DNA from: Pseudomonadota bacterium
GTDB taxonomy: Bacteria; Pseudomonadota; Gammaproteobacteria; Burkholderiales; Rhodocyclaceae
Reading direction: 5' to 3'
Assembly (NCBI GenBank): GCA_018241725.1
Contig: JAFEDI010000078.1
Span: 124,001 to 188,000, forward strand
DNA length: 64,000 nt
This document shows positions 1-64,000 of this stretch, piece after piece. Made by a program: the position numbers and the translations under genes. Within the stretch, counting starts at the first letter, position 1, and each line of letters opens with the position of its first letter. A model generated the notes under the pieces. That model searched no databases and was not told the DNA's origin. It was given only the letters and a program-made list of their open reading frames with translations.

Positions 1-105
1 GCCTTTTTTGGCGACGGCCGCGACGAACAAGTGATCCGCTTCTGCTTCGCCAAGCGGGACGACACGCTGGAGGCGGCTTTCGAGCGCCTCGGACGCTTCT
101 GCTAA
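1..105 (+). CDS. Pyridoxal-phosphate aminotransferase, C-terminal end only (YbdL-like)
   Basis: The open frame enters from the left edge and ends at TAA 103-105, leaving 34 residues. The tail, which includes VIRFCFAKRDDTLEAAFERL, resembles the C-terminus of class I/II aminotransferases of the methionine aminotransferase (YbdL) type, where an IRFCFAK stretch precedes a final helix. The rest of the gene, including the PLP lysine, lies outside the window, so substrate cannot be judged. It runs in the same direction as the small membrane-protein gene that follows 31 bases later. Confidence 0.6.
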   Translation, partial: AFFGDGRDEQVIRFCFAKRDDTLEAAFERLGRFC

Positions 106-136
106 ACTGCCCCGGAAATCCCCGGAGGCCTTCGTC

Positions 137-394
137 TTGCGCAATATCCTGCTGTTCGTCCTGTTCCTGCTGGCTGTTTTCTATGTCCGTCGCGCACTGC
201 AGCCTGGCCCTCGACGCGAGGAGGGACGCGACTCCGTGCCGGAGCAGGGGACGAGCCAGCCCCCGGTGGGTGAGATCGAGCAGATGGTGGCCTGCGCCCA
301 TTGCGGCGTGCATGTGCCGGAGAGCGAAGGTGTGACGAGCGGCGGCCGCTTCTTTTGCTCGGAGGAACACCGCCGCCTCGGCACCCGCCCGTGA
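137..394 (+). CDS. PP0621-family small membrane-anchored protein
   Basis: An 85-residue protein starting at TTG 137, with a purine-rich GGAGG about 9 bases upstream (124-128). Residues 3-18 form one hydrophobic helix (NILLFVLFLLAVFYVR), followed by a charged linker and a C-terminal segment with two pairs of metal-ligand-like residues (CAHCGVHV and FFCSEEHR). This Cys-x2-Cys...Cys-x3-His pattern is the hallmark of PP0621-family proteins, which typically sit directly upstream of pilS in beta- and gammaproteobacteria, as here. A small inner-membrane protein with a zinc-ribbon-like cytoplasmic tail is the likely picture. Its role is unknown; linkage to pilS suggests, but does not show, a link to pilus control. 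Its stop overlaps the proposed pilS start (GTGA). Confidence 0.7.
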   Translation: MRNILLFVLFLLAVFYVRRALQPGPRREEGRDSVPEQGTSQPPVGEIEQMVACAHCGVHVPESEGVTSGGRFFCSEEHRRLGTRP

Positions 395-1974
395 GCGCCG
401 GTTCCGCTCCCCTGGCGAGCCAGTTCCAGCCTGGCGACGACCGCAGCCAGCCGCTGCGTTATCTCAACCTGTTCCGCCTGGTGCTGGCCGGGATTTTCGT
501 TGTGACGGGGCGGGCGCTGCAACTTGGCAGTGACTCCCCGACCCTGTTTTTCGGCGCCGCCTTCGCTTATCTGGCGGCGGTGCTGATCCTCGGCTTCCCG
601 GACGCCGCCCGTCTGCTCGGCATGAATCGTCTGGTGACGGTGCAGGTGATGGTGGACATCACGCTGTTGACTCTGATCATGTGGGCCAGCGGTGGCTATC
701 GCAGCGGCATGCCGATCCTGATCCTGGTGGCGCTGGCCGGTGCCGGCCTGGTCGGGCAGGGGCGCATGGTGCTGTTCTATGCTTCCTATGCGACGCTGGC
801 GGTGCTGCTCGAGAACACCTCGCGCCTGTTGTCGGACCGGCCGATGACGGATTTCTTCACCGTCGGGGTGACTTGCATCGGTTTCTTCGCCATCGCCCAG
901 GTGGCGCGCCTGCTGGCCCTGCGGGCGATCGCCAACGAGAACCTGGCTCGCCAGCGGGGGGAAGACCTGGCCAGCCAGCTACGCCTGAATCGGCAGATCA
1001 TCAAAGACATGCAGGACGGTGTGCTGGTGGTTGGCGAGGATGGCGCTGTGCGCCATTACAATCCCCAGGCCGCGGCCTTGCTCGGTCCAGCGCTGCAGGA
1101 GGGGGCAGTGCTGGCGGCCTGTGCGCCAGCACTGGCGCGGGAGCTACAGCGCGGTGGGCACAAGGATGATTCGGCACGGCGCGTCCGTGCCGAACTGACA
1201 GGCAAGATGCTGTTGCTCCGCCTGCTCCCTGCCGGGGAGGCCGGCGAGACATTGATCTACCTGGAGGATTACGACCGCACTCATCGCCAGATCCAGCAGG
1301 TCAAGCTGGCGGCACTGGGGCGCCTGACCGCCAGCATCGCCCACGAGATCCGTAATCCGCTGGCATCGGTGTATCAGGCGGCGGAACTGCTGCGCGACGA
1401 GAAGCGCAGCGACATGCAGGCCCGCCTGATCCGCATCATCGGCAACAACGCGCAGCGCATCGACCGCCTGGTCGGCGACGTGCTGGCCCTCGGCCGGCGC
1501 GACGAGGCGCTGCCGGAAGCCTTGCAGCTGCGGGGTTTCGTGGACGAGTTTCTGGAGGAGTTCGCGGTGGCGAACGCCAGCGATTCGCCGGAGATCGTGG
1601 TCAACCGGGTCGGGCCTGAACTGCAGATGGCGATGGACCGGACCCACTTGCGCCAGATTTTATGGAATCTTGTGGGTAATGCGCGCCGCCATTGCAGTGG
1701 TCAGCCGGCTGCGGTGACAATCACGGCATCGCCTTGCGATGACGGTCGCGTGGCGCTGGACGTGTCCGACGATGGCCCGGGGATTCCTGAGGAGCTGCGG
1801 ACGCAGGTCTTTGAGCCTTTTTTTACTACCCATTCGAAAGGGACCGGTCTGGGGTTGTATATCGCCCGGGAGCTGGCCGAGGCCAACGGCGCGGTGCTCG
1901 AATTGTGCCGCGACGAGCCTGGCACTTCGCCCGCCGGCGCCCATTTCCGCATCACTGGACGCGTGAAACCATGA
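391..1974 (+). CDS. pilS: Sensor histidine kinase PilS (type IV pilus regulation)
   Basis: Inner-membrane histidine kinase that partners PilR to control pilin transcription. The frame is open further upstream, but the GTG at 391 is chosen because it overlaps the previous stop (GTGA) and gives a normal 527-residue PilS. About six hydrophobic helices occupy roughly residues 25-190, then a PAS-like sensor region (about 215-300), the dimerisation H-box with His318 in SIAHEIRNPLAS, and a HATPase domain with an N-box (WNLVGNARRH), GPGIP and GTGLGLYIA. All catalytic signatures are present. The stop overlaps the pilR start (ATGA), so the two proteins are probably made in a coupled way. Identification as PilS rather than another kinase rests on architecture and on the adjacent sigma-54 regulator. 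Confidence 0.9.
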   Translation: MSAGSAPLASQFQPGDDRSQPLRYLNLFRLVLAGIFVVTGRALQLGSDSPTLFFGAAFAYLAAVLILGFPDAARLLGMNRLVTVQVMVDITLLTLIMWASGGYRSGMPILILVALAGAGLVGQGRMVLFYASYATLAVLLENTSRLLSDRPMTDFFTVGVTCIGFFAIAQVARLLALRAIANENLARQRGEDLASQLRLNRQIIKDMQDGVLVVGEDGAVRHYNPQAAALLGPALQEGAVLAACAPALARELQRGGHKDDSARRVRAELTGKMLLLRLLPAGEAGETLIYLEDYDRTHRQIQQVKLAALGRLTASIAHEIRNPLASVYQAAELLRDEKRSDMQARLIRIIGNNAQRIDRLVGDVLALGRRDEALPEALQLRGFVDEFLEEFAVANASDSPEIVVNRVGPELQMAMDRTHLRQILWNLVGNARRHCSGQPAAVTITASPCDDGRVALDVSDDGPGIPEELRTQVFEPFFTTHSKGTGLGLYIARELAEANGAVLELCRDEPGTSPAGAHFRITGRVKP

Positions 1975-3344
1975 TCCAGCCTGAAAGACGAGCCCGCTCC
2001 GGCGGGCCGGATGTCCTCATCGTCGACGATGAGGACGACATCCGCGAGTTGCTCGAACTCACCTTGTTGCGCCTCGGCTTGGTCAGCGATGGCGCTGCCA
2101 ACCTGGCGGAAGCCCGGCGCCTGCTCGGCGAGAAGCGCTATCGCCTGTGCCTCACCGACATGCGCTTGCCCGACGGCGACGGTCTGGAGCTGGTGCGCTA
2201 CATCTCGGAAAACATCCGCGATCTGCCCGTGGCGGTGATCACCGCTTTCGGCAGCATGGACAACGCGGTGACGGCGCTCAAGGCCGGTGCCTTCGACTAC
2301 CTCGCCAAACCGGTTTCCATCGACCAGCTGCGGGCCTTGGTGAAATCCGTTTTCTCGGTATCGGTCAAGGACGGTGAGGCAAGGCAGAAGGACAACTCCA
2401 GCCTGATCGGCGACTCGCCGGCGATGGTGCAGGTGCGCTCGCTGATCGAAAAACTGGCCAGGAGCCAGGCGCCGGTCTTCATCTCCGGTGAGTCCGGCAG
2501 CGGCAAGGAGCGCGCGGCGCGGATGATCCACGAACTGGGCCCCCGTGCGGCGGCGCCCTTCGTGGCGGTAAACTGCGGTGCGATCCCGGAAAACCTCATG
2601 GAGAGCGAGTTCTTCGGGGCAAAGAAGGGCGCGTTCACCGGCGCCGACACGGACCGGGAAGGTTTCTTCCAGGCCGCCCACGGCGGCACCCTGTTCCTTG
2701 ATGAGGTCGGCGATCTGCCGCTGGCGATGCAGGTCAAGCTGCTGCGGGCGATCCAGGAGAAGAAATTCCGCCGTCTCGGCGATACCGCCGAGACGGCCGT
2801 GGATGTGCGCATCCTCAGCGCCACCCACCAGAACCTGAAGGCCATGGTGGAGGCCTCGCGCTTCCGCCAGGATCTGTTCTACCGCCTCAATGTCATCGAA
2901 CTGCGCATGCCGGCGCTGCGCGAGCGCAGCGAGGATATCCCGCGTCTGGCGGAGATCCTCCTCAAACGTCTGGCCGAGGTGTCCGGCATGCCGGTAGCTT
3001 GCCTCAGCGAAGGCGCGGTAAAGGCGCTGGCGGCCTATTCCTTCCCGGGCAATGTGCGCGAGCTGGAGAACATCCTGGAGCGGGCGCTGGCCCTGTCCAG
3101 CGGGCAGATGATCGAGGCGGACGACCTCCTGCTCGATCCGGCTGACATCGGTGAGAGCAGTCCAGCTGCCGCCGCGGCTCCGGCCGGTACCGATCTGCAG
3201 GATTACCTCGATCAGGTGGAGCGTCATGCCATCGAGGAGGCACTGGAAAAATCCGGCGGCAACCGCACCGCGGCGGCCCGCTATTTGGGGGTGACCTTCC
3301 GTTCCCTGCGCTACCGCCTGGAGCGGCTGGGCATGAAGGAGTGA
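1971..3344 (+). CDS. pilR: Sigma-54-dependent response regulator PilR
   Basis: NtrC-type activator, 457 residues. The start ATG 1971 overlaps the pilS stop. Receiver domain at about residues 14-130 with the acidic pair in VLIVDDEDD and phospho-acceptor Asp63 in TDMRLPDGDG. A sigma-54 AAA+ domain follows (about 148-380) with Walker A GESGSGKER, the sigma-54 contact loop GAFTGA, Walker B GTLFLDEVGDL and an arginine-finger region. The C-terminus carries a Fis-type helix-turn-helix (GGNRTAAARYLGVTFRSLRYRL). PilR phosphorylated by PilS activates pilA from a sigma-54 promoter; no pilA is seen in this window. The stop TGA overlaps the next start (TGATG), which places the unrelated-looking transporter-kinase gene in the same transcription unit. 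Confidence 0.93.
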   Translation: MIQPERRARSGGPDVLIVDDEDDIRELLELTLLRLGLVSDGAANLAEARRLLGEKRYRLCLTDMRLPDGDGLELVRYISENIRDLPVAVITAFGSMDNAVTALKAGAFDYLAKPVSIDQLRALVKSVFSVSVKDGEARQKDNSSLIGDSPAMVQVRSLIEKLARSQAPVFISGESGSGKERAARMIHELGPRAAAPFVAVNCGAIPENLMESEFFGAKKGAFTGADTDREGFFQAAHGGTLFLDEVGDLPLAMQVKLLRAIQEKKFRRLGDTAETAVDVRILSATHQNLKAMVEASRFRQDLFYRLNVIELRMPALRERSEDIPRLAEILLKRLAEVSGMPVACLSEGAVKALAAYSFPGNVRELENILERALALSSGQMIEADDLLLDPADIGESSPAAAAAPAGTDLQDYLDQVERHAIEEALEKSGGNRTAAARYLGVTFRSLRYRLERLGMKE

Positions 3345-6300
3345 TGGACGCCGAGGCATCGACGGCCGCGGCGGAGCCGGATGCCGTCCAGCGGGTGGTC
3401 AAAGTCCGCCGCGACTACAATGCCTGGGTCGCCCGCGAAACCATTGAGGATTATGCGCTGCGCTTCACTCCGCGCAGCTTCCGGCGCTGGTCGGAATGGC
3501 GGGTAGCCAACACAGCCTTCGGCGTGGCTTCCTTCCTGGTGCTGGAGGCCGTCGGCGCCACGTTGTTGGTGGATTACGGTTTCAGCAACGCGCTGTGGGC
3601 GATCCTCGCCGCCGGGCTGATCATCTTCCTGGCTGGCTTGCCGATCAGCGTTTATGCGGCGCGCTATGGCGTGGACATGGATCTGCTGACCCGTGGCGCC
3701 GGCTTCGGCTACATCGGCTCGACGCTGACGTCGCTGGTCTACGCGTCCTTCACCTTCATTTTCTTCGCCCTCGAAGCGGCGATCATGGCCTACGCGCTGG
3801 ACCTGGCCTTCGACATCCCGCCGGCCTGGGGCTACCTGCTGTGCGCGGTAGTGGTAATTCCGCTGGTCACTCATGGGGTGACGGCGATCAGCCGCCTGCA
3901 GGCGTGGACCCAGCCCCTGTGGATCCTGATGCTGGTGGTGCCCTACGTCTTCGTCTTCACTGAACGCCCGGACGTACTGCGCGGTATCGTGTCCTATGGC
4001 GGCGAGCACGGCGCGGGGGCGGATTTCGACATGCGGGCCTTTGGCGCCGCGCTGACAGTGGGCATCGCGCTGATGACCCAGATGGGCGAACAGGCCGACT
4101 ACCTGCGCTTCATGCCGGAGAGAACGCCAGCCAATCGCTGGCGCTGGTGGGGTGGGGTGCTGGTTGGTGGGCCCGGCTGGGTGCTACTGGGTGTCGTCAA
4201 GATGCTTGGCGGGGCGCTGCTGGCCTACCTAGCGATCAGCAATTCGGTGCCGGCCGACCGAGCGGTAGACCCCAACCAGATGTACCTGGCCGCCTACGAA
4301 TACGTGTTTCCGGGCCTGCACTGGGCGGTGGCGGCAACGGCGCTGTTCGTCGTGGTGTCCCAACTCAAGATCAACGTCACCAACGCCTACGCCGGCTCGC
4401 TGGCGTGGTCGAACTTCTTCGCGCGGCTGACCCACAGCCACCCGGGGCGGGTAGTGTGGGTGGTCTTCAATACGTTGATCGCGCTGGTGCTGATGGAACT
4501 GGATGTGTTCCAGGCCCTCGGCAAGGTGCTCGGCTTGTACGCCAACGTGGCTATCTCATGGATGATGGCGGTGGTCGCTGATCTGGTCGTCAACAAGCCG
4601 CTGGGCCTGTCGCCGCCGGGCATCGAGTTCAAGCGTGCCCACTTGTACGACGTCAATCCGGTCGGTGTCGGTGCGATGGGCATCGCATCGGTGCTGTCGG
4701 TGGCAGCCTACCTGGGCGTTTTCGGGCCGGATGCGGCTGCCTTTTCGGCGCTCATCGCGCTGGTTGTTGCCTTCGTCACCGCGCCGCTGATCGCCTGGAT
4801 CACCGGCGGGCGCTACTACATCGCGCGGCGGCCGGCACCGTCCGTGGCCGGCGGAGCCCGCTGCTGTGCGATCTGCGAGCGCGAATACGAGGCTGATGAC
4901 CTGGCCCATTGCCCGGCCTACCAGGGGGATATCTGCTCCCTGTGCTGTTCGCTGGACGCCCGCTGCAATGACTTGTGCAAACCCGAAGCGCGCCTCTCGG
5001 CCCAATGGTCGGCGGCGATGCGGCGCCTGCTGCCACGCTCCGTTTGGCCTTACCTCGAAACCGGGCTCGGCCACTACCTGCTGTTGATGGGTGTCATCGC
5101 GCCAGGGCTGGCGCTGCTGATGTGGTTGCTGCACTACCACGGGCTCAGCCTGCTCGGCGCCAGCGCGCCGGAGTTCGCACCGGCCCTGCGGCTGGCTTTC
5201 CTGAAAGGTTACGCGGCGCTGTTGCTGCTGGCCGGGCTGGTGGTGTGGTGGCTGGTGTTGACTCACAAGAGCCGCCAGGTGGCCCAGGAGGAGTCGAACC
5301 GCCAGACCCACCTGCTGATGCGCGAGATCGATTCCCACCGGCGCACCGACGAACAATTGCAGAAGGCCAAGCAGGTGGCCGACCTGGCCAACCAGGCGAA
5401 GAGCCGCTATATCACCGCGATCAGCCACGAGCTGCGCACGCCATTGAACAGCATCCTCGGCTACGCGCAGATCCTCGACGGGGACGATTCGATCCCGGTG
5501 CACCGGCGCCAGGCGATCAACGTGATCCGCCGCAGCGGCGACCACCTGCTGTCGGTGATCGAAGGCACCCTGGACATTGCGCGCATCGAGGGCGGCAAGC
5601 TGACCCTGGACGTGAAACCGCTGGATTTCCGTGACTTCGTGGGGCAGATCGTCGGTATGTTCGAGTTGCAGGCGCGCAACAAGGGGCTGGAGTTCCGATT
5701 CGAGCCGAAGGGTGAGCTGCCGGCCTTCCTGCGCGCCGACGAGAAGCGCCTGCGCCAGATCCTCATCAACCTGCTGGGCAACGCGGTGAAGTTCACCGCC
5801 AGCGGCCACATCAGCCTGCGCCTCGCCTACCGCATGGAGATGGCGACCTTCGAGGTCGAGGATTCCGGGCCGGGCATCTCGGCGGCCGAGATTGAGCGCA
5901 TCTTCGAGCCCTTTTCCCAGGGCAGCTCGGCGCAGGGCGCCAGCGGGGCAGGGCTGGGCCTGACGATCAGCCGCATGTTCGCCGACGTGATGGGCGGCGA
6001 GCTGACGGTGAAGAGCGAGCCCGGCGTCGGCAGTACCTTCCGCGTGCGCCTGTTCCTGCCCCAGGTGCGCGACGAACTGGCGACGCGCCAGCTGCCGCGC
6101 CGCAACCGGCTGGGCTACCGTGGCGAGCGGCGGCGCATCCTGATCGTGGACAACGAGCGGGTGGACCGGGAGTTCCTGATCACGCTGCTGGAGCCCCTCG
6201 GCTTCGTTTTGGCCCAGGCAGCGTCCGGGCAGGAGTGCCTGAACCTGTTGCTGGAATTCCGCCCCGACCTGGTCTTCATGGACCTGGCGATGCCGGGCAT

Positions 6301-6748
6301 GGACGGCTGGGAGACGGTGCGCCGCCTCCGCGCCGGCGCCAACGCCGCGACGCCGGTGGCGATCATCTCGGCCAATGCCTACGAGCGCGGCCTGCACAGC
6401 GACGACAATGATCTGGGTATCGGTGCCGCCGATTTCATCCTCAAGCCGGTGCAGGTGAACGAACTGCTGGACTGGATCGGCCAGCGCCTGGGCCTCGAAT
6501 GGCTGGAATCCGGGGACGAACTACCCGTCGCGCCGCCCGTCGGCTGGATCGCACCGCCGGCAGCACTGCTGGAGCCTTTGGCCCACCAGGTTGAGCTCGG
6601 CTACGTGAAGGGCATCCTGGCCCGCCTGGTCGATATCGAAGCGGCCGATCCGGCCTATGCCCCCTTTGTGGCCGAAGTCCGCGAGCTGACCCGTGGCTTC
6701 CACCTCGACGCCATTCCACCGCTGCTGGAAAAAGCCCGCCATGCCTGA
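3344..6748 (+). CDS. NCS1-type transporter / hybrid histidine kinase-response regulator fusion
   Basis: A 1134-residue membrane sensor. Residues about 35-490 form a multi-helix domain of the nucleobase:cation symporter-1 (purine/cytosine permease) type. A cytoplasmic segment at residues 507-545 holds nine cysteines (CCAICEREYE... through CSLCCSLDARCNDLCKP), resembling a metal-binding module. Two further hydrophobic helices (about 570-640) precede a coiled coil, an H-box with His695 (ISHELRTPLNSILGYAQIL), a HATPase domain (LINLLGNAVKF, DSGPGIS, GAGLGLTIS) and a receiver with Asp980 in MDLAMPGMDGWE. The logic recalls CbrA-like kinases, where a solute-symporter domain is fused to a kinase. No catabolic gene lies nearby to suggest a ligand. 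ATG 3344 overlaps the pilR stop; GTG 3341 is an alternative. The cognate regulator follows with overlap. Confidence 0.85.
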   Translation: MDAEASTAAAEPDAVQRVVKVRRDYNAWVARETIEDYALRFTPRSFRRWSEWRVANTAFGVASFLVLEAVGATLLVDYGFSNALWAILAAGLIIFLAGLPISVYAARYGVDMDLLTRGAGFGYIGSTLTSLVYASFTFIFFALEAAIMAYALDLAFDIPPAWGYLLCAVVVIPLVTHGVTAISRLQAWTQPLWILMLVVPYVFVFTERPDVLRGIVSYGGEHGAGADFDMRAFGAALTVGIALMTQMGEQADYLRFMPERTPANRWRWWGGVLVGGPGWVLLGVVKMLGGALLAYLAISNSVPADRAVDPNQMYLAAYEYVFPGLHWAVAATALFVVVSQLKINVTNAYAGSLAWSNFFARLTHSHPGRVVWVVFNTLIALVLMELDVFQALGKVLGLYANVAISWMMAVVADLVVNKPLGLSPPGIEFKRAHLYDVNPVGVGAMGIASVLSVAAYLGVFGPDAAAFSALIALVVAFVTAPLIAWITGGRYYIARRPAPSVAGGARCCAICEREYEADDLAHCPAYQGDICSLCCSLDARCNDLCKPEARLSAQWSAAMRRLLPRSVWPYLETGLGHYLLLMGVIAPGLALLMWLLHYHGLSLLGASAPEFAPALRLAFLKGYAALLLLAGLVVWWLVLTHKSRQVAQEESNRQTHLLMREIDSHRRTDEQLQKAKQVADLANQAKSRYITAISHELRTPLNSILGYAQILDGDDSIPVHRRQAINVIRRSGDHLLSVIEGTLDIARIEGGKLTLDVKPLDFRDFVGQIVGMFELQARNKGLEFRFEPKGELPAFLRADEKRLRQILINLLGNAVKFTASGHISLRLAYRMEMATFEVEDSGPGISAAEIERIFEPFSQGSSAQGASGAGLGLTISRMFADVMGGELTVKSEPGVGSTFRVRLFLPQVRDELATRQLPRRNRLGYRGERRRILIVDNERVDREFLITLLEPLGFVLAQAASGQECLNLLLEFRPDLVFMDLAMPGMDGWETVRRLRAGANAATPVAIISANAYERGLHSDDNDLGIGAADFILKPVQVNELLDWIGQRLGLEWLESGDELPVAPPVGWIAPPAALLEPLAHQVELGYVKGILARLVDIEAADPAYAPFVAEVRELTRGFHLDAIPPLLEKARHA

Positions 6749-7691
6749 TTTCGACCGGCTCAATTCCGACCTCGTGCTGATCGTGGACGACATTCCGGAG
6801 AACCTCTCGGTGCTTCACGACGCCCTAGACGAATCCGGCTACACGGTGCTGGTCGCCACCAACGGCGAGACGGCACTGCAGCGGGCGCGCCAGAGCCTGC
6901 CCGACGTGATCCTGCTCGACGCGATGATGCCGGGCATGGATGGCTTCGAGGTGGCGCGGCGCTTGAAGGCCGACTTCACGACGCGCCATATCCCCATCGT
7001 CTTCATGACCGGGCTGACGGAGACCGAGCACGTGGTGGCGGCTTTTGCCGCCGGCGGTGCGGACTACGTGACCAAGCCGATCCGCCCGCAGGAGGTGCTG
7101 GCCCGCATCGCCGCCCACATGCAGAGCGCCCGGCTCATGAAGCAGGCGCGCAGTGCGCTGGACGCCTTCGGCCAGGCGACGTTGGCCATCCGCCCGGAGA
7201 GCGGTCGGGTGGTGTGGCAGACGCCGCTGGCCAGAAAGTTGATGCAGACCTATTTCGAGGGCCTGGAAGGCCTCGAGGACCAGGCGCCGCCGTCGGTGAT
7301 GGCCTGGGTACAGTCCTCCGGCCGTGCCCGTGGCGAGGGCCGGGAGTTCCCGCCGCTGTCTTTGAACCAGGGCGCGCGCCGGCTGATCTTCACGCTGCAC
7401 GACCGGACCGGCGACGACGAGTGGCTGGTGAGCCTGCGCGAGGAGTCCGACGCGGCAGTGCTCGATGCGCTGATGGGCGCCTTTCGCCTGACCAACCGCG
7501 AGGCTGAGGTGCTCTACTGGGTGATCAAGGGGAAGACAAGCCCAGACATCGGTGAGATCCTCGGTTCCAGCCCACGCACCGTCAACAAGCATCTGGAGCA
7601 CGTCTTCGCCAAGCTGGGTGTCGAGAACCGCACTGCGGCGGCGTCCGTGGCGATGGCGCGGATCCGCAGCGGCGGAGCCGGCGATGGCTAG
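6741..7691 (+). CDS. Response regulator with LuxR-type DNA-binding domain
   Basis: A 316-residue regulator. Receiver at about residues 10-130 (LVLIVDDIPEN, phospho-acceptor Asp60 in LLDAMMPGMDGFE, FMTGLTE switch region, Lys in YVTKPI). A middle region of about 100 residues follows without a clear family match. The C-terminal LuxR/FixJ helix-turn-helix (about 250-305) contains LTNREAEVLYWVIKGKTS and SPRTVNKHLEHVFAKLGVENR. ATG 6741 overlaps the 3' end of the transporter-kinase gene by 8 bases, so this is the likely output of that kinase. Its targets are unknown. Stop at 7689-7691 lies 9 bases from the convergent GGDEF/EAL gene, with no terminator hairpin visible between them. Confidence 0.85.
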   Translation: MPDFDRLNSDLVLIVDDIPENLSVLHDALDESGYTVLVATNGETALQRARQSLPDVILLDAMMPGMDGFEVARRLKADFTTRHIPIVFMTGLTETEHVVAAFAAGGADYVTKPIRPQEVLARIAAHMQSARLMKQARSALDAFGQATLAIRPESGRVVWQTPLARKLMQTYFEGLEGLEDQAPPSVMAWVQSSGRARGEGREFPPLSLNQGARRLIFTLHDRTGDDEWLVSLREESDAAVLDALMGAFRLTNREAEVLYWVIKGKTSPDIGEILGSSPRTVNKHLEHVFAKLGVENRTAAASVAMARIRSGGAGDG

Positions 7692-7700
7692 TGCGGGCGT

Positions 7701-10700
7701 TCAGGCCGGGACCGCGCCGCGTTCGGCCTCGCTGCGCAGCAGGCGGGTGATGTTCGCGGCGGGTTGCGGTCGGGCGAGCAGGTAGCCCTGCATCACGCGG
7801 CACTGGCGTTCCAGCAGGAAGTCGCACTGGGCTTCGGTCTCCACGCCTTCGGCGACCACGTCGAGGCCCAGATCACGGGCGATCGACAGCGTGGCAGTAG
7901 CGATCGCGGCGTCTTCCGGGTCGCCGGGCAGGTCCTGCACGAAAGAGCGATCGATCTTCAAGCGGGTCAGCGGCAGGCGCTTGAGATAGGACAGGCTTGA
8001 ATAACCGGTGCCGAAGTCGTCCAGCGCGAGGCCTACGCCCAGCTTGCTCAGCGTGGCGAACTGCTGCTCGGTTTCGCTGCTGGGCTGCATCAGCGCGCTT
8101 TCCGTGATTTCCAGCTCGATACTGCAGGGCGGAATGTTCCAGTGGGTCAGAGCATGGCGGAGCCGGTCGATGAAGCCCGGGCGCCGGAATTGCAGGGCTG
8201 AGATGTTGATGGCAACGGTCAGCTCCGGCAGGCCGGCATCCCGCCAGGCGGCCTGCTGGCGGGCGGCCTCGTGCAGGACCCAGTCACTGATGGCGTGGAT
8301 CAGGCCGGTTTCCTCGGCGAGGGGAATGAACTCGCCCGGCAGGACCCGGCCGCGATCGGGGCTGTCCCAGCGCACCAGGGCTTCGACGCCTATCAGCCGT
8401 TTGCCGGGCATTTCCCACTGGGGCTGGTATTCGAGGACCAGTTCGTTGCGTTCAATGGCGCGTCGCAGTGCGTTCTCCAGCATCAGGCGCGCGTAGGCAC
8501 GGCTGTTCATCTCGGACGTGAAGAAGCGGAAATCGTTGCGTCCCTCGTTCTTGGCGTCGTACATGGCGGTGTCGGCATGCTTCAGCAGCACGTCCACATG
8601 GGTGCCGTTGTCGGGCGCCAGGGCGATGCCGATGCTGGTGCTGACGGTGAGATCCTGGCCATCGATGTCGAAGGGTGTGAGCAGGCTGTCGATCAGCTTG
8701 CGGGCGACGGTGGCGGCATCTTCGGAGCGGGACAGCTGGGGGAGCAGCACGACGAATTCGTCGCCGCCCAGACGGGCCAGCACATCTTCATCGCGCAGGC
8801 ATTGGGACAGACGTTTGGCGGCGGCCGACAGCAGGCGGTCGCCGGTCGGATGGCCCAGGGTGTCGTTCACCTTCTTGAAATTGTCAAGATCGAGGAATAG
8901 CACGCCGACGCAGGTATGGTTGCGCCGGGCGAAAGCGAGTGCCTGCTCGGCGCGGTTGATCCACAGGCTGCGGTTGGGCAGGCCGGTCAGGGTGTCGTAG
9001 TGGGCCAGGTAATGGATGTGAGCTTCCGCGGCCCGGCTTTCCGAAACGTCCTGCACCGTGCCGCGCAGGGTACGCATGCCATTGCTGGCCGGCGTGGCTT
9101 CGATGCTGACATGCACGATGCGGCCGTCCCTGCCCGGGCTCGTCAGGCGCATGTCCAGATTTGCGCCGGACTGCCCTTGCTGAACGCTGTCGAGGGTGTT
9201 CTGCAACCGCTGACGGTCCTCCGGGTGGATGGCTGCCAGGAAGTTCTGCAGGGTACTTGGGGTGTCGGTCGGTACGCCGAGAATGCGGTACAGCTCGGCA
9301 GACCAGTGGTTGCGGTCGTTCGCCGGGTCGGCTTCCCAGCTGCCGAGGTGGGCGATCCGCTCGGCGTGGGTGAGCATGGCCTGTTGGTCGATCAGGCGAC
9401 GGCCCGCGTCGGCCAGTTCGATGGTGCGCCGATCCACCAGCTCTTCAATGCGGCGGGCGCGGCCCGTGGTGGCAAGCAGGAAGGCGCCCAGTGTGCCGAT
9501 GCTCAACAGGCCGATGGCAAGAAGGGTCCAGGCTTCCCAGCCCCGCTGGCGGAAGGAGTAACTCGGATCGGTGCTGAGGGTCAGAGTCCAGGACTGACCG
9601 CCGAACTCTATGGGCTCTATCCAGGGGGTCAGTCCGTCGGTGCCGACAGCGCCCGCCAGCGGACAGGACTGGTGGCCGGCAAGATGGTTGCCGACCGTCT
9701 GGCCGCCTACATTTTCGGTCAAGCAGTACTGGATGCCGGGGATCTCATGGCCGCGCAGGGCACTGACCACGCTTTCCTCTACGCGCAGGGCGACGAAGAC
9801 GAAACCGTCTAGACTGGCCGGCGGAGGCAGGCCGCGGTGATTGGCCCGTTGGTACAGCACGACGCCGGCCATGCCCTGCGTCTCCTGGGTGAGCTCGAAG
9901 GCCCTGGAGGCCGCAGCCTGGCCGTCGGCACTGGTGCGCTGCATGGCTTCCGCGCTGGCCGGAATCGTCGATACATCGACACCGAAGACGCGCCGGTTGG
10001 ACTCCAGCGGGGCGACAAAACGGACGGGGTAGTACTCGGTGCGGTCACGGGCCGGGTACAGCTCGCTGGCAGCTCCACGATCGAGTATGTGGAAGTCGCC
10101 AACGCCCGTTGCACTGCGTACCGCATGTTCGAAAGCTGTGCGTTGGGAGCCCTGAACGCGGGGAATCCAGCCGATGGCCTGGATGCCGCCGAGGCGGGTC
10201 AGCCATGAGGCGGCGAACTGCTGGAAGCCCTCGTCATCCAGATCCGGTGCGGCGACCATCACCCGTTCGGCGGATTGCAGGACCGACTGATAGTTGGCCA
10301 GGCGGCTGGTCAGCAGATTGGAGATGAAGTGGGCGTCACTTTCGAAACGGGATTGAAGGCGCTGACGCTCCCATTGGCCGATCTGGATTTCCAGACCGAC
10401 CAGCAGGATCAGTGCGGTGCCCATGGGAATCACGAGACCCAGGCGGCGAGGTGCCCAATCCCGCTGTGGCTGCCCCCAGAAGGCGAAGATCAGCGGGCAT
10501 GCGATAAGAATGCCGATGGCGTCGCCGGCCCACCAGTTCCACCAACTGAAGACGGCATCGTGTTTCGGGACCGAGCCGAGCAGGGACAGGGCTCCGACGC
10601 CGATGCTGGCACTGATCAGGCAACTGAGCGGGGCGGCGACGAAGAAGAAGCGCAGGATGGAGCCGGCGCTGTCGAGAGAATTGGGAAAGCCGACCCAGCG

Positions 10701-11009
10701 CCGGATCAGCGCCACGCCGGCGAAGGCCTGTAGAACTGCGCCGGTGCCGACGCACAGGGGCATGATCCAGTTGATCCCCCCGAGTCCCGCACGTGTGACC
10801 GCCTCCACATTGGTGATGGCTGCACCGAGAAAGATGGCTGGCCAGATGCGTCGGCCCTTGATGAGCATGGCGGCCAGGGCGATCCCTGCGGGGGGGTAGA
10901 GCGGTGCGACGTAGCCGGGCGGGATCGCTATATGGAGTGCGATCAGGCCGCACAGCGCATAGGCGACGGTAATTCCGGCGAGTTGCTGTATCCGCTGGGA
11001 GAAAGGCAT
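7701..11009 (-). CDS. MASE1-CHASE-PAS-GGDEF-EAL cyclic-di-GMP turnover protein
   Basis: A 1102-residue inner-membrane protein. An N-terminal block of about eight helices (1-210) looks like a MASE1 sensor. It is followed by a periplasmic CHASE-type domain (about 215-470), another helix near 493-515, a PAS domain with PAC segment (about 540-650), a diguanylate cyclase domain with intact GGDEF at 748-752, and an EAL phosphodiesterase domain with Glu876 in GVEALVRWD plus the conserved LDDFGTGYSSL and EGVET motifs. Both active sites look intact, so synthesis, hydrolysis or switching between them is possible. Adjacent exopolysaccharide and pilus genes are plausible physiological targets of c-di-GMP, but there is no direct link. 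It is transcribed alone, convergent with the LuxR regulator and divergent from modD. Confidence 0.9.
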   Translation of the reverse strand: MPFSQRIQQLAGITVAYALCGLIALHIAIPPGYVAPLYPPAGIALAAMLIKGRRIWPAIFLGAAITNVEAVTRAGLGGINWIMPLCVGTGAVLQAFAGVALIRRWVGFPNSLDSAGSILRFFFVAAPLSCLISASIGVGALSLLGSVPKHDAVFSWWNWWAGDAIGILIACPLIFAFWGQPQRDWAPRRLGLVIPMGTALILLVGLEIQIGQWERQRLQSRFESDAHFISNLLTSRLANYQSVLQSAERVMVAAPDLDDEGFQQFAASWLTRLGGIQAIGWIPRVQGSQRTAFEHAVRSATGVGDFHILDRGAASELYPARDRTEYYPVRFVAPLESNRRVFGVDVSTIPASAEAMQRTSADGQAAASRAFELTQETQGMAGVVLYQRANHRGLPPPASLDGFVFVALRVEESVVSALRGHEIPGIQYCLTENVGGQTVGNHLAGHQSCPLAGAVGTDGLTPWIEPIEFGGQSWTLTLSTDPSYSFRQRGWEAWTLLAIGLLSIGTLGAFLLATTGRARRIEELVDRRTIELADAGRRLIDQQAMLTHAERIAHLGSWEADPANDRNHWSAELYRILGVPTDTPSTLQNFLAAIHPEDRQRLQNTLDSVQQGQSGANLDMRLTSPGRDGRIVHVSIEATPASNGMRTLRGTVQDVSESRAAEAHIHYLAHYDTLTGLPNRSLWINRAEQALAFARRNHTCVGVLFLDLDNFKKVNDTLGHPTGDRLLSAAAKRLSQCLRDEDVLARLGGDEFVVLLPQLSRSEDAATVARKLIDSLLTPFDIDGQDLTVSTSIGIALAPDNGTHVDVLLKHADTAMYDAKNEGRNDFRFFTSEMNSRAYARLMLENALRRAIERNELVLEYQPQWEMPGKRLIGVEALVRWDSPDRGRVLPGEFIPLAEETGLIHAISDWVLHEAARQQAAWRDAGLPELTVAINISALQFRRPGFIDRLRHALTHWNIPPCSIELEITESALMQPSSETEQQFATLSKLGVGLALDDFGTGYSSLSYLKRLPLTRLKIDRSFVQDLPGDPEDAAIATATLSIARDLGLDVVAEGVETEAQCDFLLERQCRVMQGYLLARPQPAANITRLLRSEAERGAVPA

Positions 11010-11244
11010 TGGCTGTCTGCGGTATCAGGTTGCTGGTGTCGAAAGCCGATGGCGGTCAAGGGCTGTTCTGTGCGAACCCGGGTTCCGTGCGGCAAGTCCG
11101 CGTCATTGTAGCGTTGCCAGATTTTCCGGGTGGAGCACTACTGTCGGGCTGCTGTGGTGTACTCCGCAGCCGCTGCATTAATGCGGCTGGCGAGTATCAT
11201 CGGCCGTCCTCAATCTGTTTCTGTGATCGATTTCGGGAGCCTTG
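11010..11244. other. Divergent intergenic region between the GGDEF/EAL gene and modD
   Basis: A 235-base spacer that must hold promoters for both directions. The clearest structure is an inverted repeat, CAGCCGC (11167-11173) against GCGGCTG (11183-11189), enclosing the palindrome GCATTAATGC (11175-11184). It could be an operator or a short hairpin. No perfect -10/-35 pair is seen. A GGGAG at 11235-11239 serves as the ribosome site of modD. Confidence 0.4.
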
Positions 11245-12111
11245 ATGATGTCTTCGTTCAATTTGGCGGACGCGACCCTTCTTGCGTTGCTCGCCGACGA
11301 TGTGTCCTGCGGTGATCTGACCACGGCGTCGCTGGGTATCGGCGGGCGAGAGGGGCGAGTGGCCTTTCGCGCGCGGGGCGCCATGACGGTATGTGGATCG
11401 GAGGAGGCGACACGCCTTTTCGAGCTGGTCGGGGCACGGGCGCGTCTGTGGGTGCCGTCGGGGACTCACGTGGAGGCTGGTCGTCTGCTGCTTGAGGCCG
11501 AAGGGGGAGCCGATTGCCTGCACGCCGCGTGGAAAACCGGACAGGTTCTGATGGAGTGGGCCAGCGGACTGGCAACGGCGGCCGCGGCCATTGTCAAAGC
11601 GGCGGAGGCGGGGGGGCGACGGGTCGCGGTGGCCTGCACCCGGAAGAATGTGCCGGGTGCGAAAGCCATGTCGGTGAAGGCCGTGCGTGCCGGTGGGGCG
11701 ACGATCCACCGCATGGGTTTGTCCGAATCCCTGCTGGTGTTTGCCGAGCATCGCCTGTTCCTGAGCGAGACGCCGACGCAGACTGTGGCCCGCTTGCGAG
11801 CCCGGGAGCCGGAAAAGAAGATCGTCGTCGAGGTCGGTGGTGTTGAGGAGGCTGCCGAATGGGCCCGGGCGGGAGCTGATGTGCTGCAACTCGAGAAGTT
11901 CTCCGTCGAGCAGGTGGCGGAGTGTCGGCAATGGGTGCATGAACGCGTCTCCAACGGACGCGGTGCGCCGCTGCTTGCCGCCGCCGGGGGGGTGAGGGCG
12001 GAGAATGCGGCGGCCTTCGTGGCGGCCGGTGCCGATCTGCTGGTGACGTCCGCGCCCTATGCCGCGCCGCCCGCGGACGTCGCCGTCTGTTTTGAACTGC
12101 CGTTGGCATGA
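11245..12111 (+). CDS. modD: ModD, quinolinate phosphoribosyltransferase-like molybdenum-associated protein
   Basis: A 288-residue protein of the nicotinate-nucleotide pyrophosphorylase (NadC) fold. Visible family motifs are the N-terminal LADDVSCGDLTT, the central TRKNVPGAKAMSVKAVRAGG and HRMGLSES, and the C-terminal AAAGGVRAENAAAFVAAGAD. ModD proteins are NadC paralogues usually encoded at the end of molybdate-transport (modABC) operons; their reaction is not firmly established. Here there are no molybdate genes around it: the left neighbour is a c-di-GMP protein and the right neighbour is kup. ATG 11245 follows GGGAG by 5 bases; ATG 11248 (8 bases) is equally possible. NadC itself would be the alternative call, but the GRHD-type substrate motifs fit ModD better. 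Confidence 0.8.
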   Translation: MMSSFNLADATLLALLADDVSCGDLTTASLGIGGREGRVAFRARGAMTVCGSEEATRLFELVGARARLWVPSGTHVEAGRLLLEAEGGADCLHAAWKTGQVLMEWASGLATAAAAIVKAAEAGGRRVAVACTRKNVPGAKAMSVKAVRAGGATIHRMGLSESLLVFAEHRLFLSETPTQTVARLRAREPEKKIVVEVGGVEEAAEWARAGADVLQLEKFSVEQVAECRQWVHERVSNGRGAPLLAAAGGVRAENAAAFVAAGADLLVTSAPYAAPPADVAVCFELPLA

Positions 12112-12294
12112 GTCGTCGTCTCCGGAGGTTGTGTCTCCGGCTCCTGTTGCAATGCGGTAGTATCTCGGCCCCAAGCGTGGCGGGACGTCTCCGATGACCG
12201 GCCCCCTGGGGCGCCCGATTGTGGCAATCCGCAGTCGGCAGTGAGTTCCAGGGGCGGATCGGTGGATCCGTCGGAGATGTCTCAGGAGAGCCGT

Positions 12295-14190
12295 ATGAGT
12301 ACAGTGCTTGCCTCCGGGCAAGAGAAGCAGTCCCGTATGCAGGTCCTGCCGGTCGCGCTGGCGGCGATGGGGGTGGTATTCGGCGATATAGGCACCAGCC
12401 CCTTGTACACGATGAAGGAAGTCTTCAACGGCCCTCACGCCGTGCCGGTTACCCCGGACAACGTGCTGGGCATCCTGTCCCTGGTGTTCTGGGCGCTGAC
12501 CATCGTCGTGTCTCTCAAGTACGTGGTCTACATCATGCGGGCCGACAACCGGGGCGAAGGCGGCATCATGGCCCTGACGTCCCTCGCCCTGCGCACCAGC
12601 AAGTCGCCACGCCTGGGTGCCGCGATGGCCGGCCTGGGACTGTTCGGTGCCGCCTTGTTCTACGGCGACGGGGTGATCACGCCGGCCATCTCGGTACTGT
12701 CGGCGGTGGAGGGGCTGGAGGTCGTGACGCCGGCCTTCAAGCCCTATGTGCTGCCGATCTCACTGCTCGTGCTGACCGGCCTGTTCGTCATCCAGAGCAA
12801 GGGAACCGCCCGGGTTGGTGCAGTGTTTGGCCCGGTGATGCTGTTCTGGTTCACGACCCTCGGTGTGCTCGGGGCGATGAACGTCACCCGCCACCCCGAT
12901 GTGCTGCGCGCCATCAATCCCGCCTACGCGGTGAGTTTTTTTGCCAATAACCATTGGCTGGGCTTCCTCGCGCTGGGCGCGGTGGTGCTGGCGATCACCG
13001 GTGGCGAAGCCTTGTATGCAGACATGGGGCACTTCGGCCGGCGTCCGATCAAGGTCGCGTGGTTCGGCTACGTGTTTCCGGCCCTCTACCTTAATTATCT
13101 GGGGCAGGGCGCGCTGATTCTCGACAACCCTGCTGCGGTGGCCAACCCCTTCTACCTGCTGGTGCCGCAGCCCTTGCTGCTGCCGATGGTCGGTCTGTCG
13201 ACGCTGGCCACCATCATTGCATCCCAGGCCGTGATTTCGGGAGCCTTTTCGCTGACCAAGCAGGCCGTGCAACTGGGGTATTCGCCGCGGATCCACGTGA
13301 TCCATACCTCAGACAAGGAGATGGGCCAGATCTATGTGCCCAACGTGAACTGGCTGCTGCTCGGGGCGGTGGTTGCGCTGGTGATCGGATTCCGTTCGTC
13401 GAGCGCGCTGGCGTCGGCCTACGGTATTGCGGTGACGCTGACGATGATGATCGATACGGTGCTTGCCTTCGTCGTGGTACGGGCCCTGTGGAAATGGCGA
13501 TGGGCGCCGGCAGTGGCCTTTCTGACCCTGTTCTTCTGCGTCGATTTCGGCTTCTTTGCGGCAAACAGCGTCAAGGTCTTCGATGGTGGATGGTTTCCGT
13601 TGGCCATGGGGCTGGTGGTCCATACACTGCTGATGACCTGGAAACGGGGGCGGGCGCAACTGTCGGAACGCATGCGGCAGGACACGATGCCGCTCGATCT
13701 GTTTATCCAGTCCATGTTCCATGATCCCCCGCTGCGCGTTCCGGGAACTGGCGTATTCATGACCACGGCGCCCGACGGGGTGCCCCGTGCGCTGCTGCAC
13801 AACCTGCTGCACAACAAGGTATTGCACGCGCGGGTCGTGTTGGTAAACGTGGTGACCGAGGATATTCCCTATGTGCAGGTTGCCGACCGGGTCAGGGTGG
13901 AAGAGCTGGATTTCGGCTTTTATCGGGTTTTCGTCCGCTATGGTTTCAAGGACGATCCGGACATCCCCGCTGCGCTGGCCATGTGTGAGGACCTGGGGTT
14001 GCCCTTTGAACTTATGGAGTCTTCGTTCTTCCTGGGGCGGGAGACCCTGATCCCGAGGACCGGTGCCTCGCTCGGCCTGTGGCGCGAGCGGCTGTTCATT
14101 CTGCTCTTCAGAAATGCGCACAGCGCCGCCGATTTCTTCTGCATCCCGGCCAATCGGGTGGTTGAATTTGGTACCCAGATTGAGCTTTGA
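12295..14190 (+). CDS. kup: Kup-family potassium uptake protein
   Basis: Low-affinity K+/H+ symporter, 631 residues, which matches the usual Kup length. The conserved N-terminal signature GVVFGDIGTSPLYTMKE is present, followed by about twelve hydrophobic helices to residue 450 or so (including YGDGVITPAISVLSAVEGL and GGEALYADMGHFG) and a C-terminal cytoplasmic domain ending VVEFGTQIEL. ATG 12295 is chosen because AGGAG at 12284-12288 lies 6 bases upstream; an in-frame GTG at 12241 and ATG at 12277 lack such a site. No kdp or trk genes are adjacent, and there is no obvious shared operon with modD, 183 bases upstream. Confidence 0.93.
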   Translation: MSTVLASGQEKQSRMQVLPVALAAMGVVFGDIGTSPLYTMKEVFNGPHAVPVTPDNVLGILSLVFWALTIVVSLKYVVYIMRADNRGEGGIMALTSLALRTSKSPRLGAAMAGLGLFGAALFYGDGVITPAISVLSAVEGLEVVTPAFKPYVLPISLLVLTGLFVIQSKGTARVGAVFGPVMLFWFTTLGVLGAMNVTRHPDVLRAINPAYAVSFFANNHWLGFLALGAVVLAITGGEALYADMGHFGRRPIKVAWFGYVFPALYLNYLGQGALILDNPAAVANPFYLLVPQPLLLPMVGLSTLATIIASQAVISGAFSLTKQAVQLGYSPRIHVIHTSDKEMGQIYVPNVNWLLLGAVVALVIGFRSSSALASAYGIAVTLTMMIDTVLAFVVVRALWKWRWAPAVAFLTLFFCVDFGFFAANSVKVFDGGWFPLAMGLVVHTLLMTWKRGRAQLSERMRQDTMPLDLFIQSMFHDPPLRVPGTGVFMTTAPDGVPRALLHNLLHNKVLHARVVLVNVVTEDIPYVQVADRVRVEELDFGFYRVFVRYGFKDDPDIPAALAMCEDLGLPFELMESSFFLGRETLIPRTGASLGLWRERLFILLFRNAHSAADFFCIPANRVVEFGTQIEL

Positions 14191-14603
14191 TGGTTTCTGA
14201 ATCAATGCTTACGTCATTTTTCTGGATCATCGGGATCTGTTGTTTTAAAAATGAAATAAGTGATAATTTTTTTATTTTTTAATAAAATCAAAAGATTAAT
14301 TCAATTCAAAGAATGCCCTTCATATAATCCTGGCTCCCATTTGAGCCCGTTGTGGGCATCGCATTCGTCGAAAAGTACTTCTCCCCGTGACGGGCATCAC
14401 GGGTGTTTCGAGCGCCTGGGGCTATCGTGCTGAGGCGCAGGGTTTCACGCATTTGGCAAATTTGCAGTGCACAATCGGCATGACCTTCACGCCGTCTTCA
14501 TAGATAATGTGCTGCTTTTTTCTGGGGTGTGAGTGCGTCTGCGTTTGATGGCTTCATCTAATTTGCATGGACGGCCGTATTGCAAGATCGGCCGGAGCTC
14601 GGA
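14191..14603. other. AT-rich promoter region and long structured leader before epsB
   Basis: A 413-base gap without a credible gene. Bases 14243-14312 are strikingly AT-rich in an otherwise GC-rich genome. A perfect TATAAT lies at 14323-14328. Downstream, the putative transcript contains several hairpins: GCCC/GGGC at 14345-14357, CCCGTGA/TCACGGG at 14384-14403, and GCGCCT/AGGCGC further on. A run of six T at 14516-14521 is preceded by GTGCTGC, which can pair with GCAG..CAC near 14464-14472. A GGAG at 14594-14597 serves epsB. No known riboswitch class was recognised. Confidence 0.5.
14300..14328 (+). promoter_or_regulatory. Candidate sigma-70 promoter with UP-element-like AT tract for the EPS genes
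   Basis: -10 TATAAT at 14323-14328 and a weak -35 TTCAAT at 14300-14305, spacing 17. The T- and A-rich stretch at 14243-14299 immediately upstream is what an UP element looks like and would compensate the poor -35. The predicted start near 14335 leaves a leader of about 270 bases. Confidence 0.5.
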
Positions 14604-15989
14604 ATGCTGAAACTCTTCAATCATTACGTACCTTCCAACACCGTGCTGCAGTTGTTGTTCGATGCGCTGTTGCTGTTTGTCGCGGTGATTGTCGTGTTCC
14701 TGGTTCAGGACAAGGTGGATGGTGCGCTCCTGTTCTCCGTCGTGCCGTCCGCGCTGATGTTTGCTGCGGTGATGATGATGCTTAATGGGGCCCTCGGTCT
14801 CTATCGCGTCAGTTTCAGTGGCGAATGGCGTGAAACCGTGATGCGGGTGGTCATTTCCATCGTGCTGAGCGTTCCGGTGGCGTATGGTGTGTTTCGAGTG
14901 TTGCCGTGGGGGGTTTTCACCCATGATGCGATAGAGCTTAATGTCATCGCCCTGTTGGGGTTGGTGGTCGCCGTGCGGGGAGTTGCAGTTCGACGTGCAG
15001 GGGCAGGGGTTTTGGTCAAGAGAATCATGGTTATCGGGACGGGGGCGGATGCCGTCGCAGTCGAGCACGCACTGACGCATCCCGCCAATGCCAGCCTGCA
15101 GGTAGTGGGGTTCTACCCGGCAGGCAGCAATGATGAAGTGAGGGTCGACCCGAAGCGGATCGTCCATTTCGATGGCAGTCTTCTGGCTGCGGCCAATGAG
15201 CTGCGCGTCAATGAGATCATCGTTGCGCTAAAGGAGCGTCGGGGGGGGGTGATTCCGCTCCGTGAATTGCTTGATTGCAAAATGGCCGGCATCAAGGTTC
15301 TGGATCTGTCCAGCTTTTTCGAGCGGGTGCGAGGCCAGGTGCGAATCGACTCCCTGCGAGCCAGCTGGCTGATTTATGGGGAAGGCTTCCGTCAGGGCTG
15401 GGGGCGTACGCTGGTGAAGCGGATCTTCGATATCGTGGCTTCTCTAGGCCTGCTCCTCCTTGCCGCGCCGGTAATGGTACTGGCCGCGCTGGCTATCGTG
15501 ATTGAGGATGGAGCCCCGGTGCTCTATCGCCAGGAACGTGTCGGTCTTGGTGGTCGGCTGTTCAAAGTTACCAAGTTCCGCAGTATGCGCCGGGATGCCG
15601 AGCGGGATGGCAAGCCGCGCTGGGCCGCAGCCAACGACGATCGGGTCACGCGCGTCGGCCGCTTCATTCGGAAGGTGCGTATCGACGAGCTGCCACAGCT
15701 GTTCAATGTGTTGAAGGGAGACATGAGCTTGGTCGGACCGCGCCCCGAACGTCCCTTCTTCGTGGACCAACTGACCAAGGACATCCCGTTCTACGCGGTT
15801 CGCCATTGCGTCAAGCCGGGCGTGACGGGCTGGGCCCAAGTTCGTTACCAGTACGGTTCGTCCGTCGATGATGCGATCAACAAACTGCAGTACGATCTCT
15901 ATTATGTGAAGAATCACACGCTGTTTCTGGACACCGTAGTGTTGTTTGAAACTGTTCGAGTGGTTTTGACGGGTGACGGCGCGCATTGA
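14604..15989 (+). CDS. epsB: Polyprenyl-phosphate sugar-1-phosphate transferase, EpsB type (XrtA/PEP-CTERM-associated)
   Basis: Initiating glycosyltransferase that loads the first sugar phosphate onto undecaprenyl phosphate for exopolysaccharide assembly at the inner membrane. 461 residues: four N-terminal helices (about 12-120), a Rossmann-like CoA-binding-type domain (about 130-230), a further membrane segment near 275-295, and the bacterial sugar transferase domain with KFRSMRRDAE, RIDELPQLFNVLKGDMSLVG, PRPERP and PGVTGWAQV. ATG 14604 is preferred because GGAG (14594-14597) is 6 bases upstream; a TTG at 14580 is the alternative. The assignment to the PEP-CTERM EpsB subgroup comes from the adjacent prsK-prsR-prsT genes. 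A terminator separates it from prsK. Confidence 0.88.
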   Translation: MLKLFNHYVPSNTVLQLLFDALLLFVAVIVVFLVQDKVDGALLFSVVPSALMFAAVMMMLNGALGLYRVSFSGEWRETVMRVVISIVLSVPVAYGVFRVLPWGVFTHDAIELNVIALLGLVVAVRGVAVRRAGAGVLVKRIMVIGTGADAVAVEHALTHPANASLQVVGFYPAGSNDEVRVDPKRIVHFDGSLLAAANELRVNEIIVALKERRGGVIPLRELLDCKMAGIKVLDLSSFFERVRGQVRIDSLRASWLIYGEGFRQGWGRTLVKRIFDIVASLGLLLLAAPVMVLAALAIVIEDGAPVLYRQERVGLGGRLFKVTKFRSMRRDAERDGKPRWAAANDDRVTRVGRFIRKVRIDELPQLFNVLKGDMSLVGPRPERPFFVDQLTKDIPFYAVRHCVKPGVTGWAQVRYQYGSSVDDAINKLQYDLYYVKNHTLFLDTVVLFETVRVVLTGDGAH

Positions 15990-16032
15990 TCGTTCTATCG
16001 CGTTGTTTTCACCCCTGACGGAATGACATGCC

Positions 16033-16065
16033 GTGCTCCCGCGAAGCGGGGGCACATGCCTTTTT
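16033..16065 (+). terminator. Intrinsic terminator between epsB and prsK
   Basis: GTGCTCCCGC (16033-16042), loop GAA, GCGGGGGCAC (16046-16055): a 10-bp stem with one G-U pair, followed after ATGCC by five T (16061-16065). It ends only 11 bases before the prsK start codon, so prsK must be read through or have its own promoter. Confidence 0.6.
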
Positions 16066-16076
16066 GCTGAGAGCTG

Positions 16077-18173
16077 ATGGAATCCGTCCTGTCCCAAGTA
16101 TCGGTCTGGAGTTACGCGTTCGCGGCCATCGTCCACGCGATATTCGGACTGTATCTGGCGGTAGCCTGGAAGAAGGGACGGCGTGGAGCCTTACTGATTG
16201 CCGCAGCGGCGGGCGGAGCCCTGTGGGCAGGGGCTAACTGGGCATTCTCCGTCTCAGGCTGGGGGTGGTTGTTCCAGCTGGCTAATTTTTTTGATGTACT
16301 GCGCCTTGCCGCTTGGTTCGGCTTTCTTGTTGCCTTGCTGTCCCAGTCGTCCGCCGACAGCGAAATAGATGAGTTGCCACGCTGGCCTGCACCAGGAGCA
16401 TTGGCCGTGGTGGCCCTTGCCGCTGGCGGAGTCTTCTGTTTCAGCTTGGGAGTGCCGCTTTATGGCACGCCAATGCGTACTTGGGCTGCGACATCATTGA
16501 TGTCCTCCGTGTTCGGGCTTGTTCTGCTCGAGCTTTTCTATCGTGCGGTACCTGAGCGCTATCGTTGGGGCATCAAGCCGCTGACGCTTGCCTTGGGTAG
16601 TCTGTTTGCCTTCGATGTGTATCTGTATGCGGATATGCTGCTGTTCAGCCGCATTGATCCGGTTACCTGGAGTGTCCGTGGCTTTGCCCATACGCTGACC
16701 ATTCCTTTGCTGGCGGTCTCGGCGTCCCGCAATCCGGATTGGACACTGCGTGTTTCCTTATCTCGCCACGTGGTTTTCCATTCGACGGCGCTGGCCGGCT
16801 CTGGTCTGTATCTGTTGGTGATCGCCGGTGCTGGTTACTACATGCGCTATTTCGGCGGGGAGTGGGGAGAGGCTCTTCAGTTGGCGCTGCTCTTCAGTGG
16901 CATTCTGTTCCTCTGTGTGCTGATCGTTTCAGGGGCATTCCGGGCTCGCCTGCGGGTTCTGCTGGCCAAGCATTTCTTTGCATATCGCTACGACTACCGA
17001 AAGGAGTGGCTGAGTGTGACTCAGGCCTTGTCGGTGGCAGGGGATGGGTTGAGCCTTGGTGAGTCCGTGGTCAAGGCGCTTGCAGATCTGGTCGAAAGTC
17101 CTGGAGGGGGTGTCTGGCTTTGCGATCTGAATGGCATCTACGGCCAGCAGGCGCGTCTCAACATGCCGGATTATGGTGTGCGCGAGCAGGCCGATTCAGA
17201 GTTTTGTCGGTTCCTGCTGGAGCGGGAATGGGTGGTGAATCTGCAGGAAATGCGCAGTGGGCTGTCATCCGGAGCCGGTTTGCCTATGCCGGTTTGGGCG
17301 TCGGAGCTCTCGGATATGTGGTTGATCGTGCCGCTGATTTCCTCGGGCGTTCTGGTGGGATTCGTGATTCTCCTGACGCCTCGAACGCCCGTAGATGTGA
17401 ATTGGGAAGTGCTTGATCTGCTCAAGATGGCGGGGCGGCAAGCCGCCGGCTACATTGCACGGATGCAGGCTGCAGAGGCCTTGATTGAGGCACGTAAGTT
17501 CGATGCGTTCAACCGTATGTCCGCCTTCGTTGTCCATGATCTGAAGAATCTCGTGGCCCAGCTCTCGCTGATGTTGCGTAATGCCGAGCGTCACAAGGAC
17601 AATCCGGAATTCCAGGCGGATATGCTGGAAACGGTGAAGCATGTGGAAACACGCATGCGGGGATTGATGGCTCAGTTGATGGAGAAGACCCCGATCAACC
17701 AGCGTCGTCCTGTCCAGATCGGAGGAGTGGTCGAACATGTGCTGCAGTCCAAGCGATTGTTCAAACCCAGTCCCAGGTTACTCGGTGCCCTGCCGGACCT
17801 AGCTGTCTTGGCCCATGCTGAGCGTCTTGAGCGAATACTCGGTCATATAGTGCAAAATGCTCTGGACGCGACACCCGAGCATGGTAGTGTGTCAGTCGGG
17901 CTATCCCAGGAGGGTAAGTTTGCCTGCATTACCGTTCGGGATAGCGGGTCAGGCATGTCGGCCGCTTTCATTCGGGAACAATTGTTCAAGCCGTTCCAGA
18001 CGACCAAAGCCAGCGGCATGGGGGTCGGAGCCTATGAGGCGCAGCAGTACGTGAATGAACTTGGGGGAAGCCTAACGGTGCAGAGCGAGGTGGGGGTGGG
18101 GTCAAGATTCGAGATCCGCCTGCCGCTCGCGGCGCAACCCCAGAATGCCGGTAACGAAGCATTGGCTGAGTAG
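16077..18173 (+). CDS. prsK: PEP-CTERM/XrtA system histidine kinase PrsK
   Basis: A 698-residue membrane kinase. The N-terminal half holds about ten hydrophobic helices (roughly 5-300). A GAF-like region follows (about 320-460), then an H-box with His487 in SAFVVHDLKNLVAQLSLML and a HATPase domain (VQNALDATPEHG, RDSGSGMS, GMGVGAYEAQQYV). The HDLKN form of the H-box and the G-box MGVGAYEAQQY are typical of PrsK proteins that accompany exosortase/EPS loci. It should phosphorylate PrsR, whose gene starts 4 bases after its stop. The ribosome site (GAGAG at 16069-16073) is weak. Confidence 0.9.
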   Translation: MESVLSQVSVWSYAFAAIVHAIFGLYLAVAWKKGRRGALLIAAAAGGALWAGANWAFSVSGWGWLFQLANFFDVLRLAAWFGFLVALLSQSSADSEIDELPRWPAPGALAVVALAAGGVFCFSLGVPLYGTPMRTWAATSLMSSVFGLVLLELFYRAVPERYRWGIKPLTLALGSLFAFDVYLYADMLLFSRIDPVTWSVRGFAHTLTIPLLAVSASRNPDWTLRVSLSRHVVFHSTALAGSGLYLLVIAGAGYYMRYFGGEWGEALQLALLFSGILFLCVLIVSGAFRARLRVLLAKHFFAYRYDYRKEWLSVTQALSVAGDGLSLGESVVKALADLVESPGGGVWLCDLNGIYGQQARLNMPDYGVREQADSEFCRFLLEREWVVNLQEMRSGLSSGAGLPMPVWASELSDMWLIVPLISSGVLVGFVILLTPRTPVDVNWEVLDLLKMAGRQAAGYIARMQAAEALIEARKFDAFNRMSAFVVHDLKNLVAQLSLMLRNAERHKDNPEFQADMLETVKHVETRMRGLMAQLMEKTPINQRRPVQIGGVVEHVLQSKRLFKPSPRLLGALPDLAVLAHAERLERILGHIVQNALDATPEHGSVSVGLSQEGKFACITVRDSGSGMSAAFIREQLFKPFQTTKASGMGVGAYEAQQYVNELGGSLTVQSEVGVGSRFEIRLPLAAQPQNAGNEALAE

Positions 18174-18177
18174 TCAT

Positions 18178-19545
18178 ATGAGCGAGAAACGCAGGACTTT
18201 GTTGATCGTCGAGGACGATCCCGCGCTGCAAAAGCAGATGCGTTGGGCTTTCGATCAGTATGAAACGGTGGTCGCCACCGATCGAGAAGAGGCGATTGTT
18301 CAACTGCGGCGCCATGAGCCGGCCGTCGTGACGATGGATCTTGGGCTGCCGCCGGCCCCCGACGACGTGACCGAGGGTTTCAAGCTGCTGGGGGAGATTC
18401 TGGCGCTGGCGCCGGATACCAAGGTTGTAGTGCTGACGGGCCAGCACGACCGGGAGAATGCAGTTCGTGCCGTGGGAATGGGTGCGTACGACTTTTTTGC
18501 GAAGCCCTTCGAGCCCGAGTTGCTGTCTCTCACTTTTGATCGGGCATTGCGCCTGTACGATCTGCAGCAGGACAACCGCAAGCTCAAGATTCAGCAGGGC
18601 AGTGCACTGGCGGGCGTGATCACGCGAGATCCCGGTATGCTGCGGGTGTGCCGCCTGATCGAGAAGGTTGCGTCGGCAAACGTCACGGTAATGTTGCTGG
18701 GTGAAAGTGGGACCGGTAAAGAGGTGCTGGCTCGCGGTTTGCATGAGCTTTCTCCGCGTCGCAATGAGCGTTTCGTCGCCATCAACTGTGCCGCGATCCC
18801 CGAAAATCTGCTCGAGAGCGAGCTGTTTGGTTACGAAAGGGGTGCATTCACCGGAGCGGTGAAACAAACGCTTGGCAAGATCGAAGTCGCTAACAAGGGG
18901 ACTCTGTTCCTTGATGAGATCGGTGATTTACCCATGCCTCTGCAGGCCAAGTTGTTACGCTTTCTGCAGGAGCGGGTCATCGAACGTATCGGCGGTCGTG
19001 AGGAGATTCCGGTCGATGTGAGAATCGTCTGCGCGACGCATCAGGACGTAAAGGGGCTCATCCAGGCCGGTCGCTTCCGGGAGGATTTGTATTACCGGTT
19101 GGCTGAAATCGTGGTTGACATCCCCGCGCTGCGGGATCGGGATGGGGATGCGGTTTTGCTGGCTCATGCCTTCGTGCAACGTTTTGCCGGTGAACATGGG
19201 CGAGGTGTGATGACACTCACTGATGATGCGGTTCAAAGTATCGAGTCGCATCGTTGGCCCGGAAATATTCGTGAGCTTGAAAATGCCATCAAGCGAGCGG
19301 TTATCATGGCGGATGCGAACTGCATTACTGCCGACGATGTCGGACTCGGCAAGAATGCGGATGAGGAGTTGGAGGCACTGAACCTGCGGGTTGTGCGCGA
19401 AGAGGCCGAACGTCGAGCGGTGGTCCGGGTCATGGCCCGGGTCAATGGCAATGTGGCCCGCGCGGCCGAGGTGCTGGGTATCAGTCGCCCAACCCTTTAC
19501 GATTTGATGAACCGCTTCGGTTTGAAGAAAGAGATTTCAACGTGA
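18178..19545 (+). CDS. prsR: PEP-CTERM-box sigma-54 response regulator PrsR
   Basis: A 455-residue NtrC-like activator. Receiver with acidic pair in LLIVEDDPA, phospho-acceptor Asp54 in MDLGLPP and Lys in FFAKPF. AAA+ domain with Walker A GESGTGKEV, GAFTGA loop (ERGAFTGAVKQ) and GTLFLDEIGDLP. Fis-type DNA-binding helix at the C-terminus (GNVARAAEVLGISRPTLYDL). PrsR with PrsK is known to drive sigma-54 promoters of PEP-CTERM protein genes and surface-adhesion functions. The start ATG 18178 lies just after the prsK stop, with no clear Shine-Dalgarno, suggesting coupling. The stop overlaps a GTG that could start prsT. Confidence 0.92.
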   Translation: MSEKRRTLLIVEDDPALQKQMRWAFDQYETVVATDREEAIVQLRRHEPAVVTMDLGLPPAPDDVTEGFKLLGEILALAPDTKVVVLTGQHDRENAVRAVGMGAYDFFAKPFEPELLSLTFDRALRLYDLQQDNRKLKIQQGSALAGVITRDPGMLRVCRLIEKVASANVTVMLLGESGTGKEVLARGLHELSPRRNERFVAINCAAIPENLLESELFGYERGAFTGAVKQTLGKIEVANKGTLFLDEIGDLPMPLQAKLLRFLQERVIERIGGREEIPVDVRIVCATHQDVKGLIQAGRFREDLYYRLAEIVVDIPALRDRDGDAVLLAHAFVQRFAGEHGRGVMTLTDDAVQSIESHRWPGNIRELENAIKRAVIMADANCITADDVGLGKNADEELEALNLRVVREEAERRAVVRVMARVNGNVARAAEVLGISRPTLYDLMNRFGLKKEIST

Positions 19546-19562
19546 CCCAAGGATCCCCGCAG

Positions 19563-22349
19563 ATGCGTTTCCCGTTCAGGCATGGTGCCAAGGTGCGAAG
19601 CGCCGCCATCAGCGCCCTGTGCGCCCTTCTTTTGACTGCTTGCGGGGCGAACCCCGAATCGATGCTGGCGTCTGCCAAGGAGTATCTGGCAAAGAACGAC
19701 ACCAACGCTGCGACGATTCAGTTAAAAAACGCGCTGCAAAAGAATCCCAGTCTTGCCGAGGCACGTTATCTGTTGGGTAAAGTGCATTTCCAGCAGGGGA
19801 ATTACGCCGATGCCGAGAAGGAGCTCAAGCGGGCTCTGGATTTGGGATTTTCTCCTGATCAGGTGGTGCCGGTTCTGGCCGAGAGTCTTCTGTTTAGTGG
19901 CCAGGGCGTGCGGGTTCTGACCGAGCTTCATGATCAGAAGCTGTCCCAGGCTGAGGCGCGGGCATCTTTGCTGGCAACCGTCGGGTTGGCACAAATGACC
20001 CAGGGCAAACGTGATGAGGCGGTTCAGGCTTTCGAGGGGGCGCTCAAGGAGTTTCCCGGCTATCCCCAGGCGCGTGTCGGTCTGGCCAGAGTGAAGGCGA
20101 GTGGTCGCGACCTGCAGGGCGCGCTGGCAGATGTCGATGCGGTCATCAAGGACGCTCCCAAGTTGCCGGAGGCGCACGCATTGCGCGGGGAGCTTCTGCT
20201 AGGCTTGAATCGGCCAGAGGAGTCCATTCCCGAGTTTGAGGCAGTTATTGCCGCTCGACCGACGGATCTGCCCGCCTACCAAAGCCTGATTTCACAGCTT
20301 CTGCGCAGCAATAAGCTCGATGTTGCGCAGAGCAAGGTCAACGATTTGAAGAAAGCGGTGGGGAATCATCCCCTGGCGCTCTATATCCAGGCCTTTATCG
20401 ATCTGCGGAACGGGAAGAGTAAGGAGGCATACGAAGGGGTTCAGCAGGTTCTGCGCGTTGCGCCGAATTACCCCCCGGCGCTATTGCTCGCCTCAAGTCT
20501 GCAACTGCAACGGCGCGACTTCGGTCAGGCGAGGGACAACCTGAGCAAAGTTCTCGAAAAGGCGCCAAACTTGCCTCTTGCGCGACGTCTGCTCGTCGCA
20601 TCCCATCTTGGGTTGCAAGAGCCGGTAAAAGCTCTGGATGCCTTGCAGCCCCTGTTGAAGGATCATTCCGACGATATCGCTGTTCTCAGCTTGGCAGGGC
20701 AGGTCTATGCCATGAATGGTGATTTCACGCGCTCAGAAGAGTATTTCCGCCGTGCAAGTGCGGCTGATCCGAAAAATGCCCAGTATCGGACCCGCCTCGG
20801 GGTTTCCCGGCTTGCTGCGGGGGAAACCGAGAGGGCCTTCCAGGATTTGGAGGCTGCGTCGGCTCTGGACACCGATAACTCCCAGGCGGACATTGCGCTG
20901 ATCATGGCTCATCTGCGTCGCGGTGAAAGTGCCAAGGCGATGGATGCGGTCAAGGGCCTGGAGAAGAAGAAGCCGAACGATCCGGTGACCTTCAATATGA
21001 AGGGGGGCGTGTTCATGGCCAGCAAGGATGCGGCCGGAGCGCGCAAAGCCTTTGAACGGGCACTGGAATTGAAGCCGGATTTCCTTCCGGCCCTCGGCAA
21101 TTTGGCCCGTCTGGATATCAGCGAGAAGAATCCGGCTGCTGCGCGCAAGCGCTACGAGGACTTCCTCAGCAAGAACAAGAAGATTCCAGAAGCGTACATG
21201 CAGTACGGAGAGCTTCTGGCTCTGACCGGTGCCTCGACCAAGGAAGTGCAGGCCGTCTTGGAAAAGGGGTTGGCTGAACTGCCGAGTTCCTTGCCGATCC
21301 GTGTTGCGTTGGTGCGCATGCTGGTCCAGCTTGGGGACGCCAAGCGTGCCTTGCTATTGGCCCAGGAGGCCGCTGCATCGGCTCCGGAAGATCCCGTAGC
21401 TCTGGAGCTACTTGGCCGATCGCAGGTTGCAGCCGGTGAGCTGCAGCAGGCTATCGCGACCTTCTCCAAACTCGTGGATAAGCAGCCCAATTCGCCCAAT
21501 GCCTTGCTGTCCCTGGCCGATCTTCAATCGTCGGTGAAGGATAGTACGGGTGCAGAGCAATCCTTGCGGAAAGCTCTTGTGATCAAGCCCGACAGCATCG
21601 AGGTCCAGCAGCGTCTAATTGCCATCCTTGTCAATACAAAGAGGGGTGAGGAGGCCGTGCATATCGCGAAGAACGTCCAGAAACAACAGAGCAAGTCCGC
21701 GGTGGGTTTCGTCCTTGAAGGTGATGTCCAGTTCGCGTTGGGCCGGAAGAACGAAGCCGTGGTGGCGTATGGCGAGGCGTTCCAGCGCGACAAGTCAGCT
21801 CAAGCGGCTGTCCGGCTGTATGGATCCAAGGTTGCTGCGGGGCAGTCTCAGGAAGCCAGCAAGCTGGCTTCGGACTGGATCAAGGCTAATCCGAAGGATC
21901 TCACGCTACGCAGCTATATTGCGGAAAGCAATCTGGCCGCCCAGAAGTACGATCAGGCTGTTCAGCAGTATCGCCAGATGCTGGAGATTGCTCCGAAGAA
22001 TCCCATGTTGTTGAACAACATGGCGTGGGCATTGGGCAAGTTGAAAGACAAGAGTGCTCTTGGCGTTGCACAACAGGCCGTCAATTTGGCACCCAACAGC
22101 CCGGTTGTGCTCGACACCTATGGCACGCTGCAGCTTGAAAACGGAGATGTTGGCAAAGGGGTTGAGACCTTGAAGAAAGCGGTCAGCCTGGGGCCCAATC
22201 TGCCTCAGTTGAGATTGAGCCTCGCTCGGGCACTGATCAAATCTGGCGATACGGGAGGGGCTCGCAAGGAGCTCGACCTTGCGTTGAAGAATGCGCCGGA
22301 AAAGACGGCAATCCGTATCGAGATCGACAAGTTGCGAGCTTCGTTGTAA
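19563..22349 (+). CDS. prsT: PEP-CTERM system TPR-repeat lipoprotein PrsT
   Basis: A 928-residue protein. The N-terminus is a lipoprotein signal (arginine-rich head, hydrophobic stretch, lipobox LTAC with Cys27). From about residue 35 to the end it is built of roughly 20 or more tetratricopeptide repeats with the usual spacing of small and aromatic residues (for example ARYLLGKVHFQQGNYADAEK and NNMAWALGKLKDKSALGVAQ). Such PrsT proteins are encoded beside prsK/prsR in exosortase-associated EPS loci and are thought to scaffold envelope or polysaccharide-export complexes. ATG 19563 has AAGGA (19549-19553) 9 bases upstream; the GTG at 19542, overlapping the prsR stop, would add seven residues before the signal peptide. 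Confidence 0.9.
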   Translation: MRFPFRHGAKVRSAAISALCALLLTACGANPESMLASAKEYLAKNDTNAATIQLKNALQKNPSLAEARYLLGKVHFQQGNYADAEKELKRALDLGFSPDQVVPVLAESLLFSGQGVRVLTELHDQKLSQAEARASLLATVGLAQMTQGKRDEAVQAFEGALKEFPGYPQARVGLARVKASGRDLQGALADVDAVIKDAPKLPEAHALRGELLLGLNRPEESIPEFEAVIAARPTDLPAYQSLISQLLRSNKLDVAQSKVNDLKKAVGNHPLALYIQAFIDLRNGKSKEAYEGVQQVLRVAPNYPPALLLASSLQLQRRDFGQARDNLSKVLEKAPNLPLARRLLVASHLGLQEPVKALDALQPLLKDHSDDIAVLSLAGQVYAMNGDFTRSEEYFRRASAADPKNAQYRTRLGVSRLAAGETERAFQDLEAASALDTDNSQADIALIMAHLRRGESAKAMDAVKGLEKKKPNDPVTFNMKGGVFMASKDAAGARKAFERALELKPDFLPALGNLARLDISEKNPAAARKRYEDFLSKNKKIPEAYMQYGELLALTGASTKEVQAVLEKGLAELPSSLPIRVALVRMLVQLGDAKRALLLAQEAAASAPEDPVALELLGRSQVAAGELQQAIATFSKLVDKQPNSPNALLSLADLQSSVKDSTGAEQSLRKALVIKPDSIEVQQRLIAILVNTKRGEEAVHIAKNVQKQQSKSAVGFVLEGDVQFALGRKNEAVVAYGEAFQRDKSAQAAVRLYGSKVAAGQSQEASKLASDWIKANPKDLTLRSYIAESNLAAQKYDQAVQQYRQMLEIAPKNPMLLNNMAWALGKLKDKSALGVAQQAVNLAPNSPVVLDTYGTLQLENGDVGKGVETLKKAVSLGPNLPQLRLSLARALIKSGDTGGARKELDLALKNAPEKTAIRIEIDKLRASL

Positions 22350-22391
22350 CGGTTCTCACCATCTGGCAATAAATATTTCAGGAACGTGATC

Positions 22392-23672
22392 ATGAGTACC
22401 ATTGCTGTTATCGGCCTCGGTTATGTGGGTTTGCCCCTGGCTGTTGAGTTTGGCAAGAAGATGAAAACCGTGGGTTTTGATCTGTCGGCCGAGAAGGTTG
22501 CCGCCTATGGGCGGTTTGTCGATCCGACGGGTGAGGTCAGTACCGAGGACTTGAAGGCAGCTGTTCATCTCACCTGCAGTACCGACCCCAAGGTAATCGG
22601 TGAGGCGGACTTCATCATCGTGGCGGTTCCCACGCCGGTCGATGATGCACATCAGCCGGACTTCACCCCGCTGGTGAAGTCGTCCGAGAGCGTCGGTCGC
22701 AACCTCAAGCGTGGTGCCACCGTCGTGTACGAATCCACCGTCTATCCCGGCGCGACCGAAGAGGTCTGCATTCCGATCCTTGAGAAGTTCTCCGGCCTCA
22801 AGTGGAAGGAAGACTTCTTCGTCGGGTATTCGCCCGAGCGGATCAACCCGGGTGACAAGGAGCGCACCGTCACCAAGATCGTCAAGGTGGTGTCGGGTGA
22901 TACGCCGGAGACGCTCAAGAAGGTGGCCGAGACCTACGGCATGGTGATTACTGCGGGGGTTTATCCCGCGAGTTCCATAAAGGTGGCCGAGGCCGCGAAG
23001 GTAATCGAAAACACTCAGCGTGACCTCAACATCGCACTGATGAACGAGTTGTCGGTGATTTTCCACAAGATCGGCATCGATACCCTTGAGGTCTTGAAGG
23101 CGGCTGGTACTAAGTGGAATTTCCTGCCTTTCCGTCCGGGTCTGGTTGGTGGTCACTGCATCGGTGTCGATCCCTATTACCTGACGCATAAGGCTGACAT
23201 GCTTGGATACCATCCGCAGGTCATCCTGGCTGGCCGGCGCATCAACGACAGCATGGGCAAGTACGTGGCCGAACAGACCGTGAAGCAGATGATCGGTGCT
23301 GGCCACAGCATCAAGGGGGCGAACGTCATCGTGCTGGGCCTGACTTTCAAGGAGAACTGTCCGGACCTGCGTAACAGCAAGGTTATCGACGTGATCCATG
23401 AACTGCAGAGCTATGGCTGCAACGTGCTGGTGTACGATCCCGTCGCGGAGTCCGTGGAGGCCGAACACGAGTATGGTGTGAGTCTGATCGCCTGGGATGA
23501 ACTGCCGCGTGCCAAGGCTATCGTTGCAGCAGTCGCACACACGGAATACTCTGAACTGGGTGTGGGTCGTCTTTGCGAGAAGCTCGAGCCGAACGGTGTG
23601 TTTGCCGACGTCAAGAGCTTCTATGATCAAGCTGAGCTCGAAGCCGCTGGTGTGACGGTCTGGCGGCTCTAA
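22392..23672 (+). CDS. Nucleotide-sugar (UDP-GlcNAc/UDP-Glc type) 6-dehydrogenase
   Basis: NAD-dependent four-electron oxidation of a UDP-sugar to its uronic acid, supplying precursors for the exopolysaccharide. 426 residues: N-terminal NAD-binding motif GLGYVGLPLAVEFGKK, central dehydrogenase domain, catalytic Cys256 in GLVGGHCIGVDPYYL, and a C-terminal UDP-binding domain with LGLTFKENCPDLRNSKV. The overall form is closest to the TviB/WbpA-like group (Vi antigen type) rather than the short Ugd type, but the substrate cannot be fixed from sequence. ATG 22392 has AGGA 8 bases upstream. Confidence 0.88.
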   Translation: MSTIAVIGLGYVGLPLAVEFGKKMKTVGFDLSAEKVAAYGRFVDPTGEVSTEDLKAAVHLTCSTDPKVIGEADFIIVAVPTPVDDAHQPDFTPLVKSSESVGRNLKRGATVVYESTVYPGATEEVCIPILEKFSGLKWKEDFFVGYSPERINPGDKERTVTKIVKVVSGDTPETLKKVAETYGMVITAGVYPASSIKVAEAAKVIENTQRDLNIALMNELSVIFHKIGIDTLEVLKAAGTKWNFLPFRPGLVGGHCIGVDPYYLTHKADMLGYHPQVILAGRRINDSMGKYVAEQTVKQMIGAGHSIKGANVIVLGLTFKENCPDLRNSKVIDVIHELQSYGCNVLVYDPVAESVEAEHEYGVSLIAWDELPRAKAIVAAVAHTEYSELGVGRLCEKLEPNGVFADVKSFYDQAELEAAGVTVWRL

Positions 23673-23697
23673 AGGGCTGGGTTTGGAGTCGGAAGTG

Positions 23698-24597
23698 ATG
23701 CATGGCTGGAAAAGATCCTTGGTCGTATTCCTTGGCATGGCCCTGGGGATCTCGGGCATGGGGCATGCAGCTGAGCAGGATGCCGACTCTACGCGTATCG
23801 TCGAACAAGCCTTGGCCTACGAGCACGGCGAGGGGGTCCCGCGTGATCCGGAGCAGGCCGTAGAGCTGTATTGCGAGGCCGTCCGGATGGGCAATGCCGA
23901 GGCGATGTACAGCCTCGGCTGGATGTATGCCAACGGTCGTGGTGTGGAACGGGATGATCGCTATGCGGCAACCTTGTTCGAGATGGCGCTCTTCAAGGGC
24001 CACGCCGGCGCCGAGAAGGCACGCCGACTGGTCGGTGACTACACCGGTGCAGTTCCGGATTGTCTGACCTCACGGGATGGCGGGCGGGGATTCGTAGCCA
24101 GGGATACTTGGGACACCCAGAAGTACTTGGCGTCCCTCCCTGAGCAGAAGAAGAAAATGGTCGAACTCGTCACGACGCTGGCCCCGCGCTTTTCCATCGA
24201 GCCGCGCTTGGCGTTGGCCATCGCGACGACTGAGTCCAATTTCGACCCCAATGCCACGTCACCGAAGAACGCGATGGGAGTGATGCAGCTGATTCCCGAG
24301 ACGGCGAGTCGTTTCAACGTGAAGGACACCTTTGACCCCGTCCAGAACATCAAGGGCGGGCTGGCCTATCTGCGCTGGTTGCTGGCCTATTATCGCGGCA
24401 ATGTCGCGCTGGCGGTGGCGGGCTACAACGCCGGCGAAGGCGCGGTTGACCGTTATCGTGGGGTGCCGCCGTTCAAGGAGACCCAGAACTACGTGAAGCG
24501 CATCCTGGAGTTCTTCCCGCGTACCGAGCACCCTTTTGACGCCCGGGTTGTCGATGCATCTCCCGTGTTGCAGGCGCTCAAGGTCGTGGGGCGGTGA
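23698..24597 (+). CDS. Sel1-repeat lytic transglycosylase (SLT family)
   Basis: A 299-residue exported protein. Signal peptide of about 26 residues ending GMGHAA. Two Sel1-like repeats follow (about 38-115, for example AMYSLGWMYANGRGVERDD). The SLT/goose-lysozyme domain (about 150-285) has catalytic Glu179 in ATTESNFDPNA, then AMGVMQLIPETA and AVAGYNAGEGAV, the four classical SLT motifs. It should cleave peptidoglycan between MurNAc and GlcNAc with anhydro-ring formation in the periplasm. Location at the end of an EPS cluster fits making room for an envelope-spanning export machine. ATG 23698 has GGAG 9 bases upstream; TTG 23683 and GTG 23695 are alternatives. Its stop overlaps the next start (TGATG). 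Confidence 0.87.
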   Translation: MHGWKRSLVVFLGMALGISGMGHAAEQDADSTRIVEQALAYEHGEGVPRDPEQAVELYCEAVRMGNAEAMYSLGWMYANGRGVERDDRYAATLFEMALFKGHAGAEKARRLVGDYTGAVPDCLTSRDGGRGFVARDTWDTQKYLASLPEQKKKMVELVTTLAPRFSIEPRLALAIATTESNFDPNATSPKNAMGVMQLIPETASRFNVKDTFDPVQNIKGGLAYLRWLLAYYRGNVALAVAGYNAGEGAVDRYRGVPPFKETQNYVKRILEFFPRTEHPFDARVVDASPVLQALKVVGR

Positions 24598-25388
24598 TGG
24601 GCGTGTGGATGCAGGCGCGTTCGACTGCGTCATCAGTGGCGCTTGCTGCCGTACTGTGTGGGTTGGGAGGCGTATCCGTCGACGCATTGGCGGATCTGGC
24701 CGATACCGTTGCCCTTGTTAAGAAGTCGGTTGTTGCTGTGGGTACATTCGAACCGACTCGCAGCCCGCAGTTCCGCTTCCTGGGTACCGGCTTCGTCGCA
24801 GGAAATGGCAACCAGGTTGTGACGAACGCCCACGTAGAGGGGGCCGTGGTCGAGAACTCGGAAACCAAGGAGCAATTGGTCATTGCTTTGCCCGGTACGG
24901 GGCGGGCTTCGGTCAGGCCTGTTCGTCGCGAAGCGATTGATCGTGACCACGATGTGTCGGTGCTGCGCTTCGATGGGCCTCCGATGCCAGCGCTACGTCT
25001 TGGTAATTCCGATGCCGTACGCGATGGTCAGGACATCGCACTCACGGGTTTTCCGCTAGGAGCGACGATCGGCATCGTGCCGGTTACCCATAAGGGCATT
25101 ATTTCCGCAATCACGCCTGTCGGGCAGCCTTTGCCGAGCGCCCGTCAGTTAGAGGCCCAGACAGTGCGTCGGTTGGCTGTCGGGAGCTATTCCGTGTTCC
25201 AACTGGACGCCGTTTCCTACCCGGGCAACAGCGGCAGTCCGGTCTACAGTCCGGCGACCGGTGAAGTCTTGGGGATCGTGAACACCGTGTTCGTGAAAGG
25301 CAGCAAGGAGGCTGCAATCACCAATCCATCGGCGATCTCCTATGCGATTCCGGCGTCCTTCATCAAGGCCTTGCTGCAGCAGCCCTGA
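24597..25388 (+). CDS. Trypsin-like periplasmic serine protease (S1C-type, no PDZ)
   Basis: A 263-residue protein with a signal peptide (about 1-33, ending VSVDALA). The chymotrypsin-fold triad is readable: His in VVTNAHVEG, Asp in DRDHDVSVLRFD and Ser in YPGNSGSPVY. It resembles the protease half of DegP/HtrA but stops before any PDZ domain. Translational coupling to the transglycosylase (TGATG) suggests the two act together in the periplasm, perhaps in trimming envelope or secreted proteins; that is inference. It is the last gene before a strong terminator, so it closes the EPS-linked transcript. Confidence 0.82.
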   Translation: MGVWMQARSTASSVALAAVLCGLGGVSVDALADLADTVALVKKSVVAVGTFEPTRSPQFRFLGTGFVAGNGNQVVTNAHVEGAVVENSETKEQLVIALPGTGRASVRPVRREAIDRDHDVSVLRFDGPPMPALRLGNSDAVRDGQDIALTGFPLGATIGIVPVTHKGIISAITPVGQPLPSARQLEAQTVRRLAVGSYSVFQLDAVSYPGNSGSPVYSPATGEVLGIVNTVFVKGSKEAAITNPSAISYAIPASFIKALLQQP

Positions 25389-25410
25389 GCTTGGTCGTCG
25401 TGCAAGGTGC

Positions 25411-25450
25411 AAAAAAGCCCGGGATGTCTCTCCATCCCGGGCTTTTCTTT
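25411..25450. terminator. Bidirectional intrinsic terminator (protease gene / gcvP)
   Basis: AAAAGCCCGGGATG (25413-25426), six-base loop TCTCTC, CATCCCGGGCTTTT (25433-25446): a 14-bp perfect stem flanked by A-rich and T-rich tracts on both sides (TTTTCTTTTT follows on the + strand; AAAAAA precedes, giving U's on the - strand). It sits between two convergent genes and can serve both. Confidence 0.9.
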
Positions 25451-25473
25451 TTCCGGCCAGCGTTGGGCTAGTT

Positions 25474-28365
<2,892 letters not shown>

Positions 28366-28440
28366 GGGGGAAACTCGGTTTGGGTTACAGCAACAGCAGG
28401 GTGGGGCGCGCCGACCGGGCGCGCCCGCGAAAAGGGGTGA

Positions 28441-28818
28441 TCAGCCGATGGCAGCTTCGTAGCCGGCGGCGTCCAGCAGGCCGTCCACGTCGGCTGCGTT
28501 GGCCGGCTTGATCTTGAACAGCCAGGCGGCGTAAGCGTCGGCATTGACGGATTCGGGGGCGTCCACGGCGGCCTGGTTGGCTTCGAGGATCTCGCCGGCA
28601 ACCGGGGCGTAGATGTCGGAGGCGGCCTTGACGGATTCGATCACGGCAATGGCCTCTTCCTTGGTGACGACACGGCCGGCTTCCGGCAACTCGAGGAAGA
28701 CCACGTCGCCGAGGGCTTCCTGGGCGTGGTCGGTGACGCCGACGGTCAGGGTGCCGTCCGCTTCGACGCGGACCCATTCGTGGGAGGCGGTGTAGCGCAG
28801 GTTCGCGGGAGTGTTCAT
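28441..28818 (-). CDS. gcvH: Glycine cleavage system H protein
   Basis: Lipoate-carrying shuttle protein of the glycine cleavage complex, 125 residues. The lipoylation site is Lys64 in [18 protein letters not shown], and the N-terminus [13 protein letters not shown] is typical. ATG at 28818 is chosen over a longer frame because AAGGAC lies just upstream on the minus strand and the family starts here. It lies between gcvT and gcvP in the riboswitch-controlled operon. Confidence 0.97.
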
Positions 28819-28873
28819 GGTATGTCCTTGTTCAAGTCGATGAAGGGGAATGGGGTTCGACGCCGTGCTGCTG

Positions 28874-29956
28874 TCAGGCCAGCGCTTTGCCATTGCGGGC
28901 AAAGGGGGCTTTTACCACACGGGCCTTGAGGCGCTTGCCGCGGATCTCGACCTCGACGGCGTCGCCGGCGGCGACGCCGAGCGGCAGGCGGGCCAGCGCG
29001 ATGGATTTTTCCAGCGTCGGCGAGAAGGTGCCGCTGGTGGTTTCGCCTTCGCCCTGGGCGGTGACCACCTTCTGGTGCGAGCGCAGCACGCCCTTGTCTT
29101 CGAGGATCAGGCCGAGGGTCTGTTTGCCGGTGCCGTTGGCGACGAGGGCGGCCTTGCCGACAAAGTCGCGGCTTTCGTCCTTGAAGTCCACCGTCCAGGC
29201 CAGGCCCGCGTCCAGCGGCGAAACCGTGTCGTCCATGTCATTACCGTAGAGGGCCATGCCGGCCTCCAGGCGCAGGGTGTCACGGGCGCCGAGGCCACAG
29301 GGCTTGACGCCGGCGGCAACGAGGGCATTCCAGGTGGCAACGGCCTTGTCGACCGGTAGGGTCAGCTCGAAACCGTCTTCGCCGGTGTAGCCCGTGCGGG
29401 CGATAAAGATGCTGCCGAACTCGGCGGCCTGGAACACCTTCAGGTTGGCGGACGCGGCCTCGGCGCCGGGGAGGGCGGCCCAGGTCTTGGCTCGGGCGTT
29501 GGGGCCCTGCACGGCGATCATCGCCAGGTCGCGGCGCACGGCGAGCGTGGCCTTGGTGCCGGTGGCGGCCAGGCGCTGCTGCATCCAGGCCACGTCCTTG
29601 TCTGCGGTGCCGGCATTGACGACGATGCGGTAGCGGGTGTCGGTCAGGAAGTAGACGATCAGGTCGTCGATGACGCCGCCCTGTTCGTTGAGCATGCACG
29701 AGTAAAGCGCCTTGCCGGGCTCGGTGAGCTTAGCCACGTCGTTGGCAATCAGGCCGCGCAGGAAAGCCTTGGCGTCGGCTCCCTCCAGGTCAAGGGCGAG
29801 CATGTGGGAGACGTCGAACATGCCGGCCTCGCGGCGCACCGCGTGGTGCTCCTCGATCTGCGAGCCATAATTGACCGGCATGTCCCAGCCGGCAAAATCG
29901 ACCATGCGGGCGCCGGCGGCAATATGGGAGGCGTAAAGCGGGGTTTGTTGGGCCAT
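28874..29956 (-). CDS. gcvT: Aminomethyltransferase, T protein of the glycine cleavage system
   Basis: Transfers the methylene group from aminomethyl-lipoyl-GcvH to tetrahydrofolate and releases ammonia. 360 residues. Diagnostic stretches are [23 protein letters not shown] at the N-terminus (hallmark of T proteins) and [12 protein letters not shown] in the middle, with the C-terminal [13 protein letters not shown] barrel. The start at 29956 has GGAGAG on the minus strand 5 bases upstream and gives the family length; the frame is open further into the riboswitch but that part is not coding. First gene of the operon. Confidence 0.97.
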
Positions 29957-29990
29957 GGGGCTCTCCGTGACAATCGTTCCAGTGTAGAAA

Positions 29991-30031
29991 AGCAATGGGG
30001 CCGATGCGACGTGAATTCGCCTCGGCCCCAT
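29991..30031 (-). terminator. Riboswitch expression-platform terminator upstream of gcvT
   Basis: On the minus strand, ATGGGGCCGA (30031-30022), a 17-base loop, TCGGCCCCAT (30004-29995), then TGCTTTTC. A 10-bp GC-rich stem followed by a U-rich stretch directly downstream of the second glycine aptamer and 35 bases before gcvT fits a transcriptional on-switch: without glycine the hairpin ends transcription. Confidence 0.7.
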
Positions 30032-30224
30032 CTGTCCTTTGTACCTGAGAGATTGCAGCGGTCTCGACCCTCTGCGTGCCCCTTCGGTGGATGCGGCCTG
30101 CGCAGTGGGCAGGGGGCATCGCTCTCCAGATTCTTGATTCGTCGGCGGTCCTTTTGCCTGAGCGGTTCCGGGGGTTGCGCCTTCGGCGGTTCGCGGCAAT
30201 AGGCCTGCGAACGCTCTCCCACAC
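30032..30224 (-). promoter_or_regulatory. Tandem glycine riboswitch (two aptamers)
   Basis: Read on the minus strand. The first aptamer has GGGAGAGCG, then GCCGAAGGCGCAA, then CCGCTCAGGCAAAAGGACCG. A short linker leads to the second aptamer with CTGGAGAGCG, CACCGAAGGGGCA and TCTCTCAGGTACAAAGGACAG (19-21 base motif ends near 30032). These are the conserved blocks of the gcvT riboswitch, present twice, which is the cooperative tandem form. It lies immediately 5' of the gcvT-H-P operon, where it is expected to raise expression when glycine is abundant. Confidence 0.95.
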
Positions 30225-30234
30225 GACGGCGCGC

Positions 30235-30263
30235 ACCTTACCATCGAGGGCGAGGCGCGACAA
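30235..30263 (-). promoter_or_regulatory. Candidate promoter of the gcv riboswitch operon
   Basis: On the minus strand TTGTCG (30263-30258) and TAAGGT (30240-30235) with 17 bases between. The predicted start (about 30228) falls only a few bases before the first riboswitch helix at 30224, which makes an otherwise weak match credible. Confidence 0.45.
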
Positions 30264-30284
30264 GGGTCTGATACACTATTAAAG

Positions 30285-31163
30285 ATGATCCCTTCCAGAA
30301 GCCGTTTCGTCGGCATTCGCGGCCTGCGCTACCACCTGCGCGAGTGGGGGCGTGAAGGCGCTCCCAAGCTGTTCATGCTGCATGGATGGATGGATGTTTC
30401 TGCGTCTTTCCAGTTCATCGTCAATGCTTTACAGGCTGACTGGCACGTGATTGCGCCCGACTGGCGTGGCTTCGGCCAGACGGAATGGGCTGGCTCCGAT
30501 GCCTATTGGTATCCGGATTACCTGGCTGACCTAGATGCGATTCTGCGTATTGTTGCTTCGGATGAGTCAGTAAATCTGATCGGTCATAGTCTGGGCGGCA
30601 ATGTCGCCTGCCAGTACGCCGGGGTTCGGCCCAGCCGTGTTGCAAAGATTGTTGCCCTCGATGCCTTCGGCTTGGCAGACAGCCGGCCGGTCGATGCGCC
30701 GGGACGACTGGAGAAATGGTTGTTGCAGCTCGAAGCCGACTCGACTTTCCGGGGTTATCCCGACCGGGATACGCTGGCGGCCAGACTACAGGCGGACAAT
30801 CCACGACTCACGCCTGACAAGGCTGCCTTCCTTGTCAGGCACCTTGGCGAGCCCAATGGTGATGATGCTATCCGAATGGCAGGTGATCCCGCCCATCGCC
30901 GTGTCAATCCGATCTCCTATAGGAGGGCAGAGGCGCTTGCGTGCTGGCGCAGGGTGACGGCACCGACCTTGTGGGTCGAGCCGGCCGATCCGGCTCTACG
31001 TCGGCGGCTTGGTGTCAGCGACGAGGCCCATGCGGAAGGGAAGGCGTGTTTCCGTAATTTTCAGGAGGTCGAGGTTTCCGACTCCGGCCACAATCTGCAC
31101 CATGATCAGCCGGAAATCGTTGCGCGGATCATAGAGACCTTTTTGTTGTCGAATAAGCCATGA
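30285..31163 (+). CDS. Alpha/beta-fold hydrolase
   Basis: A 292-residue cytoplasmic hydrolase. The nucleophile elbow is GHSLGG with Ser102, the oxyanion HG is in LFMLHGWMD, and the catalytic His is in [13 protein letters not shown] near the C-terminus. The [11 protein letters not shown] stretch is common among epoxide-hydrolase/serine-hydrolase-like proteins of proteobacteria. The substrate is unknown. It starts 1 base after what would be the transcription start of an extended -10 (TGATACACT, 30269-30277), so the mRNA may have almost no leader. The stop overlaps the next gene (ATGA). Confidence 0.82.
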
Positions 31164-31999
31164 ATGCGTTGAATGCCGATCTGCACTGCCATTCCACCGC
31201 GTCCGACGGAACCTTGGTGCCGGCGGAGGTCATTCGCCGCGCGAAGGCCAACGGCGTGGATCTGCTGGCTCTCACCGATCATGACGAACTGCTCGGCCTT
31301 GACGAGGCGGTAGCGGCGGCCGATGAGGTTGGTCTGCGCTTCGTGCCCGGCGTGGAGATCTCGGTGTCCTGGCTGGACCAGACGGTGCACATGGTGGGGC
31401 TGGGCATAGACCGGACCAATCCTGCTCTCGTTGCCGGCCTCGCCCAAGTACGCGGCGGGAGGGATGGCCGCGCTGTGCGCATTGCTGCAGAACTCGAGCG
31501 GATCGGTATCCCCGGAGCACTGGAAGGCGCGCTGGCCTATGCCGGCAACCCGGCCTTGCTCAGTCGTGCCCACTTTGCGCGATTTCTTGTTGAAAAAGGA
31601 TGCGCGAAGAATGTTCATGACGTCTTCCTGCACTACCTGGCCCGAGGCAAGCCGGGCTACGTGGAGCACGTCTGGGCGACGCTGGAGGATGCCCTCGGCT
31701 GGATCAAGGGCGCGGGGGGCGTCGCAGTGATCGCCCATCCGGGCCGCTATCGCCTGAGCCACGCCGAGATGGACATCCTGCTGGAAACCTTCCGCGACCA
31801 CGGCGGCGACGCCGTCGAGGTGTCCTGCGGCGCTCACGATGGTGGGCAGGTGCTGGCTTTTGCACGCCTGGCCCGCAAGTTCGGATTGCTGGCGTCGCGG
31901 GCTTCCGACTTTCACGGCCCGGAAGACAGTCCCATTGACTTGGGGAAGGCGCCTCCGCTCCCCCCTGACCTTACGCCGGTGTGGACGCGCCTGGTGTGA
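31160..31999 (+). CDS. PHP-domain phosphoesterase (RNase AM / 3',5'-nucleoside bisphosphate phosphatase type)
   Basis: A 279-residue metal-dependent phosphoesterase. The PHP motifs are visible: DLHCHSTASDGTL at the N-terminus, LTDHDEL, GVEISVSW, IAHPGRYRLS and the C-terminal SDFHGPED. Length and motifs match YciV/TrpH-type proteins, now known to act on 3',5'-bisphosphonucleotides and 5' ends of RNA (RNase AM). In many proteobacteria yciV is followed by yciO, exactly as here. ATG 31160 overlaps the hydrolase stop. Confidence 0.87.
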   Translation: MNALNADLHCHSTASDGTLVPAEVIRRAKANGVDLLALTDHDELLGLDEAVAAADEVGLRFVPGVEISVSWLDQTVHMVGLGIDRTNPALVAGLAQVRGGRDGRAVRIAAELERIGIPGALEGALAYAGNPALLSRAHFARFLVEKGCAKNVHDVFLHYLARGKPGYVEHVWATLEDALGWIKGAGGVAVIAHPGRYRLSHAEMDILLETFRDHGGDAVEVSCGAHDGGQVLAFARLARKFGLLASRASDFHGPEDSPIDLGKAPPLPPDLTPVWTRLV

Positions 32000-32020
32000 A
32001 TTCCATTGTCTAACTGAATC

Positions 32021-32644
32021 ATGGCCCAGTTCTTTTCCGTTCATCCTGAACAACCCCAGCAGCGGCTCATCAAGCAGGCTGCCCAGATCATGCGTGACGG
32101 CGGTCTCATCGCCTTCCCCACCGATTCGGCTTATGCCCTCGGCGGGCGCACCGGCGATAGCCCGTTGCTGGCGCGCATCCGGCGTATCCGTGATGTGGAC
32201 GAACGTCACCAGTTCACGCTGCTGTGCCGCGACCTGTCGGAAATCGCTACTTACGCCCGTGTGGACAACAGCCAGTACCGCTTGCTCAAGGCCGTCACGC
32301 CGGGGCCTTATACCTTCATCCTGGAAGGCACCAAGGAGCTGCCGCGGCGGGTTCTCCATCCCAAACGCAAGACTATCGGTATCCGCATTCCCGACCATCC
32401 GGTGGTGTCGGCACTGCTCGCCGAGCTGGGTGAGCCGATGCTGAGTTCAACCTTGCTGCTGCCGGACGAGGAGCATCCCCTGACCGATGCCGAGGAGATC
32501 CGCGACCGGCTCGGGAAGGATGTCGATCTGGTGATCGAGGCGGGTGCCTGTCGCGGTGAGGCGACGACGGTCATTGACCTGACCAGCGGCGTGCCTGAAC
32601 TGGTGCGTGAAGGGCGGGGCAGTCTTGAGCCCTTCGGCCTGTGA
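32021..32644 (+). CDS. YciO/Sua5-type threonylcarbamoyl-AMP synthase family protein
   Basis: A 207-residue YrdC/Sua5-fold protein. The RNA/nucleotide binding core is visible in GGLIAFPTDSAYALGGR, KAVTPGPYTFILEGTKELPRR and TIGIRIPDHPVVSALL, followed by SSTLLLPDE. The family makes threonylcarbamoyl-AMP for the t6A modification of tRNA, but the YciO branch is weakly active and its real role is debated. Positioned 21 bases after the PHP gene as the second half of the conserved yciV-yciO pair. Confidence 0.87.
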   Translation: MAQFFSVHPEQPQQRLIKQAAQIMRDGGLIAFPTDSAYALGGRTGDSPLLARIRRIRDVDERHQFTLLCRDLSEIATYARVDNSQYRLLKAVTPGPYTFILEGTKELPRRVLHPKRKTIGIRIPDHPVVSALLAELGEPMLSSTLLLPDEEHPLTDAEEIRDRLGKDVDLVIEAGACRGEATTVIDLTSGVPELVREGRGSLEPFGL

Positions 32645-32711
32645 GCGGCTTGCGGGGCACGCTGCCCGGCCGCATCGAGCGCGAGGCGAAGGGGATGGCC
32701 CGCGGCTCTGT

Positions 32712-32717
32712 TAGAAT
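32712..32717 (+). promoter_or_regulatory. Possible extended -10 promoter for the site-2 protease/trpS genes
   Basis: TG (32709-32710), one base, then TAGAAT (32712-32717). There is no convincing -35. It lies in the 97-base gap after yciO, 24 bases before the next start codon. Confidence 0.3.
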
Positions 32718-32741
32718 CGCCGGCCTTCGGTAGCGCCTGCC

Positions 32742-33401
32742 ATGCAAGAACTGATCACCACCTTGACCATCTGGGCCTTGCCCGTTCTCTTCGCCATCAC
32801 GCTGCACGAGGCTGCCCACGGCTACGCGGCGCGTCATTTCGGCGATGTGACGGCGGAGCAGGCCGGGCGGATCAGCCTTAATCCGCTGCGTCACATCGAT
32901 CCGGTAGGCACCGTGCTGGTGCCCGGGCTGATCGTGGCGGTGAGTACGCTGGCGGGCGGTTCGCCGATGCTGTTCGGCTGGGCCAAGCCGGTGCCGGTGA
33001 ATTTCGGGCGGCTGCGCAATCCGAAGGCGGACATGCTGTGGGTCGCGGTGGCTGGACCGCTTGCCAATCTGGTTATGGCCCTCGGCTGGGCCCTATTGTT
33101 CCGGCTCGCAGTGGCGTCGCCGGACAATATGTATGCGTTGCCGATGGCGAAGATGGCCGATGCCGGTATTCAGATCAACGCGGTGCTGATGTTCCTGAAT
33201 CTCGTGCCGCTGCCGCCGCTCGACGGCGGCCGTATAGTCGTGAGCCTGCTGCCTGCGCGGCAGGCCTACAAGTTTGCGCAGATCGAGCCCTATGGCTTTC
33301 CGATCCTGCTGTTGTTGCTGTTCACCGGCATTCTGGGCGACATTCTCGGACCGCTGGTGGCTTTGTTCCGTTTTGCCATCGCAATCGTTTTTGGACTCTG
33401 A
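32742..33401 (+). CDS. Site-2 protease family (M50) integral membrane metalloprotease
   Basis: A 219-residue membrane protein with about five or six helices. The zinc-binding HExxH is HEAAH at residues 22-26, and the second metal ligand lies in NLVPLPPLDGGRIV. This short form without PDZ or CBS domains is widespread in bacteria beside trpS and scpA, in agreement with its neighbours here. Its substrates are unknown; by family it should cut transmembrane helices. It begins in the promoter-containing gap after yciO and is followed 6 bases later by trpS. Confidence 0.87.
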   Translation: MQELITTLTIWALPVLFAITLHEAAHGYAARHFGDVTAEQAGRISLNPLRHIDPVGTVLVPGLIVAVSTLAGGSPMLFGWAKPVPVNFGRLRNPKADMLWVAVAGPLANLVMALGWALLFRLAVASPDNMYALPMAKMADAGIQINAVLMFLNLVPLPPLDGGRIVVSLLPARQAYKFAQIEPYGFPILLLLLFTGILGDILGPLVALFRFAIAIVFGL

Positions 33402-33407
33402 CATCCC

Positions 33408-34610
33408 ATGTTCGCTGAACGCGTCCTCTCCGGCATGCGCCCCACCGGGCGGCTCCACCTCGGCCACTATCACGGTGTACTAAAAAACTGGGTCAAGCTG
33501 CAGGCGGAGTATCCCTGTCTGTTCTTCGCGGCCGACTGGCACGCGCTGACCACCGACTACGACAACCCGCGCGGTATTGAAAACAGCGTGTGGGACATGA
33601 TCGTCGACTGGCTGGCGGCCGGTGTCGATCCGTCCCAGGCGACGATTTTCATCCAGTCCCGCGTGCCCGAGCACGCCGAGTTGCATCTGCTCATGTCGAT
33701 GATGACGCCGCTGGGCTGGCTGGAGCGGGTGCCGACCTATAAAGATCAGCAGGAAAAGCTGGTGCACAAGGATTTGTCCACCTACGGTTTCCTCGGCTAT
33801 CCGCTGCTGATGAGCGCCGACATCCTGATCTACCGTGCCGACAAGGTGCCGGTTGGCGAGGACCAGCTGCCCCATGTGGAGTTCACGCGTGAATTGGCGC
33901 GGCGCTTCAACCACATGTACGGGCGCGAGCCCGGCTTCGAGGAGAAGGCCAAGGAGGCGGTCAAAAAGCTGGGCTCCAAGCGCGCCAAGCTGTATGAGGA
34001 ATTCCGCACCCGCTTCCAGCAGAACGGCGACGAGGAGGGGCTGGCTCTCGGCAAGGCTCTGCTGGAGGAAACCCAGAACCTGTCGTTGGGCGACCGGGAG
34101 CGTCTGTACGGTTACCTGGAAGGCAGCGGCAAGGTGATCCTCGTCGAGCCTGATGCGCTGCTCACCGAGGCTTCGCGCATGCCCGGCCTTGACGGCCAGA
34201 AGATGTCCAAGTCCTACGGCAACACGATCTTCCTGCGGGAAGAGGCGGAGTCCGTGTCGAAAAAGATCCGCACGATGCAGACCGATCCGGCCCGTGTGCG
34301 GCGCACCGATCCGGGTAATCCGGAGAAGTGCCCGGTGTGGCAGTTTCACGTCATCTACTCTGATGACACGACACGTAATTGGGTGACTCAGGGGTGTACA
34401 AGCGCCGGCATCGGCTGCATCGAGTGCAAGCAGCCGGTCATCGACGCGGTGCTGAAGGAGCAGGACGTGATGCGTGAGCGTGCCCAGCCGTACCTGGACG
34501 ATCCTTCGCTAGTGCGCAGCATCGTTGCCGACGGTTGCGACAAGGCCCGCAAGCTGGCCCAGGAGACCATGCGTGAAGTGCGTGACTCGATGGGTTTGAG
34601 TTATAGCTGA
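33408..34610 (+). CDS. trpS: Tryptophan--tRNA ligase
   Basis: Class I aminoacyl-tRNA synthetase, 400 residues. The HIGH-type motif is HLGHYHG in GMRPTGRLHLGHYHG, and the KMSKS loop is QKMSKSYGN. It is longer than the roughly 330-residue E. coli enzyme by an insertion around residues 180-240 (GREPGFEEKAKEAVKKLGSK...), which is common in betaproteobacterial TrpS. It charges tRNA-Trp in the cytoplasm. It shares a direction with the M50 protease and scpA and lies between them. Confidence 0.96.
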   Translation: MFAERVLSGMRPTGRLHLGHYHGVLKNWVKLQAEYPCLFFAADWHALTTDYDNPRGIENSVWDMIVDWLAAGVDPSQATIFIQSRVPEHAELHLLMSMMTPLGWLERVPTYKDQQEKLVHKDLSTYGFLGYPLLMSADILIYRADKVPVGEDQLPHVEFTRELARRFNHMYGREPGFEEKAKEAVKKLGSKRAKLYEEFRTRFQQNGDEEGLALGKALLEETQNLSLGDRERLYGYLEGSGKVILVEPDALLTEASRMPGLDGQKMSKSYGNTIFLREEAESVSKKIRTMQTDPARVRRTDPGNPEKCPVWQFHVIYSDDTTRNWVTQGCTSAGIGCIECKQPVIDAVLKEQDVMRERAQPYLDDPSLVRSIVADGCDKARKLAQETMREVRDSMGLSYS

Positions 34611-34677
34611 TGGTGTTGCGGATGCGCAATAAAGGGCGGCTTGGGGGTGCTGTTCCCCGCGTGCTAAGGTGCACGGC

Positions 34678-35520
34678 ATGGGCGGGGATCTGAGCGCTCC
34701 GCTGGATCCGGTGCCTGCCGCAGCCCCGCTGGATGGGGTGATAGGTCGGATGTACGGTCAGCCGATCTTCACCTTGCCCAAAGACCTGTACATTCCGCCC
34801 GACGCGCTGGAGGTCATCCTCGAAGCGTTCGAGGGGCCGCTCGATCTGCTGCTGTACCTGATCCGCAAGGCCAACATCAATGTCCTCGACATTCCGATGG
34901 TGCCGCTGACGGCGCAGTATCTGGAGTACGTGGAGGCGATGCGCCAGCACAATCTGGAGTTGGCGGCGGATTATCTGCTGATGGCGGCGACGCTGCTGGA
35001 GATCAAGTCGCGGATGCTGTTGCCGCGGCCGCCACGGGCTGGCGAGGCGGAGGAGCTCGATCCGCGGGCGGAGCTGGTGCGCCGGCTGCTCGAATACGAG
35101 CAGGTCAAGATGGCGGCCGTGCGCTTGGATGCCATGCCGCGGGTTGAGCGGGATTTCGAGTGGGTTGGCGTGTTTGTGGCCGAGAAGGTCGTCGAGCGTC
35201 TGCCTGAAGTGAGCCTGCACGATCTGCAACTAGCCTGGCTCAAGATCGCCAGGCAGAGTCGTCTTCGTCGGAATCACACGATCCAGCGTGAAGAGCTGTC
35301 GGTGCGCGAGCACATGACCTTGATTCTGCGCAAGTTGCAGGACGACGCATTTGTAGTATTTGAATCCCTGTTCGATCCCGAGCTGGGCGTCGCCGGACTG
35401 GTGGTCAGTTTTCTGGCGACTCTTGAGCTGGTGAAGGAGCGCCTAGTTGTGGTGACTCAGAACGAGGCCTTTGCGCCGATCTACGTTAAGCGTGCCTATA
35501 GTGAGCGTGCAGACGCCTGA
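34678..35520 (+). CDS. scpA: Segregation and condensation protein A
   Basis: Kleisin subunit of the SMC-ScpAB condensin, 280 residues. The N-terminal SMC-contact region contains [22 protein letters not shown], typical of ScpA, followed by an acidic middle and a C-terminal winged helix. ATG 34678 has AAGG 8 bases upstream; a GTG at 34669 is an alternative. ScpB follows with overlapping frames. smc itself begins at the right edge of this same window, 28 kb away. Confidence 0.93.
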
Positions 35521-36073
35521 GCAATTCAAGCTGGTGCTCGAAGCGGCCTTGCTGGCAGCGATGTCGCCCTTGCGGGTGAGTGAGTTGAGGCAGCTGTTCG
35601 AGCCTGATCCGGGGGCGGACACGATTCGCCGTGTGCTGGCCGAGCTGACGGAAGATTGGCAGGGCAGGGGCGTTGAACTCGTTCAGACGGCTGGTGGCTG
35701 GCGTTTCCAGACTCGCCTGGAGTATCAGGTATATCTCGATCGGCTCAAGCAGGAGCGGCCGCCCAAGTATTCGCGGGCGGTGCTGGAAACCCTGGCGATC
35801 ATTGCCTACCGGCAGCCGGTGACCCGCGGCGATATCGAAGATATCCGCGGCGTGATGGTGTCGAGCAGTGTATTGAAGACCCTCGAATCCCGAGGGTGGG
35901 TGGACGTGGTGGGATACCGGGATACGCCAGGGCGGCCCGGTTTGTACGCCACGACCAGAAAATTCCTGGAGGACCTCGGTTTGCGCAGTCTGACCGAGTT
36001 GCCTCCGTTGACTGAAATCGAAAGGATCATGGATCTTGTCGACCTCCCAAAAACCCAAGAATCGGCCGTTTAG
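35501..36073 (+). CDS. scpB: Segregation and condensation protein B
   Basis: Dimeric winged-helix partner of ScpA in the SMC complex, 190 residues. Family sequence is clear in [21 protein letters not shown], the central [29 protein letters not shown] and the C-terminal [18 protein letters not shown]. The start is uncertain: GTG 35501, GTG 35492 and GTG 35507 are all in frame with weak ribosome sites, and I choose 35501. It begins inside the 3' end of scpA and its 3' end overlaps the TTG start of rluB by 38 bases. Confidence 0.9.
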
Positions 36074-37199
36074 GCCCAAGACCGGAAAGCCGGCAGCTGC
36101 AGGTGGTCGTCCGGATGGAACGGCGGGCGGAGGCCCCGCAGGCGGACGTCGCGGGCGCGGCCAGTCCGGAGGCGAAGGTGCGCGCCGCGGGCGGCCCGAG
36201 CACGACCAGGATGGCGGGCGTCAGCCGAAGAGCAATGCCTCGGCCATTGGCGTGAGCGACATGGGTGGTGGCCGTGGCAACTGGCGGGGGCGTCGTAGTG
36301 CACCCGGGGCTTCGGATGCGGCCTATCCGCTGGCCAGTAACGAATTGCTGCCGCCCGCTGAGGGCGAGCACCGGCGCAGGCCCCAGGACACCACCTACAC
36401 CGAGCCGCAGCGGTTGCACAAGGTGCTGGCTGCCGCGGGTATCGGTTCGCGTCGCGAGATCGAAGAGTGGATCGTTGCCGGTCGTATCTCCGTGAACGGC
36501 GAACCTGCTGACGTGGGGCAGAAGGTCGGTCCCGGCGACCGGGTGCGCATCAACGGCAAGCTCATGCCGCTGCGCTTTGCGCCGCGGATCCCGCGAGTGG
36601 TGCTGTATCACAAGCCCGAGGGGGAGATCGTCTCCCGGGACGATCCCGAAGGTCGTCCGACGGTGTTCGATCACCTGCCGGTGCTGCGCAAGGGGCGCTG
36701 GATTGCGGTTGGTCGGCTGGACTTCAATACCTCCGGCCTGCTGCTCTTCGTGAACGACGGCGATCTCGCCAACAAACTGATGCATCCCCGTTATGAGCTG
36801 GATCGGGAGTATGCAGTGCGTATTCTCGGCGAACTCGATGAAGCGCAGCGCAACGCGCTTCTGCAGGGGATTGAGCTGGAGGATGGTCCCGCCAAGTTCA
36901 ACACGCTGCTGGATGCCGGCGGTGAAGGTGTCAACCACTGGTACCGGGTGACACTGTCCGAAGGTCGCAACCGTGAAGTGCGGCGGATGTTCGAAGCCCT
37001 TGGTTTGACCGTCAGCCGTCTGATGCGCGTCCGTTACGGACCGGTGCTGCTGCCGTCGCGGCTCAAGCGCGGCATGTGGGAGGACATGTCAGTGGAGGAT
37101 GTGTGCGCGCTGGCAGGGTTGCCGAAGCCCGTAGACGCCAGTGGCAAGGGCCGGCGGCCGGTTCGCCAGCCCCGTCGTCAGACGGCATCTCCCCGTTGA
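36036..37199 (+). CDS. rluB: 23S rRNA pseudouridine synthase, RluB type, with disordered N-terminal extension
   Basis: A 387-residue RsuA/RluB-family pseudouridine synthase (position 2605 of 23S rRNA in E. coli). The first 115 or so residues are rich in Gly, Arg, Pro and Lys and look disordered. Then come an S4 domain ([31 protein letters not shown]) and the catalytic domain with Asp229 in [14 protein letters not shown] and [16 protein letters not shown]. The TTG at 36036 follows AAAGGA by 8 to 9 bases, within the end of scpB. An internal start would remove the extension but not the catalytic core. The scpA-scpB-rluB order is widely conserved. Confidence 0.9.
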
Positions 37200-37212
37200 C
37201 GAAGGGTTGAAA

Positions 37213-37241
37213 TTGCGCCCGCTTCGGCGGGCTGGTATAAT
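37213..37241 (+). promoter_or_regulatory. Strong promoter of the rimP-nusA-infB operon
   Basis: Perfect TATAAT at 37236-37241, extended by TGG just before it, and TTGCGC at 37213-37218 with 17-base spacing. The -35 lies within a GC-rich inverted repeat (GCCCGC TTCG GCGGGC, 37217-37232) that may be the rluB transcript end. Predicted start near 37248, about 85 bases before rimP. Confidence 0.7.
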
Positions 37242-37254
37242 CCTTTCGTTTTAC

Positions 37255-37320
37255 CGGTTCGAAAGAACCGACATCCGGTCGAATTTAAACAGGGATGGGC
37301 GTTTCGCCCATTTTTCATTT
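37255..37320 (+). terminator. Attenuator-like leader hairpins ahead of rimP
   Basis: Downstream of the promoter, the leader has CGGTTC-GAAA-GAACCG (37255-37270, a GNRA-capped hairpin), an overlapping alternative CGAC/GTCG pair (about 37268-37281), and ATGGGCG-TTT-CGCCCAT (37295-37311) followed by TTTTCATTT. The last is a compact intrinsic terminator that lies between promoter and first gene, so it can only act as an attenuator or as the end of a short RNA. Confidence 0.55.
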
Positions 37321-37332
37321 GTGGGCTAGGAA

Positions 37333-37761
37333 ATGGAGTTGCTGAAACTTATCGAACAGACCGCGGAAGGCCTTGGCTATGAGCTGGTCGACTTCGAAAC
37401 CTCGCCCCGTGGGCGCCTGATGCGGGTGTTCATTGATTCGCCGAACGGTATTACGGTGGACGATTGCGCCACCGTGAGCAATCAGCTGACCCGGGTTTTC
37501 GAGGTCGAGAACGTCGATTACGACCGTCTCGAAGTCTCCTCTCCCGGGTTGGATCGGGCTCTCAAGAAGCCTGCCGATTTCGAACGTTTTGCCGGGCAGG
37601 ATGTGCAGCTGCGGTTGAGCATGCCGATCGCCAATCAGCGCAATTTTGCCGGCGTGTTGCAAGGTCTGAAGGATGGCGTCGTCGTCATCGAGACGGAAAA
37701 GGGGTTGATGGAGATCCCGTTTGAAGAAATTGAAAAGGCCCGCCTGGTACCCAGGTTTTGA
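37333..37761 (+). CDS. rimP: Ribosome maturation factor RimP
   Basis: Cytoplasmic 30S assembly factor, 142 residues. The N-terminal alpha/beta domain carries GYELVDFETSPRGRLMRVFID and DDCATVSNQLTRVFEVENV, followed by the RimP signature LEVSSPGLDRALKKPADFERF and a C-terminal SH3-like domain. First gene of the rimP-nusA-infB cluster. No metY initiator tRNA precedes it, unlike in E. coli. The ribosome site TAGGAA is very close to the start codon (2 bases). Confidence 0.95.
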   Translation: MELLKLIEQTAEGLGYELVDFETSPRGRLMRVFIDSPNGITVDDCATVSNQLTRVFEVENVDYDRLEVSSPGLDRALKKPADFERFAGQDVQLRLSMPIANQRNFAGVLQGLKDGVVVIETEKGLMEIPFEEIEKARLVPRF

Positions 37762-37782
37762 GGGATTTGGAGGTTAGCAGGT

Positions 37783-39255
37783 ATGAGCCGCGAAATTTTG
37801 CTGTTGGTTGATGCGCTGGCCCGCGAGAAAAACGTTTCGAAGGAGATCGTTTTCTCTGCGCTGGAATCCGCGCTCGCTCAGGCGACCAAGAAGCGTATTC
37901 ACGACGAAGCCGACGTGCGTGTGTCCATCGACCGGGAAACCGGCGATTACGAGTCTTTCCGTCGCTGGCAGGTGTTGCCCGACGAAGAAGTGGACAATGA
38001 TGAAGCCCAGATGGGGCTGATCGACGCCCGTGAAGAATACCCGGACATCCAGGTTGGCGATTTTGTGGAAGAGGCGCTGGAGCCCATCGACTTTGGTCGT
38101 ATCGGTGCGCAGGCTGCCAAGCAGGTCATCCTGCAGAAGGTGCGTGACGCTGAACGCGAGCAGATTCTCAGTGATTTCCTGGAGCGCAAGGAATTCATCA
38201 TTTCCGGCGCCATCAAGCGCATGGAACGTGGAAACGCGATCATCGAGGTCGGTCGTTTGGAGGCAGTCCTGCCTCGCGATCAAATGATCCCGAAAGAAAA
38301 TCTGCGTGTTGGCGACCGTGTCAAGGCTTATCTGCTGCGCATCGATCGCGGTGCCCGCGGCCCGCAATTGATTCTGTCACGCACTGCGCCCGAGTTCGTG
38401 ATCCGTTTGTTCGAACTCGAAGTGCCGGAGATCGACGACGGTTTGCTCGAGATCAAGGCCTGTGCCCGTGACCCCGGCCTTCGCGCCAAGATTGGCGTAA
38501 AGTCCAACGATCCCCGCATCGACCCGATCGGTACCTGTGTTGGCCTGCGCGGTTCGCGCGTGACGGCGGTCCGTAACGAGATTGGCGGTGAGAACATCGA
38601 CATCGTACTGTGGTCGCCTGAGGCTGCCCAGTTCGTTGTCGGAGCGCTGCAGCCCGCGGAAGTGTCTTCCATCGTCGTGGATGAGGAAGCTCATGCGATG
38701 GATGTGGTTGTTGATGAAAACAACCTTGCCATCGCCATCGGGCGCAACGGCCAGAACGTTAAGCTGGCTTCCGAGCTGACCGGTTGGACCATCAATCTGA
38801 TGACCGAAGCCGAGTCCGAGCGGAAGTCCGAGGCCGAGCACAGCACGGTTCGCCAGTTGTTCATTTCCAAGCTGGACGTGGACGAAGAGGTGGCTGACAT
38901 CCTGATCGACGAGGGTTTCTCGTCCCTTGAGGAAATCGCTTACGTGCCGCTGGCCGAGATGCTGGAAATCGAGTCGTTCGACGAAGACACGGTCAATGAG
39001 CTGCGCAATCGTGCGCGTAATGTGCTCCTGACCGAGGCGATCGTGACCGAAGAGCAGTTGGAGTCCGTCGCTGAGGACATGCTGGGGTTGGAGGGGATGG
39101 ACAAGCCCCTTGCAGCCAAGCTGGCCCAGGGCGGTGTGCATACCCGTGATGAGTTGGCCGATCTGGCAGTGGATGAACTGATGGAAATGTCGGGGCTGGA
39201 CGAAGAGCGGGCGAAGAATCTGATTACCAAGGCGCGCGCGCACTGGTTCGAGTAA
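37783..39255 (+). CDS. nusA: Transcription termination/antitermination factor NusA
   Basis: RNA-polymerase-binding factor, 490 residues. N-terminal domain ([28 protein letters not shown]), S1 domain, two KH domains ([21 protein letters not shown] and [23 protein letters not shown]), then two acidic repeats at the C-terminus (about 370-490), as in E. coli NusA. GGAGG lies about 9 bases before ATG 37783. Being in the operon whose leader contains a terminator hairpin, it could regulate its own synthesis; that is inference. Confidence 0.97.
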
Positions 39256-39274
39256 TACCCGGAGGTTCATCAAG

Positions 39275-42136
39275 ATGGGACAGACAACCGTTACACAATT
39301 TGCCGGCGAACTTAAGATGCCGGCCTCCGTGTTGCTCGAGCAGTTGCAGAAGGCTGGCGTAGACAAGGCGAAGGAAACCGATCTGCTCTCCGAGCAGGAC
39401 AAGAATCGTCTTCTCGATTTTCTCCGTCGCGCCCACGGCGACTCCGCATCCAAGGCGAAGATCACCCTGACCCGCAAGCAAACCAGTGAGATCAAGGCGA
39501 CCGACTCCACCGGGCGTGCGCGCACCGTGCAGGTCGAAGTACGCAAGAAGCGAGTCTTCGTGAAGCGCGATGAAACGCTGGTGCCCGAGACTGCAACTGC
39601 GTCGGCGGCCGAACTGGCTGATGCCGAGGCCACGGTTGTCGTTCCTGAGGTCGAAATGCTCGCCGAGCAGGTGGACGTGGAGCCGACTCCGGCCCCTGAG
39701 CCCGTGCAGGAGCCCGAGCCCGTCGTCGAGACGGCTCCGGAGCCTGCTGCGCCCGAACCAGAACCGGTTCCGGAGCCTGAGCCTGAGCCCGTCATCGAAG
39801 TCGTGGCACCTGAGCCCGTGATCGAAGCCAAGGAGGCTGTTGCCGCTTCCGCACCTGAAGGGCGTGAAACGGCTGCCGTTGCTGCGCCTGCCAAGGAGGC
39901 TGCGCAGCAGCGCCCGGTGCGCCGCGTAGTCGTCGGTTCGATTCTGTCGCCCGAAGAAAAAGCCGCCCGTGAGCGCGAAGCTCAACGGAGTGCCGAGTTG
40001 GCTGCCCGTCAGGCGGCCGATCTGAAGGAAAAGCAGGAGCGCGAGGCGCGTGCTCGCGCTGCGATGCTGCAGCGTGCCGAAGAAGAGAAGCAGCGTCAGG
40101 CGGCGGCCGAAAAGGCCAAGGCCGAAGGCGAGGCTGCATCCAAGTCCGGCACCCTCCACAAGCCTGCCAAGGCGGACGACAAGGGGGCGCGCAGCAAGGA
40201 CGGCAAGAAAGTGGTTGCCAAGGAGGCCGTTGGAGACTCCAAGCGTCGTGGCGCAGGCATCAAGACTCGTGGCGATACCACAGGCGGCGCTGGTGGCTGG
40301 CGTGGCGGTGGTCGCAGCGGTGGCCGCAATGGCGGCCGTCAACAGGACACCCAGAGTTTCGTTGCCCCGACCGAGCCCATCGTGCGTGAAGTGCACGTTC
40401 CGGAGACCATCTCTGTTGCCGACCTTGCCCATAAGATGGCGGTCAAGGCTACCGAGGTCATCAAGGCCCTGATGAAGATGGGCACGATGGTCACCATCAA
40501 CCAGGTGCTGGACCAGGACACGGCGATGATCATCGTCGAGGAAATGGGCCACAAGGCGATGGCGGCCAAGCTGGACGATCCGGACGCCTTCCTGGAAGAA
40601 AACGCCGAGCACAAGGATGTCGTGCTGGAGCCGCGTGCTCCGGTAGTGACCGTTATGGGCCACGTTGACCACGGTAAGACCTCGCTGCTCGACTACATCC
40701 GGCGTGCCAAGGTGGCGGCGGGTGAGGCCGGCGGCATTACCCAGCACATCGGCGCCTACCATGTGGAAACTGAGCGTGGCATGGTGACCTTCCTGGATAC
40801 CCCGGGTCACGAGGCCTTTACGGCGATGCGTGCCCGTGGTGCCAAGGCCACCGACTTGGTGGTGCTGGTTGTGGCGGCGGACGATGGCGTGATGCCGCAG
40901 ACGAAGGAAGCCATCCACCATGCGAAGGCTGCGGAAGTGCCTTTGATCGTGGCGGTCAACAAGATCGACAAGCCGGGCGCCAACCCTGAGCGCGTGCGCC
41001 AGGAGCTGATTGCCGAGGGCGTGGTGCCGGAAGCCTACGGCGGCGACACCATGTTCGTCGAAGTCTCGGCCAAGACCGGCCAGGGCATCGACGACCTGCT
41101 CGAAGCCATCCTGCTGCAGGCCGAAGTGCTCGAGCTGACGGCTCCGCAGGAGTCCATGGCCAAGGGCCTGATCATCGAAGCTCGTCTCGACAAGGGCCGC
41201 GGCCCGGTGGCCACGCTGTTGGTCCAGTCCGGCACCCTGCGTCGTGGTGACGTGCTGCTGGCTGGCGCTACCTTCGGTCGCGTCCGTGCCATGCTCGACG
41301 AAAACGGCAAGCCCATCGAAGAAGCCGGCCCGTCCATCCCGGTCGAGATTCTCGGTCTGTCCGAGGTTCCGGGTGCGGGTGACGAGGTTGTGGCGCTGGC
41401 CGACGAGCGCAAGGCGCGTGAAATCGCCCTGTTCCGTCAAGGCAAGTTCCGCGACGTGAAGCTGGCCAAGCAGCAGGCCGCCAAGCTGGAGAGCATGTTC
41501 GAGCAGATGGGCGAGGGCGAGGTGAAGACCCTGCCGTTGATCATCAAGGCCGACGTGCAAGGTTCCCAGGAAGCGCTGGCCCACTCGCTGGTCAAGCTGT
41601 CCACCGACGAGGTTCGCGTGCAGGTCATCCACGGTGGTGTCGGCGCGATCAGCGAATCCGACGTCAACCTGGCCCAGGCTTCCGGTGCGGTGATCATCGG
41701 CTTCAATATCCGTGCCGATGCAAATGCCCGCAAGCTGGCCGAGACCTTCGGCGTGGATCTGCGCTACTACAACATCATCTACGACGCCGTTGATGAGGTT
41801 AAGAGCGCGTTGTCTGGCATGCTGGCCCCCGAAAAGCGCGAGCAGGTCCTGGGTATGGTCGAGGTCCGTCAGGTCTTCACGATCTCCAAGGTTGGCACCA
41901 TCGCCGGTTGTTACGTGCTGGAAGGCCTGGTCAAGCGCAACTCGCTGGTCCGTGTGCTGCGCAACCACGTGGTCATCCACAGCGGCGAACTCGAATCGCT
42001 CAAGCGTTTCAAGGACGACGTCAAGGAAGTCAAGTTCGGCTACGAGTGCGGCCTGCAGGTTCGCAATTTCAACGATCTTCAGGAAGGCGACCAGCTCGAG
42101 ATCTTCGAGATCCAGGAAATCGCCCGGACGCTGTAA
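39275..42136 (+). CDS. infB: Translation initiation factor IF-2
   Basis: GTPase that recruits fMet-tRNA to the 30S subunit. 953 residues. IF2-N domain at the start ([25 protein letters not shown]), a low-complexity Pro/Glu/Val region (about 130-195), a charged Ala/Lys/Glu helix region, a Gly/Arg-rich patch ([15 protein letters not shown]), a second IF2-N domain, then the G domain with GHVDHGKT beginning at residue 462, DTPGHEAF and NKIDKPGAN, and C-terminal domains to residue 953. RBS GGAGG is present before ATG 39275. rbfA starts 3 bases after the stop. Confidence 0.98.
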
Positions 42137-42139
42137 GCC

Positions 42140-42556
42140 ATGCCGAAGGAGTTTTCCCGTGGCCAGCGCGTGGCAGAGCAGATCCGCCGCGAACTGGCCG
42201 AGCTGATCCGCCTGGAGGTGAAGGATCCCCGCGTCGGTTTCATTACGCTGACCGACGTGGAGATCACCCCCGACTATGCCCACGCCAAGGTGTTCTTCAC
42301 CTCGATGAAGGGGCAGGAAGGGCTCGAAGAAATCCTGAAGGGGCTGCGTCGTGCCAGCAGCTTCCTGCGTCGCGAGTTGGGGCGTCGGGTGCGTATCCAT
42401 ACGCTGCCCGAGCTGCACTTCCATTACGATCCTTCCGTCGAAACCGGCAACCGGATTTCGGCCTTGATCGATAAGGCTGTCGAGGCCGATCGCGAGTTCG
42501 CCGCCGATGAGGGTGGCGAGCCGAAAGAAGACAGCAAGCCCGACACTGCGGCCTGA
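42140..42556 (+). CDS. rbfA: 30S ribosome-binding factor RbfA
   Basis: KH-fold 16S rRNA processing and cold-adaptation factor, 138 residues. Signature stretches are RVAEQIRRELAELIRLEVKDPRVGFITLTDVEITPDYAHAKV (start of the KH domain) and LRRELGRRVRIHTLPELHFHYD. An acidic tail ends EDSKPDTAA. Follows infB by 3 bases and is followed by a terminator hairpin before truB. Confidence 0.96.
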   Translation: MPKEFSRGQRVAEQIRRELAELIRLEVKDPRVGFITLTDVEITPDYAHAKVFFTSMKGQEGLEEILKGLRRASSFLRRELGRRVRIHTLPELHFHYDPSVETGNRISALIDKAVEADREFAADEGGEPKEDSKPDTAA

Positions 42557-42563
42557 TACTGCC

Positions 42564-42590
42564 GGCAGCGCTCATGCGCTGCCGCTTTTT
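42564..42590 (+). terminator. Intrinsic terminator between rbfA and truB
   Basis: GGCAGCGC (42564-42571), loop TCAT, GCGCTGCC (42576-42583), then GCTTTTT: an 8-bp perfect stem with five T ending at 42590. truB begins only 15 bases later, so its expression depends on read-through or a promoter I cannot see. Confidence 0.65.
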
Positions 42591-42604
42591 CTGGAATTTC
42601 CTGT

Positions 42605-43522
42605 TTGACTAAAGTTCCCCAGCGCCGCATCCAGCGGCGTGTCGTTGATGGCGTGCTGTTTCTCGACAAGCCCGTCGGCATGACGTCCAACCATGCGCTG
42701 CAGAAGGCGCGGTGGCTGCTGAACGCCGCCAAGGCTGGCCATACAGGCACGCTTGACCCGATGGCAAGCGGCTTGTTGCCGCTGACCTTCGGCGAGGCGA
42801 CGAAGTTTTCCCAGACCCTGCTCGACGCCGACAAGGGCTACGACGCGACGGTGTTGCTGGGCGTCACTACCACCACGGCCGACGCGGAGGGCGAAGTGCT
42901 CGCCCGCGCGGAAGTGCAGGTGTCCGACGCTGACATTGAGGCGGCTATGGAGCGTCTGCGCGGCGAGATTGAGCAGGTGCCGCCGATGTATTCAGCGCTC
43001 AAGCACCATGGCAAGGCCTTGTACGAGTATGCACGTGCTGGCATCGAGATTCCGCGCGAGCCCCGCCGGGTGACGATCCATCGCTTCGAGTGCCTGGAGC
43101 GTGAAGGCGACAGTCTGCGTGTCCGGGTGGCGTGCAGCAAGGGAACCTATGTGCGTACGCTGGCCTCCGATCTCGGCGCCTTGCTGGGCTGTGGCGCGCA
43201 TTTGACGGCGTTGCGCCGCACGCATATCGGCCCCTTTACGCTGGATGTGGCGACGCCGCTGGCCGATTTCGAGGTGCTCTCGCTGGAAGTGCGAGATACC
43301 CGCCTGGCGCCGGTCGACGCCCTGTTGTCGCACATGGGTGTTCAGCTCCTGGACGAGGCCCGCATGCGCAGCTTCACCTATGGCCAGTCGGTCACGGTAG
43401 AAGAGGGGGCTGCAGGCGTGCTGTTGCGTGTTTATCATGACGAGCGTTTTCTCGGTGTGGGAACGCTCACCGAAGGCGGTGTGTTGGTGCCAACCCGTCT
43501 GATGTCAACAGGCACCCAATGA
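42605..43522 (+). CDS. truB: tRNA pseudouridine(55) synthase
   Basis: Makes pseudouridine 55 in the T-arm of tRNAs, 305 residues. The catalytic Asp51 is in AGHTGTLDPMASGLLPL, preceded by GVLFLDKPVGMTSN. KGTYVRTLASDLG and a C-terminal PUA-like domain follow. The start is a TTG at 42605 with no strong Shine-Dalgarno; no in-frame ATG precedes it, so an unusual initiation is likely, perhaps coupled to the preceding transcript. Confidence 0.93.
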   Translation: MTKVPQRRIQRRVVDGVLFLDKPVGMTSNHALQKARWLLNAAKAGHTGTLDPMASGLLPLTFGEATKFSQTLLDADKGYDATVLLGVTTTTADAEGEVLARAEVQVSDADIEAAMERLRGEIEQVPPMYSALKHHGKALYEYARAGIEIPREPRRVTIHRFECLEREGDSLRVRVACSKGTYVRTLASDLGALLGCGAHLTALRRTHIGPFTLDVATPLADFEVLSLEVRDTRLAPVDALLSHMGVQLLDEARMRSFTYGQSVTVEEGAAGVLLRVYHDERFLGVGTLTEGGVLVPTRLMSTGTQ

Positions 43523-43528
43523 AATTTC

Positions 43529-43558
43529 TTGAGTAATCCCGCTGGCGTTCGATATAAT
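43529..43558 (+). promoter_or_regulatory. Promoter of rpsO
   Basis: TTGAGT at 43529-43534 and perfect TATAAT at 43553-43558, spacing 18. It starts 6 bases after the truB stop; predicted transcription start about 43565, 32 bases before rpsO. This matches the separate rpsO promoter known in other proteobacteria. Confidence 0.75.
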
Positions 43559-43596
43559 CGCGCGCTTCGCAAGGCTAAATCTAACCGAGTTAAACA

Positions 43597-43866
43597 ATGG
43601 CAATCTCCACTGAACAAAAAGCGCAAATCGTTGGCGACTACGCGCGCGCCAAGGGCGACACCGGTTCTCCGGAAGTGCAAGTCGCTCTGCTTACCGCCCG
43701 CATCAACGATCTGACCGGCCACTTCAAGGTTAACGTCAAGGATCACCATTCCCGTCGCGGCCTGCTGATGATGGTGAGCCAGCGTCGCAAGCTCCTCGAC
43801 TACCTGAAGCGCAAGAACGTCGACAGCTATCGTGAGCTGATCGCCCGCCTTGGTCTGCGCAAGTAA
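43597..43866 (+). CDS. rpsO: 30S ribosomal protein S15
   Basis: An 89-residue primary-binding 16S rRNA protein. The complete S15 motif is present: [38 protein letters not shown] and [23 protein letters not shown]. It is the usual length. It has its own TATAAT promoter and is followed after 197 bases by pnp, the conserved rpsO-pnp order. Confidence 0.98.
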
Positions 43867-43902
43867 GCGGATAGACGTAGCTTCGTTACTGAACGTGACA
43901 TT

Positions 43903-43925
43903 CCTGGCGCATTTTGCGCAGGTTT
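43903..43925 (+). terminator. Weak hairpin terminator candidate downstream of rpsO
   Basis: CCTGGCGC (43903-43910), loop ATTTT... and GCGCAGG (43916-43922) pair with one bulged G, followed by only three T. In E. coli a terminator and an RNase III stem-loop lie between rpsO and pnp; this and the AGCCGG/CCGGCT repeat around 43937-43970 are the likely counterparts. Confidence 0.35.
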
Positions 43926-44063
43926 GATCATGGGCACAGCCGGTGTAAGTCCGAGTGGCTTCGCCGGCTTTGTCACATCTGTGCGCCAGAGAGAACGGCG
44001 CGTGACCTCGGCTATCTGTGCGGTTGTGGTTTGCCGCCTGCCGATTGAATGAAAGGACCTCCT

Positions 44064-46163
44064 TTGCCTACCGCAATCAAGAAGAGTTTCACCTACGGCT
44101 CCCATACCGTGATCCTGGAGACCGGCGAGATCGCCCGCCAGGCCCATGGTGCGGTTCTCGTCAATATGGACGACACCGTCGTGCTGGCGACCGTAGTGGC
44201 GGCCAAGAACGCCAAGCCGGGCCAGGATTTCTTCCCTCTTACCGTCGACTACGTCGAGAAGTTCTACTCCGCGGGCCGTATCCCCGGTGGCTTCTTCAAG
44301 CGTGAAGGCCGTCCGACCGAGAAGGAGACGCTGACCTCCCGCCTGATCGACCGTCCGATCCGTCCGCTCTTCCCGGATGGTTTCTACAATGAAGTGCAGG
44401 TCATTGCCCAGGTCGTGTCTCTGAATCCCGAAGTGGATGCGGACATCCCGGCGATGATCGCCGCCTCCGCAGCGCTGGCGATTGCAGGCATCCCGTTTGC
44501 AGGCCCGATCGGCGCGTGTCGCGTCGGCTACCTGAACGGCGAGTACATCCTCAACCCGACCGCTTCCCAACTGGAAACCAGCCAGATGAATCTGGTTGTT
44601 GCCGGTACCGAGAGCGCTGTGCTGATGGTCGAATCCGAAGCTCTGGAGCTGCCGGAAGACGTGATGCTGGGTGGTGTGGTGTTCGGCCACACCCAGATGC
44701 AGGCTGCCATCAACGCGATCAACGAACTGGTCGATGTGGCCGGCAAGCCCGAATGGGACTGGCAGGCGCCCGCCAAGAACGAGACGCTGATCGCCCGCGT
44801 GACCGAGATCGCCGGCGCCAAGATCGAGGAAGCCTTCCGCATCACCGCGAAGCAGGCCCGTTCCGCGCAACTGTCCGCTATCGGTGCCGAAGTGCACGCC
44901 GCGCTGACCGCAGAAGGCGTGGAGTTCGACGCGAATACCGTCAACAACATCATCTTCGATCTGGAGGCCAAGGTCGTCCGTGGCCGCATCCTCAGCGGCG
45001 AGCCGCGTATCGACGGTCGCGACACGCGCACCGTTCGCCCGATCGATATCCGCGTCGGCGTGCTGCCGCGTACCCACGGCTCCGCGCTGTTCACCCGTGG
45101 CGAAACCCAGGCGCTGGTGGTCACCACTCTCGGCACCGGCCGTGACGAACAGATCATTGACGCGGTGGCCGGCGAGTACCGCGAGCGTTTCATGCTGCAC
45201 TACAACTTCCCGCCGTTCTCCACCGGTGAGTGTGGTCGTTTCGGTTCCCCTAAGCGTCGCGAGATCGGCCACGGCCGTCTGGCCAAGCGCGCGCTGGCTG
45301 CGGTGCTGCCGGGCAAGGAAGAGTTCAGCTACACCGTTCGTGTGGTGTCCGAGATCACCGAATCCAACGGCTCCAGCTCCATGGCGTCCGTCTGCGGCGG
45401 CTCCCTGGCCATGATGGACGCCGGTGTGCCGCTGAGCGCGCCGGTGGCCGGTATCGCGATGGGCCTGATCAAGGACGGTGGCCGTTTCGCCGTGCTGACC
45501 GACATCCTGGGTGACGAAGATCACCTCGGCGACATGGACTTCAAGGTGGCTGGTACCGAGAAGGGCGTGACCGCGCTACAGATGGACATCAAGATCCTCG
45601 GCATCACCAAGGAGATCATGCAGGTCGCGCTGGCCCAGGCCAAGGAAGGCCGCATGCACATCCTCGGCCTGATGAAGACCTCGCTGGGTGAAGCCCGTGG
45701 CGAAGTGTCCACCTTCGCGCCGCGCATGATCACGCTGAAGATCAACCCCGAGAAGATCCGTGACGTGATCGGCAAGGGTGGTGCGGTGATCCGTGGCCTG
45801 CAGGAAGAAACCGGCACCATCATCGAAATCACCGACGACGGCAACGTGACGATTTCCTCCGTCAGCGCCGAAGGCGCCCAGGAAGCCAAGAAGCGTATCG
45901 AAGAGATCACCGCAGAAGTCGAAGTGGGTAAGGTCTACGAAGGTCCGGTGGTCCGTATCCTCGATTTCGGCGCGATCATCAACATCCTGCCAGGCCGCGA
46001 TGGTCTGCTGCACGTTTCCCAGATTGCCAACGAGCGCGTCAATGCCGTGTCCGACTACCTCAAGGAAGGTCAGGTCGTGCGCGTGAAGGTGCTTGAGACC
46101 GACGAAAAGGGTCGCGTGCGCCTGTCCATGAAGGCACTCCTGAACGAGCAGGCTCCGCAGTAA
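44064..46163 (+). CDS. pnp: Polyribonucleotide nucleotidyltransferase (PNPase)
   Basis: 3'-5' phosphorolytic exoribonuclease of the RNA degradosome, 699 residues. Two RNase PH cores (first with [22 protein letters not shown], second with [17 protein letters not shown] and [14 protein letters not shown]), a KH domain ([20 protein letters not shown]) and an S1 domain at the end ([20 protein letters not shown]). A TTG at 44064 is chosen because AAAGGA lies 6 bases upstream and the family starts at this point; an in-frame ATG at 44049 overlaps that ribosome site. A strong terminator follows. Confidence 0.97.
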
Positions 46164-46186
46164 TAACGCGGACTGACTTGTAATGG

Positions 46187-46219
46187 GAAGAGGGGCGCGC
46201 AAGCGCCCTTCTTCATTTT
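46187..46219 (+). terminator. Intrinsic terminator after pnp
   Basis: GAAGAGGGGCGC (46187-46198), GCAA loop, GCGCCCTTCTTC (46203-46214): 12-bp stem with one G-U pair and a GNRA-type tetraloop, followed by ATTTT. Ends the rpsO-pnp transcript. Confidence 0.8.
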
Positions 46220-46378
46220 GGGTAGCGCTAATTGCGCGGCCTTGCGGACAAGGGCGGCAGTCGGCTTAGAATCGGGTGCAAGGGGTTGGCGCTGGCGGGA
46301 GCGCGCTGTCCTGAGTGCCTGTGATAACTGCTTGGTGAGTGCGGACCGCAGATTGCGTGTCGGCTTGGAGTCTGGAAA

Positions 46379-46945
46379 ATGATGCGTCATCAGATGTCTG
46401 TATTGACGCCGTCACCGTGGGTGACGCGTTTCGCACCTTTGATTGCTGCGGGGGGAGAGGTTCTCGATCTTGCCTGTGGCGGCGGTCGTCACGCGCGCTG
46501 GCTGGCAGGGCGGGGATTCCGGGTCGAGGCGGTGGATCGGGATGCGGTGGCGCTGGAGTTGCTGGCGGCTGTGCCTCATGTCATTACGCGGGACGCCGAT
46601 CTGGAAGAGGGGCCCTGGCCTTATGAGGGGCGTCAGTTCGATGCGATCGTGGTCACCAATTATCTCTATCGCCCGCGCCTGCCCTTGTTGCTGACTGCGC
46701 TGGCTCATGGCGGGGTCCTGATCTACGAGACCTTCATGATCGGCAATGAGCGCTTTGGCAAGCCGAGCAATCCGGATTTCTTGCTGCGCTCCCATGAACT
46801 CTTCGAGCGCGTTTCGGGCTCATGCACTGTTCTCGCTTACGAGCAGGGGGAGGTGAATGAGCCGAAGCCGGCGGTCATCCAGCGGATTTGTGCGGTGAAG
46901 GGGCATGCGCCGTCGTTGCGCTTGCCCGCGGCGGCGACGCCTTAG
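46379..46945 (+). CDS. Class I SAM-dependent methyltransferase
   Basis: A 188-residue protein with the SAM-binding loop EVLDLACGGGRHARWLAGRGF (motif I), VEAVDRD (acidic end of strand 2) and VTNYLYRPRLPLL (motif IV region). It resembles the TehB/UbiG-like small methyltransferases; the substrate is unknown. ATG 46379 and ATG 46382 or 46394 are possible starts. It stands alone after the pnp terminator and converges with the esterase gene, 11 bases from its end. Confidence 0.78.
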   Translation: MMRHQMSVLTPSPWVTRFAPLIAAGGEVLDLACGGGRHARWLAGRGFRVEAVDRDAVALELLAAVPHVITRDADLEEGPWPYEGRQFDAIVVTNYLYRPRLPLLLTALAHGGVLIYETFMIGNERFGKPSNPDFLLRSHELFERVSGSCTVLAYEQGEVNEPKPAVIQRICAVKGHAPSLRLPAAATP

Positions 46946-46956
46946 CTGAGGCTTTC

Positions 46957-47574
46957 TTAGCGGAGCAGGGGGCGGAGTTCCTGCCAGACCGTATCGACGA
47001 TCAGCGGCTGGGCGGCGGCAACTGGATGGATGCCGTCCTGCTGGAAGTGGTCCGGGCGGTCGGCAAAACCCTGCATCAGGAAAGGAACGAGGCGGGTCCG
47101 GTTGGCTTTGGCCAGGTTCCGGTAGGTTCCCTCAAACGCACTGGTGTAGCTCGGCCCGTAATTGGGTGGCATGCGCATGCCGATCAGCAGGATCTTGGCG
47201 CCGGCCTGGCGGCTGGCATCGATCATGCCCTGCAGGTTAGCACTCATGGCCTTGACCGGTAGGCCACGCAGCCCGTCGTTGGCGCCGAGCTCGATGATCA
47301 CGATGGCGGGCTTGTGGGTCTGCAGGGCGGCAGGCAGACGGCTGAGGCCGCCTGCCGTAGTTTCGCCGCTGATGCTGCCATTTACTACTTCGTAGGGAAG
47401 CTTGGCCATGCCGATCTTCTGCTCGAGCAGAACCGGCCAGGCTTCCTGCGGCCGCAGGCCGTAGCCCGCGGAAAGGCTGTCGCCCCACACCAGGATCTTG
47501 CTGGCGGCCCATGCCGGGCAGCACGCCAGCAGCATGCCCAGGCACAGCGTGCGGAGAAAGGGCGCCAGCTTCAT
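46957..47574 (-). CDS. tesA: GDSL-type esterase/lysophospholipase (TesA/arylesterase)
   Basis: Periplasmic SGNH hydrolase, 205 residues. The signal peptide is about 23 residues (LRTLCLGMLLACCPAWAA). Blocks of the family are the nucleophile motif VWGDSLSAGYGL, block III IELGANDGLRGL and the C-terminal catalytic DGIHP. The family hydrolyses acyl-CoA, lysophospholipids and aryl esters. An LLAC within the signal could also be read as a poor lipobox. The start at 47574 is where homologues begin; the longer upstream frame overlaps suhB and is a shadow. It lies 8 bases downstream of suhB. Confidence 0.83.
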   Translation of the reverse strand: MKLAPFLRTLCLGMLLACCPAWAASKILVWGDSLSAGYGLRPQEAWPVLLEQKIGMAKLPYEVVNGSISGETTAGGLSRLPAALQTHKPAIVIIELGANDGLRGLPVKAMSANLQGMIDASRQAGAKILLIGMRMPPNYGPSYTSAFEGTYRNLAKANRTRLVPFLMQGFADRPDHFQQDGIHPVAAAQPLIVDTVWQELRPLLR

Positions 47575-47582
47575 CGCAGGGC

Positions 47583-48389
47583 TCAGGCGCTGAGCTTGTC
47601 GCCGCAGTGGCCCTGAATGATCTGCAGCAGGGCCGGGAAGATCTTCGGTGTGCCGGCGACCACGTTGCCGGTGTTGAGGTAGTCGGCTTCGCCGGACAAG
47701 TCGCTGATCAGGCCGCCCGCTTCGCTGATCAGCAGGCTGCCGGCAGCGGCGTCCCACGGCGACAGACCGAACTCCCAGAAGCCATCGAGGCGGCCGGCGG
47801 CAACGTAGGCCAGGTCGAGGGCCGCGGCGCCCGGGCGGCGCAGGCCAGCGGTCTTCTGCGTGAGTTCCTTGAAGATCGCCAGGTAGGTGTCGGCGTGCGT
47901 GAACTGGCGGTAGGGGAAGCCGGTGCCGAGCAGCGCGTCCTGCAGCTTGATGCGCTTGGAGACGCGGATGCGGCGGTCGTTCAGGAAGGCGCCGGCGCCC
48001 TTGGAAGCGGTGAACAGCTCATTGCGGTTGGGGTCAAAGACAACCGCTTGCTCGACCACACCCTTGCGGGCCAGCGCGATGGAGATGGCGTATTGGGGGA
48101 AGCCGTGGATGAAGTTGGTGGTGCCATCGAGCGGATCGATGATCCACTGGTACTCGGTTTCGGCCTCCGGGCCGGTCTCGCCGGACTCTTCTGCTAGAAT
48201 GCTGTGGCTCGGATAGGCCTCGCGGAGAACCTGGATGATGGCTTCTTCGGCGGCGCGATCCACTTCCGTCACAAAATCGTTGGGGCTCTTGACCTCGACA
48301 CGGAGCAGGTCCACATCGAGAGAAGCCCGGTTGATGACGGTGGCAGCGCGGCGCGCGGCCTTGATGGCAATGTTCAGTGTGGGATGCAT
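47583..48389 (-). CDS. suhB: Inositol-1-monophosphatase family protein SuhB
   Basis: Mg-dependent phosphatase and, in E. coli, a ribosomal antitermination factor; 268 residues. The family signatures are [23 protein letters not shown] and the C-terminal [15 protein letters not shown], with [10 protein letters not shown] near the N-terminus. ATG 48389 starts [15 protein letters not shown], matching homologues. It is divergent from trmJ, 78 bases away. E. coli has the same suhB-trmJ divergent pair next to the isc operon, so the synteny is ancient. Confidence 0.94.
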
Positions 48390-48467
48390 GGTGTCTGGCG
48401 AGCTCAGCAGGTACGGGCATCGGATGCCCACCGGTCGACTCTAATTCGGAAAACCGCTTATTTTAAT

Positions 48468-49190
48468 ATGAACAACGATGGCGCGCTTGAGCGCGTGCGT
48501 GTTGTCCTCACCCGCACCAGTCACCCCGGCAATATCGGCGCCGCTGCCCGGGCCATGAAAACCATGGGCCTGTCGCAGCTGGTGCTGGTCAGTCCCCAGT
48601 CTTTTCCGGATCCTGTCGCCACTGCCCGTGCGGCGGGGGCCGACGATATCCTCGAATCCGCGCGAGTCGTAGATACGCTGGCGGAGGCGCTGGAAGGCAC
48701 AGTCTTTGCGGCCGCTCTCACTGCGCGTCGGCGCGAGCTTGCCGTGCCGATGAAGTGGGCGCGGGAGGCGGCGGCGGATGTGGTTCAACTTGCGGCTCAT
48801 GGTGATGTGGCGCTGGTCTTCGGTAACGAGACCAAAGGGCTGTCCAACGAGGACGTGGCCTTGTGCCACATGCCCGTGAAGATCCCGGTCAGCGAAGCCT
48901 ATTCCTCTCTCAACCTAGGCGCGGCCGTGCAGTTGCTGTGTTACGAGTTGCGCATGGCGGCGATCGATCCGGGGCGCGCACCGGCGACGGAGTTCGAACC
49001 GGCGACCCATGAGCAGGTCGAGGGGTTCTATGCCCATCTGGATCGGGCGATTACCGCGAGCGGCTTCTTCAACCCGGAAAGTTCGAAGCGCCTGTGGCCG
49101 CGTCTGCGTCGGCTGTATGGGCGGATTCGTCTCGAAAAGGACGAGGTCAACATTCTGCGTGGAATGTTGAGCGCCTTCGAAAAAAAGTAG
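48468..49190 (+). CDS. trmJ: tRNA (cytidine/uridine-2'-O-)-methyltransferase TrmJ
   Basis: SPOUT-class methyltransferase that modifies position 32 of tRNAs, 240 residues. SpoU motifs are present: VVLTRTSHPGNIGAAARAMKTMG, ALVFGNETKGLSNEDVALC and SSLNLGAAVQLLCYEL. ATG 48468 has an AT-rich upstream (TTATTTTAAT) but no Shine-Dalgarno. A divergent suhB promoter region lies in the 78-base gap. Its last codons overlap the IscR-like box that precedes cysE. Confidence 0.93.
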   Translation: MNNDGALERVRVVLTRTSHPGNIGAAARAMKTMGLSQLVLVSPQSFPDPVATARAAGADDILESARVVDTLAEALEGTVFAAALTARRRELAVPMKWAREAAADVVQLAAHGDVALVFGNETKGLSNEDVALCHMPVKIPVSEAYSSLNLGAAVQLLCYELRMAAIDPGRAPATEFEPATHEQVEGFYAHLDRAITASGFFNPESSKRLWPRLRRLYGRIRLEKDEVNILRGMLSAFEKK

Positions 49191-49208
49191 ACTAAAATAG
49201 TCGGAAAT
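49184..49208 (+). promoter_or_regulatory. IscR type-1-like binding site upstream of cysE
   Basis: The 13-base core GACTAAAATAGTC (49190-49202) exactly matches the central GACT-R-WWW-Y-AGTC of the IscR type-1 consensus. The flanks agree less well; about 21 of 25 positions fit in all. It contains a possible -10 (TAAAAT, 49193-49198) and overlaps the trmJ stop. It could bring cysE under IscR control. Confidence 0.5.
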
Positions 49209-49283
49209 AAACAGGGCCTGCCGCGGGTTTCGGCCTGCAGGTGGGCCTGTGTCAGTGCACTTCAGTTCAGGGGGTCCCCTTTC

Positions 49284-50045
49284 ATGTTCCGTCGTCTGCG
49301 TGAAGATCTGGCCAATGTTCTCGAACACGATCCAGCCGCACGCTCCAAGTGGGAAGTGCTGACCTGCTATCCCGGGATGCACGCCTTGTGGCTGCATCGT
49401 TTTGCCCACGCGGCGTGGTCGCGTGGTTTTTATTGGGTCGGGCGCTTCACCAGCCATGTGGCCCGGATGCTGACTGGCGTCGAAATTCATCCAGGGGCAA
49501 CCATCGGGCGTCGGGTCTTCATCGACCATGGCATGGGCGTCGTCATCGGCGAGACCGCTGTGATTGGCGACGGCTGTACGATCTATCAGGGGGTCACTCT
49601 GGGTGGGACCTCGCTTTACCGCGGTACAAAGCGGCATCCGACGCTGGGTCGTGGTGTCGTCATCGGTGCCGGTGCCAAGGTGCTGGGCGGCTTCGAAGTC
49701 GGTGACGGGGCCAAGGTCGGTTCCAACGCGGTCGTCGTCAAGCCGGTGCCAGCCGGTGCGACGGCGGTCGGCAATCCCGCACGCATCGTCGCGGCCGACG
49801 ACAAATCGAATCGGGAGCGTGAGGCCAAGGCGGAGCAGATCGGCTTTACCGCCTATGGTGTGACGAAAGATCTTGATGATCCGGTTTCCAAGGCGCTGCA
49901 TGGCCTGCTCGATCATGCGGTCGAGACGGATCGGCGGATCCGTGTTCTGGTGGAGAAGCTTGTTGACGCAGGAATCTGCGTGGAAGGCACAGCCAGGGCG
50001 GAAGACGCCTTCGATCCGAAGGGGCTGGGAAAGATGGTCGACTGA
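49284..50045 (+). CDS. cysE: Serine O-acetyltransferase
   Basis: First committed step of cysteine synthesis (serine plus acetyl-CoA to O-acetylserine), 253 residues. An N-terminal helical region ([18 protein letters not shown]) precedes a left-handed beta-helix of hexapeptide repeats with the catalytic region [17 protein letters not shown] and [18 protein letters not shown]. It ends with a long tail after VGNPARIV. Its position directly before iscR couples cysteine production to the sulfur-consuming isc genes; GGGG about 10 bases upstream is a possible ribosome site. Confidence 0.94.
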
Positions 50046-50066
50046 CTGCCTGATGCGGGCGGGAAA

Positions 50067-50091
50067 ATAGTTGATTGAATTTGTCGGGTTT
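50067..50091 (+). promoter_or_regulatory. IscR type-1-like site 1 in the iscR promoter
   Basis: The 25 bases beginning ATAGTTGATTGAATTTG fit the IscR type-1 consensus (ATASYYGACTRWWWYAGTCRR-STAT) at about 22 positions. The -35 hexamer of the iscR promoter (50071-50076) lies inside it, so binding of [2Fe-2S]-IscR should block polymerase. Confidence 0.7.
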
Positions 50092-50099
50092 GGTATTGT
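50071..50099 (+). promoter_or_regulatory. Promoter of iscR and the isc operon
   Basis: TTGATT (50071-50076), spacing 17, TATTGT (50094-50099) preceded by TGG, giving an extended -10. Predicted start about 50106. Both IscR-like boxes overlap it. Confidence 0.6.
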
Positions 50100-50119
50100 T
50101 GACCGAAATATTCAACTAT
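50095..50119 (+). promoter_or_regulatory. IscR type-1-like site 2 in the iscR promoter
   Basis: The 25 bases beginning ATTGTTGACCGAAATATTC fit the type-1 consensus with three mismatches, including a full right arm AACTAT. It covers the -10 and start point. Two tandem boxes with centres 28 bases apart recall the paired sites of E. coli iscR. Confidence 0.65.
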
Positions 50120-50144
50120 TCTTTCACCAGCCCCGGGAGCCGAT

Positions 50145-50633
50145 ATGAGACTCACAACCAAAGGTCGTTTTGCTGTCACGGCAATGATCGATCTCGCGCT
50201 GCGTTGCGCGGACGGCCCGGTGACGCTGGCCGGGATCGCGGATCGCCAGAAGATCTCCCTTTCCTATCTTGAGCAGCTGTTCGGCAAGCTGCGCCGTTTC
50301 GAATTGGTCAGCAGCGTGCGCGGGCCCGGTGGCGGCTACGCGCTGGCACGGGACATGGCCTCCATCACCGTGGCGGACATCATCGCGGCGGTGGATGAGC
50401 CGCTGGATGCAACCTCCTGTGGCGGCAAGGAAAACTGCCAGGACGAGCAGCGCTGCATGACGCACGAGTTGTGGACCAACCTCAATCGCCGGATGTACGA
50501 GTACCTCCATTCGGTAACGCTGGCTAGCCTCGTCGAACAGCAGCGGCAGAAGGCCGCCCAGATTGCAGTGCTCCACGACGAGCGTGCGCCGGCGGCAGGC
50601 AAGTCTGCCGACAAACTGCAACTCATCGCCTGA
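50145..50633 (+). CDS. iscR: Fe-S cluster assembly transcriptional regulator IscR
   Basis: Rrf2-family repressor, 162 residues. N-terminal winged helix ([52 protein letters not shown]). The [2Fe-2S] ligands fall at Cys92, Cys98, Cys104 and His107, the same numbers as in E. coli. It should repress its own operon when clustered and derepress on iron or oxidative stress. GGGAG (50135-50139) is about 5 bases before ATG 50145. Confidence 0.96.
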
Positions 50634-50649
50634 GAGACAAGGACGGCCC

Positions 50650-51798
50650 GTGTTCGCCCCCGTATACCTGGATCACAACGCGACGACGCCCCTCGACCCG
50701 CAGGTCAGGGAAGCGATGTCGCCGTGGTTCGGTGAGCGCTTTGGCAACGGGTCGAGTCGCCACGAATACGGCCGCGCGGCACGCAAGGCCATTGATGAAG
50801 CTCGCGCCCAAGTGGCTGCGGCGGTCAATGCCCACCCGACCGAGGTCGTCTTCACGAGCGGCGGCTCCGAGGCCAACAACTTCTTCATCAAGGGCGCGGC
50901 GGCTAACCTCAAGCCGGGTCTGGTAGCGATCAGTGCCATCGAGCATCCCTGCGTGCGGGAGCCGGCGCGGCAACTGCAGCGCGCGGGCTGGCGCTGCGAA
51001 GAGATCGCCGTGGATGAGGCAGGGCGCCTCGATATGTCGGATTTCCAACGTCTGCTTGCCGACAAACCGAAGCTGGTATCGGTGATGCTGGCCAACAACG
51101 AGACCGGCGTGATCCAGGACGTGGCTGCGCTGGCGGCGCAAGTCCGCGCCCGCGGTGGCTGGATGCACTGCGATGCGGTGCAGGCGCTGGGCAAGATCGA
51201 TGTGGATTTCCGGGCGCTCGGCGTGCATGGTCTTACTCTGTCGGCACACAAGATCTACGGGCCGATCGGCGCGGGTGCGCTGATCGTCGACAAGCGGGTC
51301 GAACTCGCCCCGTTGATCGCCGGTGGTGGCCAGGAACGGAATCTGCGTTCCAGTACCGAGAATGTGATGGCCATCGTGGGCTTCGGAGCCGCCTGTGAGC
51401 GCGCTGTGGCCTTGCGCCGTGATCGCACGGAACGCCTAGCCAGGCTGCAGCAACGCCTGGAGCGTGGTCTGGTTGCCGTCGGGGCGAAGATTTTTTCGGC
51501 GGAAGCCGAACGCTTGGCGAACACCAGCTTTTTCGCCATGGCAGGAGTGGATGGCGAGACCCTGGTCGGCAAGCTCGATCGAGCGGGGTATGCGGTGGCC
51601 AGCGGCTCCGCGTGTTCCAGCGCCAATCCCGAGCCTTCGCACACGCTGGTGGCGATGGGCGTCGAGGCAGGGCTGGCCCGCTCGGCAGTACGCGTCAGCC
51701 TCGGCGATGGCAGTACGGAACAGGATGTGGATGGTTTTCTGGGGGCGCTTCGCGAGAACCTCGAAAACCTCCGAACGCTTGCCGCCATGGCGGTCTAA
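50650..51798 (+). CDS. Cysteine desulfurase, NifS-like (second copy beside iscS)
   Basis: PLP enzyme that converts cysteine to alanine and enzyme-bound persulfide, 382 residues. The PLP lysine lies in LSAHKIYGPIGAGALI, and the substrate-facing cysteine in SGSACSSANPEPSHTLVAMG. It begins YLDHNATTPLDPQVREAM. GTG 50650 has AAGGA 6 bases upstream; the frame is open into iscR but homologues start here. It lies between iscR and iscS, so the operon carries two related desulfurases. The family includes NifS and specialised enzymes for other sulfur carriers; which it serves cannot be told from sequence. Confidence 0.9.
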   Translation: MFAPVYLDHNATTPLDPQVREAMSPWFGERFGNGSSRHEYGRAARKAIDEARAQVAAAVNAHPTEVVFTSGGSEANNFFIKGAAANLKPGLVAISAIEHPCVREPARQLQRAGWRCEEIAVDEAGRLDMSDFQRLLADKPKLVSVMLANNETGVIQDVAALAAQVRARGGWMHCDAVQALGKIDVDFRALGVHGLTLSAHKIYGPIGAGALIVDKRVELAPLIAGGGQERNLRSSTENVMAIVGFGAACERAVALRRDRTERLARLQQRLERGLVAVGAKIFSAEAERLANTSFFAMAGVDGETLVGKLDRAGYAVASGSACSSANPEPSHTLVAMGVEAGLARSAVRVSLGDGSTEQDVDGFLGALRENLENLRTLAAMAV

Positions 51799-51841
51799 GT
51801 GATTGGAACGATTAAATTTTTGCAGTACGGAGAAGATTAAG

Positions 51842-53053
51842 ATGCTCAAGTTCCCGATCTACCTCGACTATTCGGCAACGACGCCGGTGGATCCCCGCGT
51901 GGCGGAGAAGATGATTCCCTACCTCACGGAGCTGTTCGGCAACCCGGCATCCCGTAGCCACGCCTTCGGCTGGACGGCTGAAAAGGCCGTCGAGGAAGCC
52001 CGCGAGGAGGTCGCTGCGCTGGTGAACGCCGATCCGAAGGAGATCATCTGGACCTCCGGCGCCACCGAATCCAACAACCTGGCGATCAAGGGTGCTGCGC
52101 ACTTCTACTCTGGCAAGGGCAAGCACATCATCACCGTCAAGACCGAGCACAAGGCGGTTCTCGACACCGTGCGCGAACTGGAGCGCCAGGGCTTCGAGGC
52201 GACCTACCTGGACGTGCAGGAAAACGGCCTGATCGACCTTGATGTTCTGAAGGCTGCGATCCGTCCGGACACCGTCGTCGTATCGGTGATGTTCGTCAAT
52301 AACGAAATCGGTGTGGTCCAGCCGATCGCCGAGATCGGTGAGATCTGCCGCGACAAGGGCATCGTCTTCCATGTGGATGCGGCTCAGGCCACCGGCAAGG
52401 TCGACATCGACCTGTCCAAGCTGAAGGTGGATCTGATGTCCTTCAGCGCCCACAAGACCTACGGCCCGAAGGGCGTCGGCGCCCTCTACGTACGCCGCAA
52501 GCCGCGCGTGCGCCTGGAAGCCCAGATGCACGGCGGCGGCCACGAGCGCGGCCTGCGTTCCGGCACGCTGGCGACGCACCAGATCGTCGGCATGGGCGAA
52601 GCCTTCCGCCTGGCCCGCCTGGAAATGGCGGAAGAGAACAAGCGCATCGGCGCGCTGCGCGACCGTCTGCTGGAAGGCCTGTCCGCCATCGAGGAAACCT
52701 TCGTGAACGGCGACATGGCGCATCGCGTGCCGCACAATCTGAACATCAGCTTCGCCTACGTTGAAGGCGAGTCGCTGATCATGGCGATCAAGGACATCGC
52801 CGTGTCCAGCGGTTCGGCCTGCACGTCGGCCAGCCTGGAGCCGTCCTACGTGTTGCGTGCCCTTGGCCGCAATGACGAACTGGCCCACAGTTCCATCCGT
52901 TTCACCATCGGCCGCTTCACGACGGTCGAGGAAATCGACTACACAATTGATCTGCTGCAGCACAAGATCGGCAAGCTCCGTGAACTGTCGCCCCTGTGGG
53001 ACATGTTCAAGGAAGGCATCGATCTGGACACCGTGCAGTGGGCTGCGCACTGA
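51842..53053 (+). CDS. iscS: Cysteine desulfurase IscS
   Basis: Main housekeeping desulfurase, 403 residues. PLP lysine in [19 protein letters not shown], catalytic cysteine in [22 protein letters not shown], and the C-terminal IscU/Fdx docking tail [26 protein letters not shown] is 8 bases before ATG 51842. The N-terminal [21 protein letters not shown] is diagnostic of IscS. It delivers persulfide sulfur to IscU (next gene) and to tRNA thiolation pathways. Confidence 0.97.
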
Positions 53054-53066
53054 CAGGAGAGCGAAA

Positions 53067-53450
53067 ATGGCATACAGCGAAAAAGTTCTGGATCACTACG
53101 AGAACCCCCGTAACGTCGGTGCGTTCGGCAAGGAAGACGAAGACGTCGGCACCGGCATGGTCGGTGCACCGGCCTGCGGCGACGTGATGAAGCTGCAGAT
53201 CAAGGTTGGCAAGGACGGCGTGATCGAAGACGCCAAGTTCAAGACCTACGGTTGTGGCTCGGCTATTGCTTCCAGTTCCCTCGTCACCGAATGGGTGAAG
53301 GGCAAGACCCTCGACCAGGCGCTGGAAATCAAGAACACCGCCATCGCCGAGGAACTGGCCTTGCCGCCGGTGAAGATCCACTGCTCGATCCTGGCCGAGG
53401 ACGCCATCAAGGCGGCGGTCGAGGATTACAAGAAGAAGCACAACGGCTGA
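53067..53450 (+). CDS. iscU: Fe-S cluster scaffold IscU
   Basis: Scaffold on which [2Fe-2S] clusters are built, 127 residues. Ligands Cys37 (GAPACGD with Asp39), Cys63 ([12 protein letters not shown]) and Cys106 ([12 protein letters not shown]) are all present. The LPPVK motif recognised by HscA reads LPPVKIHCS. Start ATG 53067 has AGGAGAG a few bases upstream. Confidence 0.98.
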
Positions 53451-53464
53451 AAGGAAACGTGATC

Positions 53465-53788
53465 ATGGCAGTAACCCTCTCCGACAAGGCTGCAAAGCAC
53501 ATCGGCAACTTCATCGCCAAGCGCGGCAAGGGCGTCGGTATTCGCCTGGGCGTGCGTACGTCGGGGTGTTCCGGGATGGCCTACAAGCTGGAATTCGCCG
53601 ATGAGGTGCTGCCGGAGGACGTCGTCTTCGAGAGCCACGGCCTGAAGGTGCTGATCGATCCGAAGAGCCTGCCCTACATGGATGGCACCGAGCTCGACTT
53701 CGTGCGCGAGGGCTTGAACGAAGGTTTCAAGTTCAACAACCCGAACGTCAAGGGCGAGTGCGGTTGCGGCGAGAGCTTCTCGGTCTAG
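53465..53788 (+). CDS. iscA: A-type Fe-S carrier IscA
   Basis: HesB/IscA-family cluster carrier, 107 residues. The three conserved cysteines are Cys35 ([15 protein letters not shown]), Cys99 and Cys101 ([11 protein letters not shown]). ATG 53465 follows GAAAGGAAAC. Transfers clusters to client apoproteins. Follows iscU by 14 bases. Confidence 0.97.
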
Positions 53789-53841
53789 GATGACGTCGTT
53801 CCACGAAACGTTTCACTCTCAGGGCGCGGGGGAGGGCTGAC

Positions 53842-54372
53842 ATGCTCGACATGAAGCAGGATTTCTTCGAGCTGTTCGGCCTTGAGCCGCGTTTTGCCCT
53901 TGACCTGGATCGTCTCGAGCAGGCCTACCTGGAGATGCAGGGCCGGGTGCATCCGGACCGTTTCGCCCATCTGTCGGACGCGGAAAAGCGCTTGTCCATG
54001 CAGTGGGCCACGCGCGCCAATGAGGCCTTCCGGACCCTCAAGAGCCCGCTTGCCCGTGGCCAGTATCTGCTTGAGCTGAAGGGCGTCGATCCGGCCTTCG
54101 AGACCAATACCGCCATGTCCGCCGAGTTCCTGATGGAGCAGATGGAGTGGCGCGAGGCGCTGGAAGAGGCACGCGAGGCGGCCGACGAGGATGTGCTGGA
54201 CGATCTCGCCCGGCGCATCCGGCATGACACGAAGGGGTTGGTCGAACAGCTGCAAGCCGAGTTCGATACCGCCGGTGATCTGGAGGCCGCGGCCGATACG
54301 GTGCGCCGCCTCAAGTTCCTCGAGAAGCTGCAACACGAAATCAATGACGCCTTGACGGCGCTGGAATCCTGA
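53842..54372 (+). CDS. hscB: Co-chaperone HscB
   Basis: J-domain protein of the isc system, 176 residues. The HPD triad is at residues 37-39 ([18 protein letters not shown]). It targets IscU to HscA and stimulates its ATPase. Residues after 75 form the three-helix IscU-binding domain. GGAGGG is 6 bases before ATG 53842; an ATG at 53851 is the alternative. The stop overlaps the hscA start (TGATG). Confidence 0.95.
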
Positions 54373-56240
54373 TGGCTCTGCTGCAAATTTCCGAACCGGG
54401 CATGTCCACGGCCCCCCACCAGCACCGGCTGGCGGTGGGCATTGACCTGGGTACGACCAATTCGCTGGTGGCCACTGTGCGCAACGGCGTGCCCCAATGT
54501 CTGCAGGACGAGAACGGCAAGATGCTGCTGCCGTCTGTCGTGCGTTACCTGCCGGACGGGCAGGTGGACATCGGCCGCTCGGCCCAGGCCGCTCAGGCGA
54601 TCGATCCGCGCAACACCATCGTGTCCGTGAAGCGTTTCATGGGCCGCGGTCTGAAGGACGTCGCCCATGTGGAGACGATGCCCTACGACTTCGTGGACGC
54701 CGAGGGTATGGTGCGCCTGCGTACTGTCCAGGGCGTCAAGAGCCCGGTCGAGGTCTCCGCCGAAATCCTGAAAAACCTGCGCCAGCGTGCCGAGCATAGT
54801 CTCGGTGGCGAACTGACCGGCGCGGTGATCACGGTGCCGGCCTATTTCGACGACGCCCAGCGCCAGGCGACCAAGGACGCGGCGCGGGTGGCCGGCCTCA
54901 ACGTGCTGCGCCTGCTCAACGAGCCGACCGCGGCGGCGATTGCCTATGGCCTCGAGAACGCATCCGAAGGCATCTACGCTGTCTATGATCTCGGCGGCGG
55001 TACCTTTGATATTTCCATCCTGCGCCTGTCGCGCGGGGTCTTTGAGGTGGTGGCGACCAGCGGTGACGCAGCTCTGGGCGGTGACGACTTCGATCACCGC
55101 CTGTTCTGCTGGATCCTCGACAACGCCGGCATCTCGCTGCCGTCCGACCGGGATTCCCGGCGCCTGCTGATGAAGGCGCGGGAGGTCAAGGAGCGCCTGA
55201 CCCTCGACGAGTCCGTGCCAATCCGAACGGCGCTCGAGAACGGCGATGAAGTGGACCTGGTCATCGAACGCCAGGTCTTCGCCGAGATCACCGCCAACCT
55301 GGTCAGCAAGACGCTCAAGCCTGTGAAGAAGGCCCTGCGGGACGCCAACCTGTCGCCGGAGGACGTGAAGGGTGTGGTGATGGTTGGTGGCGCGACGCGC
55401 ATGCCCCACGTGCAGCGGGCAGTCGGCGAGCTCTTCGGGCAAACCCCGCTTACCAACCTCGATCCAGATACCGTCGTCGCCGTCGGCGCCGCGATGCAGG
55501 CCAACGTGCTGGCCGGCAACCGGGCGACCGAAGACGAATGGCTGCTGCTCGACGTGATTCCCCTGTCCCTCGGCATCGAGACGATGGGCGGGCTGGTCGA
55601 GAAGATCATTCCGCGCAATTCGACGATTCCCACCGCCCGGGCGCAGGACTTCACCACCTTCAAGGATGGCCAGAGTGCGATGGCTTTCCACGTGGTGCAG
55701 GGTGAGCGCGAGCTGGTGTCCGACTGCCGCTCCCTGGCCCGCTTCGAGCTGCGCGGCATCCCGCCGATGGTGGCCGGTGCGGCGCGCATCCGCGTGACCT
55801 TCCAGGTGGACGCCGACGGCCTGCTGTCCGTTTCCGCAAGGGAGCAGACCACTGGCGTCGAGGCGCGCGTCGAGGTGAAGCCGTCCTACGGCCTTGCCGA
55901 TGACGAGATCGCCGAGATGCTGAAGGCCGGTTTCGAGCACGCCCAGAACGACATGGAAGTGCGTGCGCTGAAGGAACAGCAGGTCGAAGCCGAGCGCGTG
56001 ATCGAGGCGACCGAAAAGGCGCTGCAAGCCGACGGCGAATTGCTCAACGAGGCCGAGCGGGCGGAACTGGATGCTGCCATCGTAGCTCTGCGCAGTGCGG
56101 CTGAAGGCCAGGATGCGCGCGCCATCAAGATCCAGCTGGAGGTTTTCAACCGCGCTTCCAACGAGTTCGCCTCGCGCCGCATGGACAAGAGCATCCGCGG
56201 CGCACTGGCGGGCCACAAGATTGACGAGATCCGGATCTGA
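54372..56240 (+). CDS. hscA: Fe-S biogenesis chaperone HscA (Hsp70 family)
   Basis: Specialised Hsp70 that releases clusters from IscU, 622 residues. Nucleotide-binding domain with [30 protein letters not shown] and [21 protein letters not shown]; substrate domain from about residue 390 with a C-terminal helical lid. An N-terminal stretch of about 18 residues precedes the ATPase core, as in other HscA. Begins on the hscB stop. Confidence 0.97.
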
Positions 56241-56263
56241 ACGAATCCGGACGGACAAGAATC

Positions 56264-56605
56264 ATGACGACATTGATTGTGCTGCCCCATGTGGAACTCT
56301 GCCCGGAAGGGGCAGTCATCGAGGCTGAACCCGGCCAGAGCATTTGCGACAGCCTGCTCGCCAACGGCATCGAAATCGAACATGCCTGTGAGAAATCCTG
56401 TGCTTGTACGACATGTCACGTGGTCGTACGCGACGGCTTCAACAGTCTGGAAGCCGCCGAGGAGCTGGAGGAGGATTTGCTGGACAAGGCCTGGGGCCTG
56501 GAGCCGACCTCCCGCCTGTCCTGCCAGGCTATCGTCGGGGAAACCCCGCTGACGGTGGAAATCCCGAAGTACTCCATCAACATGGCGCGGGAGGGCAAGC
56601 ACTGA
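56264..56605 (+). CDS. fdx: [2Fe-2S] ferredoxin of the isc operon
   Basis: Adrenodoxin-type ferredoxin, 113 residues. Cluster ligands are in HACEKSCACTTCHVVV (Cys-x5-Cys-x2-Cys) and LSCQAIVG. Supplies electrons for cluster assembly on IscU. The stop overlaps the iscX start (TGATG). Ends MAREGKH, the usual Fdx tail. Confidence 0.97.
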   Translation: MTTLIVLPHVELCPEGAVIEAEPGQSICDSLLANGIEIEHACEKSCACTTCHVVVRDGFNSLEAAEELEEDLLDKAWGLEPTSRLSCQAIVGETPLTVEIPKYSINMAREGKH

Positions 56606-56799
56606 TGAAATGGACCGATGTGCAGGAAATCGCCATCCAGCTTGCCGATACGCATCCCGACACCGATCCGACGCGGATCAATTTCGTGGACCTGATGCGC
56701 TGGGTCATGGCCTTGCCCGAATTCGATGACGATCCGAAGCACTGCGGCGAGCGCGTGCTGGAGGCGATTCAGCAGGCCTGGATCGAGGAGTCCGAATGA
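56605..56799 (+). CDS. iscX: Fe-S assembly protein IscX
   Basis: A 64-residue acidic protein, too small for many gene finders. The family pattern is complete: MKWTDVQEIAIQLADTHPDTDPTRINFVDLMRWVM and LPEFDDDP. Binds iron and IscS and modulates desulfurase activity. Its stop overlaps the start of the glutathione peroxidase (ATGA). Confidence 0.96.
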   Translation: MKWTDVQEIAIQLADTHPDTDPTRINFVDLMRWVMALPEFDDDPKHCGERVLEAIQQAWIEESE

Positions 56800-57296
56800 C
56801 TCCCGCGGCACCATCCACCATCCACGGCTTCGAATTCCGGAGCCTGGATGGGACGGTGTCGATTCCGCTGGCGGATTTCGCCGGCAAAGTGGTGCTGGTC
56901 GTCAACACCGCCAGCCGATGTGGATTTACCCCTCAATATGCAGGCCTGCAAAAGCTGCATGAAACCTATGCCGGGCGCGGGCTGGTGGTACTTGGTTTTC
57001 CGTGCAACCAGTTCGGGGGCCAGGAACCCGGTGAGGCGCCGGACATCGCGCAGTTCTGCGAGCGCAACTATGGCGTCGGCTTTCCCTTGAGCGAGAAAGT
57101 GGATGTCAATGGCGCTGCAGCCCATCCGCTGTTCCGCTTTCTGACCACCGCGCTGCCCGGCGTGCTTGGCACCCAGCCGATCAAGTGGAATTTCACCAAG
57201 TTTCTCGTGGACAAGGCTGGCGTGCCGTTCAGGCGCTATGCGCCGACGACGCCGCCTGCCGATCTTATGCCGGACATCGAGGCGCTGCTGGGTTAG
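56796..57296 (+). CDS. Glutathione peroxidase family protein (Cys type)
   Basis: Thiol peroxidase, 166 residues. Active site: peroxidatic Cys42 in NTASRCGFTPQYAGL, Gln in FPCNQFGGQEPG, and Trp/Asn in IKWNFTKFLVD. The Cys in FPCNQ is where a resolving thiol sits in thioredoxin-dependent members. Its ATG overlaps the iscX stop, so it is the terminal gene of the isc transcript and may be coupled to Fe-S assembly under oxidative stress; that link is inference. Confidence 0.9.
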   Translation: MTPAAPSTIHGFEFRSLDGTVSIPLADFAGKVVLVVNTASRCGFTPQYAGLQKLHETYAGRGLVVLGFPCNQFGGQEPGEAPDIAQFCERNYGVGFPLSEKVDVNGAAAHPLFRFLTTALPGVLGTQPIKWNFTKFLVDKAGVPFRRYAPTTPPADLMPDIEALLG

Positions 57297-57311
57297 TGCA
57301 GGGCCCGGTGC

Positions 57312-57761
57312 CTAAGGTGTCGTCGGTTCCGATGGCTCGTTGAGCGACAGCCAGTACAGGCCCAGTTGTCCGACGGCCTGCAGGAAGCGCTCGAAATCCA
57401 CCGGTTTGCGGATGTAGCTGTTGGCGCCGAGGCGGTAGGCCTCGGAGATGTCCTGATGTTCCTTCGAGGTGGTCAGTACGACAACCGGCAGGAGCGCGGT
57501 GCGCTCATCCGCGCGGATGCGGCGCAGAACTTCAAGGCCGTCGATGCGCGGCAGCTTGAGGTCGAGAAGCACGAAGGCCGGCATCACCTGCGGGTCACGC
57601 GCCGCGTGTAGCCCCGTGCAGAACAGGTAATCCAGCGCTTCGACCCCATCCCTGGCGACCACCACCTGGTTGCTGATCTTGTTCTTGCTGAATGCCCTCA
57701 GCGTCAGGGCCTCGTCGTCGGGATTGTCTTCGACGAGAAGAATCGGGCGATCGGTCGCCAT
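57312..57761 (-). CDS. Single-domain response regulator (CheY-like, Rcp1 type)
   Basis: A 149-residue receiver-only protein. Acidic residues in ILLVEDNPDDEALTL, phospho-acceptor Asp67 in FVLLDLKLPRIDGLEVL, Thr/Ser in VVVLTTSKEHQDI and Lys in SYIRKPVDFERF. The NPDDE and LDLKLP forms are typical of Rcp1-like regulators paired with phytochrome or PAS kinases, but no kinase gene lies beside it. Convergent with the peroxidase gene, 15 bases apart. Confidence 0.87.
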   Translation of the reverse strand: MATDRPILLVEDNPDDEALTLRAFSKNKISNQVVVARDGVEALDYLFCTGLHAARDPQVMPAFVLLDLKLPRIDGLEVLRRIRADERTALLPVVVLTTSKEHQDISEAYRLGANSYIRKPVDFERFLQAVGQLGLYWLSLNEPSEPTTP

Positions 57762-57905
57762 AAGGACTCCTTGATCCTGCCTTTATGTTCTTGTGTCTGT
57801 CTTTCCGTTGGGTGGGGCAGGATCCGGAAGGGTCCAACCCCGCACATGATCATAAGTACGGCAGGAGCAGGAAGAGCTTGACCAATTTCTCGCTGGAAAT
57901 CACTT

Positions 57906-60028
<2,123 letters not shown>

Positions 60029-61210
60029 TTAGTCGTCATTGTTGAGTTCGAGGGTGAACTCCCGGAAGGAGGAGCCGTCGGGCTCGGTCTGCTCGAAGTC
60101 GATGGTGGAGGGCGGCTTGGCCTTGTTCTTGTCGCTGGTGCCGGTGGGGCCGATCTGCGCGTTGTTGATCAGCCACGACAGGTTGGTGGGCGAGTCGGCG
60201 TTGGCCAGGGCCTCTTCAAGGGTGATGTACTTTTCCTTGTAGAGGCGGAAAAGATCCTGCTCGAAGGTGCGGGAGCCCTGCGCCAGGCTCTGCTCCATGG
60301 CTTCGCGGATCGCCGAGATCTCGCCGCGTTCGATCAGTTCGGCCACCTGGCGGGAGTGCAGCAGGATCTCCACCGTTGGAATGCGGCCGCCGTCGGGACG
60401 TCTGACGAGGCGCTGGGAGATGATGCAGCGCAGCGTCGCAGCGAGGTCGAGGGAGAGCAGCGTGCGGGCGTCCAGTGGGAAGAAGCTGAAGATGCGGTTG
60501 AGTGCGTGGTAGGCGTTGTTGGCGTGCAGCGTGGCCAGGCACAGGTGGCCGGTCTGGGCGTAGGCGAGGGCAGCCTGCATGGTCTCCCGGTCGCGGATTT
60601 CGCCGATCAGGATGCAGTCGGGAGCTTGGCGCATCGCGCTACGCAGTGCATTCTGCCAGTCCAGCGTGTCGCTGCCGATCTCGCGCTGATTGACCAGCGA
60701 CATCTTGTGCTTGAACAGGTATTCGATCGGGTCTTCGATGGTCAGGATGTGACCGGAGCGGTTCTCGTTGCGGTAGTCGATCATCGACGCGATGGTCGTC
60801 GACTTGCCGGAGCCGGTGGCGCCGACCACCAGTACGAGGCCGCGCTTTTCCATGATCACTTCGGACAGCACCGGCGGGAGGCCCAGGCTGTCCAGGCGCG
60901 GAATGTCACCGAGGATGTAGCGGACGACGATGGCGATGCTGTTGCGCTGCCAGAAGATGTTGATGCGGAAGTTGCCCATGTCCCGCCGACCGAAGGAGAG
61001 GTTCATCTCCTTGTGCTTCTCGAAGCGCTCGATCTGCTCGGGCGACATCATTTCGTAGGCCATGCGGTGGATCATCGTCGGATCCATCGACTGCTGATTG
61101 ATCGGCAGCGTGTTGCCGTCAATCTTGATATGAATCGGGGTGCCGACGGTAATGAAGATGTCCGAGGCCTTCTTTTCGGCCATCAGGGCGAAGAGCTTGT
61201 CGATGATCAT
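60029..61210 (-). CDS. pilU: Type IV pilus retraction ATPase PilU
   Basis: PilT-like secretion ATPase, 393 residues. Walker A with Lys136 in GATGSGKSTTIASM, Asp box and Walker B (APDCILIGEIRDRETMQ), His box (AQTGHLCLATLHANNAYHAL). The C-terminal extension of about 30 residues beyond the PilT length, ending TLELNNDD, favours PilU. PilT itself is absent. It sits inside the dap cluster. The start codon at 61210 is directly preceded by a GC-rich hairpin arm and lacks a Shine-Dalgarno. Confidence 0.9.
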   Translation of the reverse strand: MIIDKLFALMAEKKASDIFITVGTPIHIKIDGNTLPINQQSMDPTMIHRMAYEMMSPEQIERFEKHKEMNLSFGRRDMGNFRINIFWQRNSIAIVVRYILGDIPRLDSLGLPPVLSEVIMEKRGLVLVVGATGSGKSTTIASMIDYRNENRSGHILTIEDPIEYLFKHKMSLVNQREIGSDTLDWQNALRSAMRQAPDCILIGEIRDRETMQAALAYAQTGHLCLATLHANNAYHALNRIFSFFPLDARTLLSLDLAATLRCIISQRLVRRPDGGRIPTVEILLHSRQVAELIERGEISAIREAMEQSLAQGSRTFEQDLFRLYKEKYITLEEALANADSPTNLSWLINNAQIGPTGTSDKNKAKPPSTIDFEQTEPDGSSFREFTLELNNDD

Positions 61211-61211
61211 C

Positions 61212-61255
61212 GGGCGGCCCGGAAATGAACCGGGCCGCCCATCAAGGGCGGCCCG
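61212..61255 (-). promoter_or_regulatory. Three-armed alternating hairpin between dapD and pilU
   Basis: Three arms on + coordinates: GGGCGGCCCGG (61212-61222), CCGGGCCGCCC (61230-61240) and GGGCGGCCCG (61246-61255). The central arm can pair with either flank (loops of 7 and 5 bases). The arm nearest pilU ends one base before its ATG. No U-run follows, so it is a translational or processing element rather than an intrinsic terminator. Confidence 0.55.
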
Positions 61256-61270
61256 TGAAGGGGGGAAAGG

Positions 61271-62122
61271 TCAGTCGCGCAGCAGTTCGTTGATGCTGGT
61301 CTTGGCGCGGGTCTGGGCATCCACCTTCTTGACGATCACCGCGCAGTACAGGCTGTACTTGCCATCGGCGGAGGGCAGGTTGCCGCTGACCACCACGGAG
61401 CCGGCGGGGACGCGGCCATAGGTGATTTCGCCGGTGGCGCGGTCGTAGATCTTGGTGCTCTGGCTGATATACACGCCCATGGAGATGACGCAGTTGTCTT
61501 CCACGATGACACCTTCGACGACCTCGGAGCGGGCGCCGATGAAGCAGTTGTCGCCAATGATGGTCGGGTTGGCCTGCAGGGGCTCGAGTACGCCACCGAT
61601 GCCGACGCCGCCGGACAGATGCACGTTCTTGCCGATCTGGGCACAGGAGCCGACGGTGGCCCAGGTGTCGACCATGGTGCCTTCGCCGACGTAGGCGCCG
61701 ATGTTCACGTAGGAGGGCATCAGCACGACACCCTTGCCGATGAAGCTGCCCTTGCGCGCCACGGCGTTCGGCACGACGCGGAAGCCGCCAGCGGTGAAGT
61801 CGTGGGCGTCGTAGTTGTCGAACTTGGTCGGCACCTTGTCGAAGTAGCGGGTGTCGCCGCCCTGCATGATCTTGTTGTCATGGGTGCGGAAGTACAGCAG
61901 CACGGCCTTCTTGATCCACTGGTGGGTGACCCACTCGCCGTTGATCTTTTCGGCGACGCGCAGCTTGCCCTGGTCCAGCTCTTCGATCACGTGCTCGATG
62001 ACCTCGATCTGCTCCTTGGTGGCGCTGGTGGCCGACAGGTCGGCGCGGCGCTCCCACAGTTCCTCGATGAGGGTGGCGAAGGGGTTTTCGTGATTGGGCA
62101 TGATGTGAATGGATGCAGTCAT
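61271..62122 (-). CDS. dapD: 2,3,4,5-tetrahydropyridine-2,6-dicarboxylate N-succinyltransferase
   Basis: Succinylation step of the lysine pathway, 283 residues. N-terminal domain ([40 protein letters not shown]) and hexapeptide-repeat beta-helix ([59 protein letters not shown]). The start at 62122 overlaps the dapC stop (ATGA); an internal ATG at 62101 is an alternative. No Shine-Dalgarno, so coupling to dapC is likely. Confidence 0.97.
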
Positions 62123-63333
62123 GAATTGTTCGAAAGTCGTTGGGCGAAAGTGGCGACTCGGGTGGCCGCCTCGACACACTCTGCCAGTTCGGCCACCAGC
62201 GCGATACGGACAAACCCAGCGCCAGGATTGACGCCGTGGGCTTCGCGCGCCAGATAGCTGCCGGGCAGAACCGTTACATTATATTCGGCCTGCAGGCGGC
62301 GGGCGAATTCGGTATCGCTGAGACCCAGCTTGTCCACCCGCGACCACAGGTAGAAGCCCGCGTCGGGGCGTTCGACCTCCAGATGGGCGGCAATCAGCGG
62401 GGTGATGCGGTCGAACTTCTCGCGGTACTGGCGGCGGTTCTCGGCCACGTGGGCTTCGTCGTTCCAGGCTGCAGCGGAGGCCGCCTGCACGGACGGGCTC
62501 ATCGCGCAGCCGTGGTAGGTGCGGTACAGCAGGAAGCGCTTGAGGATGGCCGCATCGCCAGCCACGAAGCCGGAGCGCATGCCCGGCACGTTGGAGCGCT
62601 TGGACAGGCTGGAGAACATCACCACGTTGCGGAAGTCGCTGCGGCCGAGGCGATGCGCGGCTTCGAGGCCGCCGATCGGCAGGTTGTCGTCGTCGAAATA
62701 GATCTCCGAGTAGCACTCGTCGGCGGCGATCACGAAGTTGTAGCGGTCGGACAGCTCGAACAGGCGCTTCCACTCGTCCAGCGACAGCACGCGGCCGGTC
62801 GGGTTGCCGGGCGAGCATACGTAGACGAGCTGGATGCGCTGCCAGTCGGCTTCGGGGATGGCGTCGAAGTTCGACCCGAAGTTGTCGTCCGGCAGGTTGT
62901 TGATGAAGTAGGGCTGGGCGCCGGCGAGGTAGGCCGCGCCTTCGTAGATCTGATAGAACGGGTTCGGGCAGACCACCAGGGCACCGGGCTTGGAGCCGTC
63001 GACGGCGCACTGGGCGAAGGCGAACAGTGCCTCGCGGGAGCCATTGACCGGCAGCACCTGGGTGCCGGCATTCACGGAGGGCAGGCCATAGCGGCGCTCC
63101 AGCCAGCCGGCGATGGACTGGCGCAGCTGCTCGGAGCCCTGGGTGGTGGGGTAGTTGGCGAGGCCACCGAGGTTGTCGATCAGCGTGTCGCGGATGAAGG
63201 CCGGCGTGGCGTGCTGCGGTTCGCCAATGGACAGGCGGATCGGCGAATACTCGGCCGGCGGCACGATGCCGTCGAACAGGGCCCGAAGCTTTTCGAAGGG
63301 ATAAGGGTGGAGTTCCTGGAGATGCGGATTCAC
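62119..63333 (-). CDS. dapC: Succinyldiaminopimelate transaminase DapC
   Basis: PLP aminotransferase of the succinylase DAP branch, 404 residues from GTG 63333. The N-terminus is then [20 protein letters not shown], where DapC homologues begin; an ATG at 63372 would add 13 residues. PLP motifs: [33 protein letters not shown] and the lysine in [19 protein letters not shown]. Together with dapD and dapE it accounts for three consecutive steps. First gene of a minus-strand run, divergent from smc. Confidence 0.93.
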
Positions 63334-63459
63334 TTTCGGCGGATGTCCTGTATTTTGGCCCTCGACGGGCATTCATTGCGCCGGCGCGGGGCCCGGCTTG
63401 GCCGCTGTCGGCGCGGCGCGGGGGAGAGCGGTCTGCCCTGTGGCCTCGTTTTGGGCCGG

Positions 63460-63468
63460 TGGTATTAT
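63460..63468 (+). promoter_or_regulatory. Candidate extended -10 promoter for smc
   Basis: TGGTATTAT: TG at 63460-63461, one base, TATTAT at 63463-63468. The -35 is not recognisable. Predicted start about 63475, 67 bases before smc, within the dapC/smc divergent region. Confidence 0.4.
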
Positions 63469-63541
63469 AGCGGCGGCCGTCAATGCGGCACTGCAGCATC
63501 AACGGCGCTCCCGCCTCCTGTCCCTTGTTTTCTGGAATCCC

Positions 63542-64000
63542 GTGCGCCTCGCCAAACTCAAGCTTGCCGGCTTCAAGACCTTCGTCGACCCGACGACCGT
63601 GCTCACCCCGGGCAACCTGGTCGGGGTCGTTGGGCCGAACGGTTGCGGCAAGTCGAACATCATCGATGCGGTGCGCTGGGTGCTGGGCGAGTCGCGCGCC
63701 TCGGCGCTGCGCGGTGGCTCGATGCAGGACGTCATCTTCAACGGCTCGACGACCCGCAAGCCGGTGTCGCGGGCCAGCGTGGAGCTGGTGTTCGACAACG
63801 CCGAGGGGCGCGCCGCCGGCCAGTGGAAGCCCTATGCCGAAGTGGCTGTGAAGCGGGTCCTCGACCGCAGTGGTGAATCCACCTATTTCATCAACGGCGT
63901 GCAGGTCCGCCGCAAGGACGTGATCGACCTGTTCCTGGGCACCGGTCTGGGGCCGCGTGCTTACGCGATCATCGAGCAGGGGATGATCTCGCGCATCATC
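63542..64000 (+). CDS. smc: Chromosome segregation protein SMC, 5' part
   Basis: Starts at GTG 63542 and runs off the right edge in frame after 153 residues. The N-terminal ATPase lobe is clear: [15 protein letters not shown], Walker [24 protein letters not shown], then [15 protein letters not shown] and the Q-loop region [22 protein letters not shown] with ScpA and ScpB (34678-36073) forms the condensin that compacts and separates chromosomes. The rest (hinge, coiled coils, C lobe) is outside the window. Confidence 0.95.

Follow-up and report, generated by a model that had tools for sequence, protein, structure and literature searches.

Receptors that combine a whole LeuT-fold transporter domain, a histidine kinase and a partner regulator are represented in Bacteria by CbrA and CrbS with CbrB and CrbR (PMC5715377, PMC9100948, PMC13022988; here from the accessible parts of these texts). 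CrbS is described in the same partial texts as a hybrid kinase of the SLC5/STAC type (PMC5715377, PMC9100948). Control of an aliphatic amidase by a small amide is known from AmiC/AmiR, which, according to the available portion of the source, employs a binding protein and an RNA antiterminator and no two-component system (PMC13209695). The likewise partial account of the Methylophilus fmdCABDEF operon does not mention a fused sensor. In addition, a hybrid kinase and a LuxR-family regulator are reported to lie beside the second urtABCDE operon of Ectopseudomonas guguanensis G3; in the accessible part of that description a transporter domain is not recognised in the kinase and no function is proposed (PMC13296017).

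The 64,000-nucleotide stretch of DNA analysed here (the window) encodes at 3344..6748, on the forward strand like all features below, a polypeptide of 1134 amino acids, defined by its open reading frame and by homologues, with an ATG start and zero internal stops. As the initial annotation had it, a permease domain, a complete kinase and a receiver are joined in this single protein, with His695 (5426-5428) and Asp980 (6281-6283) at the positions assigned before. The domains HisKA (residues 685-751, 5396..5596), HATPase_c (799-905, 5738..6058) and Response_reg (the receiver, 932-1043, 6137..6472) are all above the Pfam cut-off, and together with the His and the Asp they make the protein a hybrid histidine kinase; further motifs are the N box at 809, the G boxes at 840 and 868 and Lys1034 of the receiver. 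The gene of a receiver-GerE (LuxR-type) response regulator (6741..7691; Response_reg and GerE in Pfam) starts at 6741 and overlaps the end of the kinase gene by 8 bases, again in agreement with the earlier reading. Upstream, a PilS-like kinase followed by a sigma-54 response regulator occupies 301..3344 (ORF list, Pfam), base 3344 being common to the stop of this regulator, which by position we take to be PilR-like, and to the ATG of the fusion (TGATG). Gene calls place the same pair before the fusion in L033, L034, L035 and L039 as well. By eye, no catabolic gene is evident in the first 16 kb of the window's ORF listing.

Permease domain, hybrid kinase and own regulator thus follow the layout of CbrA/CrbS, and the proposed CbrA-like arrangement holds. 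However, CbrA and CrbS possess an SLC5 domain and STAC and are connected with histidine, acetate or pyruvate, whereas the window fusion has an NCS1-type domain, an 8-cysteine domain and two extra helices, and its family is associated with urea and amide genes.

The N-terminal half is NCS1-like at the level of profile and predicted fold only. PDB searches with the N-terminal alignment profile or the single sequence gave no useful match, and therefore a fold search was needed. With the AF2 model of residues 15-490 (3386..4813; pLDDT 81, pTM 0.85) Foldseek returned CodB at ranks 1 and 2 and Mhp1 at ranks 3-5 (E 3e-11 to 1e-7, TM-scores 0.62-0.72, 16-18% identity), followed by Nramp (E 2e-7) and then SiaT, SGLT and DUR3. 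An hhalign comparison of the permease domain with an NCS1-like profile gave 99.9%, while the controls, five shuffled and one reversed, stayed at 0.1-0.5%; the profile consisted of 8 sequences, six of which the query itself had first retrieved as weak relatives. The Pfam NCS1 model PF02133, on the other hand, is matched by 0 of 39 members of the fusion family and also not by the window protein, so that the earlier assignment of residues 35-490 to NCS1 stands by fold and hhalign and fails by Pfam. An unfused relative, L152, which is 28% identical over residues 31-497 (E 1e-30), exceeds the PF02133 cut-off. Membership in the SLC5/STAC family was rejected, as Pfam shows no SSS match and the fold search puts NCS1 above SSS; a STAC domain between transporter and kinase gave no match in Pfam, which may hold no STAC model.

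In CodB the aromatic pair Trp108/Phe204 lies around the substrate, and the TM6 aromatic stacks on the base (PMC9379551, partial text). Phe140 of the fusion aligns with Trp108, and 11 fusion rows have no aromatic aligned with Phe204, both in an uncertain alignment at 16% identity; some relatives (e.g. L025, L026, L029) carry a Phe about three residues further on, near the TM6 break. The invariant Lys342 falls at or beside the TM8 threonines of the Na2 site, where a MAFFT gap makes its placement uncertain. With CodB and Mhp1 the fusion has the predicted fold and the profile match in common, but it differs in the missing Pfam match, apparently in these TM6 and Na2-site positions, in the cysteine domain C-terminal to the permease and in the kinase fusion.

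The linker between transporter and kinase is occupied by the 8-cysteine domain (residues 508-545, 4865..4978) and the two extra membrane helices. In a model of residues 479-700 the first helix covers residues 574-604 (5063..5155; hydropathy peak 578-596) and the second residues 609-698 (5168..5437; peak 622-640), the latter being predicted to form one continuous helix with the dimerisation helix of the kinase. All 8 cysteines are kept in 134/134 distinct fusion sequences; the domain, perhaps metal-binding, is predicted as a small fold with short strands. It has no Pfam match, the linker has no significant fold match in the PDB (best E 1.5), and among 200 genomes no other architecture with this domain was convincing. 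In unfused permeases the cysteine tail is often a CxxC...CxxC ribbon, reduced in Arthrobacter and Tsukamurella, and all 8 cysteines occur only in the Methylovirgula protein.

Of 300 genomes drawn from the order, 49 carry the fusion (53 matching genomes minus the weak matches G027, G156 and G223 and the unfused G259), and it also occurs elsewhere in the phylum, where a cut-off of E 1e-100 removed weaker matches such as the fragment G523. Because it recurs in this way, it is not a chance fusion. The frames comprise about 890-1700 residues, save those cut by a contig end (G277, G164); the contig of G164 carries only the part C-terminal to the permease. A match to the regulator exists at 49/49 fully flanked named fusion loci. 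The family is widespread in Proteobacteria, many Klebsiella plasmids included, and among the matches listed plasmids carry only fusions and unfused permeases.

The surveyed fusion loci come from related bacteria, mostly Burkholderiales. Of 96 loci in 91 genomes, at least 83 have urtA, for the urea ABC transporter, or ureC, for urease, no more than 20 kb away (urtA for at least 79, ureC for at least 36), and at 50 loci urtA is divergent from the fusion within 1.5 kb. The 13 loci with neither gene within 20 kb among the matches listed are G000, G111, G122, G205, G047, G091, G061, G068, G164, G406, G388:C3, G489:C2 and G513; G061 and G068, which branch deepest among the fusions on the tree, show no urease match and no linked urtA among these matches. 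In G489 a formamidase is close to the fusion. Strong matches to the urease alpha subunit were obtained in 47 of 49 fusion genomes versus 75 of 251 others, in counts which ignore kinship. The closest named relatives with full flanks have ureC in 33/49 cases and formamidase or amidase in 0/49 (the 35 loci with handles in this survey being hand-picked), and distant fusion loci also adjoin formamidase and amidase genes. Five genomes have two copies, and in four of them (G204, G264, G651, G452) one fusion is at most 4 kb from ureC and the other divergent from a UrtA-like gene.

Unfused permeases of 528-575 residues, annotated as 'allantoin permease', 'cytosine permease' or hypothetical, differ from the fusion in lacking a kinase. 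Several are located inside urease clusters (Acinetobacter, Klebsiella) or next to formamidase or amidase genes (Moraxella, Tsukamurella, Arthrobacter, Methylovirgula); L152 is accompanied by a carbon-nitrogen hydrolase, a UrtA/AmiC-type periplasmic-binding protein and an AmiR/ANTAR regulator. In the annotated surroundings of two unfused relatives no gene for urea or amides occurs, and two records whose surroundings carried no annotation stand outside the neighbour comparison. Over residues 30-538 the Acinetobacter permease and the fusion share 44% identity, and the core residues are the same. Glu144, Gln246, Glu249, Gln250, Lys342, Asn344 and Asn347 (TM3, TM6, TM8) are identical in 12/12 unfused rows (11 distinct proteins) and in 46/46 fusion rows, the latter retained from 159 as representatives below 80% identity. 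In TM1, these 46 representatives all have Glu68 where unfused rows have Phe or Gln, and the Asp67 of the unfused group is replaced.

Between the fusion and the divergent urtA of relatives lies an inverted repeat, TACGTCAnnTGACGTA. Of 40 divergent regions, 26 contain it with no more than 2 mismatches, as compared with 0.05 of 40 in base shuffles; 4 mismatches are counted in seven regions, among them the unfused locus L208, and 5 or 6 in three. The relaxed core TACG-N8-CGTA precedes urtA in 21/21 further loci (23 rows, L076 and L099 occurring twice; matches with at most 60% identity or fewer than 150 residues were dropped) and in none of 30 fusion-free genomes, these being the best-scoring 30 loci of a search in which 52 of 74 genomes passed the cut-off. 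In a second, hand-picked set of 20 main urtA genes of fusion-bearing genomes, one of which (L255) has just 341 bases upstream, the core occurs at 7, and in 10 of the 13 core-less cases the fusion has a UrtA-like gene of its own opposite it, at most 1.5 kb away. Of the remaining three, G047 counts against the link, as its fusion is unlinked and its urtA lacks the repeat, and G048 and G164 speak neither for nor against it. In the 5.93 Mb of the window's own genome only 6 sites match the repeat with no more than 2 mismatches; one of them lies 85 bp before the urtA ATG of an urt-ure cluster on another contig, and the other five are on C4, C53, C62, C116 and C145. Genome-wide there is no enrichment, with 47 sites of at most 3 mismatches versus 145 for the reversed pattern. 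The urease-operon promoter was rejected as main target in close relatives: between the urease operon and the fusion the repeat occurs with at most 3 mismatches in 12/52 cases and the core in 0/52, and since it is mostly missing there, control of urease is not supported. The repeat could also be the site of a different regulator found in the same genomes as the fusion. Gene linkage and a shared promoter site which tracks the fusion point together to a urea/amide regulon, with G047, G061, G068 and the 13 core-less cases as exceptions.

The purine, pyrimidine, allantoin or hydantoin-like ligand first proposed for the system has been demoted because most relatives lie near UrtABCDE or urease genes; some adjoin formamidase and amidase, and the repeat ties the system to urtA. 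That homologues might sit beside another transporter with a known ligand had been named beforehand as a point against a nucleobase, and with UrtABCDE this is largely the case. We consider it likely instead that the protein is a receptor for urea, or in its cousins for a short-chain amide, built on an NCS1-type permease and working like CbrA/CrbS outside the SLC5/STAC family. To our knowledge, urea has not been reported as an NCS1 substrate. A permease of an NCS1 subfamily for urea and short-chain amides would be fused through the 8-cysteine domain and the two-helix hairpin to the hybrid kinase. Ligand binding or cycling in the permease domain would displace the hairpin, the second helix of which is predicted to run on into that of His695, and this displacement may alter the flow of phosphate to the adjoining LuxR-type regulator. 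The regulator would then recognise inverted repeats of the TACGTCAnnTGACGTA type ahead of urtA and activate urea uptake, perhaps together with urease where urt and ure form one cluster. In the Zoogloea-like host of the window the ligand is most likely urea and the putative target the urtABCDE-ureDABCEFG cluster on the other contig; in the distant branch the system probably serves an operon with UrtA-like, formamidase and amidase genes, for formamide or acetamide.

A sub-case of such a urea or amide receptor, not exclusive of it, is a transporter-sensor with dual function that also imports a meaningful share of the urea or amide. This seems possible, although doubtful. The unfused relatives look like transporters, and the SLC5 domain of CbrA is reported, in the accessible part of the study, to move histidine (PMC13022988); however, the apparent target is already a dedicated ABC transporter, Lys342 is placed at or beside the Na2 site, and the unfused group has a different TM1. 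It is improbable that the permease domain is a ligand-blind anchor, or senses nitrogen status through a partner such as UrtA, UreJ or ammonium, and binds neither urea nor amides. The TM1 changes specific to the sensor (Glu68, replaced Asp67) could mean lost transport or binding, but the seven TM3/TM6/TM8 residues identical in fused and unfused rows argue against it, because such identity is expected if ligand recognition was kept. Still less probable is a sensor of purine, pyrimidine, allantoin or hydantoin, with urea genes linked since urea ends purine and ureide breakdown (allantoate breakdown yields urea): the fold closest to CodB and Mhp1, the Phe near the TM6 break in some relatives and one Shinella locus with hydantoinase/oxoprolinase genes within about 2 kb of the regulator are in its favour, but the linkage to formamidase and aliphatic amidase, the unfused relatives inside urease clusters and the stacking aromatic missing at the aligned place in 11 fusion rows speak against it.

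If the favoured reading of a urea and short-chain amide receptor is true, the fusion is likely a sensor that detects urea and small amides directly, and it would represent a nutrient receptor of a new type; the predicted 16-bp operator makes its regulon testable in a single experiment. A sensor and a transporter from one NCS1 subfamily would also offer a system, besides the SLC5-based CbrA/CrbS, for studying how permeases turn into receptors. We lean, by a little, towards the wider view that a bacterial transporter-kinase receptor evolved separately here for a second time, and that an unrecognised NCS1 subfamily for urea and short-chain amides gave rise both to the transporters of the clusters and to a widespread receptor kinase, in which a putative metal site formed by the 8 cysteines may contribute a metal or redox signal ahead of the activation of urea uptake and use. 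Urease needs nickel. The existing annotation of the fusion copies encountered here reads 'ATP-binding protein', 'response regulator', ArcB or hybrid kinase.

The permease–kinase fusion is encoded by a single gene at 3344–6748 of the forward strand and comprises 1134 residues. Base 3344 belongs both to its ATG and to the stop codon of the preceding sigma-54 response regulator gene, which itself follows a gene for a PilS-like kinase; because of this overlap and the upstream pair, expression of the fusion in the window may track that pair. The PilS-like kinase and the sigma-54 regulator (301–3344) precede the fusion also in four loci of relatives (L033, L034, L035 and L039). Pfam matched the HisKA, HATPase_c and receiver domains and nothing in residues 1–684; His695 and Asp980 are intact, and so are Lys1034 and the ATPase boxes. 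The receiver-GerE (LuxR-type) regulator gene (6741–7691, forward strand) overlaps the fusion gene by 8 bases. The two best homologues of the fusion, from Zoogloea sp. LCSB751 and a MAG, are 95–96 % identical, and by sequence the host of the window is placed close to Zoogloea. Convergent to the regulator, a large protein (7701–11009) with GGDEF/EAL-like sequence, judged by eye, is encoded in the window as well as in several Zoogloea relatives.

For the N-terminal domain the initial annotation had proposed an NCS1-type permease. No member of a 39-sequence alignment of this domain matched PF02133, and a PDB profile search with it gave nothing useful. Foldseek with an AlphaFold2 model (pLDDT 81, pTM 0.85) placed CodB and Mhp1 at ranks 1–5, closely followed by Nramp and then by SiaT, SGLT and DUR3. 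With hhalign the domain aligned at 99.9 % probability to eight NCS1-like sequences, including CodB and a PF02133 protein of the own genome, six of which were first found as weak relatives of the query itself; one reversed and five column-shuffled controls gave 0.1–0.5 %. Furthermore, one relative with 28 % identity over residues 31–497 exceeds the PF02133 cut-off and thereby forms a link to NCS1. Fold matches, hhalign and the bridging relative together argue that the domain is NCS1-type by fold and descent, yet a divergent branch.

Directly C-terminal of the permease lies an 8-cysteine domain, which keeps its full set of cysteines in all 134 distinct sequences and is followed by two further helices, whereas CbrA has STAC in this place. 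In the model of residues 479–700 the cysteine domain is small and has short strands, and the second extra helix is continuous into the His695 region; the linker had no significant fold match in the PDB. Transporter–kinase fusions are already known with CbrA and CrbS (excerpt of PMC13022988), and no NCS1–kinase fusion appeared in the literature searched (titles and abstract starts among the matches listed, with few subscription papers covered). The same titles and abstract starts among the matches listed held no two-component urea or amide sensor like the fusion. As far as excerpts of the two sources go, a genome paper of 2026 shows a second urtABCDE operon with a hybrid kinase and a LuxR regulator next to it, uninterpreted there (PMC13296017), and a review states that formamide and urea induce a related Methylophilus operon (PMC10781810).

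The fusion is carried by 49 of 300 genomes sampled from the order. Strong urease alpha matches occur in 47 of these 49 versus 75 of the 251 others, as raw counts that ignore kinship. Among 96 fusion loci in 91 genomes of the order and phylum samples, urtA or ureC lies within 20 kb in at least 83, and a divergent urtA within 1.5 kb in 50. UrtA, B, C, D and E, formamidase FmdA and aliphatic amidase exceeded the NCBIfam cut-offs in representative loci. The neighbourhoods fall into two patterns. Close relatives of the window's protein are urease-side, with ureC in 33 and formamidase or amidase in none of the 49 loci that have full flanks; more distant fusions stand opposite a UrtA-like operon, often together with formamidase or amidase. 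Four genomes (G204, G264, G651 and G452) possess one copy of each kind, and in a fifth two-copy genome (G388) one copy faces the UrtA-like operon and the other is unlinked.

The same permease without the kinase was found on records of a plasmid collection. It is the first gene of the urease cluster in Acinetobacter, directly follows ureG in Klebsiella (on a record also carrying chromosomal-type genes), stands opposite fmdA in Moraxella, precedes an aliphatic amidase gene in Arthrobacter, lies close to fmdA in Tsukamurella and, in Methylovirgula, shares its surroundings with fmdA, an amidase gene and the fusion with its regulator. Against this pattern, a Streptomyces record and a second Arthrobacter record showed no urease, formamidase or amidase neighbour; two further records carry no annotation from which neighbours could be read. 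The unfused proteins form one group in the tree (96/98). Glu144, Gln246, Glu249, Gln250, Lys342, Asn344 and Asn347 are common to all 46 fusion representatives and to all 12 unfused rows, which stand for 11 distinct proteins, whereas in TM1 the unfused rows have Asp67 and the fusions Glu68. In one Acinetobacter baumannii record fusion and unfused relative lie back to back (L205:3379–9605). The labels 'cytosine permease' and 'allantoin permease' on genes within urease clusters (L206:7956–9563, L194:5663–7270) may be misnomers for urea permeases.

An inverted repeat, TACGTCAnnTGACGTA with the core TACG-N8-CGTA, was scored in 40 distinct intergenic regions that separate a permease gene from a divergent urtA; in 39 of them the permease is part of a fusion, and in one, L208, it is unfused. 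It is present with up to two mismatches in 26 and up to three in 30 of the 40, against about 0.2 regions expected at up to three mismatches from base shuffling. Where urtA is not divergent from the fusion, repeat (up to three mismatches) and core were found in 21 of 21 loci, compared with 3.8 % of random 500-bp pieces of the same loci; at urtA of genomes lacking the fusion the core occurred in 0 of 30. In a second set, the main urtA of fusion-bearing genomes, 7 of 20 have the core. In the genomes of ten of the other 13, the fusion is opposite a different UrtA-like gene no more than 1.5 kb away; of the remaining three, two are undecided (G048, G164) and one runs clearly against the pattern (G047). 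Between the fusion and the urease operon of close relatives the repeat is mostly missing. The window's own genome has the fusion standing alone, away from the urt/ure cluster, and TACGTCAGATTGCGTA is located 85 bp upstream of the urtA ATG of the urtABCDE-ureDABCEFG cluster on contig C6. Just 6 sites with up to two mismatches exist in its 5.93 Mb; at three mismatches the repeat is not enriched (47 sites versus 145 for the reversed pattern).

Beyond the established anatomy, gene linkage and repeat, we infer a mechanism in which urea, or an amide in the distant branch, would reach the permease domain as ligand. The conformational change would reach His695 by way of the cysteine domain and then the second extra helix, and phosphate would pass via the fusion's receiver, or directly, to the regulator, which would act at urtA.

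Klebsiella accounts for 342 of the 535 plasmid records matched by a permease–linker query; in the one examined (L193, NZ_OM489432.1) the fusion is transcribed divergently from urtABCDE and formamidase. Two fusions are longer, at about 1400 residues (L134:7623–11813, L135:8016–12263); they are found at the base of the tree, in genomes with no urease match, and have no linked urtA. A kinase version of 893 amino acids without its own receiver (L165:4653–10844) adjoins a receiver–kinase protein, with formamidase near.
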